A DNA stretch of 64,000 nt from the NCBI RefSeq assembly GCF_039555325.1, contig NZ_CP154608.1, positions 806,001 through 870,000 of the forward strand. The letters are read 5' to 3'. Position numbers and translations under genes: made by a program. Below, in pieces: positions 1 to 64,000 of this stretch (the first letter of the stretch is position 1; each line of letters starts with the position of its first letter). The notes beneath the pieces are model-generated. The model had not been told where the DNA came from. It did not search any database and was given only the letters and a program-made list of their open reading frames with translations. The DNA comes from Sphingomicrobium sp. XHP0239. Lineage in GTDB: Bacteria > Pseudomonadota > Alphaproteobacteria > Sphingomonadales > Sphingomonadaceae.

Positions 1-15
1 CGAGGGAGACGTTCG

Positions 16-558
16 ATGTCTGTCGCTTCTCTGGCCATTCTTTCAATCGCGCTGACGGGTGGTGCGCCCGTGGGCATCACCCTCGGCGAGACGCATGCGA
101 AGAGCTGCTACGACGCGGCCGAGGCCGGCAATACCAGCCGATTTGCGCTGGCGTCCTGCGAACGGGCGCTCGCGGTTCAGCCGCTCAGCGCCGGCGACAA
201 GGCCTCGACGCTCGTCAATCGCGGCATCATTCGCATGAACCGCGGTGAGTACAATCTGGCAGATCGCGATTTTGCCGAAGCCCTCAAACTCGATGCCTCG
301 CAGGCCGAAGCCTATCTCAATGCGGCGATCCTGGCGTTGCGCCGGGCGGATAGCGCGCGGGCGCTGACCTATTCCTCCCGCTCGATCGAGCTGGAAACGC
401 GCAAGCCGCACATCGCCTATTATGTGCGCGGAATGGCCAACGAGGATCGGGGCGCCGCGAGCGCGGCCTATCGCGACCTGCAAATGGCGCAGTCGCTCGC
501 TCCCGGTTGGGACGTGCCGGCGATCGAACTGACGCGCTATTCGGTGGTGACGCGCTGA
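16..558 (+). CDS. Exported TPR-repeat protein
   Basis: A 180-residue protein with a hydrophobic N-terminus (residues about 1-25) ending in an Ala-His-Ala signal-peptidase-like site, so it is probably periplasmic. From about residue 60 it holds two to three tetratricopeptide repeats, seen as Gly/Ala/Tyr spacing such as NRGIIRMNRGEYNLADRDF followed by AEAYLNAAILALRRAD. TPRs mediate protein-protein contacts; no partner can be named. A purine-rich ribosome site (GGGAG) sits about 7 bases before the ATG. The gene lies alone ahead of sodB. Similar small TPR proteins are common in sphingomonads, but the specific function is unknown. The start is near the window edge but looks complete. Confidence 0.8.
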   Translation: MSVASLAILSIALTGGAPVGITLGETHAKSCYDAAEAGNTSRFALASCERALAVQPLSAGDKASTLVNRGIIRMNRGEYNLADRDFAEALKLDASQAEAYLNAAILALRRADSARALTYSSRSIELETRKPHIAYYVRGMANEDRGAASAAYRDLQMAQSLAPGWDVPAIELTRYSVVTR

Positions 559-597
559 GGCGCTGACCACACGAACGTAAGAAAGTCTTTGGGCGAA

Positions 598-609
598 GCG
601 TTGCAACGC
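598..609. promoter_or_regulatory. 12-base perfect palindrome upstream of sodB
   Basis: GCGTTGCAACGC is self-complementary and lies 54 bases before the sodB ATG. It could be a dimeric repressor or activator half-site pair, but no known operator consensus was matched, so the role is inferred from position only. Confidence 0.3.
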
Positions 610-663
610 TGCGCAGGGCCACGCGTTGCCAAAGTGAACCTATCATCCAACAGGAGCACAAGA

Positions 664-1293
664 ATGGCCTTCGAACTTCCCGATCTTCCTTTCGCCAAAG
701 ACGCGCTAGGCGACCATATGTCGTCCGAAACGCTCGATTACCATCATGGCAAGCATCACAAGGCCTATGTCGACAAGACCAACAAGGCGGTCGAGGACGA
801 CAAGCACGGCATCAAAGGCAAGAAGCTCAGCGAAGTGATCAAGCACGCCGCCGAAAAGGGAGAGCAGGGCCTGTTCAACAATTCGGCGCAGGTATGGAAC
901 CACAGCTTCTTCTGGCAGTGCCTCGCGCCCGAAGGATCGACCAAGCCGTCCGAAAAGCTGAACAAGATGATCGCCGACGATTTCGGTTCGACCGAAAAGC
1001 TGCTCGACAAGTTGCAGGAAGAAAGCGCCGGTCATTTCGCAAGCGGTTGGGGCTGGCTCATTCTCAACAACGGCAAGCTGGAAGTGACCAGCCTGCACGA
1101 CGCCGACAGCCCGGTCGCCCACGGCATGACCCCGCTGTTCACCGTGGATGTGTGGGAACACGCCTACTATCTCGACTACCAGAATGCGCGCCCCGATTAT
1201 CTGAAGAGCGTGCTGCACAACATCGTGAACTGGGACTTCGTGAGCGAGAATCTCGACGGCAACGGCATCGCCCGCGCCGATCAGGAAGGCTAA
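664..1293 (+). CDS. sodB: Superoxide dismutase, Fe type
   Basis: A 209-residue Fe/Mn-family superoxide dismutase that converts superoxide to oxygen and hydrogen peroxide. It begins MAFELPDLPF, typical of bacterial iron SODs. The metal ligands are visible: His27 in LDYHHGKHHKAY, the His of WNHSFFW, and Asp and His of DVWEHAYYLDY. No signal peptide is seen, so it should be cytoplasmic. The start at 664 is chosen over upstream in-frame codons because AGGAG at 652-656 is correctly spaced and homologues begin here. It is monocistronic, ending in a bidirectional hairpin terminator shared with the convergent ABC operon. Fe rather than Mn is an inference from overall resemblance. Confidence 0.95.
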   Translation: MAFELPDLPFAKDALGDHMSSETLDYHHGKHHKAYVDKTNKAVEDDKHGIKGKKLSEVIKHAAEKGEQGLFNNSAQVWNHSFFWQCLAPEGSTKPSEKLNKMIADDFGSTEKLLDKLQEESAGHFASGWGWLILNNGKLEVTSLHDADSPVAHGMTPLFTVDVWEHAYYLDYQNARPDYLKSVLHNIVNWDFVSENLDGNGIARADQEG

Positions 1294-1320
1294 CGCACTC
1301 CGACCTCGATGCTTCAGAAA

Positions 1321-1353
1321 GGGCGGTGACTTCGGTCGCCGCCCTTATTGTTT
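1321..1353. terminator. Bidirectional intrinsic terminator between sodB and the ABC permease gene
   Basis: Ten-base arms GGGCGGTGAC and GTCGCCGCCC close a TTCG tetraloop, followed by TTATTGTTT on the plus strand. A short A run on the left makes it usable from the minus strand too. It overlaps the last codons of the convergent permease gene. Confidence 0.8.
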
Positions 1354-2106
1354 GAGCCGCTTGCCCGTCCGGAAGATGTACGCGATGGCCGCGAGCGGGA
1401 CGAGGATCGACAGCGCCATCGCAGCCACGCTGGCAACGAGCGGCACGTCGGCGACGCCGTAGAAGGTCCATCGATAGCCCGAGACGAGATAGACGACGGG
1501 ATTGAAGAGGGTGACGGTCCGCCACGGTTCGGCAAGGGAGTCGACCGCGTAGAAAATCCCGCCGAGAAAGGCGAGGGGGGTGACCACCAGCAGCGGCGCG
1601 AACTGCAACTGTTCGAAATTGTCCGCCAAGAGCCCGATCAGGAACCCGAACAGACAGAAACCCACCGCAATCGCGACGAGGAACAGCAGCATCAACAGGG
1701 GATGCTCGACCCGAACCTCGACGAACAGCGTCGCGGTCGCCAGCGTGACCAGTGCGAGGATGACCGATTTGGTCACCGCCGCGCCGACGTAGCCCGTGAC
1801 CGTTTCCAGCGGCGACAGCGGAGCGGACAGAATTTCGTAGATCGTACCTGTGAACTTGGGAAAGTAGATGCCGAAACTGGCATTGGCGATCGACTGGGTC
1901 AGCACCGACAACAGGATCAAACCCGGCACGATGAAGCTGCCATAGTCGATGCCCGCCATGTCGCTCATCCGCCCCCCGATCGCCGATCCGAAGACGAGGA
2001 AATAGAGCGCGGTGGTAATGACCGGCGCCACGAGGCTCTGCCCCAGCGTGCGCCGCCAGCGCGACATCTCGAACTTGTAGATGGCGTAAAGGCCGCGGGG
2101 GTTCAT
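1345..2106 (-). CDS. ABC-2 type exporter permease
   Basis: A 253-residue integral membrane protein of the ABC-2 permease family (YadH/NodJ-like), starting [19 protein letters not shown]. About six membrane segments are visible, with the family's conserved region around [13 protein letters not shown] and the [13 protein letters not shown] segment near the end. It should form the channel for the ATPase encoded just upstream, exporting an unknown substrate. The start is fixed at 2106 by the four-base ATGA overlap with the ATPase stop; an upstream in-frame extension would run through the ATPase gene. It is the last gene of a six-gene leftward operon. Confidence 0.88.
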
Positions 2107-3035
2107 TGCGCGTCCTTCGAACGGTTGACCAACGACACGAAGATATCTTCCAGGCTCGACTGACGAGTCGTCAGATCGCGCCATGAAATGCCGAGCGTAT
2201 CGAGCTGGCGCATCAGGGTCGGGATGCCGGTCTGCTCGTCGTTGCTGTCGAAATGATAGCAGAGTTCGTGACCGTCATCCTCGAGATCGATGTCGCGGTC
2301 GGCCAGTTCGGGCGGCAGGGCGGCGAGCGGTTCGTCGAGGAAGATCTTCAATGTCCGCCGGCCCATCTGGCGCATCAGTTCCGCCTTGGTCCCCAGCGCG
2401 ACCAGCTCTCCATCGCGGATCACGCCGACGCGGTCGGCCATTTCCTCGGCCTCCTCGATGTAGTGGGTCGTCAGGATGATCGTGGTTCCGTCGGCCCGCA
2501 GCTTGCGCACCAGCTCCCACATGTCGCGGCGCAGTTCGACGTCCACCCCCGCAGTGGGTTCGTCGAGAAACAGGACTTCGGGCTCATGGGCGAGTGCCTT
2601 GGCGATCATGACACGCCGCTTCATCCCACCGGACAATGTCATCATCTCGGCCTTGCGCTTGTCCCAGAGCGTCAAACGCTTCAGCACCCGCTCCAGATAG
2701 GCGTCGTCGGCCGGCTTTCCGAACAGGCCGCGCGAGAAGCGCACCGAATCCCACACCGTCTCGAAGGCATCGGTGGTGAGTTCTTGGGGTACGAGACCGA
2801 TATGCTCGCGCGCGGCGCGATACTCGCGCTCGATATCGTGGCCCAGCACCGAAACGCTGCCCCCCGTCTTGGTCACGATCCCGCAGACGATCGATATAAG
2901 CGTCGTCTTGCCCGCGCCGTTCGGTCCGAGCAGGGCGAAGATCTCGCCTTTCTCGATGGCCAGATCGACGCCTTTCAGCGCCATCGTGCCGCTGTCGTAC
3001 GCCTTGGTCAGTCCTTCGATCGAAATGACGCTCAT
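2103..3035 (-). CDS. ABC transporter ATPase (YadG/CcmA-like)
   Basis: A 310-residue ATP-binding subunit of an ABC-2 exporter. Walker A is GPNGAGKTT near residue 40, the signature is LSGGMKRR, and Walker B is [12 protein letters not shown], followed by the H-loop [14 protein letters not shown]. The C-terminal 80 residues form the extra domain usual in the drug/polysaccharide exporter ATPases. It is translationally coupled to the permease downstream and to yciB upstream by four-base overlaps. The substrate is unknown. Confidence 0.9.
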
Positions 3036-3655
3036 TCGCTCTTCTCCTCGAGCATCAAACCGTGGCGGATCAGCATCGGCATATTGGCGGCGGCGAAAAT
3101 GAAGGTGAGGGGCATTGACAGCCAGATCTTGGCGCCAATCCAGAAATCGGTGGAGAAGTTGCGCCAGATGACTTCATTGAGGCAAGCCATCGCCACAAAG
3201 AAAATCGCCCAATTCCGGGAGTATAGCGTCCATCCGCGATGGCTCAGTCCGGGAAAGACGCCGCCGAGGAGCCATTTGAGCGGCACCTTCTTCAGCATGA
3301 CGCCAACGCCCAGAATCGTCGCCGCCCCCAGATTGTAGACCGTCGGCTTGATCTTGATGAACGTATCGTCGCGCAGCACGATGGTGATGGCGCCGAACCC
3401 GAACACCAGCACCGAACTGAACAACTGCAGTTTCGAGAAATGCTTCACCAGCGCGAAATGCACTCCCATCGCCACGACCATGGCAGCCATGAAAGCGCCG
3501 GTCGCGATCACGATCCGGTCGAGATCGCTGCCAGGGGCCAGGCGATTGGTGGCGAAGAAGACGACTAGCGGACCCAAGTCGAGCAGCAGTTGCATCCCGC
3601 TCGACAGTTTGCGGCGCTCGGCGTCGATCTCGGGCCCCGGGGTGACGTCGGTCAT
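3032..3655 (-). CDS. yciB: Inner membrane septation protein A family (YciB/IspZ)
   Basis: A 207-residue polytopic membrane protein. The typical opening of the family, [16 protein letters not shown], is present near residue 25, followed by about five hydrophobic segments and the conserved [15 protein letters not shown] region. YciB proteins affect cell envelope integrity and septation; the biochemical role is not settled. It sits immediately after ftsY, a common alphaproteobacterial order, and overlaps both neighbours by four bases. Confidence 0.9.
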
Positions 3656-4569
3656 GCGGGGGGCAGCCCCGCGATGGCGCGGGCGACGGCTCGCGGGTCG
3701 AAGGGGCGCAGATCGTCGACGCCCTCGCCGACCCCGATGGCGTGGATGGGCAGCCCGAATTTCTCGGCTGCCGCGACCATCACCCCGCCGCGCGCGGTGC
3801 CGTCCAGCTTCGTCATGACGAGCCCGGTGACGTTCGCCACATCTCGGAAGACCTCGATCTGATTGATCGCATTCTGCCCCGTGGTCGCATCAAGGACGAG
3901 AATCACGTCGTGCGGCGCCTCTTCGTTGAGCTTGCCGAGGACGCGGCGGATCTTCGCCAGCTCGTCCATCAGATAGGCCTTGTTCTGCAAGCGTCCTGCG
4001 GTGTCGACGATGAGCACGTCCTCGCCCGTCGCGGTCGCCTGCCTGACACCGTCGAACACGATGGCGGCGGGATCGCCCCCTTCCGGTCCAGCGATGACCG
4101 GCGCGCCGATCCGGTCACCCCAGATCTTCAGCTGTTCGATCGCAGCGGCGCGGAACGTGTCCCCCGCCGCCAGCAGTACGCCGTAGTCCTGCTCCTGGAG
4201 CAGATGGCCGATCTTGCCGATCGTCGTCGTCTTCCCCGACCCGTTGACACCGATGACGAGCATGACGTGCGGACGGGGAAAACCGTACACATCCAAGGGC
4301 TTGGCGACGGGCGTGAGGATCGCTTCGATCTCTTCGGCCAGGATCGTGCGCAGCCCCCGTTCGTCGAGCGTGTCGAACTTGCGCGCGGCGATGGCCTCGC
4401 GAATGCGCTTCGACGCCTCGGGTCCGAGATCGGAAGCGATCAGCGCCTCTTCGATGTCGTCGAGCGTCGCGGTGTCGAGCGCCTGCTTGCTCGTCAGACC
4501 GCTGATATTCTCGCCGACGCGATCGGCGGTCTTGCGAAATCCGCCCGTCAGCCGCTCGAGCCAGCTCAT
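3652..4569 (-). CDS. ftsY: Signal recognition particle receptor FtsY
   Basis: A 305-residue SRP receptor GTPase that docks Ffh-ribosome complexes at the membrane for co-translational insertion. The NG domain is complete: G1 GVNGSGKTTTIGKIG near residue 110, DTAGR, and TKLDGTARGG, with the C-terminal GVGEGVDDLRPFDP. The long acidic N-terminal A domain of E. coli FtsY is absent, as in many alphaproteobacteria; only a short basic amphipathic start (MSWLERLTGGFRKTADRV) remains for membrane contact. Its partner Ffh is encoded at 7.3-8.8 kb. It is coupled to mtaB upstream by an ATGA overlap. Confidence 0.97.
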   Translation of the reverse strand: MSWLERLTGGFRKTADRVGENISGLTSKQALDTATLDDIEEALIASDLGPEASKRIREAIAARKFDTLDERGLRTILAEEIEAILTPVAKPLDVYGFPRPHVMLVIGVNGSGKTTTIGKIGHLLQEQDYGVLLAAGDTFRAAAIEQLKIWGDRIGAPVIAGPEGGDPAAIVFDGVRQATATGEDVLIVDTAGRLQNKAYLMDELAKIRRVLGKLNEEAPHDVILVLDATTGQNAINQIEVFRDVANVTGLVMTKLDGTARGGVMVAAAEKFGLPIHAIGVGEGVDDLRPFDPRAVARAIAGLPPA

Positions 4570-5780
4570 GTCATTTCCCCCGTCAGTCCCTTGTCGTTCA
4601 TGCCGACGATATGTGCCATCCCCGTCGTGCCGCGAGCCGCCGCAGTGATGGCGATGGGCGCGAACCCGTCCGTATGCCCACGACCACCGTTTTCGATCAG
4701 CACCGGCTGCCGCGTGCCGACCTTGCTCTGCAGCCAGCGCCGTCGATGCGCGGCGGCCGTTGCGCGCAACCGCGCCGCACGATCTTTGATGATCGACCGA
4801 TCAACCTGCGGCATCCGGGCGGCGGGCGTCCGTTCGCGCGGGCTGTACGGGAAGATATGCGCCGCCACGATGTCGCAGTCCTCGATCAGCGCGAGGCTAT
4901 TGTCGAACATCGCCTCGTTCTCAGTCGGAAAGCCGGCGATCATGTCGGCACCGACGCTGATCTCGCGCTTCGCCTTCAGTCGTTCGACCAGTCGCACGGC
5001 GTCGGACCGCGAATGGCGCCGTTTCATGCGCTTGAGGATCATGTCGTCGCCCGCCTGGAGCGACAGATGAACATGCGGCATCAGCCGATCATCCTCGGTC
5101 AATAGATCGAACAGCGCCCCGTCGATCTCGACCCCGTCGAGACTGGAGAGGCGCAAGCGCTTCAGCCGCGGTTCGTCGGACAGCAGTCGCTGAAGCAGAT
5201 CGCCAAGTCGGACCCCGTCGAGATCGTAGCTGGTGATGTCGACGCCCGTGACGACGATTTCGGCCGCACCCGCATCCAACTCGCCCGCGACCGCGCGCCG
5301 AACCGCATCGTAGGGAAGCGACACGCTGTTTCCGCGGCCGTAGGGGATGGTGCAGAACGTACAGCGATGGTCGCAGCCGGTTTGAACCGAGACGAAGCTG
5401 CGCACCTTGCCCGCGTTTCCCGCCGCCACTTCCGCACCGTCGGACGTCATGACGTCACCGACGAAAGCGGTTGTTTTCCCGACGAACTTTTCGAGATCGA
5501 GTTTGTCGCGGTTGCCGATCAGCCCGTCCACCTCGGGCATCGCCGCCAATTCCTCACGCTCGATCTGCGCCGCGCACCCCGTCACCAGCAATCGCGCATC
5601 GGGCCGCGCCTTGCGCGCCTTGCGGATCTGCTGGCGGGTCGTCCGCACAGCTTCGTGCGTCACCGCGCAGCTGTTGACGATCGTGGTGTCGCGCACCCCA
5701 GCCGCCTCGAGCCGACGACGGATCGTCTCGCTCTCCGCGAAATTCAGCCGGCAGCCGAGCGTGATCGTCTCCACGCTCAT
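4566..5780 (-). CDS. mtaB: tRNA threonylcarbamoyladenosine methylthiotransferase MtaB
   Basis: A 404-residue radical-SAM enzyme that adds a methylthio group to t6A at position 37 of ANN-decoding tRNAs. The UPF0004 domain begins ITLGCRLNFAESE, with further iron-sulfur cysteines at NSCAVT and VTGCAAQ. The radical SAM cluster motif CDHRCTFC is followed by IPYGRG. A short C-terminal TRAM-like segment ends the protein. The start at 5780 is set by the ATGA overlap with dapF; the longer in-frame extension reads through dapF and is not real. Note tsaE, needed for the t6A substrate, at 32.2 kb. Confidence 0.93.
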   Translation of the reverse strand: MSVETITLGCRLNFAESETIRRRLEAAGVRDTTIVNSCAVTHEAVRTTRQQIRKARKARPDARLLVTGCAAQIEREELAAMPEVDGLIGNRDKLDLEKFVGKTTAFVGDVMTSDGAEVAAGNAGKVRSFVSVQTGCDHRCTFCTIPYGRGNSVSLPYDAVRRAVAGELDAGAAEIVVTGVDITSYDLDGVRLGDLLQRLLSDEPRLKRLRLSSLDGVEIDGALFDLLTEDDRLMPHVHLSLQAGDDMILKRMKRRHSRSDAVRLVERLKAKREISVGADMIAGFPTENEAMFDNSLALIEDCDIVAAHIFPYSPRERTPAARMPQVDRSIIKDRAARLRATAAAHRRRWLQSKVGTRQPVLIENGGRGHTDGFAPIAITAAARGTTGMAHIVGMNDKGLTGEMT

Positions 5781-6577
5781 GCCAGCGCCCCCACGTCGAT
5801 CTCGCCAGAGAAGACGTGGGTCGCAGCCCCGCGCATGACGATCCGCTCGCCGGGGCTCCAGTCGACCGTCAACGACCCGCCCCGCATCCGGACCTCGACG
5901 GGAGCGACCACGAGCTTGCGGCGGATCGCGGCGACGGCGGTGGCGCAGGCACCGGTTCCGCATGCCTGGGTAATTCCGACCCCGCGCTCGAACGTCCGCA
6001 AGTTCAACGCTTTCGCGTCCACATCGGCCACGTTGACATTGATGCGGTCGGGAAAGGCGGGGTCCCGCTCGATCTGTTGGCCATATTCTTCCAGCGGCAT
6101 CGCGTCGGCATCCTCGACGAAGAAGACGAGGTGCGGATTGCCGACATTCACCGCATCCGGCCGTTCGAAGGGGCCCCAGCCCATCGGCAGCGGTGCGGTA
6201 TCGACCGGATCGGCTAGTGGAATGGCGTCCCACTCGAACCTGGGCGGGGGGAGGGTCACGCTGATTTCCTCGCCGATCGCTTTTGCTTCCAGCAGCCCGC
6301 CGCTCGTCTCGATGCGGTTCGCCCCGGTCAGCGCCGCGACACAGCGGGTCGCGTTGCCGCAGGCCTCGGCGGGCTTTCCGTCGGCATTCCAGATGTCCAT
6401 CACGAGATCGGCGGTCGCGCTCGACCGCAAGCGAATGAGCTGGTCGCACCCGACGCCGCGATGGCGGTCGCACAGCAGGCGCCGCTGCGCCTCGGTCGGC
6501 TCCACCGCCGTCGCGCGCGCGTCCAAAATCACGAAATCGTTGCCGAGCCCGTGCATCTTGTGAAAGCGTGTGACCAT
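5777..6577 (-). CDS. dapF: Diaminopimelate epimerase
   Basis: A 266-residue enzyme that converts LL- to meso-diaminopimelate for lysine and peptidoglycan synthesis. The start MVTRFHKMHGLGNDFVILD is the family's typical N-terminus. The two catalytic cysteines lie in ACGNATRC and in GITQACGTGACA. It is the first gene of the leftward operon that continues through mtaB, ftsY and yciB to the ABC exporter. An upstream in-frame ATG at 6613 was not used because the family motif starts at 6577. Confidence 0.96.
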   Translation of the reverse strand: MVTRFHKMHGLGNDFVILDARATAVEPTEAQRRLLCDRHRGVGCDQLIRLRSSATADLVMDIWNADGKPAEACGNATRCVAALTGANRIETSGGLLEAKAIGEEISVTLPPPRFEWDAIPLADPVDTAPLPMGWGPFERPDAVNVGNPHLVFFVEDADAMPLEEYGQQIERDPAFPDRINVNVADVDAKALNLRTFERGVGITQACGTGACATAVAAIRRKLVVAPVEVRMRGGSLTVDWSPGERIVMRGAATHVFSGEIDVGALA

Positions 6578-6618
6578 GCTGCGCGACTTAGGGTCGCGGC
6601 CAGAAGAGGGCAACCGAC

Positions 6619-7176
6619 ATGAGCGAAGACCGTATCCACGAACAGGCTGCCGACGTCCTCAAATTTTGGTTCGACGAGGCTGGCGAGGAGCGATGGTGGA
6701 AGAAGGACGAGGATTTCGACGCCGAGATCCGCGAGCGCTTCGGCGTCCTTCGCAACGATGTGTTCTCAACGCAGGCGACGGGTTGGCGCGACGATCCGCA
6801 AACGTTGCTCGCCGCAGTGATCCTTCTCGACCAATTCTCGCGCAACCTGTTTCGCGGCGACGCGGAGGCATTCGCCGCCGACCCGCTGGCCTGCGAACTG
6901 ACCCGCGAGGCGATCGCGAAAGGCTGGCCAGAAAAGATGGACCCCGACCATCGCTTCTTCCTGTTCATGCCCCTGATGCACAGCGAGGACATGGCGGACC
7001 AGAAGGACAGCGTGCGTCTGTTTGATGCCATGGCCGACGATGGTCACGACAGATTCGCCCATCTGCACTATGACCAGATCGAGCGTTTCGGCCGCTTCCC
7101 CGGACGAAACGAGGCGCTCGGACGGACCAGCACCGAGGAGGAGCGCGGGGCGCTGGCCGATGGCGCCGCCTTCTGA
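6619..7176 (+). CDS. DUF924 family protein
   Basis: A 185-residue soluble protein of the DUF924 family, recognised by the early VLKFWFDE motif, the central LLDQFSRNLFRGDAEAFAADP and the later FPGRNEALGRTSTEEE near the C-terminus. The fold is TPR-like and helical; no biochemical role is established. It starts 41 bases from dapF on the opposite strand, so the two share a short divergent promoter region. Confidence 0.88.
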   Translation: MSEDRIHEQAADVLKFWFDEAGEERWWKKDEDFDAEIRERFGVLRNDVFSTQATGWRDDPQTLLAAVILLDQFSRNLFRGDAEAFAADPLACELTREAIAKGWPEKMDPDHRFFLFMPLMHSEDMADQKDSVRLFDAMADDGHDRFAHLHYDQIERFGRFPGRNEALGRTSTEEERGALADGAAF

Positions 7177-7333
7177 CGCGACCTTGACCCGCAGACGGCA
7201 TTGACCTATTGGCACACCGTCCCACGGGATGACATATTGCAGGCGCTGCGGCGCACGCTGGCCGACGAGGTTTCGTCCGCCGGCGTTTTTCGCGTTATGT
7301 CCGTGAGGGCAAGTGATTGAGGAGACTTGAGTT

Positions 7334-8785
7334 TTGTTCGACAGCCTGAGCGATCGCCTTGGCAACGTTTTCGACAAGATCCGCGGCCGCGGAGCCTTGA
7401 CCGAAGGCGACGTACGCGATGCGATGCGTGAAGTGCGCGTCGCCCTGCTCGAGGCGGACGTCGCGCTGCCGGTGGCGCGCAAGTTCGTCGAACAGGTGAC
7501 CGAACGCGCGGTTGGCGAGGAGGTCGTCAAATCGGTCACCCCCGGCCAGATGGTCGTCAAGATCGTCAACGACGCGCTCGTCGAACTGCTCGGCAGTGAG
7601 AATGCCGAACTCGATCTGAAGGTCGCGCCGCCCGCCGTCATCATGGTCGTGGGCCTGCAGGGCTCGGGCAAGACCACGAGCACGGCGAAACTCGCCAAGC
7701 GGCTGAAGGAAAAGGATCGCAAGAAGGTCCTGATGGCCTCGCTCGACGTCGCGCGCCCGGCCGCGCAGGAGCAGCTTGCGGTGCTGGGGCGGCAGGCGGA
7801 CGTCGATACGCTCCCCATCGTACCGGGTCAGCAGCCCACCGAGATCGCCAAGCGCGCGATCCAGGCGGGCAAGCTCCAGGGCTATGACGTCCTCATGCTC
7901 GATACGGCGGGTCGCCTCCACGTCGACAATGCGCTGATGGACGAGATGAAGGCGGTCGGCGCGGCGGCCAATCCCGCCGAAACGCTGCTCGTCGTCGACA
8001 GTCTGACCGGGCAGGACGCGGTCAACGTCGCCAAGGGCTTCGGCGAGGAAATCGAGCTTACCGGTGTGATCCTCACCCGCATGGACGGCGATGCGCGCGG
8101 CGGTGCGGCGCTGTCGATGCGCGAAGTCACCGGAAAGCCGATCAAGTTCGCCGGGACGGGCGAGGGGCTCGATGCACTCGAACCCTTCCACCCCGACCGT
8201 GTCGCGGGCCGCATCCTCGGCATGGGCGACGTCGTCAGCCTCGTCGAAAGGGCCGCCGAGACGGTCAAGGCCGAAGATGCCGAGCGGCTCGCCAAGAAGA
8301 TGGAGAAGGGCAAGTTCGATCTCGACGATCTTGCGCTACAGCTTCAGCAGATGAAGCGCATGGGCGGAATCGGCGCGCTCGCCAAGATGATGCCCGGAAT
8401 GAAGGGCATGAAGCAGGCGGGCGAGGTCGACGACAAGGCGCTGACGCGCCTCGAAGCGATGATGAGCTCGATGACCGCCGAGGAACGCGCGCGTCCCAAG
8501 ATCATCAACGCGAAGCGCAAGAAGCGCATCGCCAAGGGCTCGGGCTCGACGGTCCAGGAATTGAACAAGCTTCTCAAGATGCACCAGCAGATGGAAGGCA
8601 TGATGAAGAAGCTGAAGAAGATGGGCGGGTTCGGGAAGCTTGCCTCGATGTTCGGCGGCGGTCCCGATCTGGGCGGGGACGACGGCAAGATGCCGCCACT
8701 TCCGCCCGGCGGCCTGCCGGGTCTCGGCGGACCGGGCATGCCCAACAACCTGCCGCCAGGTTTCGACAAGTTTTCAAAGAAATAA
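7334..8785 (+). CDS. ffh: Signal recognition particle protein Ffh
   Basis: A 483-residue SRP54 GTPase that binds signal sequences and 4.5S RNA. The N domain starts [17 protein letters not shown]; the G domain has [24 protein letters not shown] and [10 protein letters not shown]. The methionine-rich M domain (from about residue 300) contains [20 protein letters not shown] and the RNA-binding segment [14 protein letters not shown]. The C-terminal tail is Gly/Pro-rich. The start is a TTG at 7334 with AGGAG at 7320-7324; no ATG fits. No SRP RNA gene was seen in the window. It is followed after 28 bases by rpsP, a common arrangement. Confidence 0.97.
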
Positions 8786-8813
8786 CGACACACTCTTTAG
8801 AAGGAATATCATC

Positions 8814-9314
8814 ATGGCAGTTGCAATTCGTCTCGCCCGCGGTGGCGCCAAGAAGCGTCCCTATTACCGCATCGTCGTGGCCGACAGCCGCAAGTCGCGC
8901 GACGGGCGCTTCATCGAGCGCGTCGGCAGCTACAACCCGCTGCTCGCCAAGGACGACCCCGAGCGCGTGAAGCTCGACAAGGAGCGGATCGAGCATTGGA
9001 TGTCGGTCGGCGCCAAGCCCACCGATCGCGTGATGCGCTTCCTCGACGCCGAAGGCATCGCGAAGCGCGAAGAGCGCAACAATCCGAAGAAGGCGGAGCC
9101 GGGACAGAAGGCCAAGGATCGCGCCGAAGAGCGTGCCGAGAAGGAACAGGCTGCCAAGGACGCCGCGGAAGAGGCGAAGAACGCCGAAGCCGAAGCGCCT
9201 GCCGATGACTCGGCTACCGAAGAAGCGACCGCCGAGGAAACGCCGGCCGCCGAGGACAAGGGCGAGACCGAAGGCGACGCCAAGGCCTCAGAAGACGGCG
9301 ACAAGGCCGAGTAA
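8814..9314 (+). CDS. rpsP: 30S ribosomal protein S16 with long acidic tail
   Basis: A 166-residue S16. The conserved body (residues 1 to about 85: [49 protein letters not shown]) is followed by about 80 residues of Lys/Glu/Ala-rich low-complexity sequence, roughly doubling the usual 80-90 residue length. Such extensions are known in alphaproteobacterial S16 but this one is long. The start at 8814 is preceded by AGAAGGA. It is the first gene of the rpsP-rimM-trmD-rplS group. Confidence 0.96.
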
Positions 9315-9320
9315 TCCGGC

Positions 9321-9821
9321 ATGGCGGGCGCGGACGACAAACGCATCGCGCTCGCCGCCATTGCCGGTGCCCATGGCGTGCGGGGAGAGGTTCGCCTCAA
9401 ACTGTTCGCCGACGGCATCGATACGCTGAAAGCACAGAAGGCGCTGTTCGTCGGTGGCGACGAGCGGCGCCTTTCGTCCGTCCGGGCCAATGCCAAGGGC
9501 GGCATCGCACGGTTCGAAGGCATCGACAGTCGGGAGGCCGCGGAGGCCCTTCGCGGAAGCCTCGTCGAAATCGACCGCGAAGCGCTGCCTGCATTGGACG
9601 ACGACGAATATTATCTCGGCGATCTCATGGACCTGCCGGTCGTGGACGAGACGGGATCTTCCGTGGGCACCATCGTGGCGGTCGAGAATTACGGTGCGAG
9701 TGACGTCATCGAGATCGAGCGCCCGGATGGCAAGCGGTTCATGATCCCGCTGATCGAGGCGGCGGTGCCCGAATGGAATAGCGAGAGGCTCGTCGCCAAC
9801 AGCGCCTATTGCGAGGGCTGA
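9321..9821 (+). CDS. rimM: Ribosome maturation factor RimM
   Basis: A 166-residue 16S rRNA processing factor. The N-terminal domain has [18 protein letters not shown] and the C-terminal PRC-barrel has [16 protein letters not shown] and [14 protein letters not shown]. It helps assemble the 30S head near S19 and S13. It starts 6 bases after rpsP. Its end overlaps by 16 bases the end of the convergent oxidoreductase gene, and trmD, its normal next neighbour, is displaced by 1.85 kb. Confidence 0.95.
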
Positions 9822-10756
9822 ACCGTCGGTTCGCGCCGGATCGGTCGTTTCTTCGCCAGATCGTTGCGGATCGTCGTTGACGCGACCCCGCCCTGGCCCA
9901 TCGCGTTGGAAATCTGGTCGAGCCCGATCACGACATCTCCCGCCGCATAGAGGCCGTCGATATTGGTGCGCATATGGTCATCGACCTCGATGCATCGTTC
10001 GCCGCAAAGGCTTGCCCCGACCATTTCGGCCAGTTGCACATGCGTGTCCGATCCCAGCGCGGGATAGATGCTGTCGAAGGCGAACGTCCGCCCGTCCTCG
10101 ACTTCGACCATGATCTCGCCCTCGCCGGGACGGATGTTCGCGACGGGACCGTCGATCCGCTCGATCCCCGCTTCCTCCAGGTCCGTGCGGCAGGGCGGGG
10201 TCAGATCCTGCGCCCCGTCGGGCGCGATCAGCGTGATGCTCGCGGTAAAGCCGCGCAGAAACTGCGCCTCGGCAGCGGCATGGTCGCCCGTGCCGATGAC
10301 GCCGACACGCTTGTCGGTGACTTCGTAACCGTCGCACACAGGACAGTAGCGGATCAGTCCTTCGGCCATCGCGGCGTCATGCGTTTCCACATCGATCATC
10401 GGCGGCCGCCGGTTGGACACGCCGGTCGCCAGTAGGACGGTGCGCGCTTCGACCGGCCCCGAACCCCAGTCGGCCACGAACAATCCGTCCTCGCCGCGGT
10501 CGAGGCGGGTCACGCGCCCGTCCTTGATCTCGGCGTGATAGCGAAGCGCCTGTTCCTTCATGCGATCGAGCAGTTCCTCGCCGTTGATCCCCTCGGGGAA
10601 GCCGGCATGGTTGTGGCTCGTCGGGATCCATTTGGCACGGCTGTTGCCTCCGTCGACCACCCAGATGTCGAGATGATAGCGTGCCAGATAGATGGCCGCG
10701 GTCAGCCCTGCCGGGCCGGCACCGATGACGAGGCAATCGAGGGGTGTGTCGCGCAT
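9806..10756 (-). CDS. NAD(P)/FAD-dependent oxidoreductase, thioredoxin-reductase-like
   Basis: A 316-residue flavoprotein with the thioredoxin reductase layout. FAD-binding [16 protein letters not shown] is at the start, a redox-active CPVC pair lies in [11 protein letters not shown] near residue 145, the NADP-binding site is [12 protein letters not shown], and the C-terminal FAD motif is GLYAAGDVV. The CPVC instead of the usual CATC places it in the broader family rather than in bona fide TrxB. The electron acceptor is unknown. It is inserted in reverse orientation inside the rpsP-rimM/trmD-rplS cluster, with its stop inside the last codons of rimM. Confidence 0.85.
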
Positions 10757-10920
10757 GGATCGTCAATCCGCGCCGCAAAGCTTCGGTTCCTGCCCGCTTC
10801 ATCGCCGTCGAGGCCTACGCTTCAGACTCCGCGTCAACAGCGGTCGGAAAGGGCGCTCGCCGCTTCAAATCGGAACACGGCTCGGGTCCGGTCCATTTTT
10901 GTGATGAAGGAGGAAATCAC

Positions 10921-11640
10921 ATGAGGATCAACGCTCTGACGGTCGTTCTGGCAGCAGCCACCGCAGCCGCCTGCGCACCGGCCGAAGACGATGTGTCGCA
11001 AGGAACTCCTCAGGATCGCGACGCGGCGGGGACCCGTCCCGCGGATCAGCCGTCGCTGGTCACCGTCGAGGGAAGAATTTCCGATGGGGTCGAATGCCCG
11101 ATCGTCACGACGCCGGACGGGATCGTCTATTCGATCTCGCTGCAGGAGAGCGACGCCGCGGTGGGCGATTACGTCGCGATCGAAGGGGAGATCGCCGATG
11201 CCTCGATCTGCATGCAGGGCGAGGGGCATCTGATCCCCCGCTCGATCGAAGCGGCGGAACCGCCGGCGCGGGATCGTGACCCGGCGCGATCGGGAGGACA
11301 GCCCCTGACGTTCGGATACCTGCTCGGACCGTGGGTCGCGAGAGGCGTGGATGCCGACTGCGCCCGTCCCGATTTCGATGTGTCCGACAACGGCCGCGAC
11401 ATGGCCATCATCGAGACGCGCGTGAACGGCGTGCCGTCGACGGGCGTGATCAACTACGGGCCGCAGCCGCGGATCGTCTTCGACAAGCCACTCCCAGAAT
11501 TGCCGATCGAGACGCGCGGGCCCGATGGGCTTGCGGTGATGCCCAATGCCGACGGACGCGGGCTGACCCTCGCTGGCAAGCGTATCGAGGGCGACGGCGT
11601 GGTCTTCGTCAAATGCCCAGCGAATGCCAACGAAGTTTGA
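10921..11640 (+). CDS. Predicted lipoprotein of unknown function
   Basis: A 239-residue protein with a lipoprotein signal: a hydrophobic stretch followed by a cysteine at residue 18 (ATAAACAPAE), then a Ser/Asp/Pro-rich linker. Residues about 45-100 look like a small beta-barrel (VEGRISDGVECPIVTTPDG, GDYVAIEGEIADASICMQG) with two cysteines that could form a disulfide. Residues about 120-235 form a second domain with YLLGPWVARGVDADC and a late cysteine, VFVKCPANAN. I do not recognise a named family with certainty. The start at 10921 has a strong AAGGAGG ribosome site. It sits between rimM and trmD. Confidence 0.75.
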   Translation: MRINALTVVLAAATAAACAPAEDDVSQGTPQDRDAAGTRPADQPSLVTVEGRISDGVECPIVTTPDGIVYSISLQESDAAVGDYVAIEGEIADASICMQGEGHLIPRSIEAAEPPARDRDPARSGGQPLTFGYLLGPWVARGVDADCARPDFDVSDNGRDMAIIETRVNGVPSTGVINYGPQPRIVFDKPLPELPIETRGPDGLAVMPNADGRGLTLAGKRIEGDGVVFVKCPANANEV

Positions 11641-11671
11641 CCGCCTTCTCATCCTGTCCTAGCGGCGCCCG

Positions 11672-12403
11672 ATGACCTTCCGCGCTTCCGTCCTGACGCT
11701 CTACCCGGACATGTTTCCCGGGCCGCTCGGCACCTCGCTCGCGGGGCGGGCGATGGAGGAAGGCCGCTGGAGCCTCGACACCACGCAAATCCGCGATTTC
11801 GCGTCCGATAAGCACCGCACCGTCGACGATACGCCCGCGGGTGGCGGAGCGGGGATGGTGCTTAAATGCGACGTACTCGCGGCCGCGATCGACAGCGTGG
11901 CCGATGGACGACCGATCTTCGCGATGACGCCGCGCGGCGCTCCGCTGACTCAGCGCCGGGTGCGCGACATCGCTGCGGGCGAGGGCGCGATCGTCCTGTG
12001 CGGCCGCTTCGAGGGGTTCGACGAGCGGATCTTCGATGCGCGCCCCATCGAACCCGTCAGCGTGGGCGACTATATCCTGTCGGGCGGCGAGATCCCCGCG
12101 ATGCTGATGCTCGACGCTTGCATTCGGCTGCTTCCCGGCGTAATGGGCGCGGCTTCAAGCGGTGACGATGAAAGCTTCGAAAACGGGCTCGTCGAATATC
12201 CGCATTATACCCGACCGGTCGAATGGGAGGGGCGCACGATCCCCGAAGTGCTGCGATCGGGGGATCATGCGCGCATCGCGGCATGGCGTGAAGAACGCAG
12301 CCGCGAGGACACACGGCTAAGGAGGCCGGACTTATGGGAGCGTCACGGGGATGCTCCAGGTCAGTCTCCCTCTGGTGCGCAGGCGAAGAAGAAACAGGAT
12401 TGA
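11672..12403 (+). CDS. trmD: tRNA (guanine-N1)-methyltransferase TrmD
   Basis: A 243-residue SPOUT methyltransferase making m1G37 in tRNA. The conserved motifs are [13 protein letters not shown] near residue 55, [12 protein letters not shown] near residue 110, and the knot region [19 protein letters not shown]. The C-terminal domain has [13 protein letters not shown]. It is followed after 4 bases by rplS, as expected. Confidence 0.96.
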
Positions 12404-12407
12404 ACCG

Positions 12408-12794
12408 ATGAACATCATCCAGACGCTCGAGCAGGAAACCATCAAGGCGCTCGGCAAGGACATCCCCGATTTCCGCCCGGGCGACACGCTTCGCGTCGGC
12501 GTGCGCGTGGTCGAGGGCGAACGTACCCGTATTCAGAATTACGAAGGTGTCTGCATCGCCCGGGCCAACAAAGGCGCCGGCAGCAGCTTCACCGTCCGCA
12601 AGATTTCGTTCGGCGAAGGTGTCGAGCGCGTATTCCCTCTCTATTCGCCCAACGTCGACAGCATCACGGTCGTGCGTCGCGGCGCCGTTCGTCGCGCCAA
12701 GCTCTATTACCTGCGCGGCCGCACCGGCAAGTCGGCCCGTATCGCCGAGCGCAAGGACACTCGTCCCGCGAAGGGCAAGAAAGAAAACGCCTGA
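12408..12794 (+). CDS. rplS: 50S ribosomal protein L19
   Basis: A 128-residue L19. It starts [20 protein letters not shown] and contains the conserved [42 protein letters not shown] and [19 protein letters not shown]. The C-terminus is Lys-rich. The start at 12408 follows trmD's stop closely; longer in-frame options would overlap trmD. It closes the ribosomal group and has its own terminator. Confidence 0.97.
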
Positions 12795-12816
12795 TCCATC
12801 GAGGATCGAGCAGGAA

Positions 12817-12850
12817 GGGGCGTCCGGCGACTGGTCGGGCGCCCCTTTTT
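12817..12850 (+). terminator. Intrinsic terminator after rplS
   Basis: Arms GGGGCGTCCG (12817-12826) and CGGGCGCCCC (12836-12845) form a 10-bp stem with one G-T pair, followed by five T residues. Confidence 0.9.
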
Positions 12851-12870
12851 CTGCCTGCCCTCGGAAGGGG

Positions 12871-15015
12871 TCAAAGCATCAGGTGGGTTCGGCGGAGGCT
12901 GCCGTCGGGCGCACCCTTTGGGAGATAGTCGTCGGGTCGTGCATCCGCGAGGGTACGCGCCGCGGGGGGAAGAACGCCCGGTGCGAAGGCTTCCAGTTCG
13001 GCGTCGACGGGCGTGTCATCGTCGAACCGTACCTCGATCACCGCTCCGTCGCACGCTCTGCCGTAGCAGCGCAGCAGCGCCGGCCCATCGCCAGCGTCGC
13101 TAAACGGTAGGACCTCTTCGCCGATACCCGCCGCTCGAACCCCGCTTCCCTCTTCGATCCGCAGCACGGTGCCCGTGATGCGATCGTCGAGTTGGAGGCG
13201 ATAACGCACGATCCGGCCATCTTCCCCCTTTCGCGACGACAATCGGGTCATCCGGGCCGCGGGTGCATCGAAGGGCTCGACCGGTACCGCATCGCTGCTA
13301 CCGCCGCCGGTCGTGAACTCGAATTTCCTCCATTCGGCAGCGTTGGAGACGGGATCGGGAAGCGCGCGCCCATCGCTCAGCGCACGGACCGCGGACAGGT
13401 CGGCACTGTCGTCCCGTTCGTAAACGAAGCTGAGCGGCCCTGGACTGCGCGCGCTCGTCATCGGTTGTGCCAGCGCGAGGATCGCGAGGCCCGCGGCGAT
13501 AATCGCGGGCGGCAGCGGAAGCGCGGCTCTCCGTTCGTGGGGCAGCACCTCGACCAGCAGCGGCAGGGCGACGAGCGCGACCAACGGCGCACCCGCCCAG
13601 AGCGGTCCTGCGATCAAAATCTCCTCCATCAACGCCACGAATTGCGCGATCAGCACCGCCTGGACGATGATGGCCGCCCACGAAGCCAGCCGTTCGACCC
13701 GTCCGCCCGCCAGGAGGCCGAGAAACGTAAGCGTCGGTCCCACGAGGAAAAGGATGAGCGCCCCCGGCAGGAAGAGACTGGCCGCCATTCCAATAAGCGC
13801 GACCAGCAACCATGCCGCGACCCGGTCGCGCCGCCGATCCGCCGCACCGCGGCGCAGGGCATGGGCGAGCAACAGACCCGCCAGCATCGCTGCGTGGATG
13901 GCGAGGTAGGTAGGGAGCGGCGTGCCCCGCCAGAACTGGCCGGCCACCGCCTGCGACAAGCCCCATCCCGCAGCGACCGCTGCCCCGAAAGCCGTCGCGA
14001 ACGCCAGCAACATGAAACCGAGCGCGCCGAACGCCCCCCGTTTCACCGCGAACACCAGCAGACCGACGAGCGCGATCCCGAAGATCGCTGCCGCCATGGT
14101 CAGCGGCAATGACAGAAACACGAGCCCGCCCACGTCGCTGTATACGCGGCGCGGACCGGCCGCGGCCGGACCGTCGGCGAGCGCTCGGGTGGCGGCGAGG
14201 ACCTGGCTGCCCATCTGCCCCAGCGTCCGGGTGTCGAGCGCGGCCACGGTGTCTCCGGCGCTATGATAGCGCGCCTCGTTGAAGGCGATGGCATATTCGA
14301 GCACGTCCCAGTCACGGCCCGCGCGGCGGAAATGCTCGCCGTCCGTACGATTGGGGATGAGGTTCGCGAAGTCGCTCGAAAGCGAATTGGCGGCGGGGCG
14401 GGGCGTGACCTCGCCATAAAGGCCGATCATGTCGCCGCGCACGCTCGACTGACGGAACATCAGCGCCGGCCCCTCGGTCCCGCGAGCCTCGATGTTGATG
14501 AGGGTGTCGACCCGTTCCGCGATCGAATTGTCTTCATCGAAGGCGGCTGCCCCGATCAGCCCACGCTCTTCGCCCTCGTTGAACAGAAAGGTCACGGGGC
14601 GTGCCGGGGCAGGCATGTCCGTCAAGGCTTCGGCGACCGACAGCATCACCGCTACCCCGATCCCGTCGTCCGCGGCGCCTTCACCGACGTCGGTACTGTC
14701 GTAGTGGCTGTTGAGGAGCAGGTGGGGGCGATCGCCGCTGCCGATCGTGGCGATGACGTTGCGAATTCTCGCGCAGCTGATGGTGGGACGCGAATCCTCG
14801 CTTCGACATTGCATGCGATCGGTGACATCGGGATCGAGCCCGATGGCGCGCAACTCGGCCACCAGCCGCTCGCGCACCGCATCGTTCGCATCGCTGTCGA
14901 CCGGATGCGGTCCGGCATCGCCGATAATCCGCTCCAGCCGCGCCTTGCTCGCCGCCGCGTCGAACCCTTCGACGTTGGCAGGGGGCGCGACCAGCACCCC
15001 CTTGAGCGCCAGCAA
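12871..15015 (-). CDS. M28 family zinc aminopeptidase with membrane domain
   Basis: A 714-residue protein. Residues about 30-280 are an M28 peptidase with the di-zinc site visible: His/Asp in LNSHYDSTDVGE, the bridging Asp in AADDGIGVAVM, Glu-Glu in FLFNEGEERG, and the last His in EARYHSAGDTVA. Residues about 300-540 hold some eight or nine hydrophobic membrane spans, and a beta-rich C-terminal domain follows, as in ER-type Fxna/ERMP1-like and related bacterial proteins. It likely trims peptides in the periplasm. The only usable start codon in frame is TTG at 15015, yet codons just upstream encode a hydrophobic stretch, so the true start is uncertain. It is divergent from the S9 peptidase gene. 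Confidence 0.82.
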   Translation of the reverse strand: MLALKGVLVAPPANVEGFDAAASKARLERIIGDAGPHPVDSDANDAVRERLVAELRAIGLDPDVTDRMQCRSEDSRPTISCARIRNVIATIGSGDRPHLLLNSHYDSTDVGEGAADDGIGVAVMLSVAEALTDMPAPARPVTFLFNEGEERGLIGAAAFDEDNSIAERVDTLINIEARGTEGPALMFRQSSVRGDMIGLYGEVTPRPAANSLSSDFANLIPNRTDGEHFRRAGRDWDVLEYAIAFNEARYHSAGDTVAALDTRTLGQMGSQVLAATRALADGPAAAGPRRVYSDVGGLVFLSLPLTMAAAIFGIALVGLLVFAVKRGAFGALGFMLLAFATAFGAAVAAGWGLSQAVAGQFWRGTPLPTYLAIHAAMLAGLLLAHALRRGAADRRRDRVAAWLLVALIGMAASLFLPGALILFLVGPTLTFLGLLAGGRVERLASWAAIIVQAVLIAQFVALMEEILIAGPLWAGAPLVALVALPLLVEVLPHERRAALPLPPAIIAAGLAILALAQPMTSARSPGPLSFVYERDDSADLSAVRALSDGRALPDPVSNAAEWRKFEFTTGGGSSDAVPVEPFDAPAARMTRLSSRKGEDGRIVRYRLQLDDRITGTVLRIEEGSGVRAAGIGEEVLPFSDAGDGPALLRCYGRACDGAVIEVRFDDDTPVDAELEAFAPGVLPPAARTLADARPDDYLPKGAPDGSLRRTHLML

Positions 15016-15193
15016 GCCGAGAAGAAGGATCGTGGCTAGCGTCGCTCGAAGCAGGTGGCGTCTCCCATCGTCGGCGCACCGTCGAACCGCCCCGCGATCC
15101 TGTCAAGCATGGCGGGCTGGCCGCCCCTTGCGTCGAGGGAGCGACTGCGCCACCTTTCGTCCCGACCTGTTCTTCCCCGGAGTTTCCCTTATC

Positions 15194-17464
15194 ATGCGAC
15201 TGTCGATCATGGCCGGCCTGGCCATCACCACCATCCTTGCAAGTCCCGCCTTCATGTCCTCCCCCGCCCATGCTCAGAATGCTTCGGCGACCCCTGTCGC
15301 CCAGCAGGAACTCACCCTCGAGCGGATCTTCGCGTCGCCCTCGCTCGATGGCGCCAGCCCGCGCGGCGTCATGCTGGCGCCCGATGGCTCCTATCTCACC
15401 ATGCTTCGCCCGCGCGAAGACGAGCGGACGCGCTACGATCTGTGGGCGCTTCCCGCCGACGGCGGCGAATGGCGGATGCTGGTCGACAGCGCGGCGGTCG
15501 GCACCGGCGCCGAACTGTCCGAGGCTGAAAAGATGCAACGCGAACGCGCCCGCATCGGCAGCCTGTCCGGCATCGTCACCTACCAATGGGCACCCGACAG
15601 CCAGTCGATCCTCGTTCCCATCGACGGCGACCTCTATCTCGCGGGCGTGGACGGCAGCGTCCAGCGCCTGACCGACACCGAGGCGGGCGAGCTCAATCCA
15701 AAGCTCAGCCCCGAAGGCACCTACGTCAGCTTCGTTCGCGACCAGCGCCTGTTCGTGGGCGCGGTCGGCGCCGAACCTGTCGCGATCACGCCAGCGGAAG
15801 AGAGCGATCTCATTCACTGGGGCGAAGCCGAATTCGTCGCGCAGGAGGAGATGAGCCGCCGCACGGGCTATTGGTGGGGGCCCAACGACACGCGCGTCGC
15901 GGTTCAGCGCTTCGATGAAAGCCCGGTCGGCGTCTTCACCCGCACCTCGATCGGCGCGGGCGGCACCTCGACCTACGAGCAGCGCTATCCCGCCGCCGGC
16001 ACCGACAACGTCCTCGTCGACCTGTTCGTCATGGATCCCGACGGCGGCAACCGCGTCGAGGTCGATCTCGGCGAGGAAGAGGACATCTATCTCGCCCGCG
16101 TCGACTGGGCGCCCGACGGGAGCGCGCTCTACGTCCAGCGGCAGAACCGCGAACAGACCGTGCTCGACATGCTCCGCGTCGATCCTGCCACGGGCCGCAG
16201 CGAGATCTTCTTCACCGAAACCGCCGCCGAAGGACATTGGACGAACCTCAGCGACAATTATCGTTTCTTGGAAGACGGTTCGCTCATCTGGTGGTCCGAG
16301 GCCGACGGCTACGCCCATCTCTATCATGTCGCGTCCGACGGCACGCGACGCCAGCTGACCGACGGCGAATGGGTCGTCCTCAGCCTCGACGGCGTCGATC
16401 AGGAGGCGGGGCGCCTCTATTTCACCGCCAATCGCGAGAGCGTGCGTGAAAGCCATCTCTACAGCCTCGACTATCGCACGCCCGGCGCACAGCCGACGCT
16501 GCTCACCGAACCCGGCGCCATGTACAATTGGAACATGGACGAGGACGCCAGCCGCGCGATCGTCAGCCGCTCGAGCCCAAGCCAGCCGCCGCAGCTCTAT
16601 TTCGCGGATGCTCAGGCCATCCGCATCGACTGGATCGAGCAAAATGCTCTCGACGCCGATCATCCCTACGCACCCTATCTTGCGAGCCATGTGACGCCCG
16701 AATTCGGGACGATCACGACCGCCGACGGCACCGAGTTGCACTATGAAATGCTTAAGCCCGCTACGATGCGGCCGGGCGAGCGCTATCCCGTCTTCTACCA
16801 GCATTATTCGGGTCCCGGTCCTCAGACCGTCACCAACAGCTGGGGCGGCGCGCTCAAGCAATGGATCGTCGACCAGGGATATATCTGGTTCCAGCTCGAC
16901 AATCGCGGCTCAAACAACCGTGGGGTCGATTTCGAAAAGCCGATCTATCGTGCGATGGGCGGGATCGAGGTCGAGGACCAGAAGCTCGGGGCCGAATGGC
17001 TCAAGCGCCAGGCCTATGTCGATCCCGATCGGATCGGCACCTATGGATGGAGCTACGGGGGCTACATGACGCTGCTGATGCTCGGCAAGGACCCGGGCCT
17101 GTATGCCGCAGGCGTCGCCGGGGCGCCGGTGACCAAATGGGAATTGTATGATACCCACTATACCGAACGCTTCATGGGCGATCCGCGCGAAGTCCCCGAA
17201 GCCTACGAGGCGTCGAGCACCTTTCCCACCGCAGGCGATATCGCCGATCCGCTGCTCCTCATCCACGGCATGAGCGACGACAACGTCTTCCTCGACAATT
17301 CGACGCAGATGGCGGCGGCGATGCAGGAAGCGAGGGTGCAATTCGACATGATGTTCTACCCTGGACAGGCCCACGGCGTTCGCGGCGAGAACATCTCGGT
17401 GCATCTGTGGGAGACGATCAGGCGCTTCCTCGAGGAGAATGGCGTGCCGGGTGGGCCGCGCTAG
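15194..17464 (+). CDS. S9 family peptidase, dipeptidyl peptidase IV type
   Basis: A 756-residue periplasmic serine peptidase. The signal peptide (residues 1 to about 30) ends at PAHAQNA. The beta-propeller, DPP-IV N-terminal region spans about 80-480, with the conserved DLIHWGEAEFVAQEEMSRR segment carrying the Glu pair that binds the substrate amino terminus. The alpha/beta-hydrolase domain has the nucleophile in YGWSYGGYM, Asp in LLIHGMSDDNV and His in YPGQAHGVRG. It would remove X-Pro dipeptides. The start at 15194 begins the signal peptide; upstream in-frame sequence is antisense to the M28 gene. Confidence 0.93.
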   Translation: MRLSIMAGLAITTILASPAFMSSPAHAQNASATPVAQQELTLERIFASPSLDGASPRGVMLAPDGSYLTMLRPREDERTRYDLWALPADGGEWRMLVDSAAVGTGAELSEAEKMQRERARIGSLSGIVTYQWAPDSQSILVPIDGDLYLAGVDGSVQRLTDTEAGELNPKLSPEGTYVSFVRDQRLFVGAVGAEPVAITPAEESDLIHWGEAEFVAQEEMSRRTGYWWGPNDTRVAVQRFDESPVGVFTRTSIGAGGTSTYEQRYPAAGTDNVLVDLFVMDPDGGNRVEVDLGEEEDIYLARVDWAPDGSALYVQRQNREQTVLDMLRVDPATGRSEIFFTETAAEGHWTNLSDNYRFLEDGSLIWWSEADGYAHLYHVASDGTRRQLTDGEWVVLSLDGVDQEAGRLYFTANRESVRESHLYSLDYRTPGAQPTLLTEPGAMYNWNMDEDASRAIVSRSSPSQPPQLYFADAQAIRIDWIEQNALDADHPYAPYLASHVTPEFGTITTADGTELHYEMLKPATMRPGERYPVFYQHYSGPGPQTVTNSWGGALKQWIVDQGYIWFQLDNRGSNNRGVDFEKPIYRAMGGIEVEDQKLGAEWLKRQAYVDPDRIGTYGWSYGGYMTLLMLGKDPGLYAAGVAGAPVTKWELYDTHYTERFMGDPREVPEAYEASSTFPTAGDIADPLLLIHGMSDDNVFLDNSTQMAAAMQEARVQFDMMFYPGQAHGVRGENISVHLWETIRRFLEENGVPGGPR

Positions 17465-18167
17465 GCACTGGCTGCGCGGCGGGGCGATCCTCGCCGCCGG
17501 CCTGCTCGTGTCGGCGTTCGGCCTGCGCGAATATTCGACCGCGCGCTGCACCGCGATCACAGGCGATCTCGCCTGCCACGGTCCGCGCGAGGAACGCCGC
17601 GTCGCACTGACGTTCGACGATGGGCCGACCGCGCGTGGCGTGGAGGCGGTGTTGCCCGCGCTCGACGCGGCGGGCGTGCGGGCGACCTTCTTTCTCGAAG
17701 GGAAGACCGCCGCCGAACGGCCCGAACTGGTCGCCGCGATCGCCACAGCGGGACACGAGATCGGCAATCACAGCTGGTCCCATGGCCACATGGCGGGACT
17801 TGGAAGTGCTGCGTATCTTCGAGAATTGCGCGATACCGACGCGGCTATCGTCGCGGCAGGCGCTCCGAGGCCCCGCTATTTCCGACCTCCTTACGGCATG
17901 AAGTTCGTCGGCCTCGGCAAGGCGACCGATGCCAACCGCCAGCGGATCGTTATGTGGGACGTCGAGGAACCGCCGGCCGGCGAGGGGACCGAGGCCTATG
18001 TCGAGGACATCATGGAGCAGGTGCGCCCCGGCTCGATCATCCTCGTCCACCCGATGTTCGCCTCGCGCGAGGTCGAGCGCCAAGCGGTCCCCTTGCTGCT
18101 CGAGCGGCTGGCTGCGGAGGGCTATGCCGTCGGAACGGTTGCGCAATTGCTAGAGCCGCGCGAATAG
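17439..18167 (+). CDS. Polysaccharide deacetylase (NodB-like)
   Basis: A 242-residue protein with an N-terminal hydrophobic anchor (about residues 12-32) and a NodB homology domain. The metal and catalytic residues are present: ALTFDDGPT, HEIGNHSWSHGH (the two zinc histidines) and the RYFRPPYG motif. The last motif reads ILVHPM where many members have LLHD. It should remove acetyl groups from N-acetylated sugars, possibly peptidoglycan or exopolysaccharide, in the periplasm. It overlaps the end of the S9 peptidase gene by 26 bases; a GTG start at 17451 is an alternative. Confidence 0.85.
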   Translation: MACRVGRARHWLRGGAILAAGLLVSAFGLREYSTARCTAITGDLACHGPREERRVALTFDDGPTARGVEAVLPALDAAGVRATFFLEGKTAAERPELVAAIATAGHEIGNHSWSHGHMAGLGSAAYLRELRDTDAAIVAAGAPRPRYFRPPYGMKFVGLGKATDANRQRIVMWDVEEPPAGEGTEAYVEDIMEQVRPGSIILVHPMFASREVERQAVPLLLERLAAEGYAVGTVAQLLEPRE

Positions 18168-18240
18168 GGCGGCGCATGGTTGCGCTTCGCCCGCCAAGGG
18201 CCATCTTGGAGCGCAGGGACACTGAAGGATAAGAACAGTC

Positions 18241-19266
18241 ATGGGCTATAGAGTCGTCGTCGTCGGCGCGACCGGGACGGTCGGGCGTGAAATGCTGGCC
18301 ATTCTTGCCGAACGCGAATTTCCGATCGACGAGATCGCCGCCGTCGCCAGCTCGCGCTCGGCGGGGGAACGGATCGATTTCGGTGACAGCGGCAAGGAAC
18401 TCAAGGTCAAGAACCTCGAGCATTTCGACTTCACCGGATGGGACATGGCACTGTTCGCAGCGGGTTCGAAGGTCAGCCAGCAATATGCGGAAAAGGCTGC
18501 CAAATCCGGCTGCACCGTCATCGACAATAGCTCCCTGTTCCGGATGGACCCCGACGTCCCGCTGATCGTGCCGGAGGTCAACGCGGAAGCGCTGGAGGGA
18601 TACAAGGCGCGCAACATCATCGCCAATCCCAATTGCTCGACCGCCCAGATGGTCGTCGCGCTCAAGCCGCTGCACGATGCCGCAACCATCCTGCGCGTCG
18701 TCGTCGCGACCTACCAGTCGGTCTCGGGCGCAGGGCGCGAGGCGATGGACGAACTGTTCAAGCAGTCCCGCGACATCTTCGTCGGCGATCCGGCCGAACC
18801 CGAACTCTTCACCAAGCAGATCGCGTTCAACGTCATCCCGCATATCGACGACTTCCTCGACGACGGATCGACCAAGGAGGAATGGAAGATGGTCGCCGAG
18901 ACCAAGAAGATCCTCGGCGCCAAGGTGAAGGTCAGCGCGACCTGCGTCCGCGTGCCCGTCTTCGTGGGCCATGCCGAGGCAATCAATGTCGAGCTCAAGG
19001 ACGAATTGTCCGCCGCCGACGCGCAGAAACTGCTGCGCGAAAGTCCGGGCATCATGCTCGTCGACAAGCGCGAGGACGGGGGATACGTCACGCCCGTCGA
19101 GTGCGTGGGCGACTATGCGACCTTCGTTTCGCGCGTGCGTGACGACAGCACGGTCGACAGTGGTCTGTCGCTTTGGTGCGTCAGCGACAATCTGCGCAAG
19201 GGCGCGGCCTTGAACGCGGTGCAGATCGCCGAACTGCTCGGCCGGAAGCATCTGAAGAAGGCCTGA
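18241..19266 (+). CDS. asd: Aspartate-semialdehyde dehydrogenase
   Basis: A 341-residue NADPH-dependent enzyme reducing aspartyl phosphate to aspartate semialdehyde for the Lys, Met, Thr and DAP pathways. The dinucleotide site is VVVGATGTVGREML, the catalytic cysteine lies in NPNCSTAQMV near residue 130, and SVSGAGREAMDEL and the later VPVFVGHAEAINVE (substrate His) are conserved. It supplies the pathway that dapF completes at 6 kb. AAGGAT precedes the ATG. Confidence 0.96.
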   Translation: MGYRVVVVGATGTVGREMLAILAEREFPIDEIAAVASSRSAGERIDFGDSGKELKVKNLEHFDFTGWDMALFAAGSKVSQQYAEKAAKSGCTVIDNSSLFRMDPDVPLIVPEVNAEALEGYKARNIIANPNCSTAQMVVALKPLHDAATILRVVVATYQSVSGAGREAMDELFKQSRDIFVGDPAEPELFTKQIAFNVIPHIDDFLDDGSTKEEWKMVAETKKILGAKVKVSATCVRVPVFVGHAEAINVELKDELSAADAQKLLRESPGIMLVDKREDGGYVTPVECVGDYATFVSRVRDDSTVDSGLSLWCVSDNLRKGAALNAVQIAELLGRKHLKKA

Positions 19267-19325
19267 CGCGCGTGACGTTCGAGGATCCAGGCCGTGATTG
19301 CCGCGCCCGCGAGGGTCTCGATGCG

Positions 19326-19601
19326 GTGACCTATCTGTTGATGGGCAAGTTCGTGAAGCGCTGGGGTTTCATCCTTGCGGTGACGCTCGTCATCGGCCTC
19401 GTCGAACCGAGCCTGATGCCGCTCTTCTATGGTGCGCTGGCATTCAGCGCGGTCGTGCTGCTGATGATCCTCGGCACCCGCCGTGCCATCGCCAACAAGC
19501 TGGCCGCGGGCCGCTCCGCGGTCATTGACGTCGAAGCCGAGGAAATCGAGGACGATCCGACTCTCATCGATGTAACGCCGCAGCGCGAGGACGAGCGATG
19601 A
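19326..19601 (+). CDS. Small membrane protein of unknown function
   Basis: About 91 residues with two close hydrophobic spans (WGFILAVTLVIGLVEPSLM and FYGALAFSAVVLLMIL), followed by an acidic tail (EAEEIEDDPTLIDV). I do not recognise the family. A GTG at 19326 with GAGGG at 19311-19315 is taken as the start; ATG at 19341 or GTG at 19272 are alternatives. Its stop overlaps the next gene's ATG by four bases, so it is probably co-translated with the hydrolase. Confidence 0.65.
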   Translation: MTYLLMGKFVKRWGFILAVTLVIGLVEPSLMPLFYGALAFSAVVLLMILGTRRAIANKLAAGRSAVIDVEAEEIEDDPTLIDVTPQREDER

Positions 19602-20362
19602 CCGAAACGGTCGGCACGCATCGCTGGACGGCCTTGGACGGTATCGAGCTTGCCTATCATGTCCTGGGCGAGGGGGAGCCGCTGCTGCTGCTCCACGGCC
19701 TCTTCTCGAATGCCGATACGAACTGGATCAAGTACGGGCACGCCGAACGGATTGCGGCGGCGGGATATCGGGTCGTCATGCCCGATCTGCGCGCTCATGG
19801 CGACAGCGACGCGCCGACCGACGCCAGCGCCTATCCGAACGGTATTCTCGGCCGCGACCTCGAGGAACTGGTGGGCCACCTCGGCCTGATGCCGGGCGAA
19901 TACGATCTTGGAGGCTTCAGCCTCGGCGCGCGCACCGTGGTGCAGGGCGTGGGGGAGGGGCTTCGACCCCGCCGCGCGCTGCTGTGCGGCATGGGCCTCG
20001 GCGGACTGACCGGTTGGGACGAGCGACAGGCCTTTTTCCTCGGCGCGGTCGACAATTACGAAACGGCAAAACGCGGGGATCCCGATTTCATGGCGATCGC
20101 GTTCATGAAGACGATGGGCATCGATCGCGATGCCGCACGGCTGCTGCTGCCGACCTTCACCGACGCGAAGGAGGAATGGCTCGACGCCTTCTCCATGCCG
20201 ACGGCGGTCATCTGCGGCGAAGAGGATCGGGACAATGGCGATCCGGTCGCGCTCGCCGATCACCTTCCCGATGCGCAGCATGTCCCCATTCCCGGCACCC
20301 ACATGTCGTGCGTGACGAAGAAGGAGCTGGGCGAGGCGATTGCCGCCTTCTTGACCGCTTGA
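19598..20362 (+). CDS. Alpha/beta hydrolase
   Basis: A 254-residue hydrolase of the alpha/beta fold. The oxyanion-hole motif LLLHGLFSNADTNW is near residue 28, the nucleophile elbow is GGFSLGAR near residue 107, an acidic residue lies in ICGEEDRDNGD and the catalytic His in IPGTHMSC. There is no signal peptide, so it should be cytoplasmic. The substrate cannot be predicted. It is translationally coupled to the small membrane protein upstream by an ATGA overlap. Confidence 0.85.
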   Translation: MTETVGTHRWTALDGIELAYHVLGEGEPLLLLHGLFSNADTNWIKYGHAERIAAAGYRVVMPDLRAHGDSDAPTDASAYPNGILGRDLEELVGHLGLMPGEYDLGGFSLGARTVVQGVGEGLRPRRALLCGMGLGGLTGWDERQAFFLGAVDNYETAKRGDPDFMAIAFMKTMGIDRDAARLLLPTFTDAKEEWLDAFSMPTAVICGEEDRDNGDPVALADHLPDAQHVPIPGTHMSCVTKKELGEAIAAFLTA

Positions 20363-20417
20363 TTTCATTCCGGTGGCGGCGCAATCTCGCGCGCATGTGT
20401 TTTACCGGGAGAGTATG

Positions 20418-22316
20418 ATGATCAAGTTCACCTGCACCGTTTCGCTCGCCGCGCTCGCGCTGGCGGGCTGTGCCACCTCAATGGACGGTGACATGGGCGA
20501 GGTTACCGCCACGCCGCAGCCGCCCCTGACCGAACCGGTAGCAATGGCCGATGCCGACCTCGACTATCCGCTCACCCCCGCCGGAGCGACGGCCTTCGTC
20601 AACGAGGTCGAAGCGGAATATCTCGAACTGTCCGACATCGCGAGCCGCGCCTACTGGGTGAACAATACCTACATCACCGACGACACCGACCAGCTCGCCG
20701 CCTATTTCGGTACGATCTTCACCGAAAAGGGTGTCGAATATGCGACCAAGGCCGCGCAATATGCCGAGGTCGAGGGTCTCGATTACGATACCGCGCGCAA
20801 GCTGAACATCATGCGGGGCAGTCTCACCCTCGCCGCGCCCACGACGGAAGGCGCCGCGCGCGAATTGAACGACATCTCAACCAAGCTGAATTCGCTCTAC
20901 GGCCGCGGCGAAGCCGAGCTGAACGGCGAAACCATTCCCGGCAACGATGCCGAGGCGCTGATGGGCACCAACCGCAACCCCGAAGAGCTCGCCGAACTGT
21001 GGCAGACGTGGCACGAGAACGTCGGTCGCCCGATGAAGGACGATTACGCCCGGATGGTCTCCATCGCCAACGAGGGCGCGCGCGAGCTGGGCTTCGAGGA
21101 TACCGGCGCGATGTGGCGCTCGGGCTACGACATGACGCCGCAGGAGTTCTCGGCGATGTACGACCGGCTGTGGGGCGAGGTCGAGCCGCTCTACAACGAC
21201 CTTCACTGCTACGTCCGCAGCGAACTCAGCGATCACTACGGCGAGGAAATCCAGCCCGACAGCGGCTATATCCGCGCCGACCTGCTCGGCAACATGTGGG
21301 CGCAGGGATGGGGCAATGTCTTCGAGCTGGTCGCTCCCGAAGGCTCGGGCGACATCGGCTACGACCTCACCGACCTGCTCGTCAGCAACGACGTGACGCC
21401 GGAAGGCATCGTCCGCCTGTCGGAGCAGTTCTACACCTCGCTGGGCCTCGATCCGCTACCCGAAAGCTTCTACGAGCGCAGCCAGATCGTCCGGCCGGAA
21501 GGCCGCGATGTCGTCTGCCACGCCTCGGCCTGGAACCTCGACAACGTCGATGACTTGCGCATCAAGATGTGCACCAAGGTGAACGCCGACGACTTCGTGA
21601 CGATGCACCACGAACTCGGCCACAATTACTACCAGCGCAGCTATAACCAGCAGCCCTATCTCTATCTAAACGGCGCCAACGACGGTTTCCACGAAGCGAT
21701 CGGCGATTTCGTCGCGCTGTCGGTGACGCCCGAATATCTGGTGCAGATCGACCTCCTCGATCCGGAGGACGTGCCCAGCGCGGACAAGGATATCGGCCTC
21801 CTTCTCAATCAGGCGATGGACAAGGTCGCCTTCCTGCCGTTCGGCCTGTTGGTCGACAAATGGCGCTGGGGCGTCTTCGACGGGTCGATCACGCCCGCGA
21901 CCTACAACAGCGCATGGGTGGATCTGAAACAGCAGTATCAGGGTGTTACCCCGCCGGTGCCGCGCAACGATGCGGTCGATTTCGACCCGGGCGCGAAATA
22001 TCACATCCCGGGCAACACGCCCTATGCGCGCTACTTCCTCGCGCACATCCTGCAGTTCCAGTTCTACAAGGCGGCCTGCGACATCGCGGGGTGGGAAGGG
22101 CCGCTGCATCGCTGCAGCTTCTACGGCAACGAGGAAGTCGGCCAGCGCCTTGATGCGATGCTGGCGATGGGCGCCTCGCGCCCCTGGCCCGACGCGCTCG
22201 AAAGCTTCACCGGCACCCGCCAGATGTCGGCCGAACCGATGAAGGAATATTTCGCCCCGCTGCAGGCGTGGCTGAAGGAACGGAACGCCGGCAAGAATTG
22301 CGGATGGGAGGCGTAA
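20418..22316 (+). CDS. M2 family metallopeptidase (peptidyl-dipeptidase A, ACE-like) lipoprotein
   Basis: A 632-residue zinc peptidase similar to angiotensin-converting enzyme. It starts MIKFTCTVSLAALALAGCAT, a clear lipoprotein signal with LAGC lipobox. The zinc motif HHELGH is in FVTMHHELGHNYYQ near residue 400, with the third ligand Glu in GFHEAIGDF. It would cut dipeptides from C-termini of peptides at the cell envelope. An ATG three bases earlier (20415) is possible, but GGGAG is better spaced for 20418. It is one of three secreted or envelope peptidases within 10 kb. It ends at a strong bidirectional terminator. Confidence 0.92.
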   Translation: MIKFTCTVSLAALALAGCATSMDGDMGEVTATPQPPLTEPVAMADADLDYPLTPAGATAFVNEVEAEYLELSDIASRAYWVNNTYITDDTDQLAAYFGTIFTEKGVEYATKAAQYAEVEGLDYDTARKLNIMRGSLTLAAPTTEGAARELNDISTKLNSLYGRGEAELNGETIPGNDAEALMGTNRNPEELAELWQTWHENVGRPMKDDYARMVSIANEGARELGFEDTGAMWRSGYDMTPQEFSAMYDRLWGEVEPLYNDLHCYVRSELSDHYGEEIQPDSGYIRADLLGNMWAQGWGNVFELVAPEGSGDIGYDLTDLLVSNDVTPEGIVRLSEQFYTSLGLDPLPESFYERSQIVRPEGRDVVCHASAWNLDNVDDLRIKMCTKVNADDFVTMHHELGHNYYQRSYNQQPYLYLNGANDGFHEAIGDFVALSVTPEYLVQIDLLDPEDVPSADKDIGLLLNQAMDKVAFLPFGLLVDKWRWGVFDGSITPATYNSAWVDLKQQYQGVTPPVPRNDAVDFDPGAKYHIPGNTPYARYFLAHILQFQFYKAACDIAGWEGPLHRCSFYGNEEVGQRLDAMLAMGASRPWPDALESFTGTRQMSAEPMKEYFAPLQAWLKERNAGKNCGWEA

Positions 22317-22339
22317 GCCTTCCTATTGCCGAGATGTCG

Positions 22340-22391
22340 GTAAAATAAAATGGCGCCGCCCCACTGATAGGGGCGGCGCCTTCATTTTAAT
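22340..22391. terminator. Bidirectional terminator
   Basis: Perfect 11-bp arms GGCGCCGCCCC (22352-22362) and GGGGCGGCGCC (22370-22380), an A-rich left flank and a T-rich right flank. It serves the M2 peptidase gene and the convergent small membrane protein gene. Confidence 0.9.
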
Positions 22392-22411
22392 CGCCCAACT
22401 GGTGCTGGGTA

Positions 22412-22615
22412 TCAGTAAGCGATCGCACCCGTCTTGATCTGCTCCTCGACATCCTCGGCGGTCGCCTTTTCGAGGCGGTCCAGCTTGATGCGCTGTCGGA
22501 TCGCGAGAAAGCTGCCTGCGGCGGCGACGATCGCACCACCGGCGGCGGCGACGAGATAGGGATGCTCGCTCACTTGTTTGCGAACGGTCTCGGCTAGATC
22601 GCTGGTCTGGCTCAT
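22412..22615 (-). CDS. Small single-span membrane protein
   Basis: A 67-residue protein: a polar start (MSQTSDLAETVRKQVSEHP), one Ala/Gly-rich membrane span (YLVAAAGGAIVAAAGSFLAI), a basic stop (RQRIKLDRLEK) and an acidic tail. The layout recalls the ElaB/YqjD-like and DUF883-like envelope or stress proteins, but homology is not certain. A strong AAGGAG site precedes the ATG at 22615; the longer in-frame extension has no such site. Confidence 0.72.
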   Translation of the reverse strand: MSQTSDLAETVRKQVSEHPYLVAAAGGAIVAAAGSFLAIRQRIKLDRLEKATAEDVEEQIKTGAIAY

Positions 22616-22678
22616 GCGCTTTCTCCTTGTTGGCTTACTTACCCAACGCGGCGACCCACCCTCGGGTCCACGCGAACG

Positions 22679-22709
22679 AAAAACGCCGCCTTCCCGAAGG
22701 AAAGCGGCG
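22679..22709 (-). terminator. Intrinsic terminator after the 95-residue membrane protein gene
   Basis: On the minus strand, an 11-bp stem with one mismatch (arms at 22699-22709 and 22684-22694) is followed by five T residues (A run at 22679-22683). Confidence 0.8.
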
Positions 22710-22736
22710 CTATCCGGTCGTTCGTGAGGGAAGAAG

Positions 22737-23024
22737 TTAGGCCTTCGGCTCACGATTGATTTCGTCGACCTTATCGAGGACGTCGCCATCGATCCCGCGT
22801 GCGGTACCGAAAGCCGTTCCCGTCTTCGCCTTGCGGTTCAGAAGGAACGCGCCGGCACCGGCGGCAACGGCCACGCCTGCGCCGATCGCAGCGCTGGTCT
22901 TAGGATTATCCTTGATCGTCTGCACCGAACTGTCGACGAATTCGCCACTCTTCTGACGAACGGTGGAAAACCGGCTGCTGCTCGCGTTGGTCTGGTCGAG
23001 CGTGTTCACGGGCTGCTTAGTCAT
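22737..23024 (-). CDS. Small single-span membrane protein, DUF883-like layout
   Basis: A 95-residue protein: a polar helical N-terminus (about 1-45, including FVDSSVQTIKDNPKTSAAIG), one Gly/Ala-rich span (AGVAVAAGAGAFLL), then NRKAKT and a charged tail. The KDNP-before-span pattern resembles YqjD/ElaB ribosome-associated membrane proteins. It has its own AAGAAGGG ribosome site and its own terminator, so it is transcribed separately from the 67-residue gene after it. Confidence 0.72.
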   Translation of the reverse strand: MTKQPVNTLDQTNASSSRFSTVRQKSGEFVDSSVQTIKDNPKTSAAIGAGVAVAAGAGAFLLNRKAKTGTAFGTARGIDGDVLDKVDEINREPKA

Positions 23025-23121
23025 AGGATATTCCCTTCTTAAAGATTGTTTCGCCTCACCAACGCTCGAAGAAGGCTCCGTTATCCGCGCTTCGTCGCGG
23101 CCCCGTATCGGTTGGGCGAGC

Positions 23122-23601
23122 CTATAGCTGGCCGAGCAGCGTTTCGGCGCCCGACACCTCGTAGGCGCCCGGATCCTCGACGTTCAGCTGCTTCACGATC
23201 CCGTCCTCGACGAGCATCGAATAGCGCTGCGAGCGCGTGCCCATGCCGAAGCCGGACGCATCCATCGTGAGGCCCAGCGCCTTGGCCAGCTCGCCGTTCC
23301 CGTCGGCGAGCATGTCGATATCCGCGCTGCCGGCATCGCGGCTCCACGCGCCCATCACGAACGCATCGTTGACGCTCGTCGCGGCGATCTGGTCGACGCC
23401 TTTCGCCTTGAGCTCGTCGGCCTTCTCGACGAAGCTGGGCAGATGCTTGGCGGAACAGGTCGGGGTGAAAGCACCCGGCACCGCGAACAGGGCCACCGTC
23501 TTGCCTTCGAAGTAGGTCGTCGAACGCACGGGCACGGGGCCTTCGGGCGTCGCGAGCGAAAGGGATACATCGGGTATTCTATCACCGACAGCGATGGTCA
23601 T
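23122..23601 (-). CDS. Peroxiredoxin, Prx5 type
   Basis: A 159-residue thiol peroxidase. The peroxidatic cysteine lies in VPGAFTPTCSAKHLPSF near residue 48, and the family's GMGTRSQRYSMLVEDG is present. It reduces peroxides, probably with glutathione or glutaredoxin since no resolving cysteine is seen. The start is ATG 23601 with AAGGAGACGACC before it; an in-frame extension further upstream overlaps yqgE on the other strand. It diverges from yqgE across 97 bases. Confidence 0.93.
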   Translation of the reverse strand: MTIAVGDRIPDVSLSLATPEGPVPVRSTTYFEGKTVALFAVPGAFTPTCSAKHLPSFVEKADELKAKGVDQIAATSVNDAFVMGAWSRDAGSADIDMLADGNGELAKALGLTMDASGFGMGTRSQRYSMLVEDGIVKQLNVEDPGAYEVSGAETLLGQL

Positions 23602-23698
23602 GGTCGTCTCCTTGTTGGGTTCGCTTGATCTATGCCTGCGAGGCTGCACAGGTTCCCCCCACGATGGACAGAAGTGCGCGGCGGCGCGTTCAGCATCC

Positions 23699-24262
23699 AT
23701 GGACGAAACCCCCACCTTTCTGACCGGACGCCTTCTTCTCGCCATGCCCGGCATGGGCGATCCGCGCTTCCGCGAGGCCGTCATCCTGATCGCATTGCAT
23801 GACGAGGACGGCGCGCTCGGCATCGGCATCGGCCACGAACGGGGCGATCTCGGCCTCGCCGACCTGCTTGGCCAGCTCGATATCGAAGGCGGAGACCCCC
23901 CGAGCGGCCCCGTCTTTCATGGCGGTCCGGTCGATACCAATCGCGGCTTCGTCCTCCATTCGACCGACTGGGGCGGCCAGGACACCGTCGGGATCGCGGG
24001 CCTGTGCGCCCTGACTGCGACGCAGGACGTGCTGCGCGCCATCGGCGAGGGCAGGGGACCATCCGACTATCTCGTCGCGCTCGGTTATGCGGGTTGGACA
24101 GGGGGCCAGCTGGAAGAGGAGATGACCCGCCACGGATGGTTCATCGTCGACGCCAGCCACGAGCTCCTTTTCGAGACCGACAGCGACGATCGCTGGAACG
24201 CCGCCTACCGCAGTGCGGGGATCGACCCGGCGCTTCTGGGACCGGACAGCGGTTCGGCCTGA
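23699..24262 (+). CDS. yqgE: YqgE/AlgH family protein
   Basis: A 187-residue UPF0301 protein. The family signature is clear: LTGRLLLAMPGMGDPRF at the start, SGPVFHGGPVDTNRGFVLH in the middle, and ALGYAGWTGGQLEEEM followed by WFIVDA near the end. The role is not biochemically settled; AlgH was linked to alginate and transcriptional control in Pseudomonas. It lies between peroxiredoxin (divergent) and ahcY. Confidence 0.93.
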   Translation: MDETPTFLTGRLLLAMPGMGDPRFREAVILIALHDEDGALGIGIGHERGDLGLADLLGQLDIEGGDPPSGPVFHGGPVDTNRGFVLHSTDWGGQDTVGIAGLCALTATQDVLRAIGEGRGPSDYLVALGYAGWTGGQLEEEMTRHGWFIVDASHELLFETDSDDRWNAAYRSAGIDPALLGPDSGSA

Positions 24263-24321
24263 TTGCCAGCGGGCGGCGCAGCGTTTAGGGGCACAGCCAA
24301 ACCGAAACTCAGGAGCATCCA

Positions 24322-25707
24322 TTGACCGACCATATCGTGAAGGACCTGTCGCTCGCCGAATACGGGCGCAAGGAAATCGCCATCGCCGAAACCGAAATGC
24401 CGGGCCTGATGGCGCTGCGCGAGGAATATGGCGCCAAGCAGCCGCTGAAGGGCGCGCGCATCACCGGCTCGCTGCACATGACGATCCAGACAGCCGTGCT
24501 GATCGAGACGCTGGTCGCACTGGGCGCGGAGGTCCGCTGGACCACCTGCAACATCTATTCGACGCAGGATCACGCCGCCGCGGCCATCGCCGATCAGGGC
24601 ATCCCGGTGTTCGCCGTGAAGGGCGAGACGCTGGAGGAATATTGGGACTATGTCGCGCGCATCTTCGATTGGGGCGACGAGACCTGCAACCTGATCCTCG
24701 ACGATGGCGGCGATGCCACCATGTTCGCGCTATGGGGCGCACGCGCCGAAGCGGGCGAGGAACTGCCCAAGCCGACCAACGAGGAAGAGCGCGAGTTCAA
24801 CAAGGCGCTGAAGGCGTTTCTCGACAAGAAGCCCGGTTACCTCACCGAGACGGTCAAGAACATCAAGGGCGTCAGCGAGGAAACGACCACGGGGGTCAAC
24901 CGCCTCTATCAGCTCGCCAAGGCCGGTAAGCTTCCCTTCCCCGCGATCAACGTCAACGACAGCGTCACCAAGTCGAAGTTCGACAACAAGTATGGCTGCA
25001 AGGAAAGCCTCGTCGACGGCATTCGCCGGGGCACCGATGTGATGATGGCGGGCAAGGTCGCGGTCGTCGCGGGCTACGGCGATGTCGGCAAGGGTTCCGC
25101 AGCCTCGCTGTCGGGCGCTGGTGCGCGCGTCCTGGTGACCGAAATCGATCCCATCTGCGCGCTTCAGGCGGCGATGGACGGCTACGAGGTCGTGACGATG
25201 GAAAATGCCGTCTCGCGCGGCGACATCTTCGTCACCACCACGGGCAACAAGGACGTCATCACCGTCGACCATGTCCGCGAGATGAAGGACATGGCGATCG
25301 TCGGCAACATCGGCCACTTCGACAACGAGATCCAGGTCGAGGCGCTCGAGAACTTCAAGTGGACCGAGATCAAGCCGCAGGTCGACATGATCGAGAAACC
25401 CGACGGCAAGCGCATCATCCTCCTGTCGAAGGGTCGCCTGCTCAACCTCGGCAATGCCACCGGCCACCCGAGCTTCGTGATGTCGGCGAGCTTTACCAAT
25501 CAGGTGCTGGCGCAGATCGAACTGTGGCAGCGCGGCGAGGAGTATGAGAACGACGTCCACGTCCTTCCCAAGCATCTCGACGAAAAGGTCGCGGCACTGC
25601 ACCTCGAGAAACTCAACGTCCAGCTCAGCGAACTGACGAAGAACCAGGCCGACTATATCGGGGTCGATCAGTCGGGTCCGTACAAGCCCGATCATTACCG
25701 CTACTGA
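24322..25707 (+). CDS. ahcY: Adenosylhomocysteinase
   Basis: A 461-residue NAD-dependent hydrolase splitting S-adenosylhomocysteine to adenosine and homocysteine, relieving product inhibition of methyltransferases. NAD-binding [20 protein letters not shown] is near residue 250, with [17 protein letters not shown] before it and the C-terminal [12 protein letters not shown] as in the family. The start is TTG at 24322 with AGGAG at 24311-24315. No SAH riboswitch fold was seen in the 59-base leader. It ends in a strong terminator. Confidence 0.97.
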
Positions 25708-25751
25708 TGCGAGGGCAGGGAAGACTTCCCTGCCGAACCGCTGAATAGGAA

Positions 25752-25784
25752 GGGCGTCGGAGAGATCCGGCGCCCTTTTTATTT
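25752..25784 (+). terminator. Intrinsic terminator after ahcY
   Basis: Arms GGGCGTCGGA (25752-25761) and TCCGGCGCCC (25766-25775) close a GAGA loop, followed by TTTTTATTT. Confidence 0.93.
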
Positions 25785-26136
25785 CCGCTGACCGCGAAGG
25801 TTCGGAAGCCGTCCTGTTGTCAGGAAGCTGGAGCAAGTTCGCTCGATCAGCGACAGACCGTCCTTCGATACAAGATCCGCATGGGCAGGAGGGCAGGGGC
25901 CGCCGGCTCCGCTCCTAGTATGCTCTTGTGACTTATTCTCCCCTAGGGGGGCTGTGAGAGATGCGGAGCGCGGAGTTTCAGGCGGTAGGATTTTGAAATT
26001 TAGGGAATGAGGCGCTGCCGTGTACGGCACGCTCTCGTTACGAACGCGCTGGCCGCGACGACCTTCAACTCGAACGGGCACAATCATCCGTCTCCGGTGA
26101 CGTCCAGGGCCAATCCCACTGATCGTCCATCCGCAA
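25785..26136. other. Non-coding gap between ahcY and the TonB-dependent receptor gene
   Basis: About 350 bases with no convincing gene. The open frames here lack ribosome sites, family motifs and the strong third-position GC of neighbouring genes. Two perfect palindromes are visible: CCCCTAGGGG at 25940-25949 and TGCCGTGTACGGCA at 26016-26029. Base composition is more AT-rich around 25930-26010 than in flanking genes. It could hold a small RNA or be a relic, but nothing supports a call. Confidence 0.5.
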
Positions 26137-26170
26137 AGAAAAAGGCCCCGCGGGTTTCCCCGCGAGGCCC
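26137..26170 (-). terminator. Intrinsic terminator of the TonB-dependent receptor gene
   Basis: On the minus strand, a GC-rich stem (arms about 26159-26170 and 26144-26154, one mismatch) with a GAAA loop is followed by TTTTTC. Confidence 0.9.
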
Positions 26171-26200
26171 TTTCTCGTCCGGCGAACCGGGCGGTGCGCG

Positions 26201-29200
26201 TTAGAAGCGCAGGTTGATCGACCCGAAGTACTCACGACCGTTGAGGTCGTAGCCGTTACCGATCGGGGTGTTCGAAATCGCGAGGATTTCGTTCCCGTCG
26301 ACCAGCGGCGGCGCGGTATCGAAGATGTTGCTCACGCCGAGGCGCAGCGTCACGTCATCGGTGTAGTCGTAACGCAGTGAGGCGGTGTGGACGAAGTAAT
26401 CGTCCGCAAAGCCCACGTCGCGACAGAAGACGCCCGTGCCCTCGACGATGCCGTCAGGGACGAACTCGCCCGTGACGGGGTCGTTCGTGCCCGAACCGTT
26501 GCCGAGACAGGTCTGACCGATGAAGCCGGTCGGCTGACCGTCGGGACCACGACCAAAAGCATCCGAGAATTCGTCGATCGCATCTTCGCTCTGTTCGGTG
26601 TCACCGATCCAGCGGGTCTGCCACGTGAACGTCAGGTTCTCGTAGCCGACCGAGCCGGTCGCGCGACCGGTCCAGCGGGCGAAGCCGAAGTCACCGGTGG
26701 CATTGTCGATGTTGGCGTTGCCGAGATCGTCAAGGAAGATCGTCGAACGCTCGAGCAGGTGGTTGCCGCGAAGATCCAGGCCAAGATCGAGGAAGTCGTT
26801 CCCGATGGGGAGCTCGTAACCGAAGTTGGCATTGATATCGACGCCGCGAACCTTTTCGGTATCGACGTTCTGGAAGCCCGCGAAGACGTCCGTGATCAGC
26901 AGGTTGCTGTTCGCATCGGTGTTGAACTGGATGAAGTCGCAGAACTGGCTGCGCTGTCCGTCGTCACGAAGGAAGCAGGAGTTGACCACGAAAGCGGCCG
27001 ACGGCTCGATGATCGAACCTTCGACGACGATGCTGTAGTAGCTCGCGCCGAGGTTGATGTCGAAGCCACCGAGCGTGTCGCCATAGGCCGCACCCATGGT
27101 GAACGAACGCGACGTTTCGGGATCGAGCTCGAGGCTACCACCGGCCGAGACTTCCACGCTGGGCGTGTTCACAACGTTGGTGCCGCCTGGGACGATACCG
27201 ACGCGGGTCGGGTCACGGCCTTCACGGCGGCAGTTCTCGAGAACTTCGGGTTCACGCGTATCTTCGTCCGCCTGATAACCGCCATTCAGCGGTTCAAATG
27301 CGGCCTGCGGAACCGAGCAGGGATCGAAGACGCCGGTGAAGCCCGACTGACCGGCGAGGAAGTTCTCGCGAAGGTTTGGCGCACGGAACGACGTGCCGTA
27401 GCTGGCCTTGAGGAGCAGCTCGGGGATCGGAGCGTAACCACCCTTGATCGAGTAGGTACCCGCGGTCCCGTAGAACTCTTCCTCGGTCACACGACCCGAA
27501 AGGTTGAGGTCGAAGTCACCGAAGTTGGCACTGTCGAACACCGGAATGTCGAGTTCGCCGAAGCCTTCGATGAGATACTTCGAACCCTGCGCACCGTTAT
27601 CGCTGAAGAAGCCGAAGAACAGGCCTTCCGAAGCGACAGCACCCGGCTGCGAGTCGAGCGTATCTTCGCGGAACTCACCACCGAGCACGATCGAGACCGG
27701 ACCGGCGGGGAGATCGAAGATGCTGCCCGTTGCATAGGCCGACGCGATCTTCTGTTCGTAGGTCGTGTCGAAGTCACGCTCGCCGAACAGGTAATCACGC
27801 TCCGCCTGAGTGGCGAAATCGCCCACGGCGGTGGTATAGAGGCTCTCGGCGAACAGGTTCACCGGAACACAGCCCTGGAGCAGATCGGGCTGCACGAGGT
27901 CCGGGTTGCGGAAGCCCGACGTGGCGCAGGGACCGCCGGCCAGCAGCGGCGGCGTCGCGCCACCCGCGTTGGGAGCCGTCGGATCGATGCCCAGTGCGAG
28001 CTGGAGACGATCATTGCGAATCCCGCGACGGACGGCCGAGCCTTCGGAGCGCGAGTAGACGCCCGAAACTTCGAAGGTCCAGTCGTCGGCAATGAACGGC
28101 AGGTCGCCGCGCAGGCCGATGACGCCGCGATACTGCTCGATCGACGATTCGACGTTGTCGCGGTCACCGCGAACGCTGACCACCGGGCGAACGATAAAGC
28201 TTCTGCCGGTCGGAAGCTCGTTCCGCGTACCGGTCAAATTGTCGAAAGCGTTCTGAGCGGCGGCACAATCTACCCCATTCGGGTTGGCAAGGTTACACGG
28301 GTTGAACGGGTTGTTGGCCGGAACGTACGGGAAGAGCTGCGGAGAGCTGCTCTGGGACACCTTCACGTCGGCGCGGCTGTAGCCGGCTTCGAAGAAGGCC
28401 GCGAGATTGGCGTCGCCACCGAACTCATACTCACCATAGGCCATGCCGTTGTAACGGTCTTCAGGGCTCTGGAACTGCTGGTTGAGCTGAACACCGTTGC
28501 GGGTCACGTCCGCAAAGTTGACGTCGAGCAGGCCGTCGCCGTCACGGTCGACAGGGTTGCCGAACGCGTCGAACGCATCGCTGAAGCCCGGGATGCCCGT
28601 GTTGCCGCCGTTCGGATCGAAGTAGATCGAACCGAAGAAGAGGTTGCTCGGAATGATACGACGAACCGCCGCATCGATCGTGCAGGGCGTCAGAACTTCG
28701 CCGATCTCGCCGTTCGAATCGGCCAGCGTGTTGGCGTTGTCCGACAGGCGAACCGTGCGGATCTCGCCGCTCTGCGTGACTTCGTATTCGGTGTTACAAC
28801 CGGCAAAAAAGTCGCGATCGCCGATCAGGATCTCGCCGCGACGGGCATATTCGAAACCGACGCCGAAGTAGCCGCGGTCGAACGTGTCACCGAACGCCGC
28901 CGAGACCGTATAATCCTCTTCGCTGCCCTGCTCGTTGAGCGAGCCGCTGGCGAACAGTTCGATACCGTCGATGTCGTTGCGCAGGATGATGTTGCCCACG
29001 CCCGCGACCGCGTCCGAACCGTAGACCGACGAAGCACCGTCGAGCAGCAGGTCGTAGCGCGCGACGAGCGAGCTGGGGATGAGGTTGATCGAGGGGCTCG
29101 AGGGAGCGCCTTCCACACCGGCCGGCGCGATACGACGACCGTTGATGAGCAGCAGGGTGCGGTCGGCACCAAGGCCGCGAAGGTTCAGCGTCTGCGAACC

Positions 29201-29596
29201 CGGGCCGTTGTTCAGAACGAAACCCTGGAAGGTCGCGTCGATCTGCGTGCCGGCGGCGCTTTCGGCGCGCTGCAGGACCTGCACGGCGTCGAAGTCACCG
29301 ACGTCGCGTGCGGATTCGGTTTCGAGAACCTGCAGCGGCGAGATGCTGCTGAAGGTATCGCGACGAACGCGCGAACCGGTCACGACGATCTCGTCCTGAC
29401 CTTCCTGCGTGTTCTGCGGAATGACTTCCGGATCACCCGGATCGTTGACGGTGACACCGTCGGCTTCGACGCCTTCAACGGCCTCTTCGTCTTCGTTGGG
29501 ATCCTCTGGATTGCCACGGTCCTGCGCGTAGGCCGGAGCCGCGCTCAGGGCCAACGCAAACGCGGAGGCGGTGGTAAACATTGCGATGCGGCGCAT
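26201..29596 (-). CDS. TonB-dependent outer membrane receptor
   Basis: A 1131-residue receptor. The signal peptide ends at APAYAQ; an acidic linker rich in Glu/Asp (about 25-65) precedes the TonB-box-like DEIVVTGSRVRR. The plug domain has LNLRGLGADRTLLLINGRR and DLLLDGASSVYGSDAVAG. The 22-strand-type barrel follows and ends with the aromatic-terminal REYFGSINLRF required for outer membrane insertion. Four to six cysteines in the barrel loops could form disulfides. In Sphingomonadales such long receptors import peptides, sugars or siderophores; the substrate is unknown here. It is monocistronic, with its own terminator and a CRP-like site about 100 bases upstream. A 1070-codon antisense frame is a shadow of its biased codon usage. 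Confidence 0.93.
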   Translation of the reverse strand: MRRIAMFTTASAFALALSAAPAYAQDRGNPEDPNEDEEAVEGVEADGVTVNDPGDPEVIPQNTQEGQDEIVVTGSRVRRDTFSSISPLQVLETESARDVGDFDAVQVLQRAESAAGTQIDATFQGFVLNNGPGSQTLNLRGLGADRTLLLINGRRIAPAGVEGAPSSPSINLIPSSLVARYDLLLDGASSVYGSDAVAGVGNIILRNDIDGIELFASGSLNEQGSEEDYTVSAAFGDTFDRGYFGVGFEYARRGEILIGDRDFFAGCNTEYEVTQSGEIRTVRLSDNANTLADSNGEIGEVLTPCTIDAAVRRIIPSNLFFGSIYFDPNGGNTGIPGFSDAFDAFGNPVDRDGDGLLDVNFADVTRNGVQLNQQFQSPEDRYNGMAYGEYEFGGDANLAAFFEAGYSRADVKVSQSSSPQLFPYVPANNPFNPCNLANPNGVDCAAAQNAFDNLTGTRNELPTGRSFIVRPVVSVRGDRDNVESSIEQYRGVIGLRGDLPFIADDWTFEVSGVYSRSEGSAVRRGIRNDRLQLALGIDPTAPNAGGATPPLLAGGPCATSGFRNPDLVQPDLLQGCVPVNLFAESLYTTAVGDFATQAERDYLFGERDFDTTYEQKIASAYATGSIFDLPAGPVSIVLGGEFREDTLDSQPGAVASEGLFFGFFSDNGAQGSKYLIEGFGELDIPVFDSANFGDFDLNLSGRVTEEEFYGTAGTYSIKGGYAPIPELLLKASYGTSFRAPNLRENFLAGQSGFTGVFDPCSVPQAAFEPLNGGYQADEDTREPEVLENCRREGRDPTRVGIVPGGTNVVNTPSVEVSAGGSLELDPETSRSFTMGAAYGDTLGGFDINLGASYYSIVVEGSIIEPSAAFVVNSCFLRDDGQRSQFCDFIQFNTDANSNLLITDVFAGFQNVDTEKVRGVDINANFGYELPIGNDFLDLGLDLRGNHLLERSTIFLDDLGNANIDNATGDFGFARWTGRATGSVGYENLTFTWQTRWIGDTEQSEDAIDEFSDAFGRGPDGQPTGFIGQTCLGNGSGTNDPVTGEFVPDGIVEGTGVFCRDVGFADDYFVHTASLRYDYTDDVTLRLGVSNIFDTAPPLVDGNEILAISNTPIGNGYDLNGREYFGSINLRF

Positions 29597-29698
29597 TAAC
29601 TACCCTTTCAATTGCATGAATGTCCGGTCGAGGGTTCTGCGCGATGCGTCGACCAAAAAAAAGCGGTGAGTTTCAATCCGATGACGATGGTGAAAACT

Positions 29699-29716
29699 TG
29701 TGACAATTACGTCACA
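29699..29716. promoter_or_regulatory. CRP/FNR-type operator between TonB receptor gene and divL
   Basis: TGTGAC-AATTAC-GTCACA is a perfect inverted repeat matching the CRP-family consensus TGTGA-N6-TCACA. It lies 103 bases upstream of the receptor start codon (minus strand) and 153 bases before the GTG chosen for divL. The match is direct; the identity of the regulator and the gene regulated are inferred. Confidence 0.6.
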
Positions 29717-29868
29717 GACCTTCGGACAGGGCATTGGCTTCCGATCGAACACGCGAGGAGCGATCCCGGCGTCGCAGCAATACCCGATCGGTGCTAGCCG
29801 CAAAGCGATTGGCGCACGGCGTGCTTGCGGCTACAAACCGCCGACATGCGCCGATCCGGACAGCCTGC

Positions 29869-32205
29869 GTGAGTGACGACGCCATCCTTTCCCTCGTCCT
29901 CGCGGCCTGGACCGCGCTTGCGCTCGCGCTCGTCCTGCTCGCGGCGCGGCAACTCGTCCGTGCCCGGGCGGTCCTTCGCTCGGCCCGTTCGCTCGGGGAC
30001 CTGATCGAGCGCTCGCCCGCGCGCGCGTTCATCATCTCACCCGACAACGCGCTCGAACTCGACAGCCAGCTGGTCGATGCCTTTCGTCTCGAAGAACCGC
30101 CGCACACGCTCGACGATCTCGAGCGCAGCGACGTGTTGCCGGTCGAGGAGATCGGGGCGCTGACCGCGTCCATCGATGCCATGCGACGCGCGGGCGAAAT
30201 CCTCGATACGACCTTGGAGACGAGCGAAGGACGCATCTATTCGGTGCGCGGCGAACTGACCGGCGCGGGTGGCCAGCCGGGCATGATCCTGGGCTGGATG
30301 ATCGACATCAGCGAAAGCGAAGAGCGCAAACGCCGCCTCGCGCGCCGTCTCGAACAGACCGAATCCGCACTCGACAGTCTCACGCATCTGATCGAAAGCG
30401 CGCCCTTCCCGATGTGGTATCGCGGCCCGGACCTCAGCCTCGGGCTCGTCAACAGCGCGTTCGTCGCAGCGGTCGAGGCGGAGGATGCCGCCGATGTGAT
30501 CGCGCGCGGTGCCGAGCTGATCGACGGCAGCGGAGCCCGTAGCGCCCGGGAAGGCGCGATCGCCGCCATCGAGGAAGGACGTCCCTATTCGCGGACCCAG
30601 CCCGCCACGATCGGAGGCGAACGGCGAATGCTCCGGCTCGTCGATGTGCCGTTGCAGAGCGGCGCGGTCGCGGGCTTCGCGATCGATATCCAGGATCTTG
30701 AGGACGCCCGCTTCGAACTGGCCCAGAACATCCAGTCCCAGCGCGAGTTGGCCGATCGCATGGCCGCCGGCGCCGCGCAGTTCGAGGCGGACGGCAGCCT
30801 GTCCTTCTACAACCAGCCCTTCGCCATCATGAGCCAGCTCGATTCGGACGATCTCGACGAGGGCATCCGCTTCGATCGCCTTCTCGATGCCATGCGGGAA
30901 GCGGGCCGGGTGCCCGAGGTGCGCGACTATCCCAAGTGGAAGGCCGAGCGGCGCGATTGGTTCACCGCCACCGAGGAACTTATCGAGGAGGACTGGATCC
31001 TCGCCAACGGTGATCACCTCCGGATCGTGGCGCAACCGCTCCCCGACGGCGGGCTGCGCCTCATCCTCGAGGATCGCACCGAACAGGTCCGCCTCGCGAG
31101 CGCGCGCGACACGTTGCTGCGGGTCCGGTCCGCGACCTTCGACAATCTGTTCGAGATCATCAGCGTTTTCGCCTCCGACGGCCGGCTCTATCTCTGGAAC
31201 CGCCGCTTCTCGCAGCTCTGGGACCTCGACGAGACCTGGCTGTCCGAACATCCGCGGGTCGACGAACTCGTGCCCGCGATGGCGCAGAAACTCGTGAACC
31301 CGACCGAGGCCGCACAGGTGCGCGAACTCGTCCGCTCGACGACCAGCGGGCGCAAGGCGGGATCTGGGCGCATCAACATGACCGATGGACGCAGCTTCGA
31401 ATATGCCGCCGTTCCGCTGCCCGACGGCAATGCGCTCGTCACGATGATCGACATCACTGACAGCCTGCGGATCGAAAGCGCGCTCCGCGAACGAGCCAGA
31501 GCGCTCGAGGAAGCGGACGGCGTGAAGACCGAATTCGTCGCCAACATGAGCTATGAACTGCGCACGCCGCTGACCTCGATCGGCGGGTTCGGACAGATGC
31601 TTGCGGCGGGCTATGCGGGCGAACTGTCCGATCCGGCGAAGGAATATGTCGACGCCATCCTCCAGTCGGTCGATCGGCTGAGCCGCATGGTCGATCGCGT
31701 GCTCGATCTCACCCGCACCGAAGGCGGAAACCTCCAGCTGGAGAAGGAGCGCGTCGATCTTGCCGGACTGATCAAGACGATCGTGAAGGCCAGTGCGCCC
31801 CGCGTCGTCGAGACCCGGCAGCAAATCGAAGTCGCGATCGATCCGTCAACTGGAATCGTGAACGGCGATGCCCGTCGCCTGCGCGAAGCGATCGAGAACA
31901 TCCTGATGAATGCCGTGAACTATGCCGGTTACAACGCGCACATCCGGCTCGAGGCGTCCGGTGACGACCATCATGCGCTCGTCACCGTGTCGGACGACGG
32001 ACCCGGCATCCCCGAGGCCGAGCAGGCGCAGGTCTTCGACCGTTTTCACCGCTCGTCGCAGGGCGAGCGGGGCGAGGCGGCACTCGGCCTCGGTCTCCCG
32101 CTGACCCGTCAGTTCATCGAGGCGCACGGTGGCCGGGTGGAGCTGGTCTCGACGGAAAAGGAGGGGACGGCGGTCACGCTCTTCATCCCGCGCGACGAAC
32201 CATGA
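29869..32205 (+). CDS. divL: DivL-type cell-cycle pseudokinase with tyrosine in place of the phospho-histidine
   Basis: About 778 residues: one N-terminal membrane span (about 7-27), several PAS-like segments (about 45-540), a HisKA dimerisation domain and a complete HATPase domain. In the HisKA H-box the expected SHELRTP reads MSYELRTPLTSIGG, so residue 562 is Tyr instead of the phosphoacceptor His. The ATP site is intact (IENILMNAVNYAGYN, SDDGPGIPEAEQ, GLGLPLTRQF). This is the hallmark of Caulobacter DivL, which senses DivK and controls CckA-CtrA rather than phosphorylating a partner. The location directly before tsaE-amgK-murU-addBA also fits. GTG 29869 is chosen as start; an upstream ATG at 29734 is open but encodes an Arg-rich tract. 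Confidence 0.85.
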   Translation: MSDDAILSLVLAAWTALALALVLLAARQLVRARAVLRSARSLGDLIERSPARAFIISPDNALELDSQLVDAFRLEEPPHTLDDLERSDVLPVEEIGALTASIDAMRRAGEILDTTLETSEGRIYSVRGELTGAGGQPGMILGWMIDISESEERKRRLARRLEQTESALDSLTHLIESAPFPMWYRGPDLSLGLVNSAFVAAVEAEDAADVIARGAELIDGSGARSAREGAIAAIEEGRPYSRTQPATIGGERRMLRLVDVPLQSGAVAGFAIDIQDLEDARFELAQNIQSQRELADRMAAGAAQFEADGSLSFYNQPFAIMSQLDSDDLDEGIRFDRLLDAMREAGRVPEVRDYPKWKAERRDWFTATEELIEEDWILANGDHLRIVAQPLPDGGLRLILEDRTEQVRLASARDTLLRVRSATFDNLFEIISVFASDGRLYLWNRRFSQLWDLDETWLSEHPRVDELVPAMAQKLVNPTEAAQVRELVRSTTSGRKAGSGRINMTDGRSFEYAAVPLPDGNALVTMIDITDSLRIESALRERARALEEADGVKTEFVANMSYELRTPLTSIGGFGQMLAAGYAGELSDPAKEYVDAILQSVDRLSRMVDRVLDLTRTEGGNLQLEKERVDLAGLIKTIVKASAPRVVETRQQIEVAIDPSTGIVNGDARRLREAIENILMNAVNYAGYNAHIRLEASGDDHHALVTVSDDGPGIPEAEQAQVFDRFHRSSQGERGEAALGLGLPLTRQFIEAHGGRVELVSTEKEGTAVTLFIPRDEP

Positions 32206-32633
32206 TCCTCGCCGACGCCGAAGCCACCCATCAGGCCGGCGCGCAGCTGGCACCTTATCTGCGCCCCGGCGACGTCGTGACCCTGTCCGGTCCGCTTGGA
32301 GCGGGAAAGACCAGCTTCGCTCGCGGTCTCCTTCACGCTGCCGGACACGAAGGCGAGGTGCCGAGCCCCAGTTTCGCGATCGTCCAGCCCTACGAGCATC
32401 TCGACCCGCCGATCTTTCACGTCGATCTCTACCGCATCGAGGAGGAGGGCGAACTCGAGCAACTGGCACTCGACGACCTCGCCGATGCGGTGCTGATCGT
32501 CGAATGGCCGGAAAAGGCGGCGCGGTGGGACCATGCGCTGGCCCTGACCATCGCGATGGACGCTCCGACGGGCGGGCGGCGCTTGACAGTCGAAGCGCCC
32601 ACCGCTTGGAAAAGCCGATGCCCGTTTCCATGA
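32202..32633 (+). CDS. tsaE: tRNA threonylcarbamoyladenosine biosynthesis ATPase TsaE
   Basis: A 143-residue ATPase of the TsaBDE complex that makes t6A37 on ANN-decoding tRNAs. Walker A is GPLGAGKTSFARG near residue 34, and the family's PSPSFAIVQPYEH, HVDLYRIEEEGELEQL and IVEWPEKA are present. Its ATG overlaps the divL stop by four bases. The t6A product is the substrate of MtaB encoded at 4.6-5.8 kb. Confidence 0.95.
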   Translation: MILADAEATHQAGAQLAPYLRPGDVVTLSGPLGAGKTSFARGLLHAAGHEGEVPSPSFAIVQPYEHLDPPIFHVDLYRIEEEGELEQLALDDLADAVLIVEWPEKAARWDHALALTIAMDAPTGGRRLTVEAPTAWKSRCPFP

Positions 32634-33622
32634 CCCCCCCGACCCACGCGCCCGCCTTTCTCGACGAAGCGGGGTGGGAAGGCGCCGCCATTTCGCCGCT
32701 CGCCGGCGATGCCAGTTTCCGCCGCTATTTTCGGGTCGATCATCCCGATCACGGCCGCGCCGTGCTGATGGACGCCCCGCCCGAACATGAGGATTCGCGC
32801 CCGTTCATCGCCATTGCGGAGCATCTCGATGCGCAGGGGCTACGCGCCCCCCGTATTCTCGCCCGCGACCTCGACGCGGGACTGCTACTGCTTGAAGATT
32901 TTGGCGACCGCCGGGTCAGTCCGGTGCTCGCCGATGGCGCCGCCGACGAGGAGCATGTCTATCGCGAGGCGGTCGACACGCTGGTCGCCCTCGGCGAGCG
33001 CCCGGTCCCCGGTTTCGTCGAACCCTATGACGAGGCCGTCCTGACCCGCGAAGTCGAGTTGTTCACCGACTGGTACCTTCCCGCGCTCGGCGTCGAGGAT
33101 GTCGATCGGGACGGCTTTATCGAGGCATGGCGCGCGGCGTGGGGCGGCGTCCTCGAGCGCACGGCCGACAATCCGGTGCTGACCCTGCGCGACTATCATG
33201 CCGACAATCTGATGCTGCTGGAGGAAGGCGGTCTCGGATTGCTCGATTTCCAGGACGCGCTTGCCGGTCATCCGGCCTACGATCTGGTCTCGCTTCTCCA
33301 GGACGCCCGCCGCGATGTCGATCCGTCGCTGGAACGCGCCATGCGCGATCATTTCATCGATACCGCGAACGTCGACGATGCCGAGCAATTCGAAGCCGAT
33401 TACGAAGTGCTTGGCGCCCAGCGAAATGTGAAGATCCTCGGCATTTTCACCCGGCTTTGGAAGCGCGACGGAAAACCCACCTACCTCCAATGGCAACCGC
33501 GCGTATGGGGGTTGGTCGAGCGGAATCTCTCGCACGAAGCCCTTGCGCCGGTCCGCGACTGGTTTGACCGGAATGTCCCGGAAGAACAACGCTCTGCAGC
33601 GTGGAGCGAGCACGTCCTATGA
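32618..33622 (+). CDS. amgK: N-acetylmuramate/N-acetylglucosamine anomeric kinase AmgK
   Basis: A 334-residue aminoglycoside-phosphotransferase-fold kinase. The active site is visible as LRDYHADNLMLLEEG (catalytic Asp and Asn) and the metal-binding LLDFQDA, with SPLAGDASFRRYFRV as the nucleotide loop. Next to murU and tsaE it matches AmgK, which phosphorylates the anomeric hydroxyl of MurNAc in the peptidoglycan recycling route of Pseudomonas and Caulobacter. The start may be ATG 32618 or ATG 32630; the latter would give an ATGA overlap with tsaE. Confidence 0.88.
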   Translation: MPVSMTPPTHAPAFLDEAGWEGAAISPLAGDASFRRYFRVDHPDHGRAVLMDAPPEHEDSRPFIAIAEHLDAQGLRAPRILARDLDAGLLLLEDFGDRRVSPVLADGAADEEHVYREAVDTLVALGERPVPGFVEPYDEAVLTREVELFTDWYLPALGVEDVDRDGFIEAWRAAWGGVLERTADNPVLTLRDYHADNLMLLEEGGLGLLDFQDALAGHPAYDLVSLLQDARRDVDPSLERAMRDHFIDTANVDDAEQFEADYEVLGAQRNVKILGIFTRLWKRDGKPTYLQWQPRVWGLVERNLSHEALAPVRDWFDRNVPEEQRSAAWSEHVL

Positions 33623-34371
33623 AGAAAAGCGTGCTCCGCCTGCGGCCTACGGTCGAGGCCGACGTGCCGAGCGTCGCGATGGTCATGGCGGCCGGTCTCG
33701 GAAAGCGCATGCGCCCGCTCACGGCCACCCGTCCCAAGCCGCTCGTCGAACTCGCCGGGCGTCCAATGATCGACCATGTGCTTGAGCGGCTCGAGCGTGC
33801 CGGCGTGAAGAAGGCGGTCGTCAACGTCCACTATCTCGCCGACTCGCTCGAGAGCCATCTCGATCATCACGAGGGCCTCGAGATCGCGATCAGCGACGAG
33901 CGGGACGCGCTGCTCGAAACCGGCGGCGGGCTGGTGAAGGCGTTGCCGCTGATCGACGCCGATCCCTTCCTCGCCTGCAACAGCGACAATTTCTGGGTCG
34001 ACGGTCCGTGCGACAGTCTGCGCCAGCTCGCCAGCCAGTGGGACGGCGACCGGATGGACGCGCTGCTCCTTCTCGTGCCGCACGCCCGTGCCTACAACCA
34101 CGCGGGGCAGGGCGACTTCCACCTCGACCGGGCTGGCCGTGTCCGGCGACGTGGCGGCAACCGGATCGCGCCCTATGTCTTCACCGGCATTCAGATGATC
34201 TCCAAACGGCTGCTCCGCGACGCGCCGGAAGGCAAGTTCTCGACGAATATCCTGTGGAATCGCGCGATCGAGGAGGGGCGGTTGTTCGGCGCGGTGCACC
34301 AGGGCCTGTGGTTCGACGTCGGCACGCCCGACGCGATCCAGAAGACCGAGGCTGCGCTCGAGGATGAGTGA
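33619..34371 (+). CDS. murU: N-acetylmuramate-1-phosphate uridylyltransferase MurU
   Basis: A 250-residue nucleotidyltransferase. The signature MVMAAGLGKRMRPLTATRPKP is near residue 20, with ISDERDALLETGGGLVKALP and the metal-site NSDNFWVDGP. It turns MurNAc-1-phosphate from AmgK into UDP-MurNAc, bypassing de novo synthesis and the fosfomycin target MurA. It is coupled to amgK by a four-base ATGA overlap and overlaps addB by eight bases. Confidence 0.9.
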   Translation: MKKSVLRLRPTVEADVPSVAMVMAAGLGKRMRPLTATRPKPLVELAGRPMIDHVLERLERAGVKKAVVNVHYLADSLESHLDHHEGLEIAISDERDALLETGGGLVKALPLIDADPFLACNSDNFWVDGPCDSLRQLASQWDGDRMDALLLLVPHARAYNHAGQGDFHLDRAGRVRRRGGNRIAPYVFTGIQMISKRLLRDAPEGKFSTNILWNRAIEEGRLFGAVHQGLWFDVGTPDAIQKTEAALEDE

Positions 34372-37318
34372 GGCGCGGGCCGGGCCGACCGTCTACTCGA
34401 TCCCCCCGCACCGCAGCTTTGCCGACGCGTTCGTCGCCGGCATCCTCGCCACCGATCGCAGCCCGCTGGATCTGGCGCGTGGCCGGATTCTCGTCCCCAC
34501 CAATCGCGCCGCCCGCACCATTCGCGACGCGTTCGTCCGCGCGGCGGGCGAGGGCACGCTGCTGCCCCGGCTCGTGCCGATCGGCGACCCCGAACTGGAC
34601 GAGCGTCTGGGCTCGGCGCTCGATCCCATCGACGCGACGCCCGTTCCACCCGCCATCGCGCCGACCGAGCGCATCTTTCTCCTCTCGGGGATCCTCGCCC
34701 GGCAACCGGGCACCTCGACCCTGACCGCCCTGCGCGAGGCTGCGGACCTCGCCACCGCGCTCGACCAGCTGATCATCGAAGGCGTCTCTCCGCGCGAACT
34801 GCATGCGCTGGCGTCAGAGGAAAAGGAGCTGGAGGCGCACTGGGCGCTGCTGCTCGCCAAGTTGGACGTGATCTTCACCGCTTGGCCCGCCTTGCTCGCC
34901 GAACGGGGCCTCATTGATCTCGCCGACCGCCGCAACCGGCTGCTCGATCGTCTTTCGGAACGGTGGAAGGCCGAACCGCCACCGGGATTCACGATCGCCG
35001 CAGGCATCACCACCACCGCGCCCGCCGTCGCGGGTCTGCTCGGCACCGTCGCGCGGCTCGCGGAGGGGCAGGTCGTGCTCCCGGCGCTGGCCCGGGTCCG
35101 TGAGATGCCGGAGGAGGAATGGGACGCCCTCGACGTCGATCCTGACAGTCCCACCGGCGCGTCGCCCGCGACCCTGTCGCACCCGCAATATCATCTGAAA
35201 TTGCTGCTGGAACGGATGAAGGTCGGCCGGGGCGAAGTCCGCGACTGGCACCGCCAGGGCCTTGCCGCCGCCTCCTCGCAGCGCAGCCGCGTCATTCTCA
35301 ACGCGATGACCGGAGCGCGCTTCACCGACAAATGGGAAAGCCTGTCGCCCGCCGATCGCACCCTCGGCGACAAGGTGCGCCACGCCGTTTTCCCGACCCC
35401 CGTCACCGAGGCCATGGGGATCGCCATCGCGCTGCGCGAAGCGCTCGAGGAACCCGGACGCACCGCCTCGCTCGTCACCCCCGACCGTGGTCTCGCCGCG
35501 CGCGTCAGTGCGATCCTGCGCCGTTGGGGTGTCGACGCCGACGACAGCGCCGGTCGTCCGCTGGGCGTCACCCCGCCCGGTATCCTTTGCCAGCTCCTGC
35601 TGGAGACCGTCGAAGACGATTTCGGCCCGATCAGCCTGATGGCGCTGCTCAAGCATCCGCTGGTTGGCGGCGAACGACGGGCGAGCGGTGAATGGTTGCG
35701 GGCGGTGCGCCGTCTCGACCTCGCGCTGCGCGGTCCGCGACCCGGCGGCGGTCTCGACGCGATCGCCGCCCAGCTGGCCGAGCGCGACCCGCGCGAGCGG
35801 GACCGTGACGCGCAACGCCGGGAGCGCGACCAGGCAGCCTTCGCGCTCGTGCGGCCCGATATCGAACGGGCTTGCCGGACGCTGTCGGAAGCCACGACGG
35901 TGGCGAGCCTCGCCGCCTCGCTCCGTGACGCACTGGACGGCCTGACGAACGGTCAGGCATTTGCCGGAGCCGCCGGACGCGAACTGGCGGCGATGATCGA
36001 AGAACTGGAATTTGGCGGCGGCGGTGCCACGCTGGCGATCGCGCCCGACGAACGATTGCAGGTCTGGCGTACCCTGATGGCGGGCCGATCGGTGCGCCCG
36101 CCCTACGGCGGCCATCCCCGCATTCGCATCCTCGGCCTTCTCGAAGCGCGACTGGTCCAGTCCGACCTGATGATCCTCGCGGGTCTGAACGAAGGCAGCT
36201 GGCCGCGCACCCAATCATCCGACCCCTGGCTGGCCCCGCGCTTGCGCCGTCGTCTCGGACTGCCGGGGCTCGACTATCGCATCGGGCTGGCGGGGCATGA
36301 TTTCATGAGCGCGCTGGGGGCGCCCGAGGTGCTGCTGACCCGTGCCGAGCGCGACGAACGCTCGCCCACCATCGCCTCGCGCTTCTGGCTGCGCCTCGAG
36401 GCGATGGTCGGGGAAACGGCGTGGGCCAAGCGCCGCGATACGCGCCTCGAAAGACTCGCCCACGCCATCGATGCCCCCGCGACGGTCGATCCGGTCGATC
36501 GCCCGATGCCGGTCGTTCCCGTCGACAAGCGCCCCGACCGCCTGTCGGTGACGAGTGTCGAGAAACTGCGCGCCGATCCCTTCGCCTTCTACGCCGGCTC
36601 GATCCTCAACCTGCGCTCGCTCGACAAGCTCGACAGCCGCAGCATCGCGGCCTGGCAGGGCAGCCGCGTGCACAAATGGCTGGAGGAATGGCTTCGCGAA
36701 GGTTCCGATCCCGCCACGCTCGAAGCTGGGCTCGATCGGCTGCTGGCGCGCGATGAAATTCACCCGATGCTTCGCGCATTGTGGGGCGGCCGGTTGCGCG
36801 AGACTTGCAAGTTCCTCCGCTCTGCGTTGGAACAGGATCGGGCTGCCGGTCGCAAGCCCGCGCTGGCCGAAGCGCATGGCGAAGCTCGCATCGGCGGGGT
36901 CAGGGTTCATGGCTATGCGGATCGCATCGATCGATGCCCGAACGGCGGCGTGGCGATTGTCGACTACAAGACAGGCGGATCACCCACGCGAAAGGCGCTC
37001 GACCAGCAGTTCGCGCTTCAGCTGGGGCTGCTGGGCCTCATCGCCGCCCGGGGCGGGTTCGCCGACGCGGGCACCGATCCGGTCGCGCTGGAATATTGGA
37101 AATTCGCGAAGAAGGGCCAGGATTTCGGCGAACGGATGAGCGCCACGAAGGACGATATCGCCGATTATCTGGCGCAGACGGAGGCCATGATGACCCGGCT
37201 TGCCGAAGATTATCTGACGGGCAACGAGCCGTTCGTCGCCAAGCTCAATCCGGCCTTCGCGCCCTATGGCGACTACGACCAGCTGATGCGTCTCGAGGAA
37301 TGGTATGGCCGCGCCTGA
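34364..37318 (+). CDS. addB: AddB subunit of the AddAB double-strand-break repair helicase-nuclease
   Basis: A 984-residue AddB. The N-terminal half is the helicase-like fold with no clear Walker A lysine motif, as in alphaproteobacterial AddB (RILVPTNRAARTIRDAF at the start). The C-terminal RecB-type nuclease domain has GYADRIDRCPNGGVAIVDYK with the Asp and Lys of the active site, then TGGSPTRKALDQQFALQLG. With AddA it resects broken DNA ends for RecA loading. The Cys-rich iron-sulfur motif of Firmicute AddB is not apparent. AddA, normally adjacent, starts 230 bases downstream after a small reversed gene. Confidence 0.9.
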   Translation: MSEARAGPTVYSIPPHRSFADAFVAGILATDRSPLDLARGRILVPTNRAARTIRDAFVRAAGEGTLLPRLVPIGDPELDERLGSALDPIDATPVPPAIAPTERIFLLSGILARQPGTSTLTALREAADLATALDQLIIEGVSPRELHALASEEKELEAHWALLLAKLDVIFTAWPALLAERGLIDLADRRNRLLDRLSERWKAEPPPGFTIAAGITTTAPAVAGLLGTVARLAEGQVVLPALARVREMPEEEWDALDVDPDSPTGASPATLSHPQYHLKLLLERMKVGRGEVRDWHRQGLAAASSQRSRVILNAMTGARFTDKWESLSPADRTLGDKVRHAVFPTPVTEAMGIAIALREALEEPGRTASLVTPDRGLAARVSAILRRWGVDADDSAGRPLGVTPPGILCQLLLETVEDDFGPISLMALLKHPLVGGERRASGEWLRAVRRLDLALRGPRPGGGLDAIAAQLAERDPRERDRDAQRRERDQAAFALVRPDIERACRTLSEATTVASLAASLRDALDGLTNGQAFAGAAGRELAAMIEELEFGGGGATLAIAPDERLQVWRTLMAGRSVRPPYGGHPRIRILGLLEARLVQSDLMILAGLNEGSWPRTQSSDPWLAPRLRRRLGLPGLDYRIGLAGHDFMSALGAPEVLLTRAERDERSPTIASRFWLRLEAMVGETAWAKRRDTRLERLAHAIDAPATVDPVDRPMPVVPVDKRPDRLSVTSVEKLRADPFAFYAGSILNLRSLDKLDSRSIAAWQGSRVHKWLEEWLREGSDPATLEAGLDRLLARDEIHPMLRALWGGRLRETCKFLRSALEQDRAAGRKPALAEAHGEARIGGVRVHGYADRIDRCPNGGVAIVDYKTGGSPTRKALDQQFALQLGLLGLIAARGGFADAGTDPVALEYWKFAKKGQDFGERMSATKDDIADYLAQTEAMMTRLAEDYLTGNEPFVAKLNPAFAPYGDYDQLMRLEEWYGRA

Positions 37319-37322
37319 GCGT

Positions 37323-37490
37323 TCAGCCCTTGCGCTTGTCCTTGCGCCGGTTGGCGTAGAGCAGGGCGGCGGCAACGGCGGCCGATCCGATCCCCACCGC
37401 GACGCCGGCGCGGCGGATGTTCTGCTCGCGGCCGGAGGTGGCAGCGAGATCGGAGTCGGTGGCGGCGGGCGTCTTTGTCTTGTCGGTCAT
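37323..37490 (-). CDS. Small single-span membrane protein between addB and addA
   Basis: A 55-residue protein with a Thr/Ala/Asp-rich N-terminus (MTDKTKTPAATDSDLAATSG), one Ala/Gly/Val span (AGVAVGIGSAAVAAALLYA) and a very basic end (NRRKDKRKG). It runs against addB and addA and ends four bases from the addB stop. There is no strong ribosome site before ATG 37490; a longer in-frame start at 37562 would overlap the addA start. The design resembles the two small proteins at 22.4-23.0 kb. No family is recognised. Confidence 0.55.
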   Translation of the reverse strand: MTDKTKTPAATDSDLAATSGREQNIRRAGVAVGIGSAAVAAALLYANRRKDKRKG

Positions 37491-37548
37491 GGCGTCGATG
37501 TAGGCCGACGAAACGCGATTGCAACGCACGATGCGGGGAGCCGTTAGG

Positions 37549-40500
37549 ATGGGCGCGATCAAAGACCTGCCGCACCTTCAGGGCGCGCAGGCGCAGGCCT
37601 CCGACCCGCGCATCCACGCCGCACTGTCCGCGTCGGCGGGCACCGGAAAGACGACCGTGCTGACCGCCCGCGTCCTGCGGCTTTTGCTGCAGGGCGTCTC
37701 GCCGTCCTCCATCCTGTGCCTGACCTTCACCCGCGCCGCCGCGGCGGAGATGGCCAACCGTATCAACCAGCGCCTTGCTCACTGGGTGCGGCTCGACGAG
37801 CGCAAGCTTCGCGCCGAGCTGGTCGCGCTCGGCGAACCCAAAATCCCGTCGCGCATGGACGAAACCCTTGCGCTCGCTCGTCAGCTGTTCGCGCGCCTGC
37901 TCGACACGCCGGGCGGGCTCCGGATCGAGACGATCCACGCATTCAGCCAGGGGCTGCTCGCGGCCTTCCCTGCCGAAGCGGGAATTCCCGCGCGGTTCGA
38001 GGCGATCGACGACACGGTCGCCGATGCACTGGCGGGCGATACGCTCGCGGCGCTCGCCGACGATGCCGCGAAGGGCGCGCGCGGCGTGGAGCCGCGCTTC
38101 CTCGCCGATCTTGAAACGATGAGCATCCGCATGGGACAGCAGGGCGCGGAAGCCTATCTCAAACGCTGCGCCGCCTATCCGCAGGCGTTCGAGGCTCTCG
38201 CCGACCGCGACATCGACGCCTTCCTCCGCGCCGAAGCCGATCTTCCTTCAGGCGACGCGCAGACGATCCAGGCCCAGCGGCTGCAGTCGCTCGATCGGGA
38301 TCTGTTCGAACGCCTCGTCGCCGCCAACCGCGCCTGGGGGACCGGGGTCAAGGCCACTACCATCGTTGACAATCTCACTCGCTTTCTCGCCGCTCCTCCG
38401 GACGAGCGTCCGGCGCTGCTTCCCGATCTCGCCACGAACATCCTCAAGAAAGCCGATGGCGAGCCCTGCAAGCCCGTCGCCAAGCAGGAAGCGGCCGAAC
38501 CCGACTATCTCGCGCTCGCCGAACGGTTTGCCGAATGGTATCTGCCGATTGCGTCGCTTCCCGCCCGGATCGCCTATCTCGACGATCTGGCGGCCTGTTT
38601 GCGCGCGGGGAGGGCGTTCGTCGCTGGATATGCCGCCGCGAAACGGGCGCGAGGCTATGCCGATTTCACCGACCTCATCGTCTGGACGTTGCGCCTGCTC
38701 GAGCGGCCGGGGGTGGGCGACTGGATCCGCTACAAGCTCGACGCACGCATCGATCATGTCCTTGTCGACGAGGCGCAGGACACCAACGAGGCGCAGTGGA
38801 CCATCATCCGCCAGCTGGTCGACGAATTCTTCGCCGGCAATGCCGAGACCGACGGCCGTTTTCGGACGCTTTTCATGGTCGGCGACTTCAAGCAGGCCAT
38901 CTACGGGTTCCAGGGCTCGCAGCCGCGCCGCTTTATCGCCGCCCGCGACGCCTTCCGCGACCGGGCGCAACAGGCACGCCTCGACGAACGCGCGGCCCGG
39001 CCCTTCGCCGACCTGTCGGTGGCACAGAGCTTCCGCTCCGCGCCCGCCATCCTCCATGCGGTCGACCAGGCGATCCACGTCATCACTCCCGAAGCGATGG
39101 GACTGAACGAACCCCCGCCACTCCACGAGGCCACCCGCGAGATTGCCGGCCGCGTCGAATTGTGGCCGCCCTTCGCGCTCGACGAGGAAGAGGCGGCGGG
39201 CGAGGAAGGGGAAGAGGACTGGCTCGACATCCGCGACCGTCAATTCGCGGAGGAATTGGCCACCCGCCTGCGCGCCATGATCGCCGACGAAGGCATTGAT
39301 CCCGGCGACATCCTGATCCTCCTGCGACGACGCAGCGAACTGGCCTCGCTGATCGTCGCGCGACTGTTCGCCAAGGGCGTTCCGGTGGCGGGCGTCGACC
39401 GCCTCTTTCTCTCGCGTCCGCTTGCCGTACAGGACCTGCTCGCCGCCATGCGTTTCGCCACGCAGCCGCTCGACGATCTCAGCCTCGCGAGCCTGCTGGT
39501 CGGCCCCTTCTTCGGTTGGAGCCAGGAACGGTTGCAGCATCTGGCGATCGATCGCCCCGACAGCCTGTGGCGCGCGCTGCGCGACGACCCCTCGGACGAG
39601 GCGATCCAGGCGTCGGACACGCTCGCGGGCCTCCTCGCGATGGCGGACTACGTCACGCCGGCCGTCTTTCTCGAGACGATCCTGTCGGGACCGATGAACG
39701 GTCGGCGCAAGCTGATGGCGCGGCTCGGAGAGGACGCACGCGATCCGATCGAGGAACTGCTCAACAGTGCGCTCGCCCTCGAACGGCGCGAGACGGTCTC
39801 GCTCGACCGGTTTCTCCACCGGATCGAGAACGAGGACAACGAGATCAAGCGCGAGACCGAGGCGGCGGGTGACAAGGTGCGCGTGATGACCGTTCACGGC
39901 GCTAAGGGTCTGGAGGCGCCGGTCGTCGTCCTCGCCGACGCCACCTGGGATCCCGACGGGGGGCCAGGGCAGGGGAGCGTGACGCTGCCGCTGGGCCAAA
40001 TCGGCGAACTCCCGCTGCCGCGACCGCGCAAGGACGAGCGCGGACCGCCTTTCGACGCGGCGCTCGAGGAACTGGAGGCGCGCGAGCGCGAGGAGCATTG
40101 GCGGCTGCTCTATGTCGCCATGACCCGCGCAGAGCAGCGACTGATCGTCACCGGGACCATGCCGCGACCCCGCGGCAACAGGACCGCGCGGATCGCCGAC
40201 GACAGCTGGCATGCGCGGCTCCGCACGACGCTGGAGGAAATGGACTGCCAACCGCTCGACCTGCCGTGGGGAGAAGGGGGGCTGTGCTACGCGACCGACG
40301 GCGAGCCGCATTCCCCGACGAAAACCGGCAGGGAGAACCCTCCCGTCGAGCGTCCCGAATGGCTCGACCGTCCGGCCCCGCGCGAGGCCCATCCGCCGCG
40401 TCCGCTGCGCCCGTCCGCGATCGAAGGGGAGGATACCGACACCTTTCCGCCCGCCGGCCCCGCCCAGCGCGATGCGATGGTGCGCGGCACGCGGATCCAC

Positions 40501-40941
40501 GCTTTGCTCGAACGCCTTCCGCCCCTCCCGGCCGAGGAGCGCCGCTCGCGGGCCGACCACTGGCTCGAAGCGGCGATGGGTGTCGCCGAAGCCGCCGAGC
40601 GAACCGCCCTCATCGACTCCGCTCTCGGGATTATCGAGGATCCACGTTTCGATTTCCTGTTCGGTCCTGGCTCGCTCGCCGAAGCGCCGCTGTCCGCGGT
40701 GCTTCCCAACGGTCGCGTCATCGCGGGAACGGTCGACCGACTGGTCATGGAAGACGACCGGATCGCCTTCGTCGATTACAAGACCGGGCGCCATGTCCCC
40801 GCCGGCTCCGACGAAATTCCTTCCTCGGTCCGAGCGCAGATCGCGGCCTATCGCGATGCGTTGGCCGTGATCTTTCCCGACCGCCCGGTGGAAGCCCATC
40901 TGCTCTACACCGCGGGCCCGGCACTGATCACGCTCCCTTGA
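37549..40941 (+). CDS. addA: AddA helicase-nuclease subunit
   Basis: A 1130-residue UvrD-type helicase fused to a C-terminal RecB-like nuclease. Walker A is SASAGTGKTTVLTARVLRLL near residue 27, Walker B is DEAQDTNEAQW, motif III is VGDFKQAIYGFQGSQP, and motif V is VMTVHGAKGLEAPVVVLAD. The nuclease site is GTVDRLVMEDDRIAFVDYKT near the end. It is the motor and second nuclease of AddAB. Start ATG 37549 has GGGGAG at 37535-37540; an earlier in-frame ATG at 37519 lacks a better site. Confidence 0.95.
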   Translation: MGAIKDLPHLQGAQAQASDPRIHAALSASAGTGKTTVLTARVLRLLLQGVSPSSILCLTFTRAAAAEMANRINQRLAHWVRLDERKLRAELVALGEPKIPSRMDETLALARQLFARLLDTPGGLRIETIHAFSQGLLAAFPAEAGIPARFEAIDDTVADALAGDTLAALADDAAKGARGVEPRFLADLETMSIRMGQQGAEAYLKRCAAYPQAFEALADRDIDAFLRAEADLPSGDAQTIQAQRLQSLDRDLFERLVAANRAWGTGVKATTIVDNLTRFLAAPPDERPALLPDLATNILKKADGEPCKPVAKQEAAEPDYLALAERFAEWYLPIASLPARIAYLDDLAACLRAGRAFVAGYAAAKRARGYADFTDLIVWTLRLLERPGVGDWIRYKLDARIDHVLVDEAQDTNEAQWTIIRQLVDEFFAGNAETDGRFRTLFMVGDFKQAIYGFQGSQPRRFIAARDAFRDRAQQARLDERAARPFADLSVAQSFRSAPAILHAVDQAIHVITPEAMGLNEPPPLHEATREIAGRVELWPPFALDEEEAAGEEGEEDWLDIRDRQFAEELATRLRAMIADEGIDPGDILILLRRRSELASLIVARLFAKGVPVAGVDRLFLSRPLAVQDLLAAMRFATQPLDDLSLASLLVGPFFGWSQERLQHLAIDRPDSLWRALRDDPSDEAIQASDTLAGLLAMADYVTPAVFLETILSGPMNGRRKLMARLGEDARDPIEELLNSALALERRETVSLDRFLHRIENEDNEIKRETEAAGDKVRVMTVHGAKGLEAPVVVLADATWDPDGGPGQGSVTLPLGQIGELPLPRPRKDERGPPFDAALEELEAREREEHWRLLYVAMTRAEQRLIVTGTMPRPRGNRTARIADDSWHARLRTTLEEMDCQPLDLPWGEGGLCYATDGEPHSPTKTGRENPPVERPEWLDRPAPREAHPPRPLRPSAIEGEDTDTFPPAGPAQRDAMVRGTRIHALLERLPPLPAEERRSRADHWLEAAMGVAEAAERTALIDSALGIIEDPRFDFLFGPGSLAEAPLSAVLPNGRVIAGTVDRLVMEDDRIAFVDYKTGRHVPAGSDEIPSSVRAQIAAYRDALAVIFPDRPVEAHLLYTAGPALITLP

Positions 40942-41001
40942 GAAGCGCCACGCCGCTCCCATATGTTGATCGAACGACAGTTTTACCAAGGAGATTGATC
41001 C

Positions 41002-41322
41002 ATGCCGACCAAGGCGGTTACCGACGCGAGTTTCCAGTCCGATGTCCTCGAAGCCGACAAGCCCGTGCTGGTCGATTTCTGGGCCGAATGGTGCGGGCCC
41101 TGCCGCATGATCGCGCCTGCGCTGGAGGAGATTTCGGACGAGCTCGGTGACAAGCTGACGGTCGCCAAGATCAATATCGACGAGAATCCGGAAACGCCGG
41201 GCAAGTTCGGCGTGCGAGGCATTCCCACCATGATCCTCTTCAAGAACGGCCAGGCCGCCGCGCAGAAGGTCGGCGCCGCGCCCAAGGGGCAGCTCCAGCA
41301 GTGGGTCGAAGGCGAGCTCTAG
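41002..41322 (+). CDS. trxA: Thioredoxin
   Basis: A 106-residue thioredoxin with the active site [13 protein letters not shown] near residue 32 and the cis-proline loop RGIPTMILF. It reduces cytoplasmic disulfides and supplies electrons to reductases. A good AAGGAG site precedes the ATG. Downstream of addA is the usual alphaproteobacterial place for this gene. It ends at a 13-bp hairpin terminator. Confidence 0.97.
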
Positions 41323-41355
41323 GGAGAACGTCTTCCCTGCCGCTTTGATTGACGT

Positions 41356-41397
41356 TGGGTCGGGGCGCTCCTACATCGCGCCCCGACCCATTTTCTT
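41356..41397 (+). terminator. Intrinsic terminator after trxA
   Basis: Perfect 13-bp arms (41356-41368 and 41378-41390) with a 9-base loop, followed by TTTTCTTT. It ends the divL-to-trxA group and separates it from secA. Confidence 0.95.
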
Positions 41398-41453
41398 TGG
41401 GAGGACGGCGCGAAAGGCGCCCTCCCGTCGCGTATCTTCTTCAAGGACAGCCC

Positions 41454-44201
41454 ATGATCGCCGGCCTCGCAAAATCGCTCTTCGGTTCATCCAACGACCG
41501 GATCGTGTCCAAGCGACAGCGGACGGTCGAGGCCATCAACGATCTCGAAGGGCGCTTCGAGGCGATGAGCGACGAGGAACTGCAGGGCATGACCCCGCAC
41601 TTCCGCGAGCGGCTCGACGCGGGCGAGAGCCTCGACGATCTGCTTCCCGAAGCGTTCGCGACGGTCCGCGAGGCCGCCAAGCGCACGCTCGGCCAGCGCC
41701 ACTACGACGTCCAGATGATCGGGGGCATCACGCTCCATTCGGGCGAGATCGCCGAGATGCGGACGGGCGAGGGCAAGACGCTTGTCTCGACGCTTGCTGC
41801 CTATCTCAACGCGCTGCCCGGCAAGGGCGTCCATGTCGTCACCGTCAACGACTATCTCGCGAAGCGCGATGCCGAATGGATGGGCAACGTCCACCGCTTC
41901 CTCGGCCTGTCGGTCGGCACGATCGTTCCCAACATGATGGAGCAGGATCGGCGCAACGCCTACAAGGCCGACATCACCTACGCGACCAATAACGAACTGG
42001 GGTTCGACTACCTTCGCGACAACATGAAGATGAGCCGCGAGCAGATGGTCCAGCGGCCCTTCAACTACGCCATCATCGATGAAGTCGATTCGATCCTCAT
42101 CGACGAAGCCCGGACCCCGCTCATCATCTCGGGCCCCACCGACGACAAGTCCGACCTCTACGTCACGATCGACGCCCTGGTGAAGCGCCTCGGGGAAGAG
42201 GATTACGAGAAGGACGAGAAGCAGAAGAGCGTCGTCCTCACCGAAGAGGGCACCGAGCGGATCGAGCGGCTGCTCGAGGACGAGGGCCTGCTCGAAGGCT
42301 CCAATCTCTACGACGTCGCCAACACGCAGGTGGTGCACCACGTCAACGAAGCGCTGAAGGCCAACAAGATGTTCCGCAAGGACACCGACTATGTCGTCAA
42401 GGACGACAAGGTGGTGATCATCGACGAATTCACCGGCCGGATGATGGACGGTCGCCGCTGGTCCAATGGCTTGCATCAGGCGGTCGAGGCCAAGGAGGGC
42501 GTGAAGATCGAGCCGGAGAACCAGACCCTCGCCTCGATCACCTTCCAGAACTATTTCCGCATGTATCCCAAGCTGTCGGGCATGACCGGTACCGCGCTCA
42601 CCGAAGCGCCCGAATTCGGCGACATCTACAACATGGAGGTCGTGTCGATCCCGACCAACCTCCCGATCCAGCGCATCGACGACGATGATGTCTTCTACAA
42701 GACGATGTCCGAGAAGTTCGAGGCGATCGCCGACGAGATCAAGATGCGTCAGGACGCCGGCCAGCCCGTGTTGGTCGGAACCGTCTCGATCGAGAAATCG
42801 GAAATGCTGTCCGAATTCCTCGACAGGAAGGGCATCGAACATAGTGTCCTCAACGCCCGCCAGCACGAACGCGAGGCGCACATCGTGGCCCAGGCCGGGC
42901 GGATCGGCGCGGTCACCGTCGCCACCAACATGGCGGGCCGCGGTACCGACATCCAGCTTGGCGGCAACGTCGACTTCCGGCTCGAGGACGAACTTGCCGG
43001 GGTCGAGGACGAGGCCGAGCGCGCCCGCCTGACCGAGAAGATCAAGGAAGAGGTCGCCGCCGAACGCGCGCAGGTGAAGGAAAACGGCGGGCTCTACATT
43101 CTCGCCACCGAACGGCACGAAAGCCGCCGCATCGACAACCAGCTTCGCGGGCGTGCGGGACGCCAGGGCGATCCCGGCCGCAGCCGCTTCTATCTCAGCC
43201 TCGACGACGATCTGCTGCGCATCTTCGGCCCGCAGGCCGCCTTCGCCAAGCTGATGAACAAGAACCTCGAGGACGGGGAGGCGATCACCCATCCGTGGAT
43301 CTCCAAGGCGATCGAGACCGCGCAGAAGAAGGTCGAGGCGCGCAACTATGACGTGCGCAAGCAGGTCGTCGAATTCGACGACGTGATGAACGACCAGCGC
43401 AAGGTCATCTACGAGATGCGCGCCGACGTCATGGACGCCGAAACCGTCAACGACGTGGTCGAGGACATGCGCCACGACACCATCGCGGGCCTCGTGACCC
43501 ATCACGCGCCGCTCGGCACGTTCCCCGAACAGTGGGACGTCGACGGTCTCAAGACCTCGCTCGACGAGGTGCTCGACCTTCAGCCGCCGATCGACGACTG
43601 GCTCGATGAAGATACGGTCGATCAGGAACTGTGGATCGAGCGGATCGGCGAGTTGGCGGACGAGAAGATGTCCGCAAAGATCAAGGACGCCGATCCTGCA
43701 AGCTGGGGTCGTGTCGAGAAAGCGACGGTCATCCGCGCCCTCGACACCAACTGGAAAGAACACCTCTCCACCTTGGATGCGCTGCGTCAGGTCGTGCACC
43801 TGCGGTCCTACGCCCAGAAGAAGCCGATCGACGAATATAAGAAGGAGGCGTTCCTCCTGTTCGAACGGTTGCTGGTGACGATCCGCGAAGCGGTCACCAA
43901 GTCGCTGATGCGCGTGCGGATCGAACTCGAGCCGCCCCGGCCCCCGGTCGACCCGCTTCCCGATTTCATCACCACCCATTTCGACCCCCTGTCGGGCGAC
44001 GACAATACCGCGGACATCGACGCGTCGACCGGCGCGATCATGTCGCGGATGCCGCCCCGCCAGTCACCCCGACCCCAAACGCCGAGCGAGGTGACCGACG
44101 CCCCGCCCAGCGGTGAATTCACGCCCCCCGCCAGTCGTAACGCGCCCTGTCCGTGCGGTTCCGGGCGCAAGTACAAGCATTGTCATGGCGCGCTCGTCTG
44201 A
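41454..44201 (+). CDS. secA: Preprotein translocase ATPase SecA
   Basis: A 915-residue motor driving unfolded proteins through SecYEG. Walker A is [16 protein letters not shown] near residue 105, the DEAD box is [17 protein letters not shown], motif IV-VI includes [16 protein letters not shown] and [15 protein letters not shown]. The C-terminal zinc finger [14 protein letters not shown] binds SecB and phospholipid. The start at 41454 ([16 protein letters not shown]) is the family N-terminus; upstream in-frame codons lie in the trxA terminator. It is followed after 10 bases by putA. Confidence 0.97.
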
Positions 44202-44211
44202 GGTTTCCCGT

Positions 44212-47200
44212 ATGAATACAATCGACCGTAAAGCCCTCCGCCAGGCCTATCGCGCGGAGGAGAATGCGGTCGTGGCCGAGCGTCTGGAGCAAGCGCGCCT
44301 GACGCCCGAAAAGGCCGAGGAATCCGAGGCGATGGCGACCACGCTCATCACCGAGATGCGTACCCACAAGGCCGAGGGCATCGACGCCTTCATGCAGGCC
44401 TACGATCTGTCCTCCGAGGAGGGCATCGCGCTGATGTGTCTTGCCGAAGCGCTGCTGCGCGTTCCCGACGCCGAGACCATCGACGATCTCATCCACGACA
44501 AGATCACCGGCAACGACTGGGCGCAGAAACTCGGCCAGAGTCGCTCGACGTTCGTCAACGCCGCGACCTTCTCGCTGCTGATGACCGGCCGCGTGCTCGA
44601 CGAAGCCAACGATACCGCCGAAGGCTGGCGCGCCGCGCTGGGCCGGGCGGTGGGCCGCCTCGGCGAACCCGTCATCCGCACCGCGGTCGGGCAGGCGATG
44701 CGCATCCTTGGCCGCCAGTTCGTCTTCGGCCGCAACATCGAAGAGGCGATCAAGCGCTCGGGCCCGGACCGCAAGCGCGGTCTCAGCCACAGCTTCGACA
44801 TGCTCGGCGAAGCCGCGATGACCCACGAGGACGCGGCGCGCTACGCCGACGCCTATTCGGGCGCCATCGACAAGCTCGCCGAAGCGGGCCGCGCCGACAG
44901 CTTCCACGGTGCGCCGGGGATCAGCGTCAAACTCTCCGCGCTCTATCCGCGCTACGAATGGAGCCACGCCGAAGAAGCGATCAGTTTCATTCTCCCGGTC
45001 CTGCGCGGCCTGTGCGAAAAGGCCGCCGCCGCCAACATCCACCTGACCGTCGATGCCGAGGAAGCCGACCGGCTCGAACTCAGCCTCGACCTCATCGAGG
45101 CGATCGTCGCCGACGACGCCCTGTTCGAGGGCGGTTGGGAAGGCTTCGGCATGGCGATCCAGGCCTACCAGAAGCGAGGCACGCACGTGTGCGACTGGGT
45201 CGTCCGCCTCGCCGAAAAATACGACCGCAAGCTCTTCGTCCGCCTCGTCAAGGGCGCCTATTGGGACACCGAGATCAAGGCCGCGCAGGTCGGCGGTCTC
45301 GACGACTATCCCGTCTTCACCCGCAAGATCGCGACCGACGTCAGCTTCCTCGCCTGCGCGCGCATCCTGCTCGAAGGGGCGGATCAGGTCTTCCCCGCCT
45401 TCGCCACCCACAACGCCAACACCATCGGCGCCATCAAGGCGATGGCCGGCCCGCGCCCCGGCAAGCCCGGCTTCGAATTCCAGCGTCTTCACGGCATGGG
45501 CGATGAACTCTACATCGAGCTCCACAATCTGGAACGCGGCATCGGCGAGGAACCGAGCCCGGTACGTATCTACGCCCCGGTCGGCAGTCATCGCGAGCTG
45601 CTCGCCTATCTCGTTCGCCGTCTCCTCGAAAACGGCGCGAATTCCAGCTTCGTCAATCGCATCGCGGACGACCGCGTCGGGGTCGAGGAACTGGTCCGCG
45701 ATCCGGTCGCGCTGCTCGAGGCGATCCAGCCCAAGCGCAACCCCGCCATTCCGTTGCCCGACCAGATTTATGGCATCGGACGGCGCAATTCGGCGGGCGT
45801 CGACCTGTCCGACCCGCTGATCCGCGAACCGCTGATGGAACGTCTCCAGAAGCTCGAGGAACGCAACTTCCAGGCCGAGCCGACCGAAGCCGCGCGCGGC
45901 GAGCATCCCGTCCGCCGCATCACCTCGCCGCACGACGACCGGATCGAGGTCGGAATCGCCGCCGAAAGCACCGAAAACGCCATCGACCGCGCGATGAAGA
46001 CCGCCGCCGCCGCGCAGCCCGCGTGGGACCAGTTGGGCGGCGAGGGCAGGGCGCAGCTGCTCGACAAGGCCGCCGACCTGTTCGAGGAACATTCCGAAAC
46101 GCTCTTCAGCCTGTGCATCCGCGAAGCGGGCAAGACGCTCCCCGACGCCATTCTCGAGGTGCGCGAGGCGGTCGACTTCCTGCGCTATTACGCCAGCGAG
46201 GCACGCGCCAAATTCTCGCACCCCGTTCCCCTTCCCGGACCCACGGGCGAGGAGAACGAGCTGCGGCTCCACGGCCGCGGCATCTGGGTCTGCATCAGTC
46301 CCTGGAACTTCCCGCTCGCCATCTTCACCGGCCCCGTCGCCGCCGCGCTCGCCGCGGGCAATGCGGTCATGGCAAAGCCCGCCGAACAGACGCCGATCAT
46401 CGCCGACTATGCCATCTGGCTGATGCACAAGGCGGGCATTCCCAAAGAAATCGTCCAACTCACGCCCGGCGACGGCAAGGTCGGCGCCGCGCTGGTCGCG
46501 CATCCGAACACATCGGGTGTCGCCTTCACCGGATCGACCGACACCGCCCGCCTGATCAGCAAGACGATCGCCGACCGGCAGGACGGGCCGCTCATCCCGC
46601 TGATCGCCGAAACCGGCGGCCAGAACGCGATGATAGTGGATTCCAGCGCGCTGCCCGAACAGGTCACGCGCGACGTCGTCGCCTCATCCTTCCAGTCGGC
46701 GGGTCAGCGGTGCAGCGCGCTCCGCGTCCTCTACATCCAGGAAGACGTCGCCGACGAGATGATCCGCATGATCGCCGGCGCGCTCGAGGCGCAGACCATC
46801 GGCGATCCGCGCAAGCTCACCACCGACATCGGCCCCGTGATCGACGCCGCCGCGCGTCAGTCGCTGCGCCGTCACCTCGACTGGCTCGACGTCCACGCCA
46901 AGCGCGTGGTCAGCCGCGACATTCCCGAAGCGGTCGACGCCCACGGCTATTACGTCAAACCCTCGATCTACGAGATCTCGCACCTGCGCCAGCTACAGGG
47001 CGAGAATTTCGGCCCCATCCTCCACGTCATCCGCTGGAAGGCGGGCGACCTCGAAAAGGTCGTCGAGGCCATCAACGGCACCGGTTACGGCCTGACGCTG
47101 GGCCTTCAGAGCCGCATCGAGAACAACCGCCGCATCGTCCAGCGCCTCGCCAAGGTCGGCAACCTCTACGTCAACCGCAACCAGATCGGCGCGGTGGTCG

Positions 47201-47355
47201 AAAGCCAGCCCTTCGGCGGCGAAGGCCTCAGCGGCACCGGCCCCAAGGCGGGCGGCCCGAACTATGTCGAGCGGTTCGCGACCGAGCGCGTGACCTGCGT
47301 GGACACGACCGCGGCGGGCGGCAATGCGAGCTTGATGGCGTCGTTGGAGGGGTAG
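44212..47355 (+). CDS. putA: Bifunctional proline dehydrogenase / L-glutamate gamma-semialdehyde dehydrogenase
   Basis: A 1047-residue PutA oxidising proline to glutamate. The proline dehydrogenase barrel has ISVKLSALYPRYEW, FVRLVKGAYWDTEIK and FATHNANTI. The aldehyde dehydrogenase domain has NFPLAIFTGPVAAALAAGNA, the catalytic Cys in SFQSAGQRCSALR, and FGGEGLSGTGPKAGGP. No N-terminal ribbon-helix-helix DNA-binding domain is visible, so it should be a non-regulatory PutA. It starts 10 bases after secA, probably a shared transcript. FAD and NAD are the cofactors. Confidence 0.95.
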   Translation: MNTIDRKALRQAYRAEENAVVAERLEQARLTPEKAEESEAMATTLITEMRTHKAEGIDAFMQAYDLSSEEGIALMCLAEALLRVPDAETIDDLIHDKITGNDWAQKLGQSRSTFVNAATFSLLMTGRVLDEANDTAEGWRAALGRAVGRLGEPVIRTAVGQAMRILGRQFVFGRNIEEAIKRSGPDRKRGLSHSFDMLGEAAMTHEDAARYADAYSGAIDKLAEAGRADSFHGAPGISVKLSALYPRYEWSHAEEAISFILPVLRGLCEKAAAANIHLTVDAEEADRLELSLDLIEAIVADDALFEGGWEGFGMAIQAYQKRGTHVCDWVVRLAEKYDRKLFVRLVKGAYWDTEIKAAQVGGLDDYPVFTRKIATDVSFLACARILLEGADQVFPAFATHNANTIGAIKAMAGPRPGKPGFEFQRLHGMGDELYIELHNLERGIGEEPSPVRIYAPVGSHRELLAYLVRRLLENGANSSFVNRIADDRVGVEELVRDPVALLEAIQPKRNPAIPLPDQIYGIGRRNSAGVDLSDPLIREPLMERLQKLEERNFQAEPTEAARGEHPVRRITSPHDDRIEVGIAAESTENAIDRAMKTAAAAQPAWDQLGGEGRAQLLDKAADLFEEHSETLFSLCIREAGKTLPDAILEVREAVDFLRYYASEARAKFSHPVPLPGPTGEENELRLHGRGIWVCISPWNFPLAIFTGPVAAALAAGNAVMAKPAEQTPIIADYAIWLMHKAGIPKEIVQLTPGDGKVGAALVAHPNTSGVAFTGSTDTARLISKTIADRQDGPLIPLIAETGGQNAMIVDSSALPEQVTRDVVASSFQSAGQRCSALRVLYIQEDVADEMIRMIAGALEAQTIGDPRKLTTDIGPVIDAAARQSLRRHLDWLDVHAKRVVSRDIPEAVDAHGYYVKPSIYEISHLRQLQGENFGPILHVIRWKAGDLEKVVEAINGTGYGLTLGLQSRIENNRRIVQRLAKVGNLYVNRNQIGAVVESQPFGGEGLSGTGPKAGGPNYVERFATERVTCVDTTAAGGNASLMASLEG

Positions 47356-47366
47356 GGCGATCGGTT

Positions 47367-47549
47367 TCAGTGTTCGATAACGATTTCGTAGTTGCTATAG
47401 CGTCCGAGATCGATGTCGAAATGCTCCCGGATTCTGGTATCCCAGGTGGGGTCGGGGAAATCACAGTGAGCATAAGTCAGGGTCAAGACACCTCCGTTCC
47501 TGCAAATAAGGAACCAAACGGAGTCCTTGATGATCCGTGCGAGTGAGAG
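47367..47549 (-). pseudogene. 3-prime fragment of an unknown gene, cut off by the AT-rich insert
   Basis: The minus strand has an open frame of 60 codons, from a stop codon at 47550-47552 to the stop at 47367-47369, that reads like a real protein end: SVWFLICRNGGVLTLTYAHC followed by DFPDPTWDTRIREHFDIDLG and RYSNYEIVIEH. Codon composition is mixed. No ATG starts it; a stop codon sits directly at its upstream edge, exactly beside the start of the AT-rich orphan gene on the other strand. The likely reading is a gene truncated by the insertion of foreign DNA. A small protein from TTG 47486 (GGAGG nearby) is a less likely alternative. The family is not recognised. Confidence 0.45.
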
Positions 47550-47557
47550 CTAGTTAG

Positions 47558-48205
47558 ATGTGGAACAGTAAGATCGGTATATTATCTCCGATAATTCTTT
47601 CGTTAGGATTCTCGAACGCGGAACCAGTTGCGTGGGAGAAAGAGCGTTTCGCGTTTCTGCCTCGTATTTTTATCGATGTTGGTGAGGGATTTGAATATAA
47701 TAATGCTTATCCCCAGTTTTCAGGCCGTATTTCTAATTGTAGCCGAGATGGCGTGAATTGCCTGCAAGGCCGTACGTTCAATATTGAGTGGTCGGAAGTT
47801 TGCGGTCCGTATCAGGTCGGTCAGAGTTGGAAACAAGTACAGAATACTGACCAGGAGACGACGTTCACTGTCGCCGCCGAATTTATTATAAACGGCCCAT
47901 ATTTCAAGTCGGTTGATCATGTCGTTACGTCGTCCGCTACCAAGAATATTGCTTATATCTTTTCGACTAGCCGTGGCCTCGTCGGGGTGATTCAGGACTC
48001 GAGTCGACGTGATACCCTTGTCGACGATTTGGCATCTCCTAGCCTTATCGATGAAATCGCTTCGGGAAAATCGACAACCGGAGGGGGCTATATCGTCTCT
48101 CGGCTGGTGGGCTACGGAAAACTTGGGAACTGCGTGCCGATGAGACCGCGCCTCGAAGAGGGGTTCAAAATTTACGAGCCAGTTGATCTGGAGACATCCG
48201 ATTAA
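47558..48205 (+). CDS. AT-rich orphan, predicted secreted protein
   Basis: A 215-residue protein with a short N-terminal signal (MWNSKIGILSPIILSLGFSNA) and four cysteines (SNCSRDGVNCLQ, WSEVCGPY, GNCVPM) that could pair outside the cytoplasm. The rest is beta-rich in appearance, with no motif I recognise. Its composition is clearly more AT-rich than any neighbour and its codons are unlike the host's, which points to horizontal acquisition. It sits between putA and tRNA-Asn, next to a broken gene end. It has only a weak GAGAG site upstream of the ATG. The gene could be decaying or recently gained; function unknown. Confidence 0.65.
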   Translation: MWNSKIGILSPIILSLGFSNAEPVAWEKERFAFLPRIFIDVGEGFEYNNAYPQFSGRISNCSRDGVNCLQGRTFNIEWSEVCGPYQVGQSWKQVQNTDQETTFTVAAEFIINGPYFKSVDHVVTSSATKNIAYIFSTSRGLVGVIQDSSRRDTLVDDLASPSLIDEIASGKSTTGGGYIVSRLVGYGKLGNCVPMRPRLEEGFKIYEPVDLETSD

Positions 48206-48223
48206 CTTGGGCAGATCTTAGCA

Positions 48224-48335
48224 GGGTCAGGGCGGCCTGACCCCCGTCGATCAGGTTCGCGCGAGCGCGACCTGTCGGCCGCTTCGACGCATCTCTCGCA
48301 TAGCGTGCACTCGCTACGCTCAGCTTACGCTATGC
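48224..48335. repeat. Three inverted repeats after the orphan gene
   Basis: Three hairpins in 112 bases: GGGTCAGG/CCTGACCC at 48224-48243 with a 4-base loop, AGGT-CGCGC/GCGCG-ACCT at 48253-48273, and GCATAGCGT/ACGCTATGC at 48298-48306 and 48327-48335. None has a T tract, so they are not typical terminators. They could be the end of the inserted segment or a terminator of the factor-dependent kind. Confidence 0.5.
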
Positions 48336-48355
48336 ATCGGTGCTGTGAAGGAAAA

Positions 48356-48430
48356 TGGCTCCCTGAGTTGGATTCGAACCAACGGCCGTTCGATTAACAG
48401 TCGAATGCTCTACCGCTGAGCTATCAGGGA
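48356..48430 (-). tRNA. tRNA-Asn (GTT)
   Basis: A complete cloverleaf on the minus strand: acceptor TCCCTGA pairs with TCAGGGA, the D arm is AGCTCAGCGGTAGAGC, the anticodon loop is CTGTTAA with GTT at 48396-48398, and the T arm has GGTTCGAATCC. The discriminator is G and the CCA end is encoded (48356-48358). It reads AAC and AAU codons and is a substrate of the t6A pathway (TsaE, MtaB). tRNA genes are common integration sites, relevant to the foreign segment beside it. Confidence 0.97.
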
Positions 48431-48489
48431 GCAGCCCGAAGGCGGTGACGGGCCTTTTACCGTCCCGAACGTGCGATGCAAGGGAAGTT

Positions 48490-49281
48490 TTAGCCCGTCT
48501 CGAACTGCTCCAGCGCGATCCGCTCGTCCAGTGCATGATCGGGGTCGAACAGCAGGGTAAGGGGGCGCTTTCGATCGAGTGTCACCGTCACCCGCGTCAC
48601 GTCGCGCACCTCGAACTGGTCCGCCACCGCGCTCACCGGTCGTTCTTCGGGCGACTGGACGGTAAAGCGCACCGCCGTGTCCTCGGGCAGGATCGCTCCC
48701 GGCCAGCGGCGCGGGCGAAAGGGGCTGATCGGGGTCAGCGTCAGCATGTTCGCCGACAAGGGCAAGATCGGCCCGCCCGCCGATAGATTGTAGGCCGTCG
48801 AGCCCGCGGGCGTCGCCACCATCACTCCGTCGCACACCAGTTCCTCGATCGCGGGCCGGCCGCCGACCTCGATCCCGATCTTCGCGGTGCGCCCCGTTTC
48901 GCGCAGCAGGCTCACCTCGTTGATCGCGGGGCGGGTAATGATTTCGCCCGACAGCGTCTCCGCTTCCATCTTGAGCGGCAGGATGTCGATCGGCTTGGCC
49001 GCCGCGATCCGCTCGAACAGCCCCTCTTCGCGCCATTCGTTCATCAGGAAACCGAACGTCCCCCGGTTCATCCCGAACACGGGCCGCTTGGGAACGCCCT
49101 CTTCCAGCATCTGGTGGAGTAGCCGCAGCAAGAAACCGTCGCCGCCGACCGCCAGCACCCGCTCGGCGGCGTCGAGATCGACGAAGTCGTGCGATGCGTG
49201 CAGCTTCTTGCCCGCCTCCTGGGAGGCGCTGCGGGACGACACCTGGATGCCGATGGCCGCGGGATCGTGCATGGGCTTCAT
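48490..49281 (-). CDS. nadK: NAD kinase
   Basis: A 263-residue kinase phosphorylating NAD to NADP. The diglycine catalytic motif is LAVGGDGFLLRL near residue 45, then INEVSLLRETG, and the NAD-binding VMVATPAGSTAYNLSAGGPI. It is shorter at the N-terminus than many, in line with alphaproteobacterial members. The start could be ATG 49281 or ATG 49272. It precedes the tRNA-Asn on the same strand. Confidence 0.93.
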   Translation of the reverse strand: MKPMHDPAAIGIQVSSRSASQEAGKKLHASHDFVDLDAAERVLAVGGDGFLLRLLHQMLEEGVPKRPVFGMNRGTFGFLMNEWREEGLFERIAAAKPIDILPLKMEAETLSGEIITRPAINEVSLLRETGRTAKIGIEVGGRPAIEELVCDGVMVATPAGSTAYNLSAGGPILPLSANMLTLTPISPFRPRRWPGAILPEDTAVRFTVQSPEERPVSAVADQFEVRDVTRVTVTLDRKRPLTLLFDPDHALDERIALEQFETG

Positions 49282-49403
49282 CGCTTTCGTCGTTATGACG
49301 GACGGGCATAGGCGAGGCGCGGGCGATAGGCTACTGTCTCGATCCGAAGCAGTGCGAAAAAGCGCCGTTGTCGGCGACCCGCGCTGCCGCGATAGGGGTA
49401 CGC

Positions 49404-50207
49404 ATGTTGAGCCGGACCGACGACCCTCTTGAAAAAAGCGACCTGTCGCAGACCCGCGACCCCGCGCTGTTCGATGCGCTCGCGGAGCGCGCGATCGCGA
49501 TCCACTACCAGCCCATGATCTCGCTGGAGACGGGCAGGGTGGTCGCGGCCGAGGCGCTGGCCCGTTGGAGCGAGACCGGCCCCGGTGCCGACGAACTCTT
49601 CACCCGCGCCCGCCGCGCCCGCCTCGCCGGTCCGCTGTCGCGCCAGATACAGTTCGACGCGCTCCGGCGCGCGGCCCGGTGGGAAGGCCCGCTCGCCCAC
49701 GTCGGTCTGTCGCTCAACCTCCTCCCCGAGGAATTGTTCGAACAGGGTTTCTCCCAGACCTTTCTGGCCATGCTGTCCGACAGCGGCTTCGACCCCGAGC
49801 GCCTGACGCTCGAACTGGTCGAAACCCAGATGGTCACCGAACATCCCGAAAGCGCCCGCCGCCTGTCGGACCTGCGCGACGCCGGGGTGCGCATCGCGGT
49901 CGACGATTTCGGCACCGGCTATTCCAGCCTCGCCTATCTCACCTCGCTGCCCATCGACACGCTCAAGATCGACCGGGCGCTGGTCGAGGATATCGTCGGG
50001 GGCGACAAGGCGCGGATCGTGCTCCGCGCGATGCTCCGCCTCGCGCAGGAATTGGGACTGCGCACCGTCGTCGAGGGCGTCGAAACCGCCGCGCAGCTCG
50101 ATCTCCTGTGCGAATGGGGCGCGGATTGCTACCAGGGTTTCCTCGGCTCCGGTCCGCTCGACGAAAAGGCGCTCGGCCGCTTCGTCACCTTCACCAACCG
50201 CGACTAG
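49404..50207 (+). CDS. EAL-domain cyclic-di-GMP phosphodiesterase
   Basis: About 267 residues consisting of an EAL domain alone. The signature reads VVAAEALARW near residue 50. Metal and catalytic residues are intact: LELVETQM, the loop VDDFGTGYSSLAYL, LKIDRALV, and VVEGVETAAQ, then CYQGFLGSGPL. So it should hydrolyse cyclic di-GMP. No sensor or membrane domain is attached, so its regulation must come from a partner. The start at ATG 49404 follows AGGGG; earlier in-frame codons lie in the shared gap with nadK. Its stop shares a CTAG with the stop of mfd. Confidence 0.9.
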   Translation: MLSRTDDPLEKSDLSQTRDPALFDALAERAIAIHYQPMISLETGRVVAAEALARWSETGPGADELFTRARRARLAGPLSRQIQFDALRRAARWEGPLAHVGLSLNLLPEELFEQGFSQTFLAMLSDSGFDPERLTLELVETQMVTEHPESARRLSDLRDAGVRIAVDDFGTGYSSLAYLTSLPIDTLKIDRALVEDIVGGDKARIVLRAMLRLAQELGLRTVVEGVETAAQLDLLCEWGADCYQGFLGSGPLDEKALGRFVTFTNRD

Positions 50208-53200
50208 GCCGGCTCCGGCGTCTTCGCTTTCTTGCGGCCCGCCGCCACCACGCGGCCGAGACCGCGCGACAATTGCAGCGCGCCGTGGATCCGGTCGTGC
50301 TCGCCCGGCCAGTTGCGCGACAGGACCAGCTTGCCGTCGGGCCGCAGCTTCGCCTGCCCCTTCAGCTTCTCGATATAGGTGATGAGGCCCGGAACGTCGG
50401 GGAAACCGTCGGAAGCGAACGTCACCACCGCGCCCTTGGCCCCGATGTCCATCTTCGCGATCCGCGCCTTGCGACAATTCACCTTGATCTCGATGACCTC
50501 GAGCAGGTTCTGCGTCTCCTCCGGCAGCTTGCCGAACCGGTCGATCAGCTCCGCCGCGAATTCGTCGATGTCCGCACGGCTCTCGAGGTCGCCCAACCGG
50601 CGATACAGTCCCATGCGAAGATCGAGATCGCTGACATAGTCCTCGGGGATGAGGATCGGGGCCGCCACGTTGATCTGCGGATTGAGCGCTTCGCCCGCAC
50701 CCGACGCCCCGCCATCCGCCTTCAGTTGCACGATCGCCTCTTCCAGCATCGACTGGTAGAGTTCGAAGCCCACTTCCTTGATATGCCCCGACTGTTCGTC
50801 GCCGAGCAGATTGCCTGCGCCGCGCAGGTCGAGATCGTGGCTGGCGAGCTGGAAACCCGCGCCGAGGCTGTCGAGGTTCGCCAGAACCTGCAGCCTTTTC
50901 TCCGAACTCTCGCTGACCAGGTGCGGCTCGGGTGTCGTCAGATAGGCATAGGCCCGCGTCTTCGACCGCCCGACGCGCCCGCGAAGCTGATAGAGCTGCG
51001 CCAGCCCGAACCGATCGGCGCGATGGACGATCAACGTATTCGCGCTCGGAATATCCAGCCCGCTCTCGACGATCGTCGTCGACAGCAACACGTCATACTT
51101 GCGGTCGTAAAAGGCGCTCATCCGCTCCTCGACCTCGGTCGGGCTCATCTGCCCGTGCGCGACGAGGAACTTGATCTCGGGCACCTCCTCGCGGAGGAAT
51201 TCCTCGATGTCCGGCAGGTCGGCGATGCGCGGCGCCACGTAGAAGCTTTGCCCGCCGCGATAATGTTCGCGCAGCAACGCCTCGCGGATCACCACCGGAT
51301 CGCGCGGCATGACGTAGGTCCGCACCGCCAACCGGTCGACCGGCGGGGTCATGATCACCGACAGATCGCGCAGCCCCGTCATCGCCATCTGCAACGTCCG
51401 GGGGATCGGCGTCGCGGTCAGCGTCAGGACGTGCACGTCGCTCTTGAGCGCCTTCAGCTTCTCCTTGTGGGTCACGCCGAAATGCTGCTCCTCGTCGACC
51501 ACGACGAGGCCCAGTTTCTTGAACTTCACCGTCTTGCCGAGCAGCGCGTGCGTGCCGATCACGATGTCGAGATCGCCGTTCGCCAGTCGTTCCTTGGTGT
51601 CCTTCACCTCGGCGGGCGAGACCAGCCGGCTGATCCGTCCGATCTTGATCGGGAAGCCCTGGAACCGTTCGACGAAGTTCTGGAAATGCTGGCGGGCGAG
51701 AATGGTCGTCGGCGCGATGACCGCGACCTGGTTGCCCGCCATCGCACTCACAAACGCCGCGCGCAGCGCCACTTCGGTCTTCCCGAACCCGACGTCGCCA
51801 CAGACGAGCCGGTCCATCGGCTTGCCAGACCCCAGATCCTCCAGCACTTCCTCGATCGCCCGTTCCTGGTCGTCGGTCTCCTCGTAGGGAAAGCGATCGA
51901 CGAACTGCGGAAAGGCGCTATCGGGCTGCGCCGCCTCGCCCTCGCGAAGCGCCCGTTCGGCGGCGACCTTGATGAGCTTGCCCGCAATCTCGCGGATCCG
52001 CTCCTTCATCTTGGCCTTGCGCCGCTGCCATGCCTCGCCGCCCAACCGGTCCAGGCTGACGGCTTCGTCCGCGCCGCCATACCGCGACAGGATGTCGATA
52101 TTCTCGACCGGAACGTACAGCTTGTCCTCGCCCGAATACTCCAGCGCCACGCAATCGTGCGGCGAACCGCCGACGTCGATCGTCGTCAGCCCGTTATACT
52201 TCGCGATGCCATGTTCCTCGTGGACGACCAGATCGCCCGGCGTCATCGCCGACAGTTCGGCGAGGAAGGCGTCGGCGCTCTTGCGCTTCTTGCGCCGCCG
52301 GACGAGCCGGTCGCCCAGCATGTCCTGTTCCGACAACACCGCGACCGTGTCGGTCGTGAACCCGTGGTCGAGCGGCAGCACCATCAGCGCGGGAGCCTTC
52401 TTGCCCAGCGCTTCCTGCCAGCTGTCCGCCATCCGCCGCGACTTGATACCATGATCCTCGATCAAGCCGTCGAGGCGCTCGCGCGCACCCTTCGAATAGC
52501 TCGCCAGAACCACGGTCTTCCCGTCCTTGGTCAGCTTGGAAACATGGTCCGCGACCGCCTCGTACACGTTGGTGCCCTGGGCGCGTTCGGGTGCGAAATC
52601 GCGCGGCCCCGCCACGCCCATGTCGATTACCGCATCGCTGTCGGGGGCGGGAAAGGGGGTCGCCAGATGCACCGGCAGCTCGGCCTTCCTCCGCGACCAG
52701 TCGTCATCCGACAGATACAGTGCCTCGGGCTTCAAGGGGCGATAGCTGCCGGCTTCCTTCGCCTCGATCCGTCGCCGGTTCTGGAAATAATCCTCGACCG
52801 CCTCCAACCGCGATCCGACCGCGGCATCGCAGTTGGCATCGCGCAGCACGACGTCGTCCGTTCCGACATAGTCGGTTAGATCGGCCAGCGTCTCCTCGAA
52901 CAGCGGAAGCCAATGTTCCATTCCGCCCAGACGGCGTCCATCGCTCACCGCTTCGTACAGCGGATCGCTGGTCGCGTTGGCGCCGAATTTCTCGCGGTAG
53001 CGGCTGCGGAACCGCTTGATCGATTCCTCGTCGAGGAGCGCTTCGGATGCGGGCATCAACGTGAAACCATCGACCCGCCCGGTCGACCGCTGATCGGTCG
53101 GGTCGAAGGCCCGCATCGTCTCGATCTCGTCGCCGAAGAAGTCGAGCCGCACGCCGCTCGCCAGGCCGGCGGGGTAGAGATCGACGATCGCGCCGCGCAC

Positions 53201-53701
53201 CGCATATTCCCCGGCGTCGTGTACCGAATCGACCCGCGCATAGCCGTTCGCCTGCAGCAGCTGGATCAGCGCCTCGCGCTCGATCTCGCTGCCTTCCTCG
53301 AACCGTCGCACCAGCCCCTTGATCCGATCCGGGCACAGCATCCGCTGCGCCGCCGCATTGGCGGTCGTCACCACCAGTTGCGGCTTCTTCGGTGCCCGAG
53401 CGAGGCGCGCCAGCGCGCCCATTCGGTCGGCCATGACCTTCAATGCCGGGCTCGCCCTGTCATAGGGAAGGCAATCCCACGCGGGCAGCGTCACCACCTC
53501 GACTTCGGGCGCGAACAACGGAGCGGTCTCGACCACCGCGCGCGCCGCCGCCTCGTCCGACGCAATCAGCCACGCACGGCCACCCTTGTCGCCCGCCGTC
53601 CGCGCAAGATCGCTCGCGAGCCACGGCAGATAGCCCGCCGGCACGCTGCCTAGCGTCAGCGCCTTGTCGGCATTCACGATCTTGGGCAGTTTCTCGCTCA
53701 T
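50204..53701 (-). CDS. mfd: Transcription-repair coupling factor Mfd
   Basis: An 1165-residue ATPase that removes RNA polymerase stalled at DNA lesions and recruits UvrA. The N-terminal UvrB-like region, the RNA polymerase interaction domain (KLYVPVENIDILSRYGG) and the RecG-like motor are visible: CGDVGFGKTEVALRAAF, IGTHALLGK, VVDEEQHFGVTHKEKL, and FYDRKYDVLLSTTIVESGLD with QLRGRVGRS. The start is ATG 53701, set by an ATGA overlap with sdhE; the longer in-frame extension runs through sdhE. Confidence 0.97.
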   Translation of the reverse strand: MSEKLPKIVNADKALTLGSVPAGYLPWLASDLARTAGDKGGRAWLIASDEAAARAVVETAPLFAPEVEVVTLPAWDCLPYDRASPALKVMADRMGALARLARAPKKPQLVVTTANAAAQRMLCPDRIKGLVRRFEEGSEIEREALIQLLQANGYARVDSVHDAGEYAVRGAIVDLYPAGLASGVRLDFFGDEIETMRAFDPTDQRSTGRVDGFTLMPASEALLDEESIKRFRSRYREKFGANATSDPLYEAVSDGRRLGGMEHWLPLFEETLADLTDYVGTDDVVLRDANCDAAVGSRLEAVEDYFQNRRRIEAKEAGSYRPLKPEALYLSDDDWSRRKAELPVHLATPFPAPDSDAVIDMGVAGPRDFAPERAQGTNVYEAVADHVSKLTKDGKTVVLASYSKGARERLDGLIEDHGIKSRRMADSWQEALGKKAPALMVLPLDHGFTTDTVAVLSEQDMLGDRLVRRRKKRKSADAFLAELSAMTPGDLVVHEEHGIAKYNGLTTIDVGGSPHDCVALEYSGEDKLYVPVENIDILSRYGGADEAVSLDRLGGEAWQRRKAKMKERIREIAGKLIKVAAERALREGEAAQPDSAFPQFVDRFPYEETDDQERAIEEVLEDLGSGKPMDRLVCGDVGFGKTEVALRAAFVSAMAGNQVAVIAPTTILARQHFQNFVERFQGFPIKIGRISRLVSPAEVKDTKERLANGDLDIVIGTHALLGKTVKFKKLGLVVVDEEQHFGVTHKEKLKALKSDVHVLTLTATPIPRTLQMAMTGLRDLSVIMTPPVDRLAVRTYVMPRDPVVIREALLREHYRGGQSFYVAPRIADLPDIEEFLREEVPEIKFLVAHGQMSPTEVEERMSAFYDRKYDVLLSTTIVESGLDIPSANTLIVHRADRFGLAQLYQLRGRVGRSKTRAYAYLTTPEPHLVSESSEKRLQVLANLDSLGAGFQLASHDLDLRGAGNLLGDEQSGHIKEVGFELYQSMLEEAIVQLKADGGASGAGEALNPQINVAAPILIPEDYVSDLDLRMGLYRRLGDLESRADIDEFAAELIDRFGKLPEETQNLLEVIEIKVNCRKARIAKMDIGAKGAVVTFASDGFPDVPGLITYIEKLKGQAKLRPDGKLVLSRNWPGEHDRIHGALQLSRGLGRVVAAGRKKAKTPEPA

Positions 53702-53958
53702 CGCGCGATCCGGATGAAGTCGAGCTTCTTCATCTTTTCCAACTGCGGCCCCTGATATTTGGCGGGTGCCTCCGCCGTTCCGATCGCCCACGCCATGATG
53801 TCGACGTCCTGTTCCATCAGCAGCGCGTCGAACCAGTCCATGTCCTCCGCGGTCCACAGATGCTGATAGCGGTCGAAGAAACCGCCGATCATCATGTCGG
53901 CCTCGCGCGTGCCGCGGTGCCAGCTGCGATACTTGAGGGCGCGGCGACGCTCGTCCAT
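53698..53958 (-). CDS. sdhE: FAD assembly factor SdhE
   Basis: An 86-residue protein of the SdhE/YgfY family that helps attach FAD to succinate dehydrogenase. The conserved RSWHRGTREADMMIGGFF contains the RGxxE-type motif, followed by DWFDALLMEQDVDIMAW. It is directly ahead of mfd with a four-base overlap, a common alphaproteobacterial pairing. It diverges from recG. Confidence 0.92.
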   Translation of the reverse strand: MDERRRALKYRSWHRGTREADMMIGGFFDRYQHLWTAEDMDWFDALLMEQDVDIMAWAIGTAEAPAKYQGPQLEKMKKLDFIRIAR

Positions 53959-54074
53959 TCTACGAAAACTCCATAGCGATGCGGCCCCGTCGCGAAATTC
54001 GCGGCGAGGGGCGTGAGAGGGTGAAGCGCGCATGTAGGCGCTGGGGTTCCGATGCGCTAGGGCGGTGGCGAACC

Positions 54075-56117
54075 ATGCGGCCTGAAATCCTCCACCCCCT
54101 GTTCGCGACCACCGACACGCTGGACGGCGTGGGGCCCAAGATCGCGAAGGCGTTGGCAAAACTGAAACTCGACCGGCTCGTCGACCTGCTGTTCCACCTT
54201 CCGACAGGCAGCATCCAGCGGATCGCCACCGACACGCTCGGCCATCATCTGGTCGGCCAGCGGATCGTCATCACGCTCACCCCGATCGATCTGCGCGAGG
54301 GCAGGGGCCGGGCACCGCTCCGCGTCTATGCCCGCGACGGCAGCGACAATATGGTCGCGCTGACCTTCTTCAACCGCGCGGGCTGGGCTCGGCAGCAATT
54401 CCCGCTCGGAGAGGAAGTGCGCGTCTCGGGCCGCCTCGACGCCTATGGCGACGATCTCCAGATGGTCCACCCCGACGTCGTGAAGGAAGAGCCGCCGCTA
54501 CGCGAACCCGTCTATCCGCTTTCAGAAGGCATCACGAACAAACGGATGCGCGAGTTCATCGCGCAGGCGCTGAAGGCCGCGCCGGCCCTTCCCGAATGGA
54601 TCGAACCCTCCGTGAAGGCGGATCGCGACTGGCTCGACTGGCGCGGTGCGCTTGCGGCCGCGCACGGCGATACCGGCAATGCCGCTGCCCGCGCCCGTCT
54701 CGGCTATGACGAAGTCTTCGCCAACCAGCTCGCGCTCCTCCTCATTCGCCAGTCCGCCCGCCGAACCAAAACCCAACCGCTTCAAGGCGACGGGAGCCTG
54801 TCCGAAAGTCTGAACCTCCCTTTCGATCTCACCGGCGCGCAGAACCGCTGCGTCTCCGAAATTCGCGGCGACATGGCGCAGGACCGCCCCATGCTCCGTC
54901 TCCTTCAAGGCGATGTCGGATCGGGCAAGACGCTGGTGGCGCTGCTGGCGATGCTGGAAGCGGTCGAGGCGGGTGCGCAGGCCGCCATGCTCGCCCCCAC
55001 GGAAATCCTCGCGAGGCAGCATTACGAAGGGCTGAAGCGCCTGTGCGACCCGATCGGGGTCAACGTCGCCATCCTGACGGGGCGCGACAAGGGCAGGGTG
55101 CGCGAGGCGACCCTCATGGGACTCGCCGACGGTTTGATCCACATCCTGGTCGGAACACACGCCATCTTCCAGCCTGCGGTCAGCTATAAGGCGCTCGGTC
55201 TGATCGTGGTCGACGAGCAGCACCGCTTCGGTGTGTCGCAGCGCCTGATGCTGTCCGAGAAAGGAAAGCGTCCGCCGCACCTCCTCGCCATGACCGCGAC
55301 CCCGATCCCGCGCACCCTGACGCTGACCCAATATGGCGAGATGGAGGTCAGCCGCATCGACGAACTGCCGCCCGGACGACAGCCGATCGAGACGCTGGTG
55401 ATGAGCGAAAACCGTATCGACGAGATCGTCGCCGCGCTCGAACGTCATATCGCCACCGGCGAACAGGCCTATTGGGTCTGCCCGCTGGTCGAGGAATCGG
55501 AGAAGCTCGACGCCGCCGCCGCGGAAGAGCGCGCGGCTTCGCTGAAAGCGCGGCTCGGCGATGCGGTCGGCCTCGTTCACGGCCGCATGCGGAGCGAGGA
55601 AAAGGACGCGGTGATGGAGCGGTTCGCGAGCGGCAATCTCGCAATCCTCGTCGCGACGACCGTCATCGAAGTGGGGGTCGATGTGCCTAATGCCACGCTG
55701 ATGATCATCGAAGGCGCCGACCGCTTCGGTCTCGCCCAGTTGCATCAACTGCGCGGTCGTGTCGGGCGCGGCACCGGCAAGTCGCGATGCTTGCTGCTAC
55801 GGGGAGACACTCTGTCCGAGACCTCGCGTGCACGTCTCGCACTGATGCGCGAAACCAACGACGGCTTCCGCATCGCCGAGGAAGATCTGCGCCTTCGCGG
55901 TCCCGGCGAAATCCTCGGCACCCGCCAGTCGGGCGATCACAGTTTCAGGCTTGTCGAACCCGAGGACCTGCCCAGTATTGCCCCCGCCGCGCAGGCCGAT
56001 GCGCAAATGCTGCTCGATCGCGACGGTGGCCTGGAAGGCGAACGGGGAAAGGCCGCCCGCATCGCACTCTACCTGTTCGAACGCGATGCGGCGGTCGGTT
56101 TGCTGAAGGGGGGCTAG
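54075..56117 (+). CDS. recG: ATP-dependent DNA helicase RecG
   Basis: A 680-residue branch-migrating helicase for stalled forks and Holliday junctions. The N-terminal wedge domain has DGVGPKIAKALAKL and LFHLPTG. The motor has LQGDVGSGKTLVALLAM, VGTHAIFQ, VVDEQHRFGVSQR, MTATPIPRTL and QLRGRVGRGTGKS, ending with LRLRGPGEILGTRQSG. The start at 54075 (MRPEILHPLFATTDTLDGV) is the family N-terminus. It diverges from sdhE-mfd, and its stop shares CTAG with the convergent tyrS stop. Confidence 0.97.
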   Translation: MRPEILHPLFATTDTLDGVGPKIAKALAKLKLDRLVDLLFHLPTGSIQRIATDTLGHHLVGQRIVITLTPIDLREGRGRAPLRVYARDGSDNMVALTFFNRAGWARQQFPLGEEVRVSGRLDAYGDDLQMVHPDVVKEEPPLREPVYPLSEGITNKRMREFIAQALKAAPALPEWIEPSVKADRDWLDWRGALAAAHGDTGNAAARARLGYDEVFANQLALLLIRQSARRTKTQPLQGDGSLSESLNLPFDLTGAQNRCVSEIRGDMAQDRPMLRLLQGDVGSGKTLVALLAMLEAVEAGAQAAMLAPTEILARQHYEGLKRLCDPIGVNVAILTGRDKGRVREATLMGLADGLIHILVGTHAIFQPAVSYKALGLIVVDEQHRFGVSQRLMLSEKGKRPPHLLAMTATPIPRTLTLTQYGEMEVSRIDELPPGRQPIETLVMSENRIDEIVAALERHIATGEQAYWVCPLVEESEKLDAAAAEERAASLKARLGDAVGLVHGRMRSEEKDAVMERFASGNLAILVATTVIEVGVDVPNATLMIIEGADRFGLAQLHQLRGRVGRGTGKSRCLLLRGDTLSETSRARLALMRETNDGFRIAEEDLRLRGPGEILGTRQSGDHSFRLVEPEDLPSIAPAAQADAQMLLDRDGGLEGERGKAARIALYLFERDAAVGLLKGG

Positions 56118-57340
56118 GGCAGCAACAGCCCGTGCTTCTTCTTTCCCAGTGACAGCTTCGCCGGCTCCCCAAGAACGGTCACCAGAAGCTGCGGATCGCT
56201 GACGACCTGATCGTCCAGCTTGACTGCGCCTTCCTTGATCTTGCGCTTGGCCTCCCCGTTCGAGGCACAGAAGTTGAGGCCCACCAACGCCGCCAGAATG
56301 CTGACTTCTCCGCCCGTCGACAGGCTCGGCAGGTTCGCGTCCGACGCGCCTTCCTCGAACGTCCGCTTGGCCGTGGCTGCCGCCTCGCGCGCCGCATCCT
56401 CGCCGTGCAGCATTGTGGTCGCCTCGTTGGCCAACGCGATCTTCGCCTCGTTGATGTCGGCGCCCGACAACTGCGCCATCCGATCGATCTCGGTCAGCGG
56501 CACGTCGGTGAAGAGCTTGAGGAATTTCACCACGTCGCCGTCCGCGGTATTTCGCCAGAACTGCCAGTAGTCATAAGGGCTCAGCATATCGCCATCGAGC
56601 CACACCGCACCGGCTGCGGTCTTGCCCATCTTCTTGCCGTCCGCGGTCGTGATCAGCGGGGTGGTGACCCCGAACAAATCCTCTCCGCCGCCCATGCGCC
56701 GCGTCAGTTCGATCCCGTTGACGATATTGCCCCACTGGTCCGATCCGCCCATCTGAAGCCGACAATCGTGCCGCTGGTGCAGTTCACGGAAATCGTAGCC
56801 CTGCAGAATCATGTAGTTGAACTCGAGAAACGTCATCGGCTGCTCGCGTTCGAGCCGCAGCCGCACGCTGTCGAACGTCAGCATCCGGTTGATGGTGAAG
56901 TGCGGGCCGACGTCGCGCAGCAGGTCGAGATAGTTGAGCTTCCCCAGCCAGTCGTCGTTGTTGACCATGATCGCGCCGGTCGGACCGTCATCGAACGACA
57001 GAAACCTTTCGAACACCTTGCGGATGCCCGCGATGTTCGCCGCGATCGCTTCGTCGTCGAGCAGCTTGCGGCTGTCGTCGCGTCCCGTCGGATCGCCGAC
57101 CTTGGTCGTGCCGCCGCCCATCAGCACGATCGGTTTGTGACCCGCCTGCTGAAGTCGCCGCAGCAGCATGATCTGCACCAAGCTTCCGACATGCAGGCTC
57201 GGCGCGGTCGCGTCGAACCCGATATAGCCCGGCACCACCTGTTTCGATGCGAGCGCGTCGAGACCCGCCGCGTCGGTCGTCTGGTGGATGTAGTCGCGCG
57301 CCGCGAGCACGCGCATCAATTCGCTCTGGTAGGTCGTCAT
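56114..57340 (-). CDS. tyrS: Tyrosyl-tRNA synthetase
   Basis: A 408-residue class I synthetase charging tRNA-Tyr. The HIGH-type motif is in SLHVGSLVQIMLLRRL near residue 45, the KMSKS-type motif is KKMGKTAAGAVWLD near residue 230, and QMGGSDQWGNIVNGIEL is the family segment. The C-terminal S4 RNA-binding domain has GEAKRKIKEGAVKLDDQVV. The start is ATG 57340; in-frame sequence above it is antisense to the DOMON gene. Confidence 0.96.
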   Translation of the reverse strand: MTTYQSELMRVLAARDYIHQTTDAAGLDALASKQVVPGYIGFDATAPSLHVGSLVQIMLLRRLQQAGHKPIVLMGGGTTKVGDPTGRDDSRKLLDDEAIAANIAGIRKVFERFLSFDDGPTGAIMVNNDDWLGKLNYLDLLRDVGPHFTINRMLTFDSVRLRLEREQPMTFLEFNYMILQGYDFRELHQRHDCRLQMGGSDQWGNIVNGIELTRRMGGGEDLFGVTTPLITTADGKKMGKTAAGAVWLDGDMLSPYDYWQFWRNTADGDVVKFLKLFTDVPLTEIDRMAQLSGADINEAKIALANEATTMLHGEDAAREAAATAKRTFEEGASDANLPSLSTGGEVSILAALVGLNFCASNGEAKRKIKEGAVKLDDQVVSDPQLLVTVLGEPAKLSLGKKKHGLLLP

Positions 57341-57410
57341 GGAAAAGCCTGTTAGCCTGCCTTTTCGATGCTTGCCACCACGCATGGCGTCGCCCACGAT
57401 GGTGCTGTTC

Positions 57411-57923
57411 ATGATGCAGCTCGTCCCCCACCGCGACCATCCGACCCCCCAAGTCGAGCGGCTGACGGTGGAGGCGCGCGAGGAAGACGGCATCCTCTCG
57501 CTGCGCTATCGATTGCGGGGCGATCTCGACGCCCTGATGCTTCCGGCCTTCGCGAGCCTGCGGCGCGAGGACCGGCTATGGCGCTCGACCTGCTTCGAGA
57601 TTTTCCTGCGTCACAATGCCACCGCCTATCGCGAGTATAATTTCGCGCCCGACGGGCGTTGGTCGGCCTATCGTTTCGCGAATTATCGGCATGCGCGCTC
57701 CAACCTCGCCAACCAAGTCAGGATCGCCACCGAACGCGACGGCGACGACTATGTCATGCGGGCGCATCTTGTCGGTCAGCCGATCATCGGCCACCGCGTC
57801 GGGCTTTCCGCCATCATCGAGGCGACCGACGGGACCAAGGGATATTTCGCCCTTGCCCATCCGGCAGGCGCAGCCGATTTCCATCACGACGACTGTTTCG
57901 CCATTCTGGGAGAAGAGATTTGA
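57411..57923 (+). CDS. DOMON-like domain protein
   Basis: About 170 residues, beta-rich, with DRLWRSTCFEIFLRHNATAY and EYNFAPDGRWSAYRFANYR, the pattern of the DOMON-like proteins found beside NamZ-type genes in sphingomonads. Such domains bind haem or sugars in other proteins; no function is known here. Several start codons are possible (57339, 57399, 57411, 57414); 57411 leaves the divergent promoter of tyrS free. Its stop overlaps the TTG start of the NamZ-type gene by four bases (TTGA), implying co-translation. Confidence 0.75.
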   Translation: MMQLVPHRDHPTPQVERLTVEAREEDGILSLRYRLRGDLDALMLPAFASLRREDRLWRSTCFEIFLRHNATAYREYNFAPDGRWSAYRFANYRHARSNLANQVRIATERDGDDYVMRAHLVGQPIIGHRVGLSAIIEATDGTKGYFALAHPAGAADFHHDDCFAILGEEI

Positions 57924-59122
57924 AGTTCGGCATCGACCGTCTGCTCGAGGACGAGACCCTTCGCCGCGAATTGAAGGGCCGCAAGGTCGCCCTGTGCGGT
58001 CATCCCGCTTCGGTCAGCGAGCGCCTCATCCATTCGATGGACGCGTTGGCGGGCCTCGACGACATCGATCTCGCCGCCGCTTTCGGTCCCCAGCACGGGA
58101 TGAAGGGCGACAAGCAGTACAATATGGTCGAAAGCGAGAGCTACATCGACCCGGTCCACGGGGTCCCCGTCCATTCGCTCTACGGCGAGGTGCGACGTCC
58201 GACCGACGCCATGATGGAAGGCTGGGACGTCGTCCTCGTCGACCTGCAGGATGTCGGCTGCCGTATCTATACCTTCCTCACGACCCTGCTCTACCTGCTC
58301 GAAGCGGGCGCGACGCATGGCAAGGCCGTATGGGTTCTCGACCGCCCCAATCCCGCGGGCCGTCCGATCGAGGGACCCAAGCTACGCTCGGGCTACGAAA
58401 GTTTCGTCGGAGCAGGTCCGATCCCGATGCGGCACGGCATGACATTGGGAGAGATGGGGCATTGGTTCGTCAGGCATTTCGATCTCGACGTCGATTATCG
58501 CGTCGTCGAAATGCAGGCGTACGAGCCCGACGGCCCCGGCCATGGATGGCCCGGGGATCGCGTCTGGATCAATCCGTCGCCCAATGCGCCAAGCGTGAAC
58601 ATGGCGCGGGCCTATGCGGGCACGGTGATGGTGGAGGGCACCCACCTGACCGAGGGCAGGGGGACGACCCGCCCGCTCGAGATTTTCGGCGCGCCCGACA
58701 TCAATGCGCGAACCGTCATCGCCGAGATGCAGCGTCTGGCGCCGCACTGGCTGACGGGCTGCGCTTTGCGCGAGATCTGGTTCGAGCCGACCTTCTACAA
58801 ACATGCGGGATCGCTGTGCCACGGCGTGCACATCCATGCGGAGGGGCCGGGCTACGACCATGCGGCCTTCAAGGCATGGCGCGTCCAGTCGCTGGCGTTC
58901 AAGGCGATCCGGGCGATCTTCCCCGAATACGATCTCTGGCGCGGCCTCGACTATGAGTATGAATATACCTCGGGTCGCCCCGCCATCGACATCATCAACG
59001 GCGGCCCCGCGCTGCGGGAGTGGGTCGACGATGAGGACGCGACGCCGGATGACCTCGATGCCTTGGCGATCCCCGACGAAAAAGCGTGGGCCGAGGAGCG
59101 CCGACCGTTCCTCCTATATTGA
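57920..59122 (+). CDS. namZ: DUF1343 protein, NamZ-type exo-beta-N-acetylmuramidase
   Basis: A 400-residue protein of the DUF1343 family, whose Bacillus member NamZ removes MurNAc from the non-reducing end of peptidoglycan fragments. Family segments visible are VALCGHPASVSER, FGPQHGMKGDKQYNM (acidic/His active region), VLVDLQDVGCRIYTF, VLDRPNPAGRPIEGP and the C-terminal YEYTSGRPAIDIINGG. There is no signal peptide, so it would act in the cytoplasm or be exported by another route. The start is TTG 57920, coupled to the DOMON gene. It would feed AmgK and MurU at 32.6-34.4 kb. Confidence 0.82.
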   Translation: MKFGIDRLLEDETLRRELKGRKVALCGHPASVSERLIHSMDALAGLDDIDLAAAFGPQHGMKGDKQYNMVESESYIDPVHGVPVHSLYGEVRRPTDAMMEGWDVVLVDLQDVGCRIYTFLTTLLYLLEAGATHGKAVWVLDRPNPAGRPIEGPKLRSGYESFVGAGPIPMRHGMTLGEMGHWFVRHFDLDVDYRVVEMQAYEPDGPGHGWPGDRVWINPSPNAPSVNMARAYAGTVMVEGTHLTEGRGTTRPLEIFGAPDINARTVIAEMQRLAPHWLTGCALREIWFEPTFYKHAGSLCHGVHIHAEGPGYDHAAFKAWRVQSLAFKAIRAIFPEYDLWRGLDYEYEYTSGRPAIDIINGGPALREWVDDEDATPDDLDALAIPDEKAWAEERRPFLLY

Positions 59123-59192
59123 TCGCGAGGCCTTGAGCCCCGACCGCCGCGGCGCAGTTCGCAACCGTCCCGAAGCTTGCTAGTGCGAGGGT

Positions 59193-59942
59193 ATGCCCGA
59201 CTATACCGACCTCTTCGACCAGCGAGGATCGAGTTACGATCGCGCCATGCAGGCGTTTCCCGCTGCGCGGGCAGAAGAGTTTCGCCAACTGCTCGCACCC
59301 CTCGTTCCCCGCTCTGCGATGATCATCGGCGATGTGCCCGCCGGGGGCGGCTATCTTCGCGCCTACATTGCGGAAGGATGCGAATGGGTACGGCACGAAC
59401 CCTGTGCCGATTTCACCACCCATGCGGGCCAGGATCAAACCGAGCGAAACGGGGTCGCTCTCTATCCCTTCCCCTGGAAGGACGAGAGCATCGACGCTGT
59501 CGTCAGTCTGGCGGGGATCCACCATCTCGAGGACAAGCGTCGCTTCTTCGCCGAGGCCCACCGCGTCACCCGTCCGCAGGGCGATTTCGTCGTGTCCGAC
59601 GTCGCGCGCGATCATCCGGTTGCCGCGTTTCTCGACGAATTCGTCGGCGCATACAATTCGACCGGACACGAGGGCCTCTATCTCGACGAGGGGACCGGGG
59701 AGGAGCTTCGCTCTGCCGGCTGGTCGATCGTCGATGACCGCGCCAACGACTATCACTGGGTATTCCCCGATCGATCCGCCATGATCGCCTTCGTCCGCCG
59801 TCTCTTCGACATCGGTACGATCGAGGACGGCGAGATCGGTGCGGCAATCGACGATCGACTGGGCGTCGATGATCTTCGGTCCGGGCAAGTCGGGATGCGC
59901 TGGGGCCTGCGGACCATCCATGCGCGTCGGATTGCCAAGTGA
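59193..59942 (+). CDS. SAM-dependent methyltransferase paired with an ATP-grasp enzyme
   Basis: A 249-residue class I methyltransferase. The SAM loop reads IIGDVPAGGGYLRAYI near residue 45 in place of the usual VLDVGCGTG, and motif DAVVSLAGIHHLEDKRRFF with RVTRPQGDFVVSDV completes the fold. The substrate is unknown. Its stop overlaps the GTG start of the ATP-grasp gene by four bases, so both are made from one transcript, and the pair probably acts on the same product. No signal peptide. Confidence 0.82.
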   Translation: MPDYTDLFDQRGSSYDRAMQAFPAARAEEFRQLLAPLVPRSAMIIGDVPAGGGYLRAYIAEGCEWVRHEPCADFTTHAGQDQTERNGVALYPFPWKDESIDAVVSLAGIHHLEDKRRFFAEAHRVTRPQGDFVVSDVARDHPVAAFLDEFVGAYNSTGHEGLYLDEGTGEELRSAGWSIVDDRANDYHWVFPDRSAMIAFVRRLFDIGTIEDGEIGAAIDDRLGVDDLRSGQVGMRWGLRTIHARRIAK

Positions 59943-61843
59943 AAGTCCGCGTGATCGGGTCGCCGTTGCGGATCGAAGGGTTCGCCTTCGGCCTGCGGTG
60001 CGCCTCGGTACGTATCTCTCTATCCGCCGAGACCATCGATCCAAGGCGATGCCGGCGGATCGGGAAGGAACTGAACGAACTGCTTGGCGAGCGTCAGGCT
60101 ACTCGATCGGTCGATCTGCCCCCTGCGCCGTCCGACGCCGGGGCACCGGCATTCGGTCGCTGGTTCGCAAAAACCATCGATTTCCTGCTCGCCTGTGCCG
60201 ATCTGGCATTCACCGACCCTTGCCGCGTCGTCTCGGGCGGCGAGCGATTGTCGGTCTTCATTCCCTCGTTCCGCCGAGGCTCTGGCGCGGTTCGAGCATT
60301 GGTGGAAATCCTCGTCGCACGCCTGAACGCCGACGCGCTCGATCCGACGATGCACGAGCGGCTGGAGAAAGTGCTCGCCGCCCTGCGCGATACGCAGCCT
60401 GCCACCACCAATGGGCCACGCTTCGCCCGCGCTGCATTCGATCTCGGAATCCCCTTTCAGGAGTTGGTCGGACCGACCGCGCAGTTCGGCATCGGACGCC
60501 ATGCCGTCGAACTGAGCGGTACGTTTTCACAGGTCACACCCCGCAATGCCACCGCGCATGCCAAGTTGAAGCATTATGCCTCGACGCTTCTTGCGCGGGC
60601 GCTCCTGCCGGCACCTGCCTTCGCCCTCTGCAGCAGTGCCGACGAAGCAGAGCGCAATGCCGAAGCGATCGGGTATCCGGTCGTCGTCAAGCCGGCCGAC
60701 CGTGACGGCGGCAAGGGGGTCGAAGCCGGCTTGCGCGACGCCTCGGAGGTTCGCGACGCCTTCGCAGCTGCGGCTGAGGTCAGCCGCACCGTGATGGTCG
60801 AGAAGCATGTCGAAGGCCGCGACTATCGCCTGACCGTATTCCGCGGCGAGACCATCTGGGCCGTGGAACGGCGGCCCGCCGGTGTAATGGGGAACGGACA
60901 GTCGAGCGTTCTGGAACTCGTCGCCGCCCTGAATGCGGAGCCGGGCCGGGGCGACGATACCCATTCGCGGCTGAAGCGGATTTCCCTCGGGGAACGCGAA
61001 GGATCCCTCCTCGCCGTACAGGATCTGTCGCCCGATTCCATTCCCGAGGATGGCCGCTTCGTCCGCCTGGCCCGCAAGTCCAACGTGACCGCAGGTGGGA
61101 CGCCTATTGCGGTGACGGAGGACATGCACCCGGACAATGCCGCGCTCGCCGCGCGCGCCGCCGAAGTGCTTCACCTCGACATCGCGGGCGTCGACCTGAT
61201 CCTGCCGGATATCTCCCGGTCGTGGCGCGAGACGGGCGGGGCGATCTGCGAAGTCAACGCGAACCCCGAACTGGGGGGTACGACATCGCTGCACCTCTAC
61301 CCGTGGCTACTCCAAAGACTGGTGCCGCGCGGCGGACACGTGCCGACCATCGCCCTCCTCGACGGACCGTCGACGGGGAAAGCTTCACTCGATCTGGCGG
61401 ATCGATTGAACAGCGAAGCCCACCCATGCGGCTTGCATTGTGCCGACGGTGTGCGCGTGGGGACGGAATGGGTCGAACGGGGCGCGCTGCCGACGCTCGT
61501 CGCTGGGCAGTGCCTGACCTTCGATCAACGCGTCGCCTCGCTCGTTCTCGGTGCGCTCGATCTAACCGTGACGATGACCGGCCTTCCGGTCCCGCAGGTC
61601 GATCTGCTCGTACTGACGGGCGAACGTCCCACCGGAGAGGGCGGCGCAGCCCTTTCGGATGGCCAGCTGCTGCTGTTGCTTGCAACCATTCGGCCGCATT
61701 GCGGCGACATCCGGTTGCTGGACGCGGGCGACTGCGATCCGGGAGTCCGCCGCGTCCTCGAGCGAATGCGGATCGATGCGTCCCCGATCTCGATGGACGA
61801 GATCGTGACGAAAAAACGAATCGAGATCGAAAGCCGGTCCTAA
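59939..61843 (+). CDS. Cyanophycin-synthetase-like ATP-grasp ligase with degenerate Mur-ligase half
   Basis: A 634-residue protein. Residues about 1-200 are an N-terminal domain; about 205-460 is an ATP-grasp domain closely patterned on cyanophycin synthetase: GYPVVVKPADRDGGKGVEAG, VEKHVEGRDYRLTVFRGE, RKSNVTAGGTPIAVTEDMHP, LDIAGVDLILPDIS and the metal-binding CEVNANPEL. After this, where CphA has a Mur ligase with GTNGKTT, here is TIALLDGPSTGKASLDLADR, then GLHCADGVRVGTEWVERG, and only about 160 residues in all. The P-loop is altered and the rest of the Mur ligase is missing, so only one ligation activity is likely, as in CphA2. The start GTG overlaps the methyltransferase stop. The product is unknown. 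Confidence 0.78.
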   Translation: MKVRVIGSPLRIEGFAFGLRCASVRISLSAETIDPRRCRRIGKELNELLGERQATRSVDLPPAPSDAGAPAFGRWFAKTIDFLLACADLAFTDPCRVVSGGERLSVFIPSFRRGSGAVRALVEILVARLNADALDPTMHERLEKVLAALRDTQPATTNGPRFARAAFDLGIPFQELVGPTAQFGIGRHAVELSGTFSQVTPRNATAHAKLKHYASTLLARALLPAPAFALCSSADEAERNAEAIGYPVVVKPADRDGGKGVEAGLRDASEVRDAFAAAAEVSRTVMVEKHVEGRDYRLTVFRGETIWAVERRPAGVMGNGQSSVLELVAALNAEPGRGDDTHSRLKRISLGEREGSLLAVQDLSPDSIPEDGRFVRLARKSNVTAGGTPIAVTEDMHPDNAALAARAAEVLHLDIAGVDLILPDISRSWRETGGAICEVNANPELGGTTSLHLYPWLLQRLVPRGGHVPTIALLDGPSTGKASLDLADRLNSEAHPCGLHCADGVRVGTEWVERGALPTLVAGQCLTFDQRVASLVLGALDLTVTMTGLPVPQVDLLVLTGERPTGEGGAALSDGQLLLLLATIRPHCGDIRLLDAGDCDPGVRRVLERMRIDASPISMDEIVTKKRIEIESRS

Positions 61844-63021
61844 TGTTTGCGCGATAGTTCGCGCATCGCCTCGTCCAGTCCATCGAGGGTGAGGGGGAAC
61901 ATCCGGTCGTCCATCAGATCCTTCAGGATCCGCGTCGAATAGCTGTGACCCCAATAGCCTTCGGGTGTCGGATTGAGCCACGCCGCGCTCTTGTACTGAT
62001 CGGTCAGCCGCCGCATCCAGGTGGCGCCCGCTTCCTCGTTGTAATGTTCGATCGCGCCCCCTGGATGAGTGATCTCGTAGGGGCTCATCGACGCATCGCC
62101 GACGATCACCAGCTTGTGATCGGCGCCGAACTTGTGAAGCACGTCATAGGTCGGGATGGCGCCGTCCCACCGCCGCCGGTTTTCCTTCCACACGCCTTCG
62201 TAGATGCAGTTGTGAAAATAGTAGTGCTCGAGATGTTTGAACTCGCTGCGCGCGGCGGAGAACAGCTCCTCGACCTGCTTCACGTGCGAATCCATCGATC
62301 CGCCGATGTCGAGGAACAGCAACAGCTTCACCGCATTGTGCCGCTCGGGCCGCATCTTCACGTCGAGCCAGCCCTGCCGCGCCGTTCCGCTGATCGTACC
62401 GTCGATGTCGAGTTCCTCCGCCGCGCCCTCGCGAGCGAAGCGGCGCAGGCGCTTGAGCGCGACCTGGATGTTGCGGGTGCCGAGTGCGACGTCACCATCC
62501 AGATCCTTGAACAGTCGCTTGTCCCAGATCTTCATCGCGCGCCCGTGCCGCCCCGGTCCCCCGATCCTCACGCCCTCGGGATTGTAGCCCCCGTGTCCGA
62601 AGGGGGAGGTGCCGCCCGTCCCGATCCACTTGTTGCCGCCTTGGTGACGGCCTTCCTGTTCCTCGAGCCGCTTCTTCAGCGTTTCCATGATCTCGTCCCA
62701 GTCGCCTTGGGACTTGATCGCTTCCATCTCCTCGGCGCTGAAATAGCGCTCTGCGACGGCCTTCAGCCATTCCTCCGGCAGATCGGCGGCCAGTTCCTCC
62801 CCCTCCGCCCGTTCCAGTCCCTTGAACGTTTCCGCGAACACCCGGTCGAAGCGATCGAGCATCTTCTCGTGCGGCACGAGCGCAGCGCGGGCGAGATAGT
62901 AGAAACTGGTGGGGTCCGCCTCGATCACCTCGCGATCGAGCGCCTCCAGCAGCATCAGATGCTCCTTTAGGCTGGCGGGAATACCCGCGGCGCGCAGTCG
63001 GTCGAGAAAGGAGATGAACAT
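61840..63021 (-). CDS. CoxE-like VWA-domain protein
   Basis: A 393-residue soluble protein with a helical N-terminal half and a C-terminal von Willebrand factor A-like domain, the layout of CoxE-type proteins that work with MoxR AAA ATPases in cofactor or complex assembly. The metal-ion site reads LLLFLDIGGSMDSHV, so the first Ser of DxSxS is Gly; a later VIVGDASMSPYE supplies an Asp. No MoxR gene is in this window; it may lie beyond. A Gly-rich linker (TGGTSPFGHGGYNPEG) joins the halves. Its stop shares four bases with the ATP-grasp stop. Confidence 0.85.
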   Translation of the reverse strand: MFISFLDRLRAAGIPASLKEHLMLLEALDREVIEADPTSFYYLARAALVPHEKMLDRFDRVFAETFKGLERAEGEELAADLPEEWLKAVAERYFSAEEMEAIKSQGDWDEIMETLKKRLEEQEGRHQGGNKWIGTGGTSPFGHGGYNPEGVRIGGPGRHGRAMKIWDKRLFKDLDGDVALGTRNIQVALKRLRRFAREGAAEELDIDGTISGTARQGWLDVKMRPERHNAVKLLLFLDIGGSMDSHVKQVEELFSAARSEFKHLEHYYFHNCIYEGVWKENRRRWDGAIPTYDVLHKFGADHKLVIVGDASMSPYEITHPGGAIEHYNEEAGATWMRRLTDQYKSAAWLNPTPEGYWGHSYSTRILKDLMDDRMFPLTLDGLDEAMRELSRKH

Positions 63022-63136
63022 GATGCTGCTGATAGCCCGGGCGCGCCTTTGCGGAAAAGGGGGTTGGTTAACGCTTTCCTAGGCAATGGTCCGTTATCGC
63101 AACGCTCGACACGAATTCACCGAAGGATTTCTTTTA

Positions 63137-64000
63137 ATGGCAACGCAGGGCCTCGACCAGGTTACCGAGAACGCGATCCGGGCGGTGGCCCGCGATTGCG
63201 GTTCCTTGAGTCTCGAGTGCAGCGACGTGGCGGGCTATGTCGAGGCGGTCACCGAACGGATCGGCCAGAGCCTCAAGACGCTCGAAACGCTCGAGGAGGT
63301 CACCGAACGGCTGACCATCGACCAGGCACGCGTCGCCGACAGCACCGATGAGGCGCGCCTGCTGGCCGACCAAGCCAAGACGAAGCTCGCCAATGGTCGC
63401 GAGGCCATCGAGGGCACCATCGCGGGCTTCCACGAACTCACCGAGCTGGTCGTCCAGCTGGGCGAGCGGATGGCAGGCTTCGCCACCGCGATGAACCAGG
63501 TCCAGAACGTTTCCTCGACGATCGAATCCATCGCGCGCAAGACCAACATGCTCGCGCTCAACGCGACCATCGAGGCCGCGAGGGCAGGGGATGCCGGGCG
63601 CAGTTTCGCCGTCGTCGCGGCCGAGGTGAAGAAGCTCGCCCATGATACGCGCAGCGCCACGGGTGAGATCGCCAGCACCATCGGCGAGCTCACGCGCGAA
63701 GCCAACGCCGTGACCAGCGAGATCAGCGACGGGGTGGAGCGCAGCCGCGCGGCCCAGTCAGGAATCGACACAATCGGTATTACCGTGCGCGAGGTGTCCG
63801 AAATCGTCGACCTCGTCGGCAATCAGTCGGAGGGGATCGCCCAGTCGACCAGCCTCATTCAGACCAGCGTCGATCGAGTGAAGGCCGGCCTCACCGATTT
63901 TGCCGGCGGTGCTCGCAGCAGCAACGAGGAATTGAAGCAGGCCGAAAAGCGCCTGTCGCATCTCGAACTGATGTCCAACAGCATGCTCGACACGCTGGCC
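63137..64000 (+). CDS. Soluble methyl-accepting chemotaxis protein (partial, runs off the window)
   Basis: Open from ATG 63137 to the window end, 288 codons so far. The N-terminus ([20 protein letters not shown]) has no signal or membrane segment. The helices lead into the conserved chemoreceptor hairpin tip, with [20 protein letters not shown] and [20 protein letters not shown], which contacts CheA and CheW. It is therefore a cytoplasmic chemoreceptor or a methyl-accepting domain protein; the C-terminal part beyond 64000 may carry a sensor domain. GAAGGA about 9 bases before the ATG acts as the ribosome site. It diverges from the VWA gene. Confidence 0.88.

Follow-up and report, generated by a model that had tools for sequence, protein, structure and literature searches.

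The window, a 64,000-nucleotide stretch of Sphingomicrobium sp. XHP0239 DNA, carries a methyltransferase gene (MT) that overlaps the gene for a cyanophycin-synthetase-like ATP-grasp ligase (LIG) (Table 1). Our analysis somewhat favours the view that MT and LIG form a two-enzyme module for a methylated small peptide or amide that is not cyanophycin. The link of LIG to a methyltransferase is real and recurrent.

The GTGA overlap described in the initial annotation was recovered, with four bases shared and both genes on the forward strand. The base composition of MT and LIG is that of the window, and LIG is the single match of its family in this genome of 2.42 Mb and one contig. Upstream of MT lies a NamZ-type exo-N-acetylmuramidase gene (57659-59122), and downstream of LIG a convergent gene of 393 aa without a Pfam match at 1e-5. 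Elsewhere in the window, a 215-aa open reading frame (47558-48205) has a GC content of 0.48, compared with 0.65 for the window, and no Pfam match. MT has a Methyltransf_11 domain (44.2 bits, cut-off 21.2) and a class I fold, and on both counts passes as a class I SAM methyltransferase; the motifs of its family, MT-A, are strongly conserved.

Table 1. Positions of the gene pair and its parts within the window
Feature	Positions	Strand	Basis
MT: class I SAM-dependent methyltransferase, 249 aa, family MT-A	59193..59942	+	motifs DVPAGGGYL, HEPC, SLAGxHHLEDK, NSTGHEG
GTGA overlap: MT stop and LIG start	59939..59942	+	sequence
LIG: cyanophycin-synthetase-like ATP-grasp ligase, 634 aa, GTG start	59939..61843	+	
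ATP-grasp (G) domain, LIG residues about 154-464	60398..61330	+	residue mapping on TeCphA1 numbering; range from fold match
Predicted Mur-core remnant without P-loop and without lid, LIG residues about 469-634	61343..61840	+	alignments, motif count, model and fold match

The ligase and its relatives

Cyanophycin synthetase models cover LIG residues 141-558 with scores far under their cut-offs: PRK14016 gave 263 bits against 877 and TIGR02068 gave 243 against 850 (NCBIfam curated), which places LIG outside CphA1 membership. In a residue mapping on the TeCphA1 numbering given in extracts of PMC9427784, the G domain of LIG keeps K211, K251, R297, R311, N382, D419, E438 and N440. LIG has the features of an ATP-grasp amide ligase, namely a pair of lysines that bind ATP, acidic and Asn side chains that coordinate Mg, an arginine for the acyl phosphate, and the fold, as scored at K211, K251, R297, R311, D419, E438 and N440. 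The cyanophycin-type ATP-grasp domain read from the sequence in the initial annotation is intact in these ATP, Mg and acyl-phosphate residues. A206, G257 and G446 of LIG stand where TeCphA1 has Glu215, His267 and Arg458. His267 and Arg458 of the CphA1 G domain are involved in catalysis and Asp binding according to the same extracts (PMC9427784), and all 10 CphA1 rows that extend over these positions have both. Cyanophycin is unlikely as the product of LIG because CphA1 substrate-binding residues are lost. Judging from sequence, LIG is not a normal cyanophycin synthetase; the initial annotation had named this case as one that would speak against a new pathway, and the missed cut-offs and the loss of His267 and Arg458 argue against it.

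In the Mur half, DGPSTGKAS replaces the TGTNGKTT of CphA1, and about 160 residues then lead to the end of LIG. The motif G[TS]xGK[TS][TS] was present in 0 of the 197 family proteins listed, including that of the window, versus 7 of the 7 CphA1 checked. The initial annotation was right that the P-loop is altered and that a working Mur-ligase half is lacking, and the alteration is not peculiar to the window gene: the loss is family-wide, and the residual GK of the window P-loop is not characteristic of the family. The full N-domain zinc motif was likewise found in none of the 197, and it is also absent from 4 of 7 CphA1. The Mur half is dead in the family proteins listed. The proposed structure prediction and alignment to CphA1 and CphA2 gave an AlphaFold model with a pLDDT of 91.6 that matches both along almost all of its length, for CphA2 across the N domain as well. 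The C-terminal part had been described as cut down to about 160 residues; the length stands, and the model and fold match describe it better as a well-folded Mur-core remnant. The suggested CphA2-like layout also holds, with P-loop and lid absent and the G domain intact.

A protein search with LIG gave 363 relatives and a profile search with the LIG family 1021, the best 120 of each being listed. The relatives listed are mostly 600-730 aa long and most are unnamed; the named matches come from Porphyrobacter, Alteraurantiacibacter, Prosthecochloris and Chlorobium and from Chromatiales and Pigmentiphaga MAGs. Some sources name such enzymes cyanophycin synthetase by default, as in several JGI names among the matches listed. 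The family is rare in whole genomes. Within the genus it occurs in 1 of 61, the window genome only, the other matches listed among the 61 being CphA1-length frames or other ATP-grasp enzymes. Counts that include the window genome were 4/396 for the order, 6/385 for the class and 2/398 for the phylum, with E-value limits that differed. Without the window, the family was found in 2/81 genomes in the genus of G339, in 7/10 in the family of G695 (all from genus g122) and in 0/78 genomes of another class. A further class, probably Gammaproteobacteria because the LIG of its member G1228 shares its first 60 residues with P0120, named Chromatiales, had matches in 4/274 genomes, two of the four at CphA1 length only.

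A FastTree tree of the G domain alone, with StCphA2 as its one CphA2, set the LIG family apart from CphA1 and that CphA2 with a support of 0.97 (0.99 with L002). StCphA2 groups with proteins of G078 (0.79), and the window family is held apart at 0.94-0.99. G078, from the same order and 3.4 Mb in size, gives 11 matches to LIG. Most of them are open frames of 580-610 aa arranged in tandem groups, and their residues vary where CphA has its catalytic positions (L043:7431-14649, L044:7866-11370, L045:8566-12267).

Recurrence of the methyltransferase partner

The proposed search of neighbourhoods for the same gene pair found a methyltransferase of family MT-A, or of a second family MT-B, with the ligase in 13 of the 14 genomes that have a member of the LIG family: nine have an adjacent MT-A, one has MT-A 5.5 kb off and three have an adjacent MT-B. 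MT-A immediately precedes LIG, with the same orientation, in the window, in two loci from the genus of G339 (L033, L034) and in six from g122 (L036, L037, L039, L063, L065, L067), so that six of the nine pairs are from one genus and two from another. In the eight pairs besides that of the window, LIG starts, taken as longest-ORF start codons, range from 9 bases past the MT stop to some way before it. The more distant MT-A, in G1434 (L083), is on the opposite strand from LIG. MT-B precedes LIG in L035 and L082 and follows it in L041, and window MT matches the MT-B of L035 only weakly (E 0.002). Directly before LIG, L041 of G614 also has another methyltransferase with a strong Methyltransf_11 score (8092-8985). 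In the 14th genome, G1159, which is 78% complete, all family members are paralogues.

The initial annotation had considered that homologues of the ligase might mostly occur without the methyltransferase. By genome the result favours the pair, and by locus it is mixed (13/26), since both methyltransferase families are missing from one branch of paralogues in a single genus. Neither MT-A nor MT-B was found at its 13 loci, all in g122 and some with short flanks (L038, L040, L042, L062, L066, L069-L076). These loci form one branch (0.999), set apart post hoc after the result was known, next to the g122 ligases that do have a methyltransferase (0.77). When the tree is rooted on three paralogues, ligases with MT-B sit among those with MT-A, and one exchange of the methyltransferase is not separable from two (p-AU 0.265).

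A profile search found MT-A in 10 of 14 genomes with LIG or paralogues versus 3 of 66 without, the 80 genomes being hand-chosen and the profile including window MT and close kin. The four in which it was missed are G1159 and the three genomes with MT-B. In the three genomes with MT-A and no LIG nearby (G038, G066, G077), scores were 222-234 bits; in nine of the ten LIG genomes they were at least 332 bits, and in G1434 221.5. Such MT-A relatives without LIG were seen at L100:8569-10529, L102:4466-10498 and L101:9451-10260; one overlaps a 338-aa gene without a Pfam family, and one lies beside peptidases M1 and M24 and DUF885. When contigs were paired by size alone, 17 of 119 MT homologues shared the exact longest-contig size with one of 119 LIG homologues, both lists being best matches only, and 14 shifted sizes gave 0-2 matches as a control. 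Distance matrices of MT and LIG over 29 pairs, 18 of them contig matches by size alone, correlated with r 0.78 (0.67 without L103, 0.64 in a thinned set of 21), a value never reached in 2000 permutations and one to which shared descent contributes. L103 of G1158 (7670-10220) holds a very divergent methyltransferase-ligase pair in overlapping ORFs, whose products are 27% and 26% identical to those of the window.

Proposed function and alternatives

Our proposal builds on the intact ATP-grasp core, the CphA1-specific residue loss, the dead Mur half and the recurrent methyltransferase link, all of which were computed; from these we infer ligase activity, a small product and the order of the two steps. 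LIG would bind ATP and Mg in its intact ATP-grasp site, turn a carboxylate into an acyl phosphate beside R297 and R311, and join this to an amine to form an amide bond. The Mur half would serve only fold or oligomer, and the substrates would differ from those of cyanophycin synthetase. MT would methylate the substrate or the product of LIG, and the result would be a methylated dipeptide or another small amide with no further extension. Our confidence is slightly lowered because the paralogue branch does not fall cleanly outside the MT-linked ligases. The earlier suggestion of a new peptide pathway is upheld in part, as regards the recurrent methyltransferase partner and the non-cyanophycin ligase; the product may be any of those it suggested, a polymer, a conjugate or a capped dipeptide.

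A CphA2-like layout also fits a polymerase, which counts against the two-enzyme module. LIG might build a polymer from a dipeptide or a modified amino acid, with MT capping or decorating the chain. CphA2, with the same domain layout, polymerises beta-Asp-Arg without a Mur P-loop and lid (extracts of PMC9427784), and its fold matches that of LIG nearly full length, N domain included. However, the tree places its single CphA2 on a branch that does not include LIG, and in this CphA2 positions 267 and 215 are Lys and Asp, against Gly and Ala in LIG. Nor was a cyanophycinase seen among the subset of neighbours of the pair that was run against Pfam. For the window, to which the cyanophycinase check applies, the surroundings of CphA1 in two other genomes of the genus were compared: of the 30 genes called there in 14-kb stretches, presumably with a cyanophycinase among them, CphA1 alone has a match in the window, namely LIG. 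We consider a polymerase rather unlikely. It is less likely still that the pair is a portable piece of specialised metabolism, in which LIG would join a building block, activated or oxidised, to an amino acid and the rest of the window's pathway would be elsewhere or lost. In L083 of G1434, presumably a gammaproteobacterium, a stretch of about 10 kb holds MT-A and LIG together with genes for a type I phosphodiesterase, a glycosyltransferase 2, an AMP-binding ligase, a TauD dioxygenase and a P450. Four genomes of g122, an alphaproteobacterial genus, have a LIG paralogue 24-32 kb from MT-LIG, accompanied by a glycosyltransferase, a phosphodiesterase, a TonB receptor and, in 3 of 4, a P450. L036 carries, in the neighbourhood of MT-LIG, a gene resembling salicylate synthase (83 of 325 bits), a PaaK-like ligase and a further methyltransferase, and several of these g122 genes are homologous to L083 genes. 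In g122 and G1434, the MT-LIG pair may then be only part of a pathway. On the other hand, the P450, glycosyltransferase and phosphodiesterase of g122 adjoin the paralogue and not MT-LIG, and no such marker genes were found in about 20 kb at the window, L033 or L034. The genes of the loci compared here were called with a simple custom script. As the genes that form clusters in its relatives are absent around the window pair, its LIG probably uses common metabolites as substrates.

Two further readings carry little weight. LIG has RimK-like ATP-grasp matches of low score and might add residues to a protein or otherwise modify a macromolecule, MT modifying the same target; this is very improbable, as LIG is much nearer CphA than RimK and no target gene was seen travelling with the pair. 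Decay of a cyanophycin synthetase to an inactive enzyme would agree with the dead Mur half, and is hardly credible, since the partner gene has been retained and distant relatives conserve the ATP-grasp residues.

Two observations on these loci stand by themselves. Paralogues of LIG in g122 occur with a P450, a glycosyltransferase 2, a type I phosphodiesterase and a siderophore-type TonB receptor (L062:5260-13466, L038:8499-16403), and the first three have counterparts in L083, in another class. A HAF-repeat gene upstream of MT is common to L033 and L034 and absent from the window.

Returning to the two-enzyme module, a wider and more tentative proposal is that the pair is a two-gene pathway to a new class of methylated dipeptides or pseudopeptides, with a CphA2-like ligase off cyanophycin chemistry, sporadic in alpha- and gammaproteobacteria, and with its methyltransferase exchanged at least once; we regard this as possible, and short of probable. 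LIG is also listed for green sulfur bacteria. A compatible solute is one possible role because halophilic and marine genera are among the named matches. A group named cyanophycin synthetase has lost cyanophycin determinants and is tied to methylation instead. If confirmed, this would be a very small new amide-forming pathway, would correct the annotation of at least 197 proteins, and would show a ligase keeping its methylation partner though the methyltransferase itself was exchanged.

Comparison with known systems

No description of the MT-LIG pair was seen in our searches of the open-access literature. CphA2 (7ta5, 8fxh) resembles LIG in its N domain, ATP-grasp G domain and Mur core without P-loop and lid, and in the predicted fold. 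LIG differs in its separate branch in a tree with one CphA2, in the residues at 267 and 215 relative to StCphA2, in its pairing with a methyltransferase and in its named matches listed, which are Proteobacteria and green sulfur bacteria. CphA1 (7wac, 7lg5, 7lgm, 7lgn) provides the nearest solved structures by sequence (175.7 bits) and shares the ATP, Mg and acyl-phosphate residues. Unlike CphA1, LIG is without His267, Arg458, an acidic residue at 215, the Mur P-loop, the Mur lid and the N-domain zinc motif, although position 215 is Asp in 3 of 10 CphA1 rows and the zinc motif, as noted, is not universal in CphA1.

N-acetylglutaminylglutamine synthetase (TIGR03103) is a related ATP-grasp ligase that matches LIG over residues 186-427 only, with 116 bits against a cut-off of 569. 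N-acetylglutaminylglutamine amide is a capped dipeptide osmolyte, as stated in extracts of PMC1224877. The cap is acetyl there and methyl here, and no acetyltransferase domain was found in LIG in a Pfam scan. Six presumed TIGR03103 members have EQG at 266-268 and Ala at 458, whereas LIG has DGG and Gly. Carnosine synthase is an ATP-grasp enzyme. Together with carnosine N-methyltransferase, which leads to anserine (PMC3660329), it follows the same logic of a dipeptide ligase and a methyltransferase; these are animal enzymes, and the likeness to MT and LIG is one of logic.
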